A model generated the notes under the pieces. The model did no database searches, was not told where the DNA came from, and saw nothing but the letters and a program-made list of their open reading frames with translations. Both the position numbers and the translations under genes were made by a program. This document shows, piece after piece, positions 1 through 33,694 of a stretch of DNA of 33,694 nucleotides. Numbering within the stretch: position 1 is the stretch's first letter; each line of letters begins with the position of its first letter. The DNA comes from a virus, in the IMG/VR virus record IMGVR_UViG_3300020219_000046, positions 1-33,694 of that record; one strand, written 5' to 3'.

Positions 1-270
1 TTTAATTGTCCTATGTCCATTTCCTGTGTCTATGTGATTGATAATTTCGATGTTAGTGTTGTCCTTCATTTCCTTTCCTGATTGTCCGTCCGTGTCATCC
101 CAATTCGGCATCGTTTTCCTGTCTATTTTATTTGATTAATAATTTTAATTGTCCTATGTCCATTTCCTGTGTCTATGTGATTGATAATTTCGATGTTAGT
201 GTTGTCCTTCATTTCCTTTCCTGATTGTCCGTCCGTGTCATCCCAATTCGGCATCGTTTTCCTGTCTATT
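1..270. repeat. Tandem repeat (143-bp period) at left contig end
   Basis: Positions 1-127 and 144-270 are identical, giving a direct repeat of period 143. Positions 12-130 are found again at the right end of the window (33576-33694). The right copy is followed by nothing, and the left copy is followed by the linker TTTGATTAATAA. The ends therefore overlap as expected for a circular or circularly permuted genome, or for an assembly that collapsed or expanded a tandem array. The period is not a multiple of 3, so extra copies shift the reading frame of the gene that crosses them. Confidence 0.9.
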
Positions 271-650
271 AAAAGTTGTCTAAGCATAAGAAATACGACA
301 AAGCCGACAAAGGAAAAGACTAAAAAAGAAATTACTATCCGTCCGTTTGCTACTATCCAAAGTCCAATCATCCAAATGAGGTAACTCATACCAAAAACCA
401 AACCTACACAAAAAACCACTAGCCAAAAGTCAATTGAAATAAAAAGCCGAACGATTTTCCAAAACAGGAAGCCGGTCCGGGAAGAAACAAATCTCCAGAA
501 CTTTTCCCGTCTTGCCCGACGTTTTGCTTTTTGCTTTTCCAGAAATTCCCAATCTATCACCTCTTTTTCAATGTAAGGTTCATTTGCGGGGATGCTTTGC
601 GGTCTTTTGCGGTACTTTTGCGGTAAAATTCCGCGAAAAAAATCTGACAT
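123..650 (-). CDS. Multi-pass membrane protein, tail altered by terminal repeat
   Basis: Not recognised as a named family. The first 55 residues are basic and soluble, then about three hydrophobic stretches follow (residues about 60-125). The last 45 residues lie in the terminal repeat. As written, the protein has 175 residues and ends in the linker between two repeat copies. If the circular genome has only one copy of the repeat, the same frame continues from the contig end to a TAA at 33505. That gives a 188-residue protein overlapping the start of the next gene (33521) by 17 nt, the normal arrangement in this genome. The single-copy version therefore looks more natural. The gene is last but one in the operon driven from the promoter at 1871-1901. 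Confidence 0.65.
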   Translation of the reverse strand: MSDFFRGILPQKYRKRPQSIPANEPYIEKEVIDWEFLEKQKAKRRARREKFWRFVSSRTGFLFWKIVRLFISIDFWLVVFCVGLVFGMSYLIWMIGLWIVANGRIVISFLVFSFVGFVVFLMLRQLLIDRKTMPNWDDTDGQSGKEMKDNTNIEIINHIDTGNGHRTIKIINQIK

Positions 651-709
651 AAATAGCTGGTTTTCAGTATGTTTGTATTCAAAATACCCTTTTTACGGTG
701 CTTTGCGGT
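595..709. repeat. Cluster of CTTTTGCGGT repeats
   Basis: Plus-strand copies of CTTTGCGGT or CTTTTGCGGT lie at 595-603, 604-613, 615-624 and 701-709, with a degenerate copy at 690-699. Three are almost contiguous inside the start of the membrane-protein gene (encoding KYRKRPQS), and two lie in the short gap upstream of it. They could be protein-binding sites or the result of local slippage; no function is assigned. Confidence 0.5.
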
Positions 710-717
710 ACCCTCCC

Positions 718-1170
718 CTACTGCAACCCGATAGGGGAGGGGTTTGCCGCGTTTATCGCTGAAAAATACGTTTCTGTTGTCCGTTCCTTGTATCCCCACC
801 CGAAGCGCCTCCCGGCTTCTTTTTCCGCTTCCGAAATAGAAAGCCCTTGCGCCCAAAGCTGTTTGTAGTTCATGTATTTATCAGACTTTAAATTGCGGGC
901 TTTTATAATTTGCAAGTCTTTGGAATTGATTTGTTCCGACCGGACAACCAAGCCCTCGCGATCCCATTCGGACAAAGTAACCCCGTCTATTGTTTCGATG
1001 TCCTTTTCTATAAATAGCCGTCCTTTTACCCACTTGTCGCGAGAGGTGTCTCTGTCCTCTGTTTTCGATCCTTGTTTTTGTTTAAATTCCACTTGTGCAA
1101 AAGACATCCCAGCATGTATGTTCTTGTCGTAGAATAACCCGAACTCAAAAAGGATGTCTTTTAGTTTCAT
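718..1170 (-). CDS. Hypothetical protein with C-terminal HTH-like segment
   Basis: 150 residues, family not recognised. The start at 1170 is chosen because ATG overlaps the TGA of the upstream gene (ATGA) although the frame stays open further upstream. The protein is soluble and charged. The C-terminal third (residues about 105-135: QLWAQGLSISEAEKEAGRRF) resembles a helix-turn-helix of the small regulator type. It lies in the operon from the promoter at 1871-1901, between two membrane proteins. A regulatory role is possible but not shown. Confidence 0.65.
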   Translation of the reverse strand: MKLKDILFEFGLFYDKNIHAGMSFAQVEFKQKQGSKTEDRDTSRDKWVKGRLFIEKDIETIDGVTLSEWDREGLVVRSEQINSKDLQIIKARNLKSDKYMNYKQLWAQGLSISEAEKEAGRRFGWGYKERTTETYFSAINAANPSPIGLQ

Positions 1171-1838
1171 TTTTTCAACGTCGTTTTTAATGCGACCGCA
1201 ATCGCAGATGTCGAAATAGGCAGAGCGCAAGAAATCATAACTTTCCCAACATAGAAACTATAATCCGGTCCAAAAGTGGACATCGCGCAAAGGTGTAAGC
1301 CCCACTGAAAAATGCCAAATCCCCAAGCATACGCCTTGCGGTTAAAGCCCGAATAGGTAACGATCACCCGAATAGCTGAATAACCGATAGCCATACCGGC
1401 AAGACCAAACAGAATTGCCGCGATTAATTGAAAATTTTGGTAAGTATTCCATGCGATCCATGCGCAAGAAATAGCGTCTGCCGCGATTAAAATAAAAGCT
1501 GCGAAGTGTATAGTTGGCTTATCTTCAAACAGGCTTTTTGTTTCTTCTGTCTGCGGCGTGGGTACATCTGTTGGTAAAGTGAAATGATTAGCGGGTAAAG
1601 TAAGCGGTAATACCGGATTTAGGTAGGGTTTCTTCACAGGCTTTAAAATAGGCTTTTGAGCCGTTTCCTTGCCTGATATAATTTTTTCGATTACTTCTTC
1701 CGGCAGGATGTCGTTTAGACCGTAGGCTTTTTCGATTTCGCCTTCGGTTGCCCACCGAAACATTTTTTTTGTGAGACTTGTGGCTTTTAGTCCGTTTGCA
1801 TCCGCAAATTGTCTCAAGGTTTGATTTGTCTTTTCCAT
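1167..1838 (-). CDS. Membrane protein with N-terminal DNA-binding-like region
   Basis: 223 residues. The first 60 residues are soluble and contain a possible helix-turn-helix (residues 7-28, RQFADANGLKATSLTKKMFR). A Pro/Lys-rich linker (about 60-95) follows, then about four hydrophobic segments (about 111-131, 137-160, 169-189, 198-217). This is the first gene behind the promoter at 1871-1901, with a leader of roughly 25 nt. The layout suggests a membrane-anchored regulator, but the N-terminal fold is only inferred and could be a peptidoglycan- or protein-binding module instead. Confidence 0.7.
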   Translation of the reverse strand: MEKTNQTLRQFADANGLKATSLTKKMFRWATEGEIEKAYGLNDILPEEVIEKIISGKETAQKPILKPVKKPYLNPVLPLTLPANHFTLPTDVPTPQTEETKSLFEDKPTIHFAAFILIAADAISCAWIAWNTYQNFQLIAAILFGLAGMAIGYSAIRVIVTYSGFNRKAYAWGFGIFQWGLHLCAMSTFGPDYSFYVGKVMISCALPISTSAIAVALKTTLKK

Positions 1839-1870
1839 TGTCTATTTTTTTTGTCTTGTCTATTTGATAA

Positions 1871-1901
1871 CAAAAGTATGTCCTTTTTATAACAAAAGCA
1901 A
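1871..1901 (-). promoter_or_regulatory. Bacteroidota-type promoter (P3)
   Basis: Read on the minus strand: TTG (1901-1899), exactly 20 nt, then TACTTTTG (1878-1871), matching the -33 TTG / -7 TAnnTTTG consensus. The spacer contains the dyad CTTTTGTTATAAAAAG. A second related half-dyad (TTTTGTTATCAAA) overlaps the -7 element. It should start transcription near 1865, just upstream of the gene at 1838. Confidence 0.75.
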
Positions 1902-1975
1902 GCGTCCAAAGGAAAAATATTTAAAAAGGTGTATATTTGTTGGCTGATTGTTATTTTTATATATCCATAATTAGA

Positions 1976-2006
1976 AAAGGCGTGTGGGTTTTGTCCACAT
2001 GCCTTT
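1976..2006 (-). terminator. Rho-independent terminator after small gene
   Basis: On the minus strand, AAAGGCATGTGG pairs with CCACACGCCTTT through a single mismatch, with a loop of about 7 nt. It is followed by TTTTCTAATT. It lies between the stop of the 67-residue gene and the next promoter, which suits a transcription terminator. Confidence 0.65.
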
Positions 2007-2031
2007 GTTTTTCTTACTACTTGTCGCTTTC

Positions 2032-2235
2032 CTATTTAAATTTCTTTTTAGGCTTTGTCAGATTCGCCACGTAATTATCCACCGCCGTTTTTGCTGCCTG
2101 TTCGGTGTTGTAGAATCCGACTATCCCGCCGCTTGCTATTACCTCGTAGTAAGTGTTGGTTTTGTTTGTCCCTTTTTTGATTGTTTCTAGGACAATCCCG
2201 CCTGGTGTTTTTGTTACTTTCTTCTGGTCTTCCAT
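2032..2235 (-). CDS. Small hypothetical protein, SPOR/KOW-like composition
   Basis: 67 residues with no signal peptide or membrane segment and no recognised family. It begins MEDQKKVTKTPGG and ends in a Lys-rich tail. The pattern of short beta-like stretches (YYEVIAS, IVGFYNT) followed by EQAAKTAVDNYVANL suggests a small alpha/beta fold. It is a single-gene transcription unit with the promoter at 2279-2309 upstream and the terminator at 1976-2006 downstream, so it is probably expressed early. Confidence 0.7.
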   Translation of the reverse strand: MEDQKKVTKTPGGIVLETIKKGTNKTNTYYEVIASGGIVGFYNTEQAAKTAVDNYVANLTKPKKKFK

Positions 2236-2278
2236 AATTTTAAGGTTGTTTTTTTTTAATTTATTCCCTTTCGATATA

Positions 2279-2309
2279 CAAATCTACGGGTTTATAACAA
2301 AACCTGCAA
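2279..2309 (-). promoter_or_regulatory. Bacteroidota-type promoter (P1)
   Basis: Minus strand: TTG (2309-2307), 20-nt spacer CAGGTTTTGTTATAAACCCG, TAGATTTG (2286-2279). It drives the 67-residue gene at 2235. The promoter is part of a duplicated block of about 70 bp (2291-2360) whose other copy forms promoter P2. A further dyad TTTTTATCATAAA lies just upstream of the -33 element (about 2312-2324). Confidence 0.8.
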
Positions 2310-2360
2310 GTATTTATGATAAAAAGATTTAGAAAAACGAAAGTTTTTTTTGGTGGGGAG
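2291..2360. repeat. Duplicated promoter block, copy 1
   Basis: About 70 bp matching 32840-32908 with one substitution and one single-base indel. Similarity fades over the next 25 bp. The block covers the upstream promoter region and spacer but stops short of the -7 element, which differs between copies while keeping the TAnnTTTG consensus. Confidence 0.9.
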
Positions 2361-2390
2361 GTAAATGTTTGATAATCAATAAAATAAGAA

Positions 2391-2419
2391 AGCCGGTTGC
2401 AACACTTGCAACCGGCTTG
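2391..2419 (-). terminator. Strong terminator hairpin
   Basis: Perfect 13-bp stem AAGCCGGTTGCAA / TTGCAACCGGCTT with a 3-nt loop (2404-2406), followed on the minus strand by TCTTATTTTAT. It lies 38 bp beyond the stop of the gene at 2457 and closes the structural operon. Confidence 0.75.
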
Positions 2420-2456
2420 GCTATTAATATAATCCCAAAAAAACATCCGAAGCGGT

Positions 2457-2798
2457 TTAACTAATAGGGTTTTGACCCGACTGCACAACAGCGCAATAAG
2501 TGTAATAAACCGATTTCAGGCTCGAAACAATTGCCCCTGCCAGCATCAGGTTTACGCCAACGCCGGTTAATTTGTTGTACTGTTCATCGAACAAGTTTTC
2601 GACCTCAACCGGCGTGGCGCTTTCGGCCTCCGGTATAAAGGCAGTCACCAACCCATTGATCGCTTTTTCCCAGCCGATCGCCTCGTCTAAAAATTTAGTG
2701 ATTTCAAACACGTCAAATTTTTTATCGCTTGCCACTTCGATTGCCTGGACTGCTGTATCTACGATACTATCCAGTAGTTGTTTTGTTTCTTTCAACAT
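2457..2798 (-). CDS. Hypothetical late protein
   Basis: 113 residues, family not recognised. The protein is acidic and helical, with a mildly hydrophobic C-terminal segment (residues about 80-103, VGVNLMLAGAIVSSLKSVYY) that could be a membrane helix. It is the last gene of the late transcription unit, just before the terminator at 2391-2419. A lysis or membrane role is possible from its place after a transmembrane/coiled-coil gene, but the evidence is weak. Confidence 0.7.
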   Translation of the reverse strand: MLKETKQLLDSIVDTAVQAIEVASDKKFDVFEITKFLDEAIGWEKAINGLVTAFIPEAESATPVEVENLFDEQYNKLTGVGVNLMLAGAIVSSLKSVYYTYCAVVQSGQNPIS

Positions 2799-2827
2799 GG
2801 TTATATAATTTTATAATGTTTTAAAAA

Positions 2828-3124
2828 TTATCTTTTTCGTAAAATGCTTTGAAGCATTAAGCTATTATTTTCAAGAACTTTAGAATTATTGTCCGTCGCT
2901 GCCTTACTTTGAGTTAGGGCTTCTATTATAATAGATATTTGTGTTTTATACATCTCAATCCGATCCCGGTTGCACTGGTCTATCTTGGCTTCTAAAGCCG
3001 CGTTTTGCCTCGTCTGCCAAATGACCATTACGATAAGTATAACAATCGGAATGCTTTGATTTACTAACCAGTTTAACGCTTTTGTAAGTAACATATCTTT
3101 ATCGTTATTCTCATTTATGTCCAT
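2828..3124 (-). CDS. Small membrane protein with coiled coil; holin/spanin candidate
   Basis: 98 residues. A short soluble N-terminus precedes one transmembrane helix (residues about 23-38, SIPIVILIVMVIW). A charged helical stretch (about 40-98) suitable for a coiled coil follows. This topology is like BhlA-type holins or an inner-membrane spanin subunit. It sits at the end of the late region, a common place for lysis genes. No endolysin was found next to it, so the lysis role is inference. Confidence 0.6.
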   Translation of the reverse strand: MDINENNDKDMLLTKALNWLVNQSIPIVILIVMVIWQTRQNAALEAKIDQCNRDRIEMYKTQISIIIEALTQSKAATDNNSKVLENNSLMLQSILRKR

Positions 3125-3144
3125 GTGTTTGGATTATAATAGTT

Positions 3145-3177
3145 AAAAAATGGGTAGAACGGCACTACCCATTTTTT
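3145..3177 (-). terminator. Terminator after decoration-like gene
   Basis: AAAAATGGGTAG pairs with CTACCCATTTTT around a 7-nt loop (3158-3164), with A and T runs on both sides, so it could act in either direction. It lies 13 bp past the stop of the gene at 3190. Confidence 0.7.
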
Positions 3178-3189
3178 TTAAAGGCTTCG

Positions 3190-3621
3190 CTAAAGTGCTG
3201 TTCTTGAAACCGCCGTTTTCGCCCCATCCATGTAAACCCCTGACAACATGCCGGCACCATAGTGAGTAACAACGAAATTGGCAGCCGATCCGGTGACCTT
3301 AATAACCGGGTCAACCTCGTGGCGGTCTAAAATCGTTTGGATTGCTTTTTGCAAAGCAGCCCGCCCCGCATCAACCGGCACCTTTATTGGTGTTTTATTC
3401 GCGTCGGGAAATTGTTGTAAGTCAAATTGCAGGAATTGCACAACCCCATCTTTACCGGCATATTCCACGCCGTCAAAGTTTACGCCCAATCCCGTCGCAA
3501 CGGTACCCTCGTCTTTTGCGGGTGTGCCTTTGTTTTCGTCATCCACAAGGCGAATATTATTGTAATCGCTTGCGTATTGATTAGCACGAAAATAGCCCGC
3601 CGTAGCAAATGAAAATTCCAT
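3190..3621 (-). CDS. Hypothetical structural-region protein
   Basis: 143 residues, no membrane segment or recognised motif. Polar with many Gly and Asp in the first half. The second half (residues about 80-140) looks like a small alpha/beta domain ending in GMLSGVYMDGAKT. It follows the adaptor-like and zinc-ribbon genes and is closed by its own terminator. A head decoration or minor structural role would fit the position; nothing in the sequence proves it. Confidence 0.65.
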   Translation of the reverse strand: MEFSFATAGYFRANQYASDYNNIRLVDDENKGTPAKDEGTVATGLGVNFDGVEYAGKDGVVQFLQFDLQQFPDANKTPIKVPVDAGRAALQKAIQTILDRHEVDPVIKVTGSAANFVVTHYGAGMLSGVYMDGAKTAVSRTAL

Positions 3622-3632
3622 CTTTTTAGCTT

Positions 3633-3992
3633 TTAGTTATTAAAATTATATTTCTTATCCACTTGTTCCCACTTGTTCCCAATTTCGTGAGGACACCTGG
3701 ATTTTACAATCCGCAATTTAATAAAGGAAAAGTATTTTTTCCAATACGGCTTTGTCGCAAAAGGACATCCACAGACCTGGCATCCTATAAATTCAAAGCC
3801 GCCTACTTTTACCGTTCCTGCCTTTTCGCAGCCCGAACAAATTCCAAGCCGGTCTAAATACTGTTGCTGTTCTACCTTTTCGCCGCCAAATTGCAGCCCG
3901 GTATTTACTAAGTCAGCAAGGTATTTATGCAAATTTCCATCTGCCTGTTCTAATTCTATCGTCTGAACAATTTCCTGTTGCGTCACAATCAT
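3633..3992 (-). CDS. Zinc-ribbon protein
   Basis: 119 residues. Cysteines are arranged as a metal-binding module: CSGC near residue 52, then CQVCGC near 71, then CPH near 100. The N-terminal 45 residues are helical. Proteins of this type (C-x2-C ... C-x2-C-x-C ... CP) are common in Bacteroidota phages beside head and neck genes, with unknown function. The start ATG lies inside the end of the upstream gene (68-nt overlap). Confidence 0.7.
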   Translation of the reverse strand: MIVTQQEIVQTIELEQADGNLHKYLADLVNTGLQFGGEKVEQQQYLDRLGICSGCEKAGTVKVGGFEFIGCQVCGCPFATKPYWKKYFSFIKLRIVKSRCPHEIGNKWEQVDKKYNFNN

Positions 3993-4581
3993 TTATTTTT
4001 TCATAAGGAATCCAACCTTTATAACAAGTGTCCGCCAAATCGCTTTGAGTTTTTCGGCTCATGTGGTGTAATAAATTATTCCAACATTCCGCCGCGTCCC
4101 TGTTGATTGCGTGTTGTAGAGATTTCCATTGCGCCTCGTCTGTTGTATCGTAATTTTCCCCCGAGTATTCCAGTACGCCGTGATCTTTTATTACATTTCG
4201 CAAATAAGGCAAGCGACGCGCTAAAATTCGATGTGCAAGGTAAGGGGCAAGAAACGAACAAAACAAAGCATCATAACTCCCTGTGCAATCCCCTGTAAAG
4301 ATCGGCGCAATTTCCCAATCTTGTAGGAGTGTTGGCATATTAGAAGTGTCCACCCTTGCCCGGTATATTACGCCCTTGTATTCCACCAATGCCCCTGTTG
4401 AGTACGCCCCTGCCTGATAACTTTGAACGTTTGAATAATCCGCCATTGACCCGACCATTTCTTCCCATAAGGCAAATCCCAAACAGGTGCGCGCTTCGCT
4501 GTATTCAATTTGATGCAACTGCGAAAAGGTACACGGCGAAAACCCAACCTTTTTGACGTTTGTGTATTCAATTACTAGCAT
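3925..4581 (-). CDS. Head-tail adaptor-like protein
   Basis: About 218 residues from the ATG at 4581. In-frame ATGs also occur at 4608, 4602 and 4590, but these lie deeper inside the portal gene. The central part contains EYKGVIYRAR, a beta-hairpin motif seen in phage neck and carbohydrate-binding modules. The rest is helical with many aromatic and Cys residues (CTGSYDALFC, AECWNN, DTCYKGW). Directly downstream of the portal, an adaptor or head-completion role is likely by position, not by a recognised domain. Confidence 0.6.
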   Translation of the reverse strand: MLVIEYTNVKKVGFSPCTFSQLHQIEYSEARTCLGFALWEEMVGSMADYSNVQSYQAGAYSTGALVEYKGVIYRARVDTSNMPTLLQDWEIAPIFTGDCTGSYDALFCSFLAPYLAHRILARRLPYLRNVIKDHGVLEYSGENYDTTDEAQWKSLQHAINRDAAECWNNLLHHMSRKTQSDLADTCYKGWIPYEKINDCDATGNCSDDRIRTGRWKFA

Positions 4582-6034
4582 CGGGGTCATTAGCGATCTC
4601 ATCGTCATTATTTTTAGTTATGGTTGGATCGGCTATTGGGGTACCGGTACCGGTACCTGGTACCGCGATTGTGATTCCGGTCTTCCGTAAACTTTTTACT
4701 AAGTTCTGTATCACCTCAGGGAATTTAATTCCGAAATTTGGATAGGTCTTTGTTTGCCCTTCCCGGTCTAAAATTTCCTGAAGGCGGGTATTGATAATAT
4801 CTTCATAAAATTGTTGGCGGGGTTGTATGGTAACGGTGTCTTTTGTCGTAAAAATATCATAAAGCAGGTTTCCCCCCAGGGTTGCCTTCGCCGGTCTAAA
4901 GGAAATCAATTCCGGCGCCCAGCGCAAACTTGAACAAATTTCCGTTGTTGCGGTTTCTAACCGCCATTCAATATCCTTTGTATCCCGGTTCATCTCCAAG
5001 TCTATAACCGTAGGGGGCGCACTTCCAAAAGGAACTTCAATTCCTGCGATTGACGTAGCGGCATTGGATGCGCCTACTTCGGAAGGATGCCCGCCCAGAT
5101 TTGTAGTAAGGGCTTTTAATATAAGCATATTTTCTTTAAAAAAGTCCTTTTGCGGCTTCCCTATGTAACCCACAGCATCAATTTCTTGCGCTTGGTTACT
5201 GTCGAAATCCGTGTTTGGCGATGTGTTGGGGTCTTGTTCCATAAACGCAATTATTTTTTTGGAAATAATCTCGGTCGAAAGAATTTTACTTGAAAGGCTT
5301 CCTGCTTGAAAATCGCAATACAACCAATCAAGGCAAGATAAAATTTCCGGTCTTCCGTAAAAATCCGATTCACTAGCGTTTGTTTGCCCTCCGTCTGCTT
5401 TTATATGTAAAACCGCTTCTTCTATTCCTTTGCCGGTTTTCATCCATTTTAACGGTTCATCGGTTTGTGTAGCCCTTAAAACTGTATATCCGTATTTTTG
5501 CATCCGAGCGTGGTCGGTCAAAAATTTAGAAATTACAATAAATTCCTCTTGCGCGTCCCGACTTAAAAGATAGGCACAATGATTATAATGTGGAGCATTT
5601 ATTTCATACCGGACTAACCCGTTTACCTGAATACGTTTTAAGTGCAAGTAAGCATTCCCATTTGTCAGTAAAAAATAATCGATCCGGCGCAAGGTCTTCA
5701 TGATGCGAATCAGCCGAATATTCAAACTTGCCAGATAATCTTCGTACTGAATTTGTACGGGCATTGGAAGCGGCTGTGGTTCTCCTGCAAGACCCGGGCG
5801 AACACCGGAAACGATTTGAGCATTTAGCCCAAACGTGTACCACCCCAAATCACCGGAAACCGATCCGAAAGTTGGGGAAAGTTTGCAAAGGGTAGCAACA
5901 AGATTTTGAAAAGCAAAAGAACTATTCTCATCGGTCCCATAAGGGGGGACAATACCGGCTTTCCTTATAAAGCTGGATATTTCATCGGTATCTTTTACCG
6001 AATAAGGGATCGGGTCATTTATATTAAATATCAT
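4568..6034 (-). CDS. Portal protein (probable)
   Basis: 488 residues, the usual portal size. The helical middle and C-terminal region is portal-like: MNRDTKDIEWRLETATTEIC, then WAPELISF, then a segment around residues 385-440 with the amphipathic helices expected for a stem and wing. It would form the dodecameric DNA channel at the head vertex. The Pro/Gly/Thr tail is encoded by tandem GGTACC units. Its ATG overlaps the TGA of the small upstream gene. Unusually, it lies far downstream of the terminase and after the capsid genes. Confidence 0.7.
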   Translation of the reverse strand: MIFNINDPIPYSVKDTDEISSFIRKAGIVPPYGTDENSSFAFQNLVATLCKLSPTFGSVSGDLGWYTFGLNAQIVSGVRPGLAGEPQPLPMPVQIQYEDYLASLNIRLIRIMKTLRRIDYFLLTNGNAYLHLKRIQVNGLVRYEINAPHYNHCAYLLSRDAQEEFIVISKFLTDHARMQKYGYTVLRATQTDEPLKWMKTGKGIEEAVLHIKADGGQTNASESDFYGRPEILSCLDWLYCDFQAGSLSSKILSTEIISKKIIAFMEQDPNTSPNTDFDSNQAQEIDAVGYIGKPQKDFFKENMLILKALTTNLGGHPSEVGASNAATSIAGIEVPFGSAPPTVIDLEMNRDTKDIEWRLETATTEICSSLRWAPELISFRPAKATLGGNLLYDIFTTKDTVTIQPRQQFYEDIINTRLQEILDREGQTKTYPNFGIKFPEVIQNLVKSLRKTGITIAVPGTGTGTPIADPTITKNNDDEIANDPDASN

Positions 6035-6213
6035 TTGATTTGCAAGTATTTAGCGACTCCGTTTAGAAAAGCAACTTTTAAAACCCGCCCCTTTTCACTT
6101 AATGCCCGCTCGCCCGTGCTGCTTATTAAAGTCGAACAAAATCTATGCTTATTCATTCGGATGCGTTTTTTCAGTATTAAAAAATGCAGAGGGGGTAAGT
6201 ATTCGTGAAACAA
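6031..6213 (-). CDS. Small hypothetical protein before portal
   Basis: 60 residues from the ATG at 6213, or 41 from the ATG at 6156. The C-terminal half (STGERALSEKGRVLKVAFLN) looks like an ordered small phage protein. Its TGA overlaps the portal ATG, so translational coupling with the portal is likely. The shorter form is preferred because the first 19 residues look like chance sequence. Function unknown. Confidence 0.55.
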   Translation of the reverse strand: MFHEYLPPLHFLILKKRIRMNKHRFCSTLISSTGERALSEKGRVLKVAFLNGVAKYLQIK

Positions 6214-6242
6214 AAACCAATAACCGAGCGGTTCCCCTCTGC
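6186..6242. other. Long-range inverted repeat
   Basis: GCAGAGGGG (6186-6194) is matched by its exact reverse complement at 6234-6242, enclosing 39 nt. In RNA it would form a stem over the leader of the small gene upstream of the portal, and could limit translation or transcription between the exported-protein genes and the portal. Confidence 0.4.
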
Positions 6243-6272
6243 TACGCTAACCTATCCTTAACATATAAAATT

Positions 6273-6722
6273 TTAGTACAATCCATTACGGCGAAGCCAT
6301 AAAATAAATTGTGGATCAAACCGAGCGGTTCCCGTGCCAGTTTGTACGACTTCTATTCTACTTCGATCCCCATACGTCGTATAATTCGCCAGGTTGATTA
6401 GCTGACTTGCCCCGACCGTGTCCAAAGTGATCGTTTTCGTAGTAAACCAATCCGTTCCACTACCTCCGGTAAAATTGTCTTGGATTTTAATTGAATAAGC
6501 CAGGTTTGTTCCGGTTAATTCTGTTCGCTTTATAACGCCCGCCAAATCGTAGTTTTGTGTAAATTGGCGGCGTAAAGAATTAGTACTAAGGTAAAAATAT
6601 GCCGTGTCTGCATTTGTAAGCGTCTCCGGCGAAAAATTTGGTTTGTATTTTTCCCCAAATTGACCGTAACAACTAGCGACGGTTAAAAGGGTAAATACGA
6701 AAATAAATAATCTGGTTTTCAT
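6273..6722 (-). CDS. Exported small protein, possible lipoprotein
   Basis: 149 residues. The N-terminus is a typical signal peptide: MKTR, then a hydrophobic core FIFVFTLL, then TVASCYGQ. VASC fits a lipobox, so it may be a lipoprotein; otherwise cleavage after YGQ-type residues is possible. The mature part is beta-rich and Thr/Gly-rich, as in phage fibre tips (residues about 75-140). It is the third gene in a row with an export signal, following the esterase protein. It may be a fibre accessory or a secreted surface protein. Confidence 0.65.
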   Translation of the reverse strand: MKTRLFIFVFTLLTVASCYGQFGEKYKPNFSPETLTNADTAYFYLSTNSLRRQFTQNYDLAGVIKRTELTGTNLAYSIKIQDNFTGGSGTDWFTTKTITLDTVGASQLINLANYTTYGDRSRIEVVQTGTGTARFDPQFILWLRRNGLY

Positions 6723-6805
6723 ATTAACTTTTATTTAATTTTTACTTAATTTTTACCCATCTGCTGTTCCAAAAACCAAAAATAACCAAAACCAAAAACC
6801 AACCT

Positions 6806-9385
6806 TTACTTAATTGCCCATTTGTATGCGCTATCACTCGGTCGTTTGACACAAGTAATTTGCTTTGTATCACCCGACGACGACAACGCAAGGTTGTTCG
6901 TGTAGGAACCTGCATTATATAGCTCATTTATTCCGCCGCTGATGGTTACGTTATACGTAGCGTCATCATCGAAAGAGGTTAAAAATATTGTCTTACCCTC
7001 TTGACTTGCATTTGCGGCTGGAAGCTGAAGTTGGCTATCGGATGTAGAACCCGTTGTGGTTTGAAGCGAAACGAGTAAACCTGTCCTAAATCCAGCAGAA
7101 ACTGAATAATCTAAATTATTTAAAGAAATGTTAGTCACGGTGGTTCTCGCGCTTAATTCGTCAATATCGCTTTGCAATTCGTTATTTACAGATTGCTGGT
7201 TAGTAGCAGCAAGGTTGCCGCTCGGCGTGTTACTTATTTCGCTTGCTGGTTTTGTACCACCTGCCATTAGCCACCCATTGTCGTAATAATAATCTATACT
7301 CGAAGTCGTTGAGTTAACGACCGTTTGACCATTGCGCGGATTAAGAAGGTCATTTCGAGCGGTAGTCGTTACGACAGGTAGCGTAAATTGTAATTCCTCT
7401 TCTGTGATGATTTTAGCAAGCCCATTCGCGGCTAAAAGATGTGCTGCGGAATTGACATGGATCGCATCGCCGCCTGAAAGCGTAGTTGCATTAATACCGG
7501 CAAATTGCGTTTCTGCATACCAATCGTATAGATGTATCCCAAGCTCGGAAGCAATTTCTCGTATTTTCGGAACTAATAAAGGTAGTTTTTCTCCTGTGTA
7601 ACCAGTCGTTGCAAACGGAGGCGTGACGATGATGAGCTTCCGTCTATCGAAGCCCGCGTCCAAAAATGCTTTAATATAGCTTTTGTAATCTCGCTTCCAA
7701 ACATCCCAGTTTGTTGAATTAGCATTTGCAATCGCGGCATCATTTGTGCCGTATTGAAATTGAACCCATGAGTTTTTGAAATCGTCGTTTGATAAAGACG
7801 TGTATTTATCGCTTAAATTGAAGCCATTAGTTTGAGAATAATTAAAAGCGTTCACAACAGAACCAGACGTAGCTCTATTGTAGATTTTTACAATAGAATT
7901 ATTGTCTAATTGTTCTATGTAGTTCCCCAGTAGTGCCCCGCCGCCTGAAATAACGCCTGACGTGTGTGAATCTCCAAAAGCGATTAAAATCGGTTTTATT
8001 TGTGACAAACCGTACTTATTCATTAAAAATCGCTTCATTTCTCTATCTTCCGACGCGGTTGGAACACGGTTAAAAAGTCGCACATGAGCGATGTTCTGAT
8101 AAAAAACCATTCGCGTCATTGAAATACTTCCCGACCCGCCCATTTTCGACTCGACGGGTTCGTCGTTTATCTCTATCCAAAATGCCGATTGATTTGCTAC
8201 CGTAATTTTTACAAGCATCCATTCTTTTCTAGCACCCGACTGCACTCTTTCGGAATAGAAAGGAGTAATACCAGTATAAAGCCTCAGATCGCGATTGTAA
8301 GGCTTTGTGCCGTTGTCAAGCACAAACACTCCGTTTGAGCCATTCACAGTTGCGAAACTGCATAATGGCGCGTCGTTTCCAAAGCCCGCTATTTGCACTA
8401 CCATATATATCGTGAACGGGGAACCCGTGGTTGGGAAAGAATAATTCCCTAAATAGGTTGTTCCGTTCCCCTGCACGTAGGGCAAGTTACCAGGGCCGCC
8501 GGTTGCGAAATAGTCAGGTCTTTCGCCCGAAGGTGGCGCAACGTTATTTCCCGATGGGCTTTGGTCTGTCAGGGTTACCAGTTTTCCGCCAGAGGTAGTG
8601 TAAGAAGACGTATTACTCAAATCCCAAATCGCAATCTGCCCTGAAAGAGAATCTGGGTTAAATGTAGACAGGGTTGTAGCGTTGGCGGTGTAATACGAAC
8701 TATTCCCGTACCCGTCTCCAAGTGCTGTAATTCGATAATAATATGTTCTATTAGGGTCTAAGCCAGTATTTAGAAACTTTAGCCCCGCTCCATAGTAAAT
8801 TGGTGCAATCTCCGTTGTAAAAGCCGAATTTGCAGCCCGCTCAACATAGTATAATTGTGCATTTGCAACTGATGCCCAGCTTAAATTCATTTCAGACTGA
8901 GATAAAACTGAAATATTTAATGTAGGAGTAGGTAATGGCGTTGAACCGCCACTTGCACCCGACAAAATAACAGCATTATGGATATCTATTTTAGATCGGA
9001 TAACAGGTGTAACGCCCAGGGCATTGGCAACAGCCGGGGGGATCATTCCATTAGGAAGAAATTCAAAAACACTACCTCTGCCTGCTGGTGCTGTGGAATT
9101 TTGTAATTCTACAATGTTCAAATTGGCAGAACTAAACGTAGTCGAATTTATTACTTTAACCCTAAACATTTTTCCGCTTGCATCCACCAATGCAAATCCG
9201 ACTTGTACACCAGAAGGCAAATAGCCGTTTGAAAGCGGATCACTCCAATTTGAAATATCCCCTTGCCAGAGCGAATCATTTACGGCTGTGAAAGTTCCAA
9301 AGTCACAAACTGCTGAAAATTGTGTTTGAATTTGACTAAATGCCAAAACTGGAAAAAGTAAGAATAAAAATATTATATTTTTCAT
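6806..9385 (-). CDS. Modular exported fibre/esterase with SGNH hydrolase domain
   Basis: 859 residues. Domains in order: signal peptide (1-17, ends AFS-Q); N-terminal beta module shared with the next upstream gene (18-145); fibronectin-III-like module (about 152-240); lectin/LamG-like beta sandwich (about 250-455); SGNH/GDSL hydrolase (about 462-665); Thr/Ser-rich C-terminal part. Catalytic blocks are visible: Ser473 in GDSH, Asn548 in GTND, Asp640 and His643 in DAIH. Such domains remove acetyl or other acyl groups from surface glycans. As a phage protein it is probably a receptor-binding or depolymerising spike, but the clear signal peptide suggests export by the host cell. Confidence 0.8.
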   Translation of the reverse strand: MKNIIFLFLLFPVLAFSQIQTQFSAVCDFGTFTAVNDSLWQGDISNWSDPLSNGYLPSGVQVGFALVDASGKMFRVKVINSTTFSSANLNIVELQNSTAPAGRGSVFEFLPNGMIPPAVANALGVTPVIRSKIDIHNAVILSGASGGSTPLPTPTLNISVLSQSEMNLSWASVANAQLYYVERAANSAFTTEIAPIYYGAGLKFLNTGLDPNRTYYYRITALGDGYGNSSYYTANATTLSTFNPDSLSGQIAIWDLSNTSSYTTSGGKLVTLTDQSPSGNNVAPPSGERPDYFATGGPGNLPYVQGNGTTYLGNYSFPTTGSPFTIYMVVQIAGFGNDAPLCSFATVNGSNGVFVLDNGTKPYNRDLRLYTGITPFYSERVQSGARKEWMLVKITVANQSAFWIEINDEPVESKMGGSGSISMTRMVFYQNIAHVRLFNRVPTASEDREMKRFLMNKYGLSQIKPILIAFGDSHTSGVISGGGALLGNYIEQLDNNSIVKIYNRATSGSVVNAFNYSQTNGFNLSDKYTSLSNDDFKNSWVQFQYGTNDAAIANANSTNWDVWKRDYKSYIKAFLDAGFDRRKLIIVTPPFATTGYTGEKLPLLVPKIREIASELGIHLYDWYAETQFAGINATTLSGGDAIHVNSAAHLLAANGLAKIITEEELQFTLPVVTTTARNDLLNPRNGQTVVNSTTSSIDYYYDNGWLMAGGTKPASEISNTPSGNLAATNQQSVNNELQSDIDELSARTTVTNISLNNLDYSVSAGFRTGLLVSLQTTTGSTSDSQLQLPAANASQEGKTIFLTSFDDDATYNVTISGGINELYNAGSYTNNLALSSSGDTKQITCVKRPSDSAYKWAIK
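8946..9034. repeat. 89-bp near-identical repeat in fibre genes, copy 1
   Basis: Matches 9806-9894 with a single mismatch. It encodes the hinge of the shared N-terminal module (PPAVANALGVTPVIRSKIDI and the following IHNAVILSGASGG). Such DNA identity between neighbouring paralogues, higher than in their flanks, suggests recent gene conversion or recombination. Confidence 0.9.
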
Positions 9386-9393
9386 AGGATTTT

Positions 9394-10248
9394 TTATTCA
9401 AATCTTGCCAGAATATTAAAACCGGATGATCCAAAACCTGACATTGAAGTTAGTGTAATATCCACAGTAGCCGGGGATGACCTTATTTGTTCAATCGTAA
9501 TCCCTAAGGTTTGCAAATCAACAATTTGATTGTTGCCCCGGTTAATAATATTTATAACCGCAAACAAATCGTCTTCATTGTTACTATCTAGGGTTAAGGT
9601 CATATCGCCGCCCCCGTCCGTATCCGTATTTATGCCAAACCATGAAAAGCCGGTAGGGATCACATCTTTAGGAATAACTAGCGAATAATTACCCGGACTC
9701 GGTTCAGTAAAATCCATTGTACCTGCCCCAAAATACCGTACCACCAATGTGGTACCGCCCGCCGTTAAAGTGTCTTTATATATCGTTACCGCGCTGCCAC
9801 TACCTCCGCCACTTGCACCCGACAAAATAACAGCATTATGGATATCTATTTTAGATCGGATAACAGGTGTAACGCCAAGGGCATTGGCAACAGCAGGTGG
9901 AATAACACCTAAATTAAGCGGATTATATAATGAACCTTGCCCAATAGGTGCTGTGGAATTTTGTAATTCTACAATGTCAAGGTTTGCGCTTGAAAAAGTT
10001 GCAGAGTTCAGATCCTTTACCCGGAATAATTTTCCTGTTGCATCTATTAGTTGATAACCAATCTGAATGCCGGAAGGCAGATAACCCTCATTTAGAGGGT
10101 CACTCCAACTATTAAAGCTACCACGCCAAATAGAATCATTTACGGCTGTGAAAGTTCCAAACTCCCCGACCACGCTAAAGCGTTTTTGAACTTGTGCGGA
10201 TAGGGATACCGTTGTCAATAATGAGATTATAAATAGTAATTTTTTCAT
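9394..10248 (-). CDS. Exported fibre-like protein with shared N- and C-terminal modules
   Basis: 284 residues from the ATG at 10248 (the frame also permits a TTG at 10266). The signal peptide MKKLLFIISLLTTVSLSAQ is followed by the same N-terminal module as the esterase protein, through ILSGASGG. The last roughly 115 residues (from ITIYKDTLTAGG-like sequence to the end) match the C-terminal module of the gene upstream (10270-10908), sharing GNNQI, SLGI/TLGI-SIEQ and SGFGSSGF. It thus joins two neighbours' modules. Likely a fibre or spike subunit. Confidence 0.7.
   Translation of the reverse strand: MKKLLFIISLLTTVSLSAQVQKRFSVVGEFGTFTAVNDSIWRGSFNSWSDPLNEGYLPSGIQIGYQLIDATGKLFRVKDLNSATFSSANLDIVELQNSTAPIGQGSLYNPLNLGVIPPAVANALGVTPVIRSKIDIHNAVILSGASGGGSGSAVTIYKDTLTAGGTTLVVRYFGAGTMDFTEPSPGNYSLVIPKDVIPTGFSWFGINTDTDGGGDMTLTLDSNNEDDLFAVINIINRGNNQIVDLQTLGITIEQIRSSPATVDITLTSMSGFGSSGFNILARFE
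9806..9894. repeat. 89-bp near-identical repeat in fibre genes, copy 2
   Basis: Partner of 8946-9034 with one base difference. It lies at the end of the shared N-terminal module, just before the sequences of the two genes diverge completely. Confidence 0.9.
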
Positions 10249-10269
10249 TTTTATTTGTTTTCGCAATTA

Positions 10270-10908
10270 TTACGCAAAACGCCCCATATAGAGAAAACCC
10301 GATGATCCAAAACCTGAGATTGAAGTAGTGGTAGCAACAACCGTTCCTGCCGTCCCGTTGCTTTGTTCAATCGAAATACCAAGCGATGCAAGGTTTGCAA
10401 TTTGATTGTTGCCTTTGTTTATAATTGCAGGAACATAAAACAAGTTATTTGCATCCGCGCTTACAATCGTTAGTTGCATATCCCCGCTACCGTTTGCGCT
10501 TGCATTGTTCCCAGACCAGTCGAAACCGCTAGCAACGCAACCGGAAGGAATGGTAAGCGTAAAAACGCCTGCCGATGCGCTTCCAAGCGTCGGGGCTGTT
10601 CCAAAGTGCCAAATCACCATTGTCGTACTTCCGGCTGTTAGTGTTGTTTTGATTGGTGATCCCCCGCCTGCCGGAAGATTTTTAATAGCGGACGCGTCCA
10701 AACGATTTGCTCCCGCTAGGGCTTCCAACCAAGCTTTTGCAATTGCCCCCGCAACGGTTCCACCAAACCAGCCGGGGGTTACACCATTTCGCAGGTATGC
10801 CGTATTGTTTGCCGGTGCGTTGGCATCTTCGCCCTTTAGGTAAAACCCCTTTGTGGTTGGATTGTGTTGAACCGAACCGACACTATTAGAAGGTGCTATA
10901 ATTGACAT
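10270..10908 (-). CDS. Fibre-like structural protein
   Basis: 212 residues without signal peptide. The N-terminal 65 residues (NPTTKGFYLKGEDANAPANN, then LRNGVTPGW) look like a virion-attachment region of tail fibres. A short Gly-rich linker (PAGGGSP) leads to a C-terminal beta domain of about 120 residues shared with the downstream gene (9394-10248). First gene of the fibre cassette, after a hairpin terminator. Likely a virion fibre or head fibre; receptor unknown. Confidence 0.65.
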   Translation of the reverse strand: MSIIAPSNSVGSVQHNPTTKGFYLKGEDANAPANNTAYLRNGVTPGWFGGTVAGAIAKAWLEALAGANRLDASAIKNLPAGGGSPIKTTLTAGSTTMVIWHFGTAPTLGSASAGVFTLTIPSGCVASGFDWSGNNASANGSGDMQLTIVSADANNLFYVPAIINKGNNQIANLASLGISIEQSNGTAGTVVATTTSISGFGSSGFLYMGRFA

Positions 10909-10924
10909 ATTTTTAAATATTAAA

Positions 10925-10953
10925 TCTTGCCGCCTGTGTTACAAACGGCAAGA
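10925..10953 (-). terminator. Hairpin after capsid/structural operon
   Basis: TCTTGCCG pairs with CGGCAAGA across a 13-nt loop, extended by A/T pairs. The T content after the stem on the minus strand is modest (TTTAATATTT). It lies between the end of the frameshift extension (10957) and the fibre gene start (10908), so it may reduce read-through into the fibre genes. Confidence 0.55.
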
Positions 10954-10956
10954 AAT

Positions 10957-11633
10957 TTAAGGATTGAAGTTTATTGGACCATAAATTTCCGAACCCGAAT
11001 CTTCGACTCCGTACTCTTCCGAACCCCCGCCGATTGGTCCATAGGTTGTTGTTTCGACGGGGCTTATGCCAAAGGGAGATTGGCAATAGGAACGTTTGCA
11101 AATAACGGCGCATAAAAGGACTCACCGCCTAAATCTAACTCATCCCGTGCAACCGATGTACCAAGTTGTCCGCCGCCGTCCAAGTGGCGAAGAATTCTTT
11201 GTTGTTCCAATAGGTTTAAAAATTCTTCGCCATTCCAATCGATACCCACTACCCTTTGTTCGCCCGAATTTCCGTAAATGTGTAATCCAACGTTGCAGCA
11301 CTGCAAAGCGGATGTCAACTTGTTACGCCGGTCTGCTTGTTTCCCCCGGAAATTAAAAGTTGTAAGTAGGGAATAAACGCCGCTATCGTCTGTGTAAACA
11401 AATTCATAATATGCCGACTTGCGCTCGAACGTTACTTTGTTCATCGTCGCTCCGCCTATCATGGTGTAACCTAAAATAGTTTGATTTGCAACATCAAATT
11501 GATTCACAGCCGCTGCCATTGCAGCCCAATCAACCGATCCGATGTCAAACCATGCAATTTGCGCTATGCCACCCCTCCCGTTACAAGATAGCGGGTTTAG
11601 GATTTCTTCGAGCGCACAGCTAATTAATGCCAT
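10957..11633 (-). CDS. Small structural protein with -1 frameshift extension; tail-tube/decoration candidate
   Basis: The zero-frame protein (11064-11633) has 189 residues. It begins with SCNGRGGI, then strand-rich segments (NKVTFERKSAYYEFVY; LLTTFNFRGKQADRRNKL) and NSGEQRVVGIDWNGEE. This pattern resembles small structural proteins next to the capsid in Bacteroidota prophages, possibly tube or decoration subunits. Three codons before its end the sequence C CCT TTG GCA TAA is a canonical -1 slippery heptamer. Slipping gives 37 further residues (GISPVETTTYGPIGGG ... EIYGPINFNP) ending at 10957. The frame is my interpretation; the short form is certain as an ORF. Confidence 0.7.
11070..11076 (-). 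other. Candidate -1 frameshift site CCCTTTG
   Basis: Minus-strand heptamer C CCT TTG (pattern X XXY YYZ), placed so that a -1 slip avoids the TAA at 11066-11064. The slipped frame is open for 37 codons, with a regular acidic YGPI/EYGVE composition. Phage capsid and major tail proteins are known to be extended this way, for example in Listeria phage PSA. Confidence 0.6.
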
Positions 11634-11678
11634 TGTCTTTTACTTTTTTGGTTTTGGTTTAAAAATAGTGCCTCGTTT

Positions 11679-12893
11679 TTAAGCAGGTATAGCGTAAGTA
11701 TATCCCCCTGCAATGTAGTCAGTATCGTTTATAGCAGCCGCCATAAGGGTATGCGCTAAAAACTTGTGCGTTCCGTAATCTTCTGCATCTTCGGAAACTT
11801 GCATCATTACCGCTACCTCGCGTTCATTTACGACCGGAAGGTCGGCAAAGTTTGCGCCCAACTGAATAACCCCAGAGACAGTGAGGTAAGCAAAATGGGA
11901 GGCACCCGTCAAATACTGATCGTATTTACTTATTTCCTGTACTGGAATTACTACCGTATCGTCTATAAAATAGGCATATATTATTCTACTTCCACCGTCT
12001 GTGCTAATCGTAAATTCCTGACGGGTAATCCGCTTTTCGTTTTGTAACGTATTTTCTTTTTGACGGTTGTAAGCCTGTCGAACCGCCCGAAACTCGGGAG
12101 GCGCAACGGCAAAGATTGGATAGAACGCATCCCCAAATCCACCGACGCCGCCCTCAATGATAGCATCCTGTAAAGGTGCCGGCGAAGCATCAAAGATTTC
12201 ATCATACAAATCCACGATATCCCGACCGTCCCCAATGAACTGGGTGCCGTCGTTTGAAATATCGGTTGCTTTGATAAAATTTCCGTCCAGGTGTTCCATA
12301 CCGGCATCCGCCCCCCGTTCCCGGAGTAGTTCAATCCAACCCCGGCAAGTACCAGCCGTGCGCCGGAATGCTTCTTCAATTCGAGCCGGTGTGCCGTCTT
12401 TAAATTGAACTTGTCCCAAGGAATGCAGTTTACCGCCTACCAGCGTCATCCGATGCCCCAAAGTTGCGTTTTTCATTAAAATTCTTACCAGTTCGTTGGT
12501 TGCTTCAACACCTTCTGTCGAAAAGGCAACGGTTGGATTTTCAGACCAACGAAGCCAAGCCCGATAGGTGCTGTTCATCCATTCGTCGTAACAAAACTGC
12601 TCATTGATTTTGGCTTTACATGGCGTAATTTCAAAATTAGCCATAGAAAGGGTGCCGGTAGGTGTCCAGGCGCAGGAGTTATGTGATTGCCACATGAATG
12701 GCGTTCCTTGCGCGTAATGAATCCGGTAGGTCAAATCCGTCGTGAGTTGCATATAAGAATACAAGCCAAACTGGTCCTGGTAGAAGCCGAATTTGTCGCT
12801 ATATTCGGTTTTTGCAAGTGCATTTAACCGGGTTGTTTCAAAGTAGATTGCATTGCGCAACCCACGGAATCTCGGTCGAATCAAAAATTCCAT
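11679..12893 (-). CDS. Major capsid protein (candidate)
   Basis: 404 residues immediately after the maturation protease, the usual place of the capsid gene. Mixed alpha/beta composition without membrane segments or signal peptide. A central region (residues about 130-260) and a beta-rich C-terminus (GVIQLGANFADLPVV; AVMMQVSEDAEDYGTHKF) fit a shell-forming protein. No conserved HK97 motif was recognised, so the call rests on size, neighbours and the absence of a better candidate. Confidence 0.6.
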   Translation of the reverse strand: MEFLIRPRFRGLRNAIYFETTRLNALAKTEYSDKFGFYQDQFGLYSYMQLTTDLTYRIHYAQGTPFMWQSHNSCAWTPTGTLSMANFEITPCKAKINEQFCYDEWMNSTYRAWLRWSENPTVAFSTEGVEATNELVRILMKNATLGHRMTLVGGKLHSLGQVQFKDGTPARIEEAFRRTAGTCRGWIELLRERGADAGMEHLDGNFIKATDISNDGTQFIGDGRDIVDLYDEIFDASPAPLQDAIIEGGVGGFGDAFYPIFAVAPPEFRAVRQAYNRQKENTLQNEKRITRQEFTISTDGGSRIIYAYFIDDTVVIPVQEISKYDQYLTGASHFAYLTVSGVIQLGANFADLPVVNEREVAVMMQVSEDAEDYGTHKFLAHTLMAAAINDTDYIAGGYTYAIPA

Positions 12894-12911
12894 ATCTTAT
12901 TTTTTGATTAT

Positions 12912-13334
12912 TTAATATTTAGATGTCGTTCCTTCTGGTACAAGTATTGTATCCAAATTCGTTATGGTTTTGAATTGCTTTTTGTCGGGCGCTCCTTCGT
13001 TTTTTTCCTGCTTTCCTTCTTTGCCCTTTAGTGCAAGTATTTCGCTTTCCAACCCTTCAATTGCCGTTTGCATAATTTCAACCTGCGTATTGGCAGCTTT
13101 TTGGGCTTTTAAAAATTCGCCGTGGCTTTGCTTTTCCTGTTCCTGTAATTCGCTAACTACACTCGCGGTTACTTGTGTAATCATGTCTTTTTTCCAATCT
13201 TCCAAAGAAAGGGTTTCGATCTGATTAGCAAGCTCCTCGGCTGCCTGTTCGATGCTTCCTTCCTTTACTTGCGTTTGAATGCCAAAAGCTTTATTGACTG
13301 CTTCGCTAATTCTTTGCAATACTGATTTATCCAT
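12912..13334 (-). CDS. Possible nested scaffold protein (internal start)
   Basis: In-frame with the protease. The ATG at 13334 opens a 140-residue protein, MDKSVLQRISEAVNKAF onward, with a long charged coiled-coil region (about residues 30-120) and a short ordered tail. The preceding A-rich sequence (CACAAATAAA) resembles Bacteroidota translation starts. Lambda gpC/Nu3 shows that such nested scaffolds exist in phages. Independent expression is inferred. Confidence 0.35.
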   Translation of the reverse strand: MDKSVLQRISEAVNKAFGIQTQVKEGSIEQAAEELANQIETLSLEDWKKDMITQVTASVVSELQEQEKQSHGEFLKAQKAANTQVEIMQTAIEGLESEILALKGKEGKQEKNEGAPDKKQFKTITNLDTILVPEGTTSKY

Positions 13335-14405
13335 TTTATTTGTGTTTTGTGAAATAGATGAGTATGAAAAATTAATATTTTCCTTCGGTTCAAATTCGGA
13401 TGTAAGTCTATCTAAAACCTGTTCAAAGGTTGCCACGCCGTCAATCAATCCCCGGCTGTGCGCTTCCTTTGCTAAAAAAAGGTGTCCCGATAAAGTGTCT
13501 TCAATTTGTTCTTTTTCGCCCGTGAGGTTTCTATACTGCTTTACAGCATCCAGGAAGGCATCGTTTCGCGTTGTGATGGATTGTAGAATCGGATCGGTAT
13601 TGCCTTTTAGCAAAGCCCGCCATTCCTTGTTTTTATTACCCGATGTATTGGAATAGATTTCGATTTGGTTTTCTGCAAAGTATTGAACGATTCGCCGGTC
13701 TATGGTGACCATTGAACCGATTGATCCAGCTTCAGCATCTTGCCCGGAAAGGAATATTTTTTCGGCAGGAATTGCGCCCTTGTATGCCGCGCTTGCAATC
13801 GTATGCCCCCAGACGTAAACTGGCTTTTTTGTTTCTGATACGGCGTTTTGGAGGAAGCTTCCCGCCATTACTTCGCCGCCGCCGCTATTTATTTCAAAAA
13901 TTATTGCTTTTATAGATGGGTTCGTGTCTGCCTGTTTTAATTCGGATGTGGTTTGCCGAATCCCGCGACTAGATAAACCGTCCTGCATTCGCATTACCCC
14001 ATCCATCCGAATATGAGCTATGGAATTTTCTGGAATGTCTGTTTCTTGCAAAAAGGAAAACCCTTGCCCAACCCTTTGACCACTATTCCAAATGGTCGGG
14101 GCAAGCTGTTCCCGGCGTTTTGCGTATTCTACTTTTTCGGCTTCTGATAGGTTTAATTGCAATATATCCAACTCCTCTAGGTATTGTTGTAATGCAACCA
14201 TTGCAAAAATGGGTTCAATTTCCCACTTCCCAAAAGCGATTAATTTATCAATTTTCCGGTTAGATTTTGGCAAGGGTTTTCCTTTTTTGGCAAGGTAAAA
14301 GATCGGACGAGGGAAAACAATATAATTGGTTAGACTATTGGGTTTTATTACCCGGTTTTTGGCGTGGCAAAACGCCACAACTTTTGCCGATGCCCCTTGC
14401 AACAT
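12912..14405 (-). CDS. S49-type head-maturation protease with scaffold-like C-terminus
   Basis: About 497 residues from the ATG at 14405; a TTG at 14420 is also open. Both overlap the preceding gene by over 70 nt, so the start is uncertain. Numbered from 14420: FGKWEIEPIFA (63-73) is the family's N-terminal W-x-IEP element. FEINSGGGEV (175-184) forms the oxyanion region, ASAAY (209-213) holds the catalytic Ser210, and SGNKNK (260-265) probably holds the Lys of the Ser-Lys dyad. From about 365 to the end it is a Gln/Glu/Lys-rich helix, as in scaffolds. It would process the prohead. An internal ATG at 13334 could give a separate scaffold. Confidence 0.8.
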   Translation of the reverse strand: MLQGASAKVVAFCHAKNRVIKPNSLTNYIVFPRPIFYLAKKGKPLPKSNRKIDKLIAFGKWEIEPIFAMVALQQYLEELDILQLNLSEAEKVEYAKRREQLAPTIWNSGQRVGQGFSFLQETDIPENSIAHIRMDGVMRMQDGLSSRGIRQTTSELKQADTNPSIKAIIFEINSGGGEVMAGSFLQNAVSETKKPVYVWGHTIASAAYKGAIPAEKIFLSGQDAEAGSIGSMVTIDRRIVQYFAENQIEIYSNTSGNKNKEWRALLKGNTDPILQSITTRNDAFLDAVKQYRNLTGEKEQIEDTLSGHLFLAKEAHSRGLIDGVATFEQVLDRLTSEFEPKENINFSYSSISQNTNKMDKSVLQRISEAVNKAFGIQTQVKEGSIEQAAEELANQIETLSLEDWKKDMITQVTASVVSELQEQEKQSHGEFLKAQKAANTQVEIMQTAIEGLESEILALKGKEGKQEKNEGAPDKKQFKTITNLDTILVPEGTTSKY

Positions 14406-14619
14406 CCGGGGTAATTCCAAATTTTATGGCTGTTTGGTGGCGGCTTGCCCCTTCTTTTATGTATTCTGCTACAAAGGGAGAAACTATTGCCGCGTAATCC
14501 AGAACGATTAAAACATTTTTGGCGTGTTCGGGGATTTGATCCCAAGCATCACACTGTTCGCCCGAAATAGCATTATAAAAACGGATAGCAAAATACTCAT
14601 GTCTTTGAATCGCGTTCAT
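14335..14619 (-). CDS. Hypothetical protein with HTH-like C-terminus
   Basis: 94 residues. ATG overlaps the TGA of the preceding small gene (ATGA). Helical throughout; residues about 60-80 (RHQTAIKFGITPDVARGIG) look like a helix-turn-helix. The end overlaps the start of the protease gene in another frame. No family was recognised. Confidence 0.65.
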   Translation of the reverse strand: MNAIQRHEYFAIRFYNAISGEQCDAWDQIPEHAKNVLIVLDYAAIVSPFVAEYIKEGASRHQTAIKFGITPDVARGIGKSCGVLPRQKPGNKTQ

Positions 14620-14822
14620 AAGGATATAATTTTATGTTCTACTGCCTTTGTTACATTTTCAACGATTTCTTTTAGTCCACAACTATGGCAAAGCGTCAAG
14701 GGGAGAACATTATATTTATTACATAGAATTATAATAGTTTTAAAATCGCTTATTTGGAAGGCTTCTAAAAACCCCGCGTGTTCGGTTTTTGGTATTTTCT
14801 CGAAATGCCAAACCATTAGCAT
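14616..14822 (-). CDS. Small hypothetical protein
   Basis: 68 residues, starting within the last bases of the large tail gene (ATG CTA overlapping TGC TAA). It contains two Cys in LCHSCG (residues about 44-49), a possible partial metal site. Translationally coupled to both neighbours by overlap. Function unknown. Confidence 0.6.
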   Translation of the reverse strand: MLMVWHFEKIPKTEHAGFLEAFQISDFKTIIILCNKYNVLPLTLCHSCGLKEIVENVTKAVEHKIISL

Positions 14823-16945
14823 TCTATTAGTTTAAATTCGACCGGTGTCGAAATTTCATCCACCAAGCTAAAATCCTTTATTCCGGTCATCTGATAAATC
14901 AAGAAAGCGTCCTGGTAAAAGAAACCTACTGTTTCCCGAAAATTGAAGGCTTCATAATTGTCATAGTGAATAAATAGTAAAAATTCAAAATCTAAAGCGG
15001 CGTACTGTTCTTGCAAATACCGCTTATAATAAAGCCGGTAAAGGTCTTCCTGAAATTCCGCAAATGCCAGGGGTATCGTTTTAGGGTTTCCCGTCCCGTC
15101 CGAGCGTGGTCGGATCGGAACTTGTGAAACATAACCAAAGGTGTTCCGAACATTCCCCTCGAAACTTAGCTGATAGGAATTGCCGTCTGGATCGAGTTGG
15201 TTTACAATTCCATAGCAATACAAAAGCCGGAAGCCTAAATCAAAACTTATTTTCCCGGCTAAATTGTCCATTATAGCCGGTAAATATGGCGTAAAACGGT
15301 CTGGATCAATCCCGTCCCCAGTTTCTTGTACCGTCGTTGGAACTTCTACCGTCGGTTCAAAAAGTTCCATTTCTATTTTTGTGGTAGTGGCGCTGCCTTT
15401 TCCGAAATCTATTAACCGGCTGTGCGCTTCCCTTTTTAATCCCAGGCTGTCAATGTAGGCATCGGTTGAATCCTTGAACTTTAATTCTAAAAACCTTGCC
15501 CGTTCGGATTCTTTGTTCCTTACAATTCGACTACCTGAAACCACCATTTCGGAAATATCTTTTACCCCACTATTCCTTTTAAAAAACCCTTCAATTTTAA
15601 CCCCGGATTGACTGACATCAAACGCCGGGTATTGCCAAACCGTGCGTGATTGGTAGTCAGTTACAATTTTTGCACCAATCACGCGCGCCATTTCTTTGAA
15701 TAACTGATAGCCGTTCACTGTGTCCGTTAATAAGTCAGCGAGGTATATTTCATCGTCGTTTACATAATAAAAGACATCCGGCGAAAAAACCAAGCTATCA
15801 GCACTTTCAATCGTGTAAGGGTAATTGTTTCCCGACCCTTGATTAAACGCATCCCCGTAACCCATCACCACCCCAAAGGAATCCCCCGCTTTTAGGTCTT
15901 CCAGAATTATATCGTAATTCAAAAGAGGGGTAACGGTTTGGACTTTGCTTCCTGCAATTTGTTCCTCCCAAAGGAAGTCCAATTGCGGAGGTCGGTTTCT
16001 GTAAATCGCAATGGTAAAGGTGCCAGGGGGATCGTTTGGAAGTGCGGGAGGAGGTAATGTTATTTTTAAGTTTGTTATTATAATCCGCAAATCAGCATCC
16101 GGCCCCGCAGGGGGATAAAGGTATTCAAACGGACGGGGCAAGCCTGGACCAACAAAACGGTTGTATAAATTAAACGGATCACTAACCTCCTCAAAAAGTA
16201 CGACCTCCCCATCGCCTGTTTTGCTTTGTGGCGTGGTAAGGTTTAAATCTACCCTAAATTCGTGATGCTTATCCCGGTAACTATACCAACGCCTATCCGA
16301 TAAGTAACCAAAAACCCGGCTTCCTATTTCCCCTTCCCAATAGGGGCTTCTTAATTTCCAACCCTTACTGCAAAGTAAAGCATCCATTAATTTGTAAAGG
16401 TTGAAAACCATCCGTAAATCCTTGCGCGTCACATCCCCAGGCGTGTTCCAACCGCCCCAATGGGATAAAGCCGGGTAGACGAGACGTTTTGGATCACCCC
16501 AGGCATCTACAACGACCTCCTCAAATCCGTATGTAAATACACCCAAATCTACCGAATTCAGTGGGGTTTCTTGTAAGTCCGTAACCCACCCGGTGCCATA
16601 TAATTCTACTTCGATTTTCTTTTCCCTGTCCTGAAAACCCAAAACCCGGAGCTTATCTATTGGAAGGGTTACGCCGTCCGCTTTTACCTCGACGGGAATT
16701 GCAATCTTTTTCCGGTTAAAAACATTGGATTGATAAGATTCTAAAATGGATAAATTTCTTGGTGTATAAGGCAGAGAATTGGAAGCGGACGCGCTTTGCG
16801 CTATTTCATCCGCCTCTGTTAATTGTTCTATCGTCTTTGAAAGTCGCATCCCAAATTCCGTATCCGTATCCAGGTAGACAACTTGGTTTACACCAAAGAC
16901 ATTGGCAAATTGAGTGGACACGTCTAAAATTCGGATCGTAATCAT
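14816..16945 (-). CDS. Large tail-tip/baseplate protein (candidate)
   Basis: 709 residues, mostly beta-rich, no signal peptide or membrane segment. Several short stretches (residues about 95-135, VLGFQDREKKIEVELYGTGW) resemble the N-terminal domain of tail-tip proteins in Bacteroidota phages. The C-terminal quarter contains the aromatic-rich FEFLLFIHYDNYEAF. It follows the tape measure and the 533-residue tail protein with ATGA overlap. A distal-tail or hub role is inferred from position and size. Confidence 0.6.
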   Translation of the reverse strand: MITIRILDVSTQFANVFGVNQVVYLDTDTEFGMRLSKTIEQLTEADEIAQSASASNSLPYTPRNLSILESYQSNVFNRKKIAIPVEVKADGVTLPIDKLRVLGFQDREKKIEVELYGTGWVTDLQETPLNSVDLGVFTYGFEEVVVDAWGDPKRLVYPALSHWGGWNTPGDVTRKDLRMVFNLYKLMDALLCSKGWKLRSPYWEGEIGSRVFGYLSDRRWYSYRDKHHEFRVDLNLTTPQSKTGDGEVVLFEEVSDPFNLYNRFVGPGLPRPFEYLYPPAGPDADLRIIITNLKITLPPPALPNDPPGTFTIAIYRNRPPQLDFLWEEQIAGSKVQTVTPLLNYDIILEDLKAGDSFGVVMGYGDAFNQGSGNNYPYTIESADSLVFSPDVFYYVNDDEIYLADLLTDTVNGYQLFKEMARVIGAKIVTDYQSRTVWQYPAFDVSQSGVKIEGFFKRNSGVKDISEMVVSGSRIVRNKESERARFLELKFKDSTDAYIDSLGLKREAHSRLIDFGKGSATTTKIEMELFEPTVEVPTTVQETGDGIDPDRFTPYLPAIMDNLAGKISFDLGFRLLYCYGIVNQLDPDGNSYQLSFEGNVRNTFGYVSQVPIRPRSDGTGNPKTIPLAFAEFQEDLYRLYYKRYLQEQYAALDFEFLLFIHYDNYEAFNFRETVGFFYQDAFLIYQMTGIKDFSLVDEISTPVEFKLIEC

Positions 16946-18543
16946 TGGGTGTTTAATTTTGTACTAAACCGGAAGGTAAGGTTTAGCCGTGTGGCTTCGC
17001 CGCGATCAAAAAGGGATTCGTTTTGGCGGTTGAATAAAACCCGGCGTATTACTTCGCCATAATCTGAAATTGTGCGAAGCAAAATATAAGGGGATCGCAA
17101 TAACTCCTCGTACATTTTTCGGTTTCCTTCCGTTATCCGTTCGGTTTGTACCGTGAATGTTTTTTCCGCTTCGCTTGCCTTTTCATATTGCCCGCCCTCC
17201 AAATATAGCTTACCAAACAATGCATTACGTACTGAATATTCTAAATCCCTTTCAAAAGAATCGGTTTGCTGAATAATTGCCCGTTGCTGTAAATGTTCAA
17301 AAGTTACCGTCTGCCAACTGCCTTTGTCTTCTACAAAATACATTTCCGCCACTTTGCAATTACAAGATACTAATCGCCTTTCAATCAGTTCCGAATAAGC
17401 AACCTCGGCGGTTGTTATCCCGTCTGCATTTAAACGTTCGCAAACAACTTGGACATCATACCAAACCGTCCCGACCGGCTTTAGGCTTTTTATCCTTCTG
17501 TTTGACGTACCGATTGCAAGGACATAAACGCGCCGGTGTCCTTTGTCGTTATAGTCTATTGTCTGTTGATCTGTAAACAGGATGTTGTTGTCCTTGTCGT
17601 AATACCGGGTACGGACAATAAAAGGCGGGTATTTTACCGGCGTGGCTTCTATCCAAATATGGATCCACTCATAAGAATCCCCACAAATTGCGCGGCTTTT
17701 CTTCCGGCTTGTCAGAAAACGTATTTCCCGGTTTCCATTGGGCGCAAATGGGGCAAGCAAATTCGTTTCTTCCAATTGACAAACCGCGTTTGCAATTGTA
17801 AATTTTGCCGTTTCATACGTTTCTTGAAAGATTTTATTGCAATTTATATCAAATTCCACCCCGCCAAACTTTAAATACACGGAAGACGTGAATAGGGCAT
17901 CCACAGCCGGGGCAAACTGATAAATGTCAGGAATGGAGCTTGAAAGCAGGGCAGCAAGCCGATTTGTTGTATCTATTCGGACAACGGATATAAAGGGGAA
18001 ATCCGGTAAAAACGGGATGTCTGAAAACCGGTTTTCTGTTATTGGACCGGCATCGTTAAAAACTTGATACCAAATTTTGAATTGTCTTGTTTGTGCTTCT
18101 TCGCCGTTTGCGCTGTCGAGTGTAGTTATAAGCGACAATCCAGACACATCAAATGTCCAAACCGATTGGACTTTACTTTCCACACTTTCCGCCCTGACAA
18201 CCCAGCCCAGGGGGGAAAGGCTTTGCACAATGGAAAAAACAAAATCTTTAAATTCGATGTTCTTGCGAAGCATACCAACAAAATTAAAAGCCACGTCGCG
18301 AGTCGTTCCCGTTGTCTGAAAAGTGGTTTGTGTGTATGGCGTGGCGTTATTAACCTCAAAGGTAATGCCCTTTATTTGTACCTGTTCAAAATTGGGTGAT
18401 CCCGAACTTTGAAAGTTGATTTCAAAAAAAGCCTTACTTCCTACTGCCAGGACGTGTTCATTAGTCAGGAACACCCACCGGATGGGAAACGATTTAGCAT
18501 TTGGTAAAATGCCGCTCGGCTGTTGTATAAGTGCTATTGGCAT
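16942..18543 (-). CDS. Tail protein downstream of tape measure
   Basis: 533 residues. Beta-rich N-terminal half, then a region with four Cys (GVEFDINCNKIF, ANAVCQ, RAICGD, LVSCNCKV). A long helical segment near the C-terminus is rich in Glu and Arg (residues about 455-515). Start and stop overlap neighbouring genes. The position after the tape measure suggests a distal-tail or baseplate part, but no domain was recognised. Confidence 0.6.
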   Translation of the reverse strand: MPIALIQQPSGILPNAKSFPIRWVFLTNEHVLAVGSKAFFEINFQSSGSPNFEQVQIKGITFEVNNATPYTQTTFQTTGTTRDVAFNFVGMLRKNIEFKDFVFSIVQSLSPLGWVVRAESVESKVQSVWTFDVSGLSLITTLDSANGEEAQTRQFKIWYQVFNDAGPITENRFSDIPFLPDFPFISVVRIDTTNRLAALLSSSIPDIYQFAPAVDALFTSSVYLKFGGVEFDINCNKIFQETYETAKFTIANAVCQLEETNLLAPFAPNGNREIRFLTSRKKSRAICGDSYEWIHIWIEATPVKYPPFIVRTRYYDKDNNILFTDQQTIDYNDKGHRRVYVLAIGTSNRRIKSLKPVGTVWYDVQVVCERLNADGITTAEVAYSELIERRLVSCNCKVAEMYFVEDKGSWQTVTFEHLQQRAIIQQTDSFERDLEYSVRNALFGKLYLEGGQYEKASEAEKTFTVQTERITEGNRKMYEELLRSPYILLRTISDYGEVIRRVLFNRQNESLFDRGEATRLNLTFRFSTKLNTQ

Positions 18544-18956
18544 GGGTCAAATGCTTTTTGGTTTTGAAAAACTTCCAGGGCTTGGTAATATTCTTGCGCC
18601 CGGTTTTCCGCTTCCGTATCTGGATTTGAAAAGCCAGCTTCCGTGTATTCAATTTCGGCAATTGCTTTTAAAGATTCGTATTCCCTGCCAACTTGCGCGG
18701 GGAGTAGGTATTCCCCCGTAAAAACAATCAATACCTGGTTTACGGTAGTAGCTGCGTTTAGGTAATTACGTAATTCCATGTAATCCCCTAGCATATCGTA
18801 ATGAGAATCAATAGGGATAAAACGATTATCCAGGGGTTTGTTAATGCAGTCAACGAACACTTGCACGTTTTCAAGTATCATAAGCGACAAAATGCCGTCC
18901 ACATCCCCGTTATCCAAATAGAATTGGATTTGCGCGTTTATTTCTGCTAAAGTCAT
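18534..18956 (-). CDS. Hypothetical tail-region protein
   Basis: 140 acidic, mainly helical residues. ATG overlaps the TGA of the tape-measure gene. No recognised motif. The gene between the tape measure and first tail-tip gene often encodes a small tail-initiator component; that is only a positional suggestion. Confidence 0.65.
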   Translation of the reverse strand: MTLAEINAQIQFYLDNGDVDGILSLMILENVQVFVDCINKPLDNRFIPIDSHYDMLGDYMELRNYLNAATTVNQVLIVFTGEYLLPAQVGREYESLKAIAEIEYTEAGFSNPDTEAENRAQEYYQALEVFQNQKAFDPCQ

Positions 18957-21900
18957 TTTCCTAATCTTTTATTTACTTGCTTGTCTCTTTCTGCAATCCG
19001 GTTTGCACGGTTTAAGCCTAAAACTATCCCTCTTTCTGTTCCCGACTCGACGGCTGCTTTGTTTTGTGCTGCCATATCTTCGATGCTGTTCGGGTCAATG
19101 GCTACGATTTGAACTTGTCCCGCAGGTCCTGTGGCATTTCGATAAATCACCGAGTCAATGTTAGGTTTTATAACCGCCCCGGTTGAAAGATACGGAACGC
19201 CATAGTTTTTGTAATTATTCATTCCTGACAGGAGCGCCCGTTTGCCTTGAAAGACTTTACCCAACATAGCCTTTAGTTGGTCTTCAAAAATAGCAGTAGA
19301 ACGTTTGTTCATTACACTTACTCCGCCATACTCATCCACATCAAACCATTCGCCATTTTCTACCAATACCTGCTTTCCATTTACATTTACGGGAACGCCA
19401 TGGGATTTATCTTGGTGGGTTGCACCCCGAACTTTACCGCCAATAATATTGCCTTTTGCGGCATTTTCCAAAATAATCCCTTTGTCCGCCCTTTGCCTGT
19501 TGATTGCCGATATTTGCGCCGTCGTTGTAGCGGTTAAAAAACCGATCCGAACTGCTTTAAACAAGGTGCCAAACGGATCTGGGATTGTGGTAGGCGCCGA
19601 CAGAATATTGACAATACCTTCTGCTAAGGAAGCGAAGGCAGCCGCAACCCGATATTTTTTTTGTGTTTCAAATTCTTCCTTTTCAAATTCTTGTTTTTTG
19701 GTGCTTAGCTCCTCTGCGAGGCGTTCTTGTTTTTCGGTGTTGCCTTCTGCTAACTCAATTTCCTTGTTATACCGTTTTTCTAAGTCGGCAATTTGTGCAT
19801 CGCTAATGGATGCGCTGGTATCTGAAAGTGACTGAATAGCCGTTCCAATACTTGAAAAAATTAGCTGTTGTATTTCGGCAAACCGCTCAACAAAAATTTG
19901 TTGCTCGTCTAAAATTCTCTGACTTGTCTCCTTTATAATTTCAAGCCGTCGTTTTTCGGATGTCTTCCGAATAGCTTGGATGTCAGTTGCTTCCTGTTTC
20001 GCATTTTCAACCGCCCCGGATTCGGAAGCAACCTCGGAAGCGATTTGCACACTTCCAAGCCGTTTAATATCTTCAATATCTTTTACCGACCGGGTTGCAA
20101 TTGCACGCAATTTGGACTGAAAGTCCTCCGCGTCTTTTAGGGCATCTTCTGCTTTTAAAAGCTTTTGCAGAATGCCAGGGGCTTGTTCGGGGCTTACTTC
20201 TTCAAATCTTTTTTGTAAGTCTTGCACCTCCTTACGAAGTGCTGCAATAGAACCTTTTGCAAATTGGTCTGCCGCTACTGCCGAGGTTTTCAAGTTCTTA
20301 TCAAAGTCTTTGAGCGATTCGCTTGTATTGTCTATTTCATCCGCGTATTCCTTTTCTTTGTCTGATGCATTTACTACCGATTGAGCCCGTTTGTTGGTAG
20401 AAGCATTGGCAGTATCTAGGCCTTTCGCATTGTCTTTTGCCTTCCCTCCAATATCTATTCCAAAAAAAGCGGCGGCGGCGGTTGCCAGCCCGTTTAATGT
20501 CTTTCGGAATTGTTCGCTTCTTTTATAGGCTTGTGTAAATAGGATTACCAAACCGCCCAAAGCTGTGACTACAATACCGACCGGGTTTGCAGTTAGGGCA
20601 ATATTTAAAATAGCTTGCGCCCCAGCATAGGCGATGGTTGCAGCCGTTGCAATAGTTTGTTTTGCAGCAAGCAATAAAGCGGAGGAACTTGCTGCAATTT
20701 GCCGGGCATTTAGTATCAAAATAGCTGTTGCAAGCGTTCCGATCTCAATCCTGTTTTCCCGAATAAAAGCGGGGATTGCCTTTAGGACATTAAAAAAAGC
20801 AAGGAATCCAGCAAGCACTTTTGTTAATACTTCTGTTCCTAAAATTTTTAGATCGGTTTTTACCCCGGCAATTTCTTTTGCGAGGTCATTTTGTATTTTT
20901 GTAAACTGCTTATTTACCTGAAGCAATCTTTCTTGTTGCCCTTGGTATTCGTTCGTTATATCAATCAGCGATCCGGTTTCCTTATCTATGTTTTGAAGGG
21001 AAATGAGGAATTGAAGCCCAGCGTCTTCGCCTGGACCGCCAAAAATATCGGCTATTGCCCGACCAACCTCCGGGGAATCCGATTTCAATTCCCCTAGTCT
21101 TTTGGTAACGGTAGCGATTGCCGATCCTATGCCTTCTTCGCCAATCTGCTTTTTTATTTCTTCTGCGCTTAGTCCAATGCCCGATAAAGCATCCTGGGTA
21201 GCCTGTGGCAATTCGCGCAATCTTAGTGTCACTTCTTTTACAACATCAATACCTTTGTCAGAAAAAATACCCTGCTTTGCTGATTGATTGATGACCGAAA
21301 AAAATTGATCTGCCGAAAGACCGGCTTCTTTGAAAAACGCGGGGTATTCCCGAGCCGTGTCCAAAAATTCGCCGTTTGCATTTGATCCAGCGATAAAACC
21401 TTCTTCAATTTTGGACAAAGCGTCATCGAATGAAATACCAAGCTGCTTGCTTACTGCATTTGCCGCTTGCGTAATGTCCCCAGTTTCTGCCTGAAAAGTG
21501 TCCGCAATGGCTGCGATATTGGATGTGAATCGGTCTAAGTCTTCGCCTGTTGCTCCGGTCAACGTTGATATTTCCCCCCGTAATTTTACAAATTCGTCTG
21601 CAAATTCGCCAATATATTGCCCGGCTGATGCAAATGCCGCCCCTGTTGCTGCAATGGCACCGGGTACCGTGAGAAGGCTTGCAAGGTCAATTCCGCCCAA
21701 AGCAGAAAAAGCACTTTCATAATTACCCACGTTTCGCCCGAATTGTCCGAGGTTGGCATCTATGCCTTTTAATTCTTTGTCTAATTTTTGTATTTGGGAA
21801 ATCAACTCCGGACCAAAAGCATCGCGCTCGGCTGCGCCTAATTCCCGAAATTCGCCGCGTAATTTTTTCAATTCGGCATTGATAGCACGGTAGGAACCTT

Positions 21901-22141
21901 GCCCTTTATCGGCTGCCACTTCAAATTCTTGCGCTGTTTTTCGGGTTTCGTCTTTTAGGTTTTTTTGATCGGCTTGTAATTTAACCAGTTCTTTTTCTGC
22001 CCGCTTATATTGTTCTGTTCCAAAATCAGCCGTTTCAAAAGTTTTTTTGACATCGGAAACCGCCTTTTTCAAATCCTCCTGGTTCTGAATTGCCCTTTGT
22101 ATTCCATTTACTTCAACCGTAAAAGCGATAACTTTTGCCAT
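18953..22141 (-). CDS. Tail tape-measure protein
   Basis: 1062 residues, the longest gene of the window. N-terminal 130 residues are helical and charged with heptad-like spacing (coiled coil). Residues about 150-390 are typical of TP901-like tape measures (FSALGGIDLASLLTVPGAI; EISTLTGATGEDLDRFTSNI; AIADTF). Long hydrophobic stretches occur at about 435-545, then more coiled coil, and a Gly-rich C-terminus with YLSTGAVIKP. It sets tail length and may help DNA passage. By the usual rule of about 0.15 nm per residue the tail would be roughly 160 nm. Confidence 0.9.
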   Translation of the reverse strand: MAKVIAFTVEVNGIQRAIQNQEDLKKAVSDVKKTFETADFGTEQYKRAEKELVKLQADQKNLKDETRKTAQEFEVAADKGQGSYRAINAELKKLRGEFRELGAAERDAFGPELISQIQKLDKELKGIDANLGQFGRNVGNYESAFSALGGIDLASLLTVPGAIAATGAAFASAGQYIGEFADEFVKLRGEISTLTGATGEDLDRFTSNIAAIADTFQAETGDITQAANAVSKQLGISFDDALSKIEEGFIAGSNANGEFLDTAREYPAFFKEAGLSADQFFSVINQSAKQGIFSDKGIDVVKEVTLRLRELPQATQDALSGIGLSAEEIKKQIGEEGIGSAIATVTKRLGELKSDSPEVGRAIADIFGGPGEDAGLQFLISLQNIDKETGSLIDITNEYQGQQERLLQVNKQFTKIQNDLAKEIAGVKTDLKILGTEVLTKVLAGFLAFFNVLKAIPAFIRENRIEIGTLATAILILNARQIAASSSALLLAAKQTIATAATIAYAGAQAILNIALTANPVGIVVTALGGLVILFTQAYKRSEQFRKTLNGLATAAAAFFGIDIGGKAKDNAKGLDTANASTNKRAQSVVNASDKEKEYADEIDNTSESLKDFDKNLKTSAVAADQFAKGSIAALRKEVQDLQKRFEEVSPEQAPGILQKLLKAEDALKDAEDFQSKLRAIATRSVKDIEDIKRLGSVQIASEVASESGAVENAKQEATDIQAIRKTSEKRRLEIIKETSQRILDEQQIFVERFAEIQQLIFSSIGTAIQSLSDTSASISDAQIADLEKRYNKEIELAEGNTEKQERLAEELSTKKQEFEKEEFETQKKYRVAAAFASLAEGIVNILSAPTTIPDPFGTLFKAVRIGFLTATTTAQISAINRQRADKGIILENAAKGNIIGGKVRGATHQDKSHGVPVNVNGKQVLVENGEWFDVDEYGGVSVMNKRSTAIFEDQLKAMLGKVFQGKRALLSGMNNYKNYGVPYLSTGAVIKPNIDSVIYRNATGPAGQVQIVAIDPNSIEDMAAQNKAAVESGTERGIVLGLNRANRIAERDKQVNKRLGK

Positions 22142-22215
22142 TTTATTACCTTTATAACTGTGTATGTTTAAAGTTAACTGATTTCAGGGGTTTGGTTGGT
22201 CGATAATCCAAACCC

Positions 22216-22584
22216 TTATTCTAATTCTAATTCTATTCTGTCGGCTAAATATCCCCAAAGTGAACCCTCACCCTCATCAACTGAAAAATACGGTTTAACA
22301 ACAAAATACTCCTCGTTAGCATCGTCTTCAATCGAATGGAAAATATTTGCGACTATTTCCGACATATATTTTTTCATTGCAGTTGGAAAATTATGATTAG
22401 CACAAAAAGCGCTTACTTTTAGGTTAGTTAAAATCAAGTGAGATAAATCAACAACCGCCCGATTAATTGGCTTTATATTTTCGCTACTTATATAAAAGCT
22501 ACATTCGCTTTTGGTTTTAATAGTTACTTGTGACAAACTAGCGTCTGCCTGCCGGAATACTTTTATTAAATCTTTTGTGTTCAT
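22216..22584 (-). CDS. Hypothetical neck/tail protein
   Basis: 122 residues. Starts with ATGA overlap on the preceding gene and ends 75 bp before the tape measure. Mixed alpha/beta, acidic C-terminus (YLADRIELELE). The location between a gp10-like protein and the tape measure fits a tail-terminator or tail-chaperone position; no motif supports a choice. Confidence 0.6.
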   Translation of the reverse strand: MNTKDLIKVFRQADASLSQVTIKTKSECSFYISSENIKPINRAVVDLSHLILTNLKVSAFCANHNFPTAMKKYMSEIVANIFHSIEDDANEEYFVVKPYFSVDEGEGSLWGYLADRIELELE

Positions 22585-23114
22585 GCTGCAATGTTTTCGA
22601 TTGCCCTTTCAAAGGACAAAGTAAAATAGGTTACAATATCTAAAACTTGCTCAAAGTCCCGTTCTGCCCGTTCGGTTTCAAAACTGTTTACGATCCAGCC
22701 CGTCCTTCTTCCATTAGTCGTATAAGAATATGAACCGTTTGAAGGAATACCCTCCACCTTATGAGTATTGGCAACCGCAAAAACAAAAGATTTCCGCGCT
22801 TTTGCTGAAAGACCAGGCTTTATTATGTCCGCCCAATTTAAAAGCCCTTCTATGTATTTTGATTTGCCCGCGCCCGATCCCCTTTGGTACGGGACACGCC
22901 CGGCATTAACCCCGGTGTCAACCGGTACCAGGTAATCGTTCGCCATTATTGCCCCTACCAACTTGTCAAGGCTTTCCTCCGTTATCACCCCTTCAATCGA
23001 ATCAATTCCTTTTCCGCTTGCCCGGTGTCCTTGTGCCAATAATTCGCGCTTGGCTTTGAATGCCAGTCCATTCAAAGCGTTTTGAAACCTTCTAATTAAT
23101 TCAAAATCTAGCAT
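22581..23114 (-). CDS. HK97 gp10-like neck protein (candidate)
   Basis: 177 residues from the ATG at 23114; a TTG two codons earlier is also open. The layout resembles HK97-gp10/neck proteins: an N-terminal helix (FELIRRFQNALNGLAFKAKR), a VPVDTGVNAGRVPYQRG loop (residues about 64-82) close to the VDTG-LR-S motif of that family, then a strand-rich half with SYSYTTNGRRTGW. Its neighbours are compatible with a head-tail joining role. Confidence 0.6.
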   Translation of the reverse strand: MLDFELIRRFQNALNGLAFKAKRELLAQGHRASGKGIDSIEGVITEESLDKLVGAIMANDYLVPVDTGVNAGRVPYQRGSGAGKSKYIEGLLNWADIIKPGLSAKARKSFVFAVANTHKVEGIPSNGSYSYTTNGRRTGWIVNSFETERAERDFEQVLDIVTYFTLSFERAIENIAA

Positions 23115-23827
23115 GGGCAAACGGTGTAAGACAATTGCTTTATAGTTGGGTTGTCGTAATTAAAATTTCCTGCCGGAAGCGGATCGCACACCTGAAAACG
23201 TAGGGTAGTAAAATACGCCCGGTATTCCGAATAATTAAAGCGACCCCATTCCCTCAGTTCTATATTATCATTTATCAAAATTATGGAAAGCTCCTGTTCT
23301 AAAGAAACAGGCAAGATGTTTAATTGTGGGTTGTCGTTATAGTATTCCATCCGCCCCGCGCTAATCCATTCAAATACGGATTGCCCATTTTTTTGTAATT
23401 CCCAGAGTTGATAGGTACCAAGCTCCTGTAAAAAGTTGCGAAGCATCCAAAGCACATTTTGTTTTACCTGTTCCGGTGTTCGGGTTTCGCTAGGTGGGCA
23501 AGACTCACAAGCAAGTTTATCTATCAGTAAAAGGTGCCATTCATACACCAACTCACCGCCCGACAAATCGGGCATTGTTGCGAGTAGGTTTTCTATTAGC
23601 AGTAAAGGAAACTCGGCTTGCATTTTCTCCGGGGCTGCCTTTTGGTTTACCCACGTCCTGGCCCAAAACGTCTCGTCTAAAAAATCTTGATAGTCATAGC
23701 CCAGGGTGTCGCTTCCAAATCCCGGTTCACCCCGCGTTACCCCAAACGTGTTGATTTGCTTACCACTTTTGTAAGACATATCAACAACAACCTGTTTACA
23801 TATTTGCGCAAATGCTTCTTGTGTCAT
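23108..23827 (-). CDS. Hypothetical structural protein
   Basis: 239 residues. Its ATG overlaps the TGA of the -1 frame extension of the preceding gene, which supports that extension being translated. Middle region contains CESCPP (residues about 108-113) and a Trp-rich helical stretch. Beta-rich C-terminus ends in VCPC. No recognised family; head-tail connection is likely from context. Confidence 0.65.
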   Translation of the reverse strand: MTQEAFAQICKQVVVDMSYKSGKQINTFGVTRGEPGFGSDTLGYDYQDFLDETFWARTWVNQKAAPEKMQAEFPLLLIENLLATMPDLSGGELVYEWHLLLIDKLACESCPPSETRTPEQVKQNVLWMLRNFLQELGTYQLWELQKNGQSVFEWISAGRMEYYNDNPQLNILPVSLEQELSIILINDNIELREWGRFNYSEYRAYFTTLRFQVCDPLPAGNFNYDNPTIKQLSYTVCPC

Positions 23828-24773
23828 ATACGGGAATTTTTTAAAGCCATTTTTTCTATAAAGTCTTCCATGTCAGCATAAAATACGGCATCCCATTGTT
23901 TTACGCCAATTTGACTATACCATCCTTCTTCCATTGCAAACGTGTAGTAAATGCGCCACCCGCTTACCTGCCAGGCTGCCTCCGCTTTTTCTGCCTGTTC
24001 CTTTTCGTAATCACTTTTTTTGATCCGGTCACTGCCTGGCGAACCTTCCCAAAAGAATTTGTACGTAGGTTCTGATTGTAAATTATTAATGAATTGGTCA
24101 AAAAAAAACGGATGTCCAAAACCAGGTCTAAGGGTAGGGTTGAAAACAATTCTTTTCGCCGGTCTATAAATTTACGCCGGTCCGACTTGTCACTTGGCAG
24201 CTTTTCGCCCGGCTGTCTTATAAGGATTGCAAATTCAGTCAACCCCAAATTAAAATCTATATTACCCGCCCCTTTTGGATCGGTTTCGTTTCTGGCGGCG
24301 GCCCGTCGTTGATATTCCAATACCTCAAGTGATTCACCGAGCGTCAATCGGGCTTGTGACATTACCCGGATAACGGAATCGGTATTTATTACAAAATCCT
24401 TTTGCTTATGTGTGAAGGCGAAGTTTTGAGGTATTTCTTCGGGTTTGTAGCGGTTGATGAGGGTAACAAGGTGTGCATATACCTTAATGAGCGTTATAGT
24501 GTCCCCAATTTGTATTTTGTATCCCATGGTAATTAGATCGGTTTCCTCCTCACTGGAAAACAAAGGAAGGGAATCAATGTCACATTTCACCAAGCAAGCA
24601 ACGGCATTCCTTAATAAAATGAAATTTTCTATTGGTTCGGCATCCCCTACGTTAAACCACAAATACTCAGCACTGCGAAAATCGCAAAAATCCCCAAATT
24701 CAATGTCAGACGCGGCAAAAGGAATGTCAACCTCCTTAATAAGATTGTCATCTGTTTCAAACCGTATCCTCAT
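23824..24773 (-). CDS. Tail-assembly-chaperone-like gene with -1 frameshift
   Basis: The zero-frame product runs from the ATG at 24773 to 23964 (269 residues). A TTG at 24800 is also open. At residues 222-225 (Arg-Phe-Phe-Leu) there is a run of nine T. After it the zero frame becomes very basic (GSKKVITKRNRQKKRRQPGR at the end). A -1 slip instead opens 91 residues of natural composition (DQFINNLQSEPTYKFFWEG onward, ending MALKNSRI) to the TGA at 23824, overlapping the next ATG. A short and a long form from one gene upstream of the tape measure is the gpG/gpGT arrangement. The first part was not recognised by domain. Confidence 0.65.
24099..24108 (-). other. Candidate -1 frameshift site (T9-G)
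   Basis: The minus strand reads CG-T9-G; in zero frame CGT TTT TTT TTG. Both T TTT TTT and T TTT TTG are valid -1 slippery heptamers. The -1 frame is then open for 92 codons including stop. An error in the length of the homopolymer would produce the same appearance. Confidence 0.6.
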
Positions 24774-25296
24774 TTTCCGAAGGGTTTTGGTAATGTTCAA
24801 AAATGTATTTTGCGATTGTGCTTGCCTTAGTCATATTTGTAGGGATGGAAATTTTGTTCTTTTGGGCAAATGCTTGCATCGCTATTCCCTTGCCTTCAAA
24901 TCTTTCCATTATGTCATCCTCGCTTTCAAACGGTTTGTCTTTTGCATTTACCGTTTTTACTATTTTTTTATTGGAAGGTTCTACAATCTGAGCGGCTTGG
25001 TAGGCGTAACCGCCCGCCACAACGTCGGGGCATCCTTCGCATGGCGCAAAATCGGAAGATTTGGATCGGTCGTCGTCTGCTTTTCGCAATAGCGTTGCCC
25101 CGCCCGTTGGAATTTCCCTTAGTTGCTTTTCCCCTATGTATTGTTGTATGGCTTCATAATCTTCTTTGAAAACCCACGACAAAGACATAAGGATAGATCG
25201 AAACGTTCCCCCGGCTTTCCTTCCATCGAAGTGAACAGCGTTTTTACTTAGCACTTCGGCAATTTCTTTGGCAATTTCATTTTTAAATTCTTTCAT
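24757..25296 (-). CDS. Hypothetical protein after large terminase
   Basis: 179 residues, charged N-terminal helix and a low-complexity middle with CEGC (residues about 86-89). The C-terminal part is helical (GIAMQAFAQKNKISIPTNMT; TIAKYIFEHYQN). First gene after the terminase; in canonical phages the portal would be here. It is far too short for a portal. Function unknown. Confidence 0.7.
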   Translation of the reverse strand: MKEFKNEIAKEIAEVLSKNAVHFDGRKAGGTFRSILMSLSWVFKEDYEAIQQYIGEKQLREIPTGGATLLRKADDDRSKSSDFAPCEGCPDVVAGGYAYQAAQIVEPSNKKIVKTVNAKDKPFESEDDIMERFEGKGIAMQAFAQKNKISIPTNMTKASTIAKYIFEHYQNPSENEDTV

Positions 25297-25315
25297 GGTA
25301 TTTTAATTAAATTGA

Positions 25316-26533
25316 TTAAGCTGATGCACCTCGCCAGGTTGATTTTATTTTTCGTATTGGCTTTAAATTTTCAGAACCCCAATAGCGCACCGCGTCCCAA
25401 CCGTGGTCGAATGCTTTAACGGGTTCGTTTGTCACTTTGCCGGTTTTCTTGTCTATCTTATACCTGTAACGCTTTCTTTCGTTCAATAAATTATAGCTCG
25501 TTTCCGTGATATACAAATTATATTGATTTATTAATTGCAATCCATAGCTTACACTGTCAGCACCTTTTAACGCAGGAATCATATTCCAACCCCTTGTTTT
25601 TAAGTCATCCATCGCCCTGGGGTCTGCCGGATCACCGTACACTTTTGCTCTGGGGTCTGGAAGTATCGCTTTCATTGCAAAATGCATATCGTCGGTTTTC
25701 ATCCGATGTAAGTAAAATTGCTCGTCCAAAAATACATCTTTTTCATTTAGCAAACCACATTCTATTAAAACCGTTGGGTTTGCCCTATATCCAAAGTCCA
25801 TTCCATACGCTCGGTTTTTCAAAAACCGGGGCATAATGTCCACGATAATTGGAGGACGTTCTATGCAAAGTTCGTGGATTGATCCCGTCTTTCCAAGCCC
25901 ATACACGTTCCAACTTTCTATGTCCATTTCTTTAAGGGAAAGGATTTCTTCTTTTATGGTCTCACGGATAAATGGGTTGTGTGTAAAATTAGAATAAAAG
26001 GTAATTGCATCCGGTCGGGGCATTATATGCTCATGCGACCAGAATTCGGAAGTTGGGTTATAGTCGATAAATACTTCTTCCGATTTAAGTATTAACTGCC
26101 GTACTACTTCCCATTGTATACCGTCCGCTTCATTTAAAAACAAAATATCCCTTTTCCCGTTTTTGGCATCCTGGGCATCCTTAAAAGAAGTAAATTCTAA
26201 AACTGATCCGTTCTTAAATCTAAAAGTTCTTTCGGTTCGGTTCTTACTTTCTATAAATTCGTTCATCCACGGATTGTCCGTCAAGATCCGGTCTTCAAAA
26301 TCCCGTAACGCCCCTTTTTTTAAGTTGGGAATGTCTTGCCCGACTACCGTTGCGATTCGCTTTTTTTCTACCAGTCGAATAAATATAACCTGTAAAATGG
26401 AATAAGTTTTGCTAGATGAGGTGCCACCTTGATTATTTTTTATTTTCGCTTTTGAATAGTAATTCCACTCAAAAACCGGGGAGGTTTTAAGTCTTTCAAT
26501 TACGCCGTTCTTTGATTTATATTGATATATCAT
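25316..26533 (-). CDS. terL: Terminase large subunit
   Basis: 405 residues, the normal size. ATPase domain: Walker A QGGTSSSKT (35-43), Walker B DILFLNEAD (129-137, catalytic Glu135). Nuclease domain: GMDFG (Asp246), YGDPAD (about 299-304) and FDHGWDAVRYW near the C-terminus supply the acidic metal ligands. It powers packaging of DNA into the prohead and cuts concatemers. It overlaps the small-subunit gene by 17 bp. Confidence 0.95.
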   Translation of the reverse strand: MIYQYKSKNGVIERLKTSPVFEWNYYSKAKIKNNQGGTSSSKTYSILQVIFIRLVEKKRIATVVGQDIPNLKKGALRDFEDRILTDNPWMNEFIESKNRTERTFRFKNGSVLEFTSFKDAQDAKNGKRDILFLNEADGIQWEVVRQLILKSEEVFIDYNPTSEFWSHEHIMPRPDAITFYSNFTHNPFIRETIKEEILSLKEMDIESWNVYGLGKTGSIHELCIERPPIIVDIMPRFLKNRAYGMDFGYRANPTVLIECGLLNEKDVFLDEQFYLHRMKTDDMHFAMKAILPDPRAKVYGDPADPRAMDDLKTRGWNMIPALKGADSVSYGLQLINQYNLYITETSYNLLNERKRYRYKIDKKTGKVTNEPVKAFDHGWDAVRYWGSENLKPIRKIKSTWRGASA

Positions 26534-27065
26534 CCTCCGAAGTTACCGGGGCAATTGATCCGCCCACTATTTCAAATTCTATCTTAGCGGGTATTCGTTC
26601 GTCCCCCGCTTTATAAGGTTCGGGGTTTCTTGTGAACGTTTCGCCGTCTAAATTAGTAAGCACAAAAATAGCAGCCTGAAGCGAAGGCCTTTGGTAGATT
26701 TCTTTTCTTCTTATTTCAGTTATTTTTATTTCCCCTTTTGTGTCTTGATTGGGAATGCCTTTCGTTTCAACAACTTCTTTAGTCCACCCTTCCAAGTGCC
26801 GTTCTAAAGCACTGGATGCCTTTTCGACTAAATTGGCGTGGTAGGTAGCTTGTTTTTCAAGTTTTGCTTTATTATATAAATCTTCGATTTCTTCGATTTC
26901 TAACCAATTGCGCCAGGTGCTTTCCGATCTTACCCCGTTCTGTTGAATGCAAGACAAAAAAGTATATTGGTTAGTCGCATAGCAATCACAAACCTTTTGC
27001 GCAATGCTTATTTTATCTTCTATACTTATGTCCCTGCCTTTCGAGGGGAGGTTGTTACTTTTCAT
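26517..27065 (-). CDS. terS: Terminase small subunit
   Basis: 182 residues. N-terminal helix-turn-helix region (residues about 17-56, with KVCDCYATN ... GVRSESTWRNWLE) followed by helical oligomerisation segments and a beta-like tail. Such a layout immediately before terL identifies the DNA-recognition subunit that selects the packaging start. The ATG overlaps the preceding tiny ORF by 11 nt. Confidence 0.85.
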   Translation of the reverse strand: MKSNNLPSKGRDISIEDKISIAQKVCDCYATNQYTFLSCIQQNGVRSESTWRNWLEIEEIEDLYNKAKLEKQATYHANLVEKASSALERHLEGWTKEVVETKGIPNQDTKGEIKITEIRRKEIYQRPSLQAAIFVLTNLDGETFTRNPEPYKAGDERIPAKIEFEIVGGSIAPVTSEDDISI

Positions 27066-27138
27066 AGCATTCTATTAAAAAGCTTATCGGGTTGGAAGGG
27101 TTTTTCAAATGCTGCATTGTCTTTTTATAATCGTTCAT
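27055..27138 (-). CDS. Tiny ORF (27 aa) coupled to terS
   Basis: MNDYKKTMQHLKNPSNPISF and seven further residues. Its ATG overlaps the TGA of the gene upstream (ATGA) and its TAA overlaps the terS start, so ribosomes could pass through all three genes. Either a real micro-protein or a coupling peptide. Confidence 0.45.
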   Translation of the reverse strand: MNDYKKTMQHLKNPSNPISFLIECYEK

Positions 27139-27317
27139 GTTTTATAATTTAAAAAAGCAGACACTTTGTTATAGGTGCCTGCTTTTTGGTTTAATAGATA
27201 GTATTTTCCGGGCTGATTAAGGGCGGTTACCGCCTCTGCGGAAAGTGTTTCCTTCTGTTCCGGTTCCACCTTCACCAGTCCCAGTCCCAGTATCGCCGCC
27301 GTTTTCGCCGGCTCCAC
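27135..27317 (-). CDS. Small hypothetical protein, GTG start
   Basis: 60 residues. Start GTG at 27317 preceded by the purine-rich GGGGGAGAAG. The second half (ALNQPGKYYLLNQKAGTYNK) looks like an ordered small domain, whereas the first part is the out-of-frame reading of a Gly-codon-rich repeat region. The terminator hairpin at 27152-27187 lies inside its last codons. Confidence 0.55.
   Translation of the reverse strand: MEPAKTAAILGLGLVKVEPEQKETLSAEAVTALNQPGKYYLLNQKAGTYNKVSAFLNYKT
27152..27187 (-). terminator. Terminator overlapping 3' end of a gene
   Basis: AAAAAGCAGGCAC pairs with GTGTCTGCTTTTT (one G-T pair), 10-nt loop, then T-rich sequence, all on the minus strand. It sits between the early/replication region and the terminase genes and could separate early from late transcription. 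No consensus promoter was seen between it and terS. Confidence 0.65.
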
Positions 27318-27363
27318 CTTCTCCCCCTGTTCCTTCGCCGCGTCGTAGCTGTGTTATTGTATT

Positions 27364-27861
27364 TTATTGTAAAAAAGTTCCACCTTCACCCACTGTTCCT
27401 TCTCCCCCTGTTTCTTCTCCCACTGTTCCTTCGCCGTCCCCACCACCTTCAGGAACGGGTTGATCCACATCGGCGGCAATTTGGGTTAAGAAAGCAGCCT
27501 GGGAAGTAAGTAAGGCAGTGTTTTGGTTTCCTTTGTCAACTGTATCAGATAAACGGTTCAAAATTTCCGTTTTCTGTGCTTCTGTGAGCGTTTGTGTAGC
27601 CAGTTGGTTGATCAGGTATTTTTGATCGCTGGATACTTCCTGTAAAGTCGTTGCAACTTGCGCAATAACCACGCCCGATTGAGTAGTAGCTTCATCAATT
27701 TGATTCAGCTTGTCGATTACGTCCTGATTGAATTCAGCCATTGTTTTTTGAATTTTGGTTAATTTAATAATAATTGGTTGTAAATGCTTGTTCAATATGG
27801 GATTTAATACCTTCTCTAGCTGTTCGTTGCTAAGGTCTAAATAAATATTGATAAGTGCCAT
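27364..27861 (-). CDS. Coiled-coil protein with Gly-rich tail
   Basis: 165 residues. Residues 1-125 are helical with heptad-like spacing (NEQLEKVLNPILNKHLQPII; DVIDKLNQIDEATTQ; QKYLINQLATQTLTEAQKTE). Residues 126-165 are Gly/Glu-rich (PEGGGDGEGTVGEETGGEG). After the TAA the same frame continues as Gly-rich sequence for about 30 codons, suggesting a duplicated or once longer tail. Function unknown; a fibre or scaffold-like structural role is possible. Confidence 0.7.
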   Translation of the reverse strand: MALINIYLDLSNEQLEKVLNPILNKHLQPIIIKLTKIQKTMAEFNQDVIDKLNQIDEATTQSGVVIAQVATTLQEVSSDQKYLINQLATQTLTEAQKTEILNRLSDTVDKGNQNTALLTSQAAFLTQIAADVDQPVPEGGGDGEGTVGEETGGEGTVGEGGTFLQ

Positions 27862-27879
27862 TACGTTGAATTTTGAAAG

Positions 27880-27910
27880 GCAATTTACGTCAAAAAAATT
27901 AAAGTGTCAA
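27880..27910 (-). promoter_or_regulatory. Weak Bacteroidota-type promoter
   Basis: TTG (27910-27908), 20 nt, TAAATTGC (27887-27880). The spacing is exact but the -7 element departs from TAnnTTTG at its end, and the dyad found in the other spacers is absent. It would start close to the ATG at 27861. A 17-bp direct repeat (GTCAAAAAAATTAA type) overlaps it. Confidence 0.3.
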
Positions 27911-27915
27911 AAAAA

Positions 27916-28020
27916 TTAATCGTCATCTAGTTCAAAGCCTTTTTTCTTGAAACTTCTTCGGATGTAAAGTTTATCCGGTAAACAGCAGATGGGTAGTTCA
28001 CTTGTCTGTTTTTGCGCCAA
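27916..28020 (-). CDS. Possible 34-aa basic protein (TTG start)
   Basis: Begins at TTG right after an in-frame TGA and overlaps the end of the two-helix membrane gene. The peptide contains DKLYIRRSFKKKGFELDDD, which looks coding rather than random. No ATG start exists, so confidence is low. Confidence 0.35.
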   Translation of the reverse strand: MAQKQTSELPICCLPDKLYIRRSFKKKGFELDDD

Positions 28021-28171
28021 TCAAAAGGGAAGCAAAAGCGATTACCGCTCCAATCAGCCCGGTTAAAAAATCACCTTCCCTTAATGCTGCTATGATAAGC
28101 GCGGCGGATATAATAATCCAGCCAAGTAAAAACCATTGTGTACCGCTCATCTGTTTTTTGACTTCGCTCAT
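27998..28171 (-). CDS. Small two-helix membrane protein; holin-like
   Basis: 57 residues. Soluble start MSEVKKQMSGTQ, transmembrane helix 1 (residues about 13-30, WFLLGWIIISAALIIAAL), short loop REGD, helix 2 (35-53, FLTGLIGAVIAFASLLIGA), basic end. Size and topology fit small class II holins, but the gene lies with replication genes far from the end of the late operon, so another membrane role is equally possible. Confidence 0.6.
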   Translation of the reverse strand: MSEVKKQMSGTQWFLLGWIIISAALIIAALREGDFLTGLIGAVIAFASLLIGAKTDK

Positions 28172-28182
28172 TGCTTTTTAAT

Positions 28183-28557
28183 TTAAAAGTTTTCAAATTG
28201 CCATTCTTTCCCATTCTTCTTCACCGCTATAAATTGAAACGGGTACATATCAGCAACAATTTTAATTTTTACCCGGGCATCGTCTTGCCAGTAGCCTTTT
28301 ACCTCATGCAGTTCGATTTGTCCATTTTCAAGCATCACGGCAAAATCCGGCGTGTAAAAAGTATTGTCAGCAAGCCGGAATTTCAAGCCCTCAAATTTAT
28401 ACCAAACCACATCCCCGGAAATTTTCCGGGTTTCCAAATAGTTTTTGTACGCCTGTTCGGTTTTATTCATTTCGCCGGTCTTCAAACGACCAAGCGCCTG
28501 AATTGCACTTTTGTTGTTTGCAGGTTGTCGTAAACCGGAATTGTTATTCCATGCCAT
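28183..28557 (-). CDS. DUF1064-like PD-(D/E)XK nuclease
   Basis: 124 residues from the ATG at 28557, two bases after the stop of the upstream gene; the frame stays open upstream. Motif order: helical N-terminus with NKTEQAYKNYLE, strand FEGLKFRLADNTFYTPDF (Asp in TPDF), then ELHEVKGYW (Glu-x-Lys), as in phage nucleases of the DUF1064 or VRR-like type. These act on branched or phage DNA during replication and recombination. Its place behind the replication genes agrees. Confidence 0.75.
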   Translation of the reverse strand: MAWNNNSGLRQPANNKSAIQALGRLKTGEMNKTEQAYKNYLETRKISGDVVWYKFEGLKFRLADNTFYTPDFAVMLENGQIELHEVKGYWQDDARVKIKIVADMYPFQFIAVKKNGKEWQFENF

Positions 28558-28559
28558 TT

Positions 28560-28973
28560 TTACGGCTTGTAAACATTTGCAAAATTTGTATAGGTTAGCT
28601 TGGTCCAATGCACGATTTGCCCTTCCAGCAGCTTCGTTTTGTCTTTCTTTCGTCTGTAATTAAAATATTCTATAAATTCCTCATAATTATCAAAGCCGTC
28701 GTTTTTTGCAATTTGAGTAAGTTGTAGTTTGTTATTGATTGAAATGCCTTCGATTTTAAGGGAAACCAAATAATTATCTGCCAAGCCCTCAAAGCCAGGG
28801 GCATCAATAAACAGTATTTCAAACTTTTCGGTAGCAGTTACACAAGGCATTGCGTGGGAATGTTGAAATCGGTATCCAAGCCGGAAGGTATGTTTTTTAA
28901 TACCCGTCTGCATTTTTTGTTTAAACCCTGTTAGTTTGCCCCAGGGAAATTCTCGGGAGAAGGTTAATAGCAT
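28560..28973 (-). CDS. ASCH-domain protein
   Basis: 137 residues. The pattern MLLTFSREFPWG, then GIKKHTFRLGYRFQ (K-x-HT-x-R core), a beta barrel, and IAKNDGFDNYEEFIEYFN matches the ASCH proteins that are frequent in Bacteroidota phages. ASCH folds resemble PUA domains and bind RNA or modified nucleotides. Its role in phage infection is unknown; it lies next to a nuclease. Confidence 0.75.
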   Translation of the reverse strand: MLLTFSREFPWGKLTGFKQKMQTGIKKHTFRLGYRFQHSHAMPCVTATEKFEILFIDAPGFEGLADNYLVSLKIEGISINNKLQLTQIAKNDGFDNYEEFIEYFNYRRKKDKTKLLEGQIVHWTKLTYTNFANVYKP

Positions 28974-29110
28974 AGGAATACTTTTTTATTCTTTGTTTTG
29001 TTGGGAAAATAAGTCTTGGTCGTTTTCATCTTCCATCCACGTAAAAACGATGGGTGGGTGTCTGCACATTTTTTCAAAAACCCCAATTGTTCAATACTAA
29101 ATTTTGTCAT
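28964..29110 (-). CDS. Small ORF (48 aa) in gap
   Basis: Starts MTKFSIEQLGFLKKCADTH, 5 bp after the stop of the preceding gene, and runs into the start of the ASCH gene. A shorter ORF in another frame (28986-29069, MCRHPPIVFTWMEDENDQD) overlaps it and looks equally natural. Only one is likely real; together they account for the 140-bp gap. Confidence 0.4.
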   Translation of the reverse strand: MTKFSIEQLGFLKKCADTHPSFLRGWKMKTTKTYFPNKTKNKKVFLCY

Positions 29111-29115
29111 CTCGT

Positions 29116-29985
29116 TTAATATTTTAGAATGTCAGAAGATAAAATATTTTCGATTGCCCGCAAAACGGCTATTTTTTTGGCAGTAAAGATTATTTTATTT
29201 TTAATAAAGTCCTCATTCGTTATAATGTCTATTTCAATGCCTATCATGGCTTCTCTTTTGCGGGCTTCCTGTGATTCATTTACCAATTTTTCGGCTTCCT
29301 GCATTAGTTCCTTTTTATCTTTGCTTGTAAGGTTTATTACACCAAGCCAAAGAAGATGATCGTAATCCCTCACCCTTACCGATTCGGGATATTTTTGAAT
29401 TTGTTGAACCCGCTTTGCAATCTGGTGCCGGATTTCTAATTGTCCTGCGGGGGTTTTCCAATACGCCTTTAATTCCTGTTCTTTTTGTACTTCCAAGCCT
29501 TGCAGTAGCTTGGAAGCTACTTCCTTTCTATATTCCTTGTAGGCGTTTAGGACGCTAGTAAGGATATTTACATTAAACTTGCCATAGTAGGTATTTAAGT
29601 CCACGCTCACCACGCCACTGGCAGCAACCCGGAAGGATTGCTTTATTTCTTCTACGCCTAAAAAAGAAAAGTATTCCAAAACCGTGAGCGTACATTCTTT
29701 CAAAAGTTCGGCATTAAGGTTGGTTGCGGAGGTGTAATTTTCGGCACAAAATTCAATTGCGGAATGAATGAGGGTTTTAACCGCTTTTTTGTCGGTAAAT
29801 TTCGCAATAGACCTATCCAAGCCCGCCGCCACAACTTCGACATATTGGCGGGTACAGCTTGTATCCCCTGCAACGGTTTCAATCAGTTTCGGACTGGTAT
29901 AGATCTGCAACTGATTTTTTAACTGATATGCCGTTATAGTTAAAGGTTGGATCGATGTCGTTGTTGGTTGGTCCGGGCTTTGCAT
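29116..29985 (-). CDS. Replication-region protein, unknown
   Basis: 289 residues from the ATG at 29985; a TTG at 30066 is also open. Overlaps the end of the initiator-like gene by 107 nt. Helical; a conserved-looking core LNTYYGKFNVNILTSVLNAY (about 160-180) is followed by a charged helix. No Walker motif, so it is not a DnaC-type ATPase. Coupling to the initiator gene suggests a helicase-loading or replication accessory role; this is inference. Confidence 0.65.
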   Translation of the reverse strand: MQSPDQPTTTSIQPLTITAYQLKNQLQIYTSPKLIETVAGDTSCTRQYVEVVAAGLDRSIAKFTDKKAVKTLIHSAIEFCAENYTSATNLNAELLKECTLTVLEYFSFLGVEEIKQSFRVAASGVVSVDLNTYYGKFNVNILTSVLNAYKEYRKEVASKLLQGLEVQKEQELKAYWKTPAGQLEIRHQIAKRVQQIQKYPESVRVRDYDHLLWLGVINLTSKDKKELMQEAEKLVNESQEARKREAMIGIEIDIITNEDFIKNKIIFTAKKIAVLRAIENILSSDILKY

Positions 29986-30715
29986 ATCCGTTTGATTTTT
30001 TTGGTTTGTAATTGTTTTGGTTTTGTCCAGCTGTGCGAATAAACCCGCGCATTTTATTAATGCCAAATGTTTTTACTGCTTGCCAGTTTCCATTTATAAC
30101 AAAATCTTTCATGACTACGTTCTTATCATTTACTGTGGGAAGCCCTTGCGCCAAAAATTCCCACTGAATTAGAAAAAAATCGGCGGTGAGAACCTTTGCG
30201 TAAATTGTCCATGCCGTCATTCTATTATCAATGTTGTCCTCAAAAAGCGGAAATTTTTTCAATTCATTTTGCACGTCGTAAATGCTTTCAAATGTGAGTG
30301 AGTGTATAGTATTATTAGTAATAGTATTTGTCGGATTTTTTTCCGAGATAGCTCGGATTTTTTTCCGAGATAGCTCGGATTTTTTTCCGACCCCTAAATC
30401 GTATTGGATATTGTTCCACATTTTCCCTTTTTCTGTTATTTGTATGCAGTCTTTTTCCGCAATTTTCCGCCATCTTATTACCCCTTTCTTAGCCAATTCC
30501 TTGTAAAGCCGATAAACCGTATCCGGGCTGTCTGTCACAATTGGAAAGTCCTCAATAAATTTATTTCTACTTGCGAAATACCAAACTTCTTGCCCTATAA
30601 AAATTGTTTCCGCCCAGGATGGGATGTCATAGCAAAAAGCAAATGCTAGCGCTTCCGTTTTATTCAAACCCCAGTTAATAGCGCTAGCCTGGTCTATAAA
30701 TATTCCGTATTTCAT
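29879..30715 (-). CDS. Replication initiator-like protein (winged helix)
   Basis: 278 residues. Residues about 15-100 form a winged-helix pattern: helices ALAFAFCYDI and DTVYRLYKELAKKGVIRWRK, then wing strands DCIQITEKGKMW. A basic linker (107-130) is encoded by three 22-bp DNA iterons. The C-terminal domain (145-278) is helical, with MRGFIRTAGQ and a disordered Lys/Pro/Asn tail. The design (DNA-binding domain, iteron-bearing linker, partner-binding C-terminus) is that of lambda O and phage replisome organisers. It is first in the replication operon and lies behind a structured leader RNA that ends in a terminator. Confidence 0.75.
   Translation of the reverse strand: MKYGIFIDQASAINWGLNKTEALAFAFCYDIPSWAETIFIGQEVWYFASRNKFIEDFPIVTDSPDTVYRLYKELAKKGVIRWRKIAEKDCIQITEKGKMWNNIQYDLGVGKKSELSRKKIRAISEKNPTNTITNNTIHSLTFESIYDVQNELKKFPLFEDNIDNRMTAWTIYAKVLTADFFLIQWEFLAQGLPTVNDKNVVMKDFVINGNWQAVKTFGINKMRGFIRTAGQNQNNYKPKKSNGYAKPGPTNNDIDPTFNYNGISVKKSVADLYQSETD
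30331..30390. repeat. Three 22-bp iterons; putative replication origin
   Basis: Plus-strand units at 30331-30352 and 30353-30374, and a 16-bp third unit at 30375-30390. Each contains the dyad TCGGA-T6-TCCGA, with CCGAGATAGCTCGG dyads across the joints. An A/T-rich stretch (30300-30330) adjoins them. The 22-bp period shifts the frame, so the three copies encode different peptides (KKSELS, RKKIRAI, SEKNP); the DNA rather than the protein is what repeats. The location inside the initiator gene parallels lambda ori. Confidence 0.75.
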
Positions 30716-30721
30716 AGGATT

Positions 30722-30829
30722 AAATTAAAAAGAAAAAGCCAGCGGTGTGGCGTATCGCTGGCTTTACGCAAGGGTGAAAAAATAACCTTTGCGATTTTAC
30801 GGCTTGCCGCCACAGCAAGCCGTAAAATT
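30722..30829 (-). ncRNA. Three-hairpin leader RNA / sRNA with predicted kissing loop
   Basis: Predicted to start near 30829 from the promoter at 30834-30864 and end after the T tract near 30725. Hairpin 1: 14-bp perfect stem (30815-30828 with 30794-30807), loop TGTGGCG. Hairpin 2: CGCAAAGG with CCTTGCG (30786-30793 with 30767-30773, one bulge). Hairpin 3: 10-bp stem (30756-30765 with 30735-30744), loop ATACGCCACAC. Loop 1 is the exact reverse complement of CGCCACA in loop 3, so a 7-bp kissing interaction is possible. Hairpin 3 plus TTTTTCTTTTT is a terminator. It may be an independent sRNA or an attenuator of the initiator gene, whose ATG is at 30715. Confidence 0.7.
30731..30765 (-). terminator. 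Rho-independent terminator of leader RNA
   Basis: Stem AAAGCCAGCG / CGCTGGCTTT, 11-nt loop, followed on the minus strand by TTTTTCTTTTT. This is the strongest T-tract terminator of the window. It stands 16-20 bp before the initiator ATG, so it must be passed for the replication operon to be expressed from the promoter at 30834. Confidence 0.8.
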
Positions 30830-30833
30830 TATA

Positions 30834-30864
30834 CAAATATATAAGATTTATTATAAAAATCCAA
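30834..30864 (-). promoter_or_regulatory. Bacteroidota-type promoter (P5)
   Basis: TTG (30864-30862), spacer GATTTTTATAATAAATCTTA (20 nt), TATATTTG (30841-30834). The spacer holds the perfect-arm dyad GATTT-TTATAA-TAAATC. The -33 element lies in the last codons of the upstream gene. Transcription should begin at the foot of hairpin 1 of the leader RNA. Confidence 0.8.
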
Positions 30865-31177
30865 CTCGGATGTTATAAAAATTATTTTCTACCTCCATAG
30901 TGACTTTCACAACTTCCATATCCATACCGGGCTGATCCCCGGCTTGAGGAAAATGCCCAAAGGTGCTAAGGTGTTCAACTATTGCTTTTTCCAAATAGCC
31001 GAACAAATTGAAATACTTCTCAAAGTCTCCTATCTGATTGTTGTCTAAACCCTTCATTATATCTGCTTTGGTTACTTTCGGGCTAGTAGCTTGGTAAGCG
31101 TCCCGGATGTCGGAACCGATATAGGCTTTGACAATTACTTTTAATTCGGGCTTTTTTGACGGCATCGGTATGTTCAT
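30851..31177 (-). CDS. Hypothetical early protein
   Basis: 108 residues from the ATG at 31177, placed 2 bp after the stop of the 32-residue membrane protein; an upstream TTG is also open. Contains a basic, strand-rich start (KKPELKVIVKAYIG), a helical middle and a beta-rich end (VVKVTMEVENNFYNIRVGFL). Not recognised. The promoter of the leader RNA overlaps its last codons. Confidence 0.65.
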   Translation of the reverse strand: MNIPMPSKKPELKVIVKAYIGSDIRDAYQATSPKVTKADIMKGLDNNQIGDFEKYFNLFGYLEKAIVEHLSTFGHFPQAGDQPGMDMEVVKVTMEVENNFYNIRVGFL

Positions 31178-31179
31178 AT

Positions 31180-31278
31180 TTATAGGTTTAGGAAAGCAGC
31201 CGCAATAGCAATCAAAGCGAGTGCAAAAAGCAGCCAAAATAAGAATTTAGTAAAGGGTATTATGAAATCAAATAACAT
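31180..31278 (-). CDS. 32-aa membrane miniprotein
   Basis: MLFDFIIPFTKFLFW, then a hydrophobic helix LLFALALIAIAAAFLNL. It is nearly all one transmembrane segment. The ATG is preceded by AAAAAGGAGTAT, one of the few clear Shine-Dalgarno sequences here. The next gene starts 2 bp downstream. Possible membrane-active early peptide such as an exclusion or host-takeover factor; function unknown. Confidence 0.55.
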   Translation of the reverse strand: MLFDFIIPFTKFLFWLLFALALIAIAAAFLNL

Positions 31279-31334
31279 ATACTCCTTTTTATCTTTACAA
31301 GGTATCATGTCTTATATTTTTTGGGCTGCCCGTT

Positions 31335-31628
31335 CTACGCCGTTGTCAAAATCAAAATGAAGGCCTGGTTTTTGTTATTAATTGAATCTTCCATTTTTGA
31401 ATCTTCCATTTTTGAAACTTCCGCTTCAAAAATATCTTTGACCATTTCCATCATTTTGACCGCCAAATTAGATTTGTTAGTGTCGGCTTTGCTTCCAGTT
31501 ACCCAAACGCGGTTTATTTTATGTATTTGCGCATATGCTACTGCATACCGCCCCATTAGGTCGTTAATGTGTGCTGGAATAGTCACTTGGCAAGATGCCG
31601 GCTCCCCTTCTGTTTTCTTCTTATTCAT
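31335..31628 (-). CDS. Hypothetical early protein
   Basis: 97 residues, first gene behind promoter P4. N-terminal part is polar with QVTIPAHINDLMGRYAVAYA. Near the end a 15-bp DNA tandem gives KMEDSKMEDS. No membrane segment, no recognised family. Confidence 0.65.
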   Translation of the reverse strand: MNKKKTEGEPASCQVTIPAHINDLMGRYAVAYAQIHKINRVWVTGSKADTNKSNLAVKMMEMVKDIFEAEVSKMEDSKMEDSINNKNQAFILILTTA

Positions 31629-31647
31629 GTTGTTGTTAATTTTGTTA

Positions 31648-31679
31648 CAAAGCTAAACCGTTTTTATCATAAAAACAAA
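31648..31679 (-). promoter_or_regulatory. Bacteroidota-type promoter (P4)
   Basis: TTTG (31679-31676), spacer TTTTTATGATAAAAACGGTT (20 nt), TAGCTTTG (31655-31648). The spacer together with the preceding G forms the perfect palindrome GTTTTTAT-G-ATAAAAAC. It drives the gene at 31628 after a leader of about 13 nt. Confidence 0.8.
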
Positions 31680-31770
31680 TCTAATTGCTTTTTATTGCTT
31701 TTTAGAAAAGCAACGGTTTCCCATCCTGCCCAGTGTGCTGACAGAGAAAAGCCGCCACGTGTCTAATAGT

Positions 31771-32079
31771 TTATAAGATGTCATTTATGCCGGTCGGTTT
31801 TTTGTTATCAAATCCTTTACCTTTTCGCCCTTGTTTTTCCATAATCCGATCAATTTCCCATTTCATGCCCTTGTATGATTTTTTGGCTTTTGGGGTCATT
31901 GGCTTCTTTTTCTTTTTTACCCCCTTCTTTACCGGTATTTTTCGGCTTGCTGCTGGCTTAGGCTTTAGGCGTTCGTAACACCATTCCAAAACCTTGATAA
32001 CCACAAACCCGACTAGCGGCAAAATCGCCCATTGCTGCCAAAGGGAAAGACTTAGAAACCAATCTACATTGGTACTCAT
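31771..32079 (-). CDS. Single-pass membrane protein with basic cytoplasmic tail
   Basis: 102 residues. ATG overlaps the TGA of the gene upstream. A transmembrane helix (residues about 13-33, LWQQWAILPLVGFVVIKVL) is followed by a long Lys-rich tail (KKGVKKKKKPMTPKAKKS) that could bind nucleic acid or acidic lipids. Function unknown. The 90 bp beyond its stop hold no gene. Confidence 0.65.
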   Translation of the reverse strand: MSTNVDWFLSLSLWQQWAILPLVGFVVIKVLEWCYERLKPKPAASRKIPVKKGVKKKKKPMTPKAKKSYKGMKWEIDRIMEKQGRKGKGFDNKKPTGINDIL

Positions 32080-32393
32080 ATCTGTTCAAAATTTCCAAGC
32101 GCCTGCACATGGTGTGCAAGTGCTGCCAATTGTTTAGAAATAATTCTCAAAGCCTCGCCTTTTATTTCTTCCAAATTTTCAAATCCACCTCCCATGTATG
32201 CCCATGAGGTTATTGGTGTACAGGAAATCCACCCTTCGTAAATTTCACCGATCGATGAATCAAATGTGTTTGCAATGCAAACACATTTTAAAGATATTTT
32301 CAAATTCATGATTGAGACTGAGTGAAATCCAGTTACTTCGCAGACCTTCCATCGAAGGGTTGGAATCGCTAATTTTTTTGTTAAATCTTCCAT
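32076..32393 (-). CDS. Hypothetical early protein
   Basis: 105 residues, beta-rich start with several Cys (KVCEVTGFHS; LKCVCIAN; WISCTPITSW) and a helical C-terminus (LRIISKQLAALAHHVQAL). No recognised family. Overlaps the next gene by ATGA. Confidence 0.65.
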   Translation of the reverse strand: MEDLTKKLAIPTLRWKVCEVTGFHSVSIMNLKISLKCVCIANTFDSSIGEIYEGWISCTPITSWAYMGGGFENLEEIKGEALRIISKQLAALAHHVQALGNFEQI

Positions 32394-32419
32394 TGTCTGT
32401 TGTTATATCGATTAATAAA

Positions 32420-32560
32420 TTAACATCCACAATACCCATCTCTCCAATCACCTCTATTGTGCTGTGCTTCCGGTGTGGTAAAACGTCCGGCTATTTTATA
32501 CAAAGCGTTTTTACCTGCTTTAGAGACATAACCTGTGTATTCTACTTTTTTCCGTTTCAT
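32420..32560 (-). CDS. 46-aa basic small protein
   Basis: MKRKKVEYTGYVSKAGKNAL then YKIAGRFTTPEAQHN and an end in GDWRDGYCGC. The ATG lies 3 bp after the TGA of the gene upstream and the next gene starts 26 bp downstream, so it fills an otherwise unexplained operon gap. It is compact and probably expressed; function unknown. Confidence 0.6.
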   Translation of the reverse strand: MKRKKVEYTGYVSKAGKNALYKIAGRFTTPEAQHNRGDWRDGYCGC

Positions 32561-32563
32561 TAG

Positions 32564-32797
32564 TCAGTTAGTCATTTTTGCAGCGTGTAAAGACGCGGCA
32601 TAACGGCTATAAAACTGTTCTATGTATTCCGGTTTTTCTTGCTCTTTAAGGATTCTTTGTGCGCGATAATGCACTTTAAGGTAATGAGATAATGCTTCAC
32701 GGTAGGACTTAAATCGTTTTGTATATTGTTTGTCGTGCGCCGCGTTTCGGTGTGCGTTAATCAAAGCTCCTCGATGGCTGTATTCGTTAATTTGCAT
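32564..32797 (-). CDS. Small basic hypothetical protein
   Basis: 77 residues, helical and rich in His, Arg, Lys and Tyr (YTKRFKSYREALSHYLKVHY). First gene behind promoter P2, probably early. No recognised family. Confidence 0.65.
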   Translation of the reverse strand: MQINEYSHRGALINAHRNAAHDKQYTKRFKSYREALSHYLKVHYRAQRILKEQEKPEYIEQFYSRYAASLHAAKMTN

Positions 32798-32827
32798 TTT
32801 GTCTATTTTTTTTCATTATTTACAATT

Positions 32828-32858
32828 CAAAGGTAATGTTTTATAACAAAACCTGCAA
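32828..32858 (-). promoter_or_regulatory. Bacteroidota-type promoter (P2)
   Basis: TTG (32858-32856), spacer CAGGTTTTGTTATAAAACAT (20 nt), TACCTTTG (32835-32828). It is the second copy of the duplicated promoter block and drives the operon 32797-31771. An additional dyad TTTTTATCATAAA lies just upstream of the -33 element. Confidence 0.8.
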
Positions 32859-32908
32859 GTATTTATGATAAAAAGATTGAGAAAAACGAAAGTTTTTTTT
32901 GGTGGGGA
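32840..32908. repeat. Duplicated promoter block, copy 2
   Basis: Partner of 2291-2360 with one substitution and one 1-nt indel. In a circular genome the two copies are about 3.1 kb apart and in the same orientation, so they could recombine and delete the operon between them. Confidence 0.9.
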
Positions 32909-32931
32909 TGTAAGTATCTGATAATAAAGCA

Positions 32932-32967
32932 AATAAAAAGAGGGAAGCTAAATCAGTAGCCGCCCTC
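32932..32967 (-). terminator. Terminator after right-end membrane gene
   Basis: GAGGG-CG-GCT pairs with AGC-TT-CCCTC (5 + 3 bp around a 2x2 internal loop, 8-nt apical loop), followed by TTTTTATTTG on the minus strand. It closes the operon that crosses the contig ends. Confidence 0.6.
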
Positions 32968-33002
32968 CGATAAAAAAATAGACAAGTTAAAAAATGAGAT
33001 TT

Positions 33003-33521
33003 CTAAAAATCCGTAACCGTTTCGCCGTGATGAACCTGGTTGTAAAGTAACGGATTTTGCTTTTGCAGGTGTTCGTTCACTGCGTTTAATTTTTCTGACA
33101 TAATCAAAAGGCACCGGCTTTTAAAGCCTTGAGGTGATTCCGTTCTATATTTCCCGCACTGAAATAAAATCGGAATCACCTCAACCCCGCGCTGGTTTCC
33201 TGCCTTTGCAAGTAGCAACCTTTCCCGTACAACTACTTGCCCAACAGCCCCAGGCGCTGCAATAATATAGTTGTCTTGAAAGGTACGAGGGAAATTCATC
33301 CATTCCCCCGGAAATTCCAAAACGAAAATTGGCTCATACCGGTTACCATAATCTCGCATTTTTTCAATATGAGAACGCCACTTCCAATAGAAATACCCCA
33401 ACGCCCAACCGGTGCCAGAAACAACTAAGTATTGTACCATGCCGATATGGTCTTCCAAATACTGCCAACTCGCCCAAAAAAAAGGTATAGAATTAAGTAG
33501 AATTTTAATGTTCGGATTCAT
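33003..33521 (-). CDS. Membrane-anchored hypothetical protein
   Basis: 172 residues. Two hydrophobic stretches near the N-terminus (residues about 5-20 and 28-47, MVQYLVVSGTGWALGYFYW), then a soluble alpha/beta domain (EPIFVLEFPGEWMNF; VVVRERLLLAKAGN). No recognised family. If the contig is circular it is the last gene of the operon from promoter P3 and overlaps the single-copy form of the gene at 650 by 17 nt. Confidence 0.65.
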   Translation of the reverse strand: MNPNIKILLNSIPFFWASWQYLEDHIGMVQYLVVSGTGWALGYFYWKWRSHIEKMRDYGNRYEPIFVLEFPGEWMNFPRTFQDNYIIAAPGAVGQVVVRERLLLAKAGNQRGVEVIPILFQCGKYRTESPQGFKSRCLLIMSEKLNAVNEHLQKQNPLLYNQVHHGETVTDF

Positions 33522-33575
33522 ATTGATCTGTTCTTTTGTTTATGAATTTAAATACATCCTTTCCAAAAATTGCTT

Positions 33576-33694
33576 TATGTCCATTTCCTGTGTCTATGTG
33601 ATTGATAATTTCGATGTTAGTGTTGTCCTTCATTTCCTTTCCTGATTGTCCGTCCGTGTCATCCCAATTCGGCATCGTTTTCCTGTCTATTTTA
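33576..33694. repeat. Right-end copy of terminal repeat
   Basis: These 119 bases are identical to positions 12-130 and, apart from the last three bases, to 155-273. The sequence 5' of the match (33541-33575) differs from that preceding the left copies, so the repeat begins exactly at 33576. This supports circular joining of the contig through the repeat, with one, two or three copies in the real molecule. Confidence 0.9.

Follow-up and report, generated by a model that had tools for sequence, protein, structure and literature searches.

The window analysed here, a 33,694-base virus record (IMG/VR IMGVR_UViG_3300020219_000046), carries a structured leader immediately ahead of a phage replication initiator gene, in which an intrinsic terminator has an apical loop complementary to that of a promoter-proximal hairpin. 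All scans together gave at least about 70 such leaders, with 20 distinct loop pairs among the matches listed. Many other Bacteroidota phages share this arrangement and its pairing although their letters differ completely, pointing to RNA switches for phage gene expression that form an undescribed family. The leader architecture is well supported, and we consider it moderately probable that the leader is a cis-acting transcription attenuator that heads a phage transcription unit, with a kissing helix linking its terminator to the 5' hairpin.

The long open reading frames of the window are almost all on the minus strand, on which the leader and the following gene have these parts:

30862-30864, minus strand: -33 element TTG, 20 nt upstream of the -7 box
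30834-30841, minus strand: -7 box TATATTTG, fitting TAnnTTTG
30794-30828, minus strand: hairpin H1, 14 perfect base pairs, from fold prediction
30808-30814, minus strand: loop 1 TGTGGCG, kissing partner, exact reverse complement of 7 nt in loop 3
30767-30793, minus strand: hairpin H2, with A-C mismatches on this strand, not conserved in most relatives
30735-30765, minus strand: hairpin H3, intrinsic terminator of 10 bp with the 11-nt loop ATACGCCACAC, from fold prediction
30746-30752, minus strand: loop 3 nucleotides CGCCACA, kissing partner, complementary to loop 1
30727-30737 (about), minus strand: U-tract of the terminator, after H3
29879-30715, minus strand: phage replication initiator, O-like, 278 aa, from PHROG matches and homologues

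TAnnTTTG is the consensus of the sigma-A -7 box of flavobacteria (PMC9723704). The succession given in the initial annotation, a promoter followed by a perfect 14-bp hairpin, a second hairpin and a terminator, is confirmed on the minus strand by consensus and folding, and the predicted leader RNA would be about 100-105 nt long. An intrinsic terminator is present between the promoter box and the rep gene, a feature of countertranscript attenuators. The initiator gene had been placed 16 bp downstream; its ATG (30715-30713) actually lies about 11 nt past the U-tract and 19 nt past the H3 stem. The plus strand folds slightly better (-52.7 vs -46.2 kcal/mol for the minus strand), mainly because H2 gains G-U pairs there; the minus strand is indicated as the sense strand by the promoter box and U-tract and by comparison with the relatives.

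The window leader folds with a z-score of -7.0. Loop 1 was verified as the exact reverse complement of CGCCACA in loop 3: a loop-loop match of at least 7 nt together with both hairpins and the terminator was reached by 0 of 3000 dinucleotide shuffles, and a match of 6 nt under the same hairpin and terminator rules by 4 of 3000. The leader has a descriptor score of 43 and, at a cut-off of 24, is the sole such element on either strand of the 33.7 kb; shuffling the whole window yielded 17 such elements in 200 shuffles at this cut-off.

Besides phrog_678 ('replication initiation O-like', 1.2e-5), the initiator matches two families whose function is unknown, one of them phrog_11527 (4.5e-29). Homologues were found by tblastn in Flavobacterium phage FCL-2 and in Parabacteroides phages PD691P3/P4, so that these loci were selected through the initiator and not through loop complementarity. 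The gaps upstream of their initiators, of about 125-165 nt, show the leader layout of the window, with the loop pairs CATCCAC/GTGGATG and CTACCACC/GGTGGTAG, which are unrelated to the window's letters; a 7-nt loop match was reached there by 0 and 3 of 3000 shuffles. The window leader is tied to the family by its architecture and by this homology with the FCL-2/PD691P4 initiators, and not by the strand AAAGATATT described below. The leader is absent before Proteobacterial homologues of the initiator and was not found directly before the initiator at two further loci (L007 and L273); the PD691P4 initiator, used as the query, found no viral relatives. A search for close relatives with the initiator, the terminase and a neighbour gene gave one near-identical contig (IMGVR 3300020203_000455), whose identical leader is uninformative on covariation. 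In this contig about 15 nt of the window (about 28847-28861) are replaced by about 180 nt (L003 2868-3049). The initiator gene itself holds three tandem 22-nt repeats TCGGATTTTTTTCCGAGATAGC (window 30331-30396), which recall the origin iterons inside lambda O and, on the plus strand, fold into small hairpins resembling terminators, and a near-perfect palindrome AAATGTGTTTGCATTGCAAACACATTT lies within a small ORF (window 32267-32293).

The family is defined by a TAnnTTTG-type box, H1, terminator H3, loops with at least 6 complementary pairs and an ATG within about 60 nt. All of these were found in the window and its relatives, a few members pairing partly via G-U. Pattern scans of viral contigs were built on AAAGATATT, a common strand after H1, and left at least about 30 leaders after filtering for complementarity. 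The order promoter box, 5' hairpin, terminator and ATG holds in 37 of the first 37 leaders (among the matches listed). The TAnnTTTG box stands at the equivalent place in the relatives; B40-8 has TATATTGC instead (L030 5269), which resembles the TAnnTTGY box, an alternative sigma motif of F. psychrophilum (PMC9723704). The three-hairpin layout initially described is present in the window and does not extend to the family, H2 being absent, by reading, from most relatives among the matches listed; for this reason H2 is apparently dispensable. The AAAGATATT strand, full or as a variant, follows H1 in most leaders listed, and is treated as optional since the window, L199 and L273 (a Lacinutrix MAG) are without it. 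Two roles for this strand were rejected: pairing with the promoter box, seen in one fold, would involve a box that lies upstream of the expected transcript and whose nn positions vary without compensation, and a DNA element at a fixed promoter spacing is at odds with a spacing of 24-37 nt. The genomes of phages 6H, 11b and B124-14 yielded no convincing leader, and the matches of a pattern scan of 395 Bacteroidota genomes look like chance (judged by eye, with the descriptor run on fetched loci only).

Covariation was assessed with a scan that is blind to loop 1, in which the loop 3 flanks of one group (ATATAGGT-N9-CCTATTGAT) were sought in all viral contigs. This returned 60 places, 46 of them with a leader. 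Loop 1 is in reach in 45 of the 46 and pairs with loop 3 in all 45, across four loop-3 types; the non-Watson-Crick pairs (AGTAGTGTC type, L357, L376) are G-U on the sense strand (counts and wobbles of this set were read by eye from the table). The remaining 14 places have unrelated sequence, with a longest complement of 4-5 nt. Because MAFFT misaligns the full set of leaders, covariation was counted within two groups only. In terms of paired cells, which tally sequences rather than events and are thus inflated by relatedness, the kissing helix is 100% paired both in an alignment of 12 leaders and in a second group of 7, and the whole structure of the 12 reaches 98.6%, vs 38-54% when slid by 1-3 columns. 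The compensatory changes in both loops that the initial annotation had proposed to look for are present, with double changes in 5 of 8 kissing pairs in the first group and 3 of 7 in the second, and relatives that keep the hairpins were found to keep complementarity too, with changed letters, the opposite of what the initial annotation had named as refuting. In BF766P1 one kissing pair is broken, in loop 3. Unlike pairs among the 20 distinct loop pairs mostly have 1-4 complementary nucleotides in common, and the predicted kissing duplexes range from -5.6 to -14 kcal/mol with loop penalties left out. As judged from this covariation, the pairing between the loops of the 5' hairpin and the terminator is real and evolutionarily kept.

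The geometry of the leader is nearly constant. Loop 1 and loop 3 are 38-56 nt apart in 32 of 33 leaders compared (window, 55 nt; the exception, L186, 63 nt), most commonly 43-45 nt, a spacing that recurs across groups of unrelated sequence. The ATG lies 26-62 nt past loop 3 in the 37 leaders whose downstream sequence could be read (among the matches listed), and 38-41 nt past it in 45 of 45 leaders of one group. A structured leader RNA in cis to the downstream gene, as originally suggested, is borne out, with its loop pairing kept in relatives. The genes that follow are diverse. Replication genes comprise O-like initiators, a Lin1244_N initiator (phrog_2562) and DUF1376-like genes (phrog_270, replication initiation); a DUF6291 gene with a weak primosomal-protein match, a BT4734-type primase-helicase and a DEAD helicase were also found, as were Bro-N/ANT and KilA-N regulators, a DNA methyltransferase, T5orf172/MUG113 (GIY-YIG type), CoiA and an HNH-AP2 gene (below curated cut-offs). 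In the Bacteroides phages B40-8 and BF702P1 the leader precedes antirepressor-type regulators. Within the 46-leader group, seven unrelated ORF families stand behind one leader type, and the loop type is independent of the gene. The claim that the leader lies upstream of a replication initiator therefore holds for the window, FCL-2 and PD691P3/P4 and fails as a statement about initiators in particular; unrelated genes behind the same leader type argue that the module is gene-independent. In one phage group, at L044, L128, L204, L169 and about 40 other loci, a constant leader is followed by differing genes, among them methyltransferase, CoiA-like and GIY-YIG type genes, suggestive of a locus for variable cargo. 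At L067 (483-2649) a kissing leader of its own precedes an HNH-AP2 type gene that lies just behind an apparent capsid gene.

The mechanism we propose builds on features read directly from the sequence, namely the promoter consensus, the hairpins, the terminator, the kissing complementarity with its covariation and the position of the gene start. Host RNA polymerase would start at the TAnnTTTG promoter and make H1, followed by the intrinsic terminator H3, whose apical loop would then base-pair with the H1 loop. The resulting kissing helix, of 7 bp in the window and 6-9 bp in relatives, would give the leader a closed, compact fold. Termination at H3 would release many transcripts as an RNA of about 100 nt, and readthrough into the gene, whose start lies a few nt further on, would depend on the H1-H3 complex forming or being bound; in the window phage, readthrough would set the supply of the replication initiator. 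The trigger is perhaps a reader of the AAAGATATT strand beside H1, in most relatives, or of the kissing complex itself. In this scheme we infer the transcript start and end sites, the effect of kissing on termination, the direction of that effect and the trigger. A cis-acting attenuator is favoured because it best explains the order of promoter, terminator and gene, and the same leader before unrelated genes is as expected of a gene-independent switch. Against it, termination at H3 may be constitutive and the kissing helix may do no more than stabilise the RNA; a common antiterminator structure competing with H3 was looked for and not found, and the lack of AAAGATATT in the window and the broken pair of BF766P1 would also count against it.

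The leaders might, more tentatively, represent a new class of phage riboregulator: an exact kissing helix with a promoter-proximal hairpin would control the terminator's apical loop, the loops would diversify between phages yet stay self-complementary, and the terminated leader could act in trans on like leaders only. If true, such a leader would be the phage counterpart of the copy-number and incompatibility RNAs of plasmids. A related and unlikely reading takes the terminated RNA of about 100 nt as the product itself, an sRNA that the kissing helix would lock into a stable form and that would act in trans, for instance through base-pairing to the leaders of other phage copies (as a dose sensor or for exclusion of like phages), as plasmid incompatibility RNAs do. 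A 5' hairpin, a 3' terminator and a kissing lock would indeed give a stable RNA, loop pairs differ among phages of one group while the loop 3 flanks stay, and the two leaders of one 40-kb phage (G003), with loops unlike each other, do not match. Such differences within one phage group recall plasmid incompatibility RNAs, and a trans role is kept open for this reason. However, local concentration favours intramolecular pairing, the variation lies partly in H1 as a whole rather than in the loop alone, and a cis role is favoured by the fixed place just before an ORF. The alternative raised in the initial annotation, taken as a free sRNA with no other function, has lost likelihood, since every leader with available downstream sequence is followed by an ORF that begins 26-62 nt past loop 3.

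It is quite unlikely that the kissing fold controls translation instead of termination, through the accessibility of the start region. H3 ends about 10-40 nt from the ATG, Bacteroidota are described as lacking Shine-Dalgarno sequences and using mRNA structure to tune translation (PMC6847099), and the pseudoknot switch of the ColIb-P9 repZ initiator offers a precedent (Asano and Mizobuchi 1998, as cited in PMC10724649), but a terminator-type U-rich tract after H3 would be needless for a translational switch. Antitermination of the put type, in which the nascent fold would bind RNA polymerase and make it resistant to the terminators of the operon, appears improbable: the leader is immediately promoter-proximal, gene-independent and found in phages, and HK022 putRNA likewise comprises two stem-loops in about 70 nt just downstream of an early promoter, yet here a terminator is one of the kissing partners, and kissing to a terminator is not described for putRNA in the accessible part of PMC9378689. 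A strong terminator and a hairpin with loops complementary by accident is hardly credible, for although the window by itself offers just one informative sequence, leaders recur independently with changed letters and compensatory substitutions, and this covariation refutes chance for the family.

Bacteroidota phages are abundant in the gut and in water, and the timing of their gene expression is hardly known. As a portable leader of near-fixed geometry with a freely changeable loop pair, the proposed attenuator would provide these phages with a general means of control. The cultured phages FCL-2, B40-8 and PD691P4 allow it to be tested directly, and it could serve as an orthogonal part in Bacteroides engineering.

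The earlier view that the leader belongs to no known family agrees with searches of Rfam 15, which gave no match for the window at the gathering threshold. Five loci with leaders gave only two matches up to E 5, each below the gathering threshold and lying elsewhere than in the leader, and seven more loci gave none up to E 1. No published description of such leaders was found in a search that left most subscription journals and preprints outside its scope, so an earlier description is possible. As far as we are aware, no known system couples the loop of a terminator to a promoter-proximal hairpin. Kissing loops occur in riboswitches and in the ColE1 RNAs. Terminator riboswitches with kissing loops, of the purine class and others, resemble the leader in combining a terminator with a loop-loop interaction and a single-stranded stretch that is conserved (here AAAGATATT, in most relatives). 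In the leader, by contrast, kissing engages the loop of the terminator, neither a ligand nor an extensive conserved core is known and Rfam gives no match; the only sequence conserved in most relatives listed is AAAGATATT or its variants, which the window lacks. ColE1 RNA I and RNA II are antisense partners with 7-nt kissing loops, and resemble the leader in loop length, three hairpins, a length of about 100 nt and a replication context, whereas the leader is not antisense and its complementarity lies inside one RNA. A palindromic candidate from Bacteroidetes near phage D5 and integrase domains, HMP_4078, appears in one catalogue (PMC8040213). HK022 putRNA is also a structured nascent RNA of a phage just downstream of an early promoter; it binds RNA polymerase, and no terminator or kissing loop is described in the accessible part of the source (PMC9378689). 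RNA-controlled leaders of plasmid replication initiators include pT181 attenuation and the ColIb-P9 pseudoknot (both as cited in PMC10724649). Countertranscript attenuators of the pT181/pIP501 type likewise attenuate transcription within the leader of an initiator gene (from a title cited in PMC10724649), but need antisense RNA from the opposite strand, whereas the leader here pairs within one RNA; by eye, no TAnnTTTG box was seen on the plus strand of the window just before the leader. The repZ/repA pseudoknot of ColIb-P9/IncB (named in titles cited in PMC10724649) also lies in an initiator leader, and there too a stem-loop pairs with sequence farther down its own RNA; that system differs in exerting translational control with an antisense RNA, in having no kissing to an intrinsic terminator and in belonging to plasmids of Enterobacteria. 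There the intramolecular partner is a stretch next to the rep start, whereas in the window it is the loop of the terminator.
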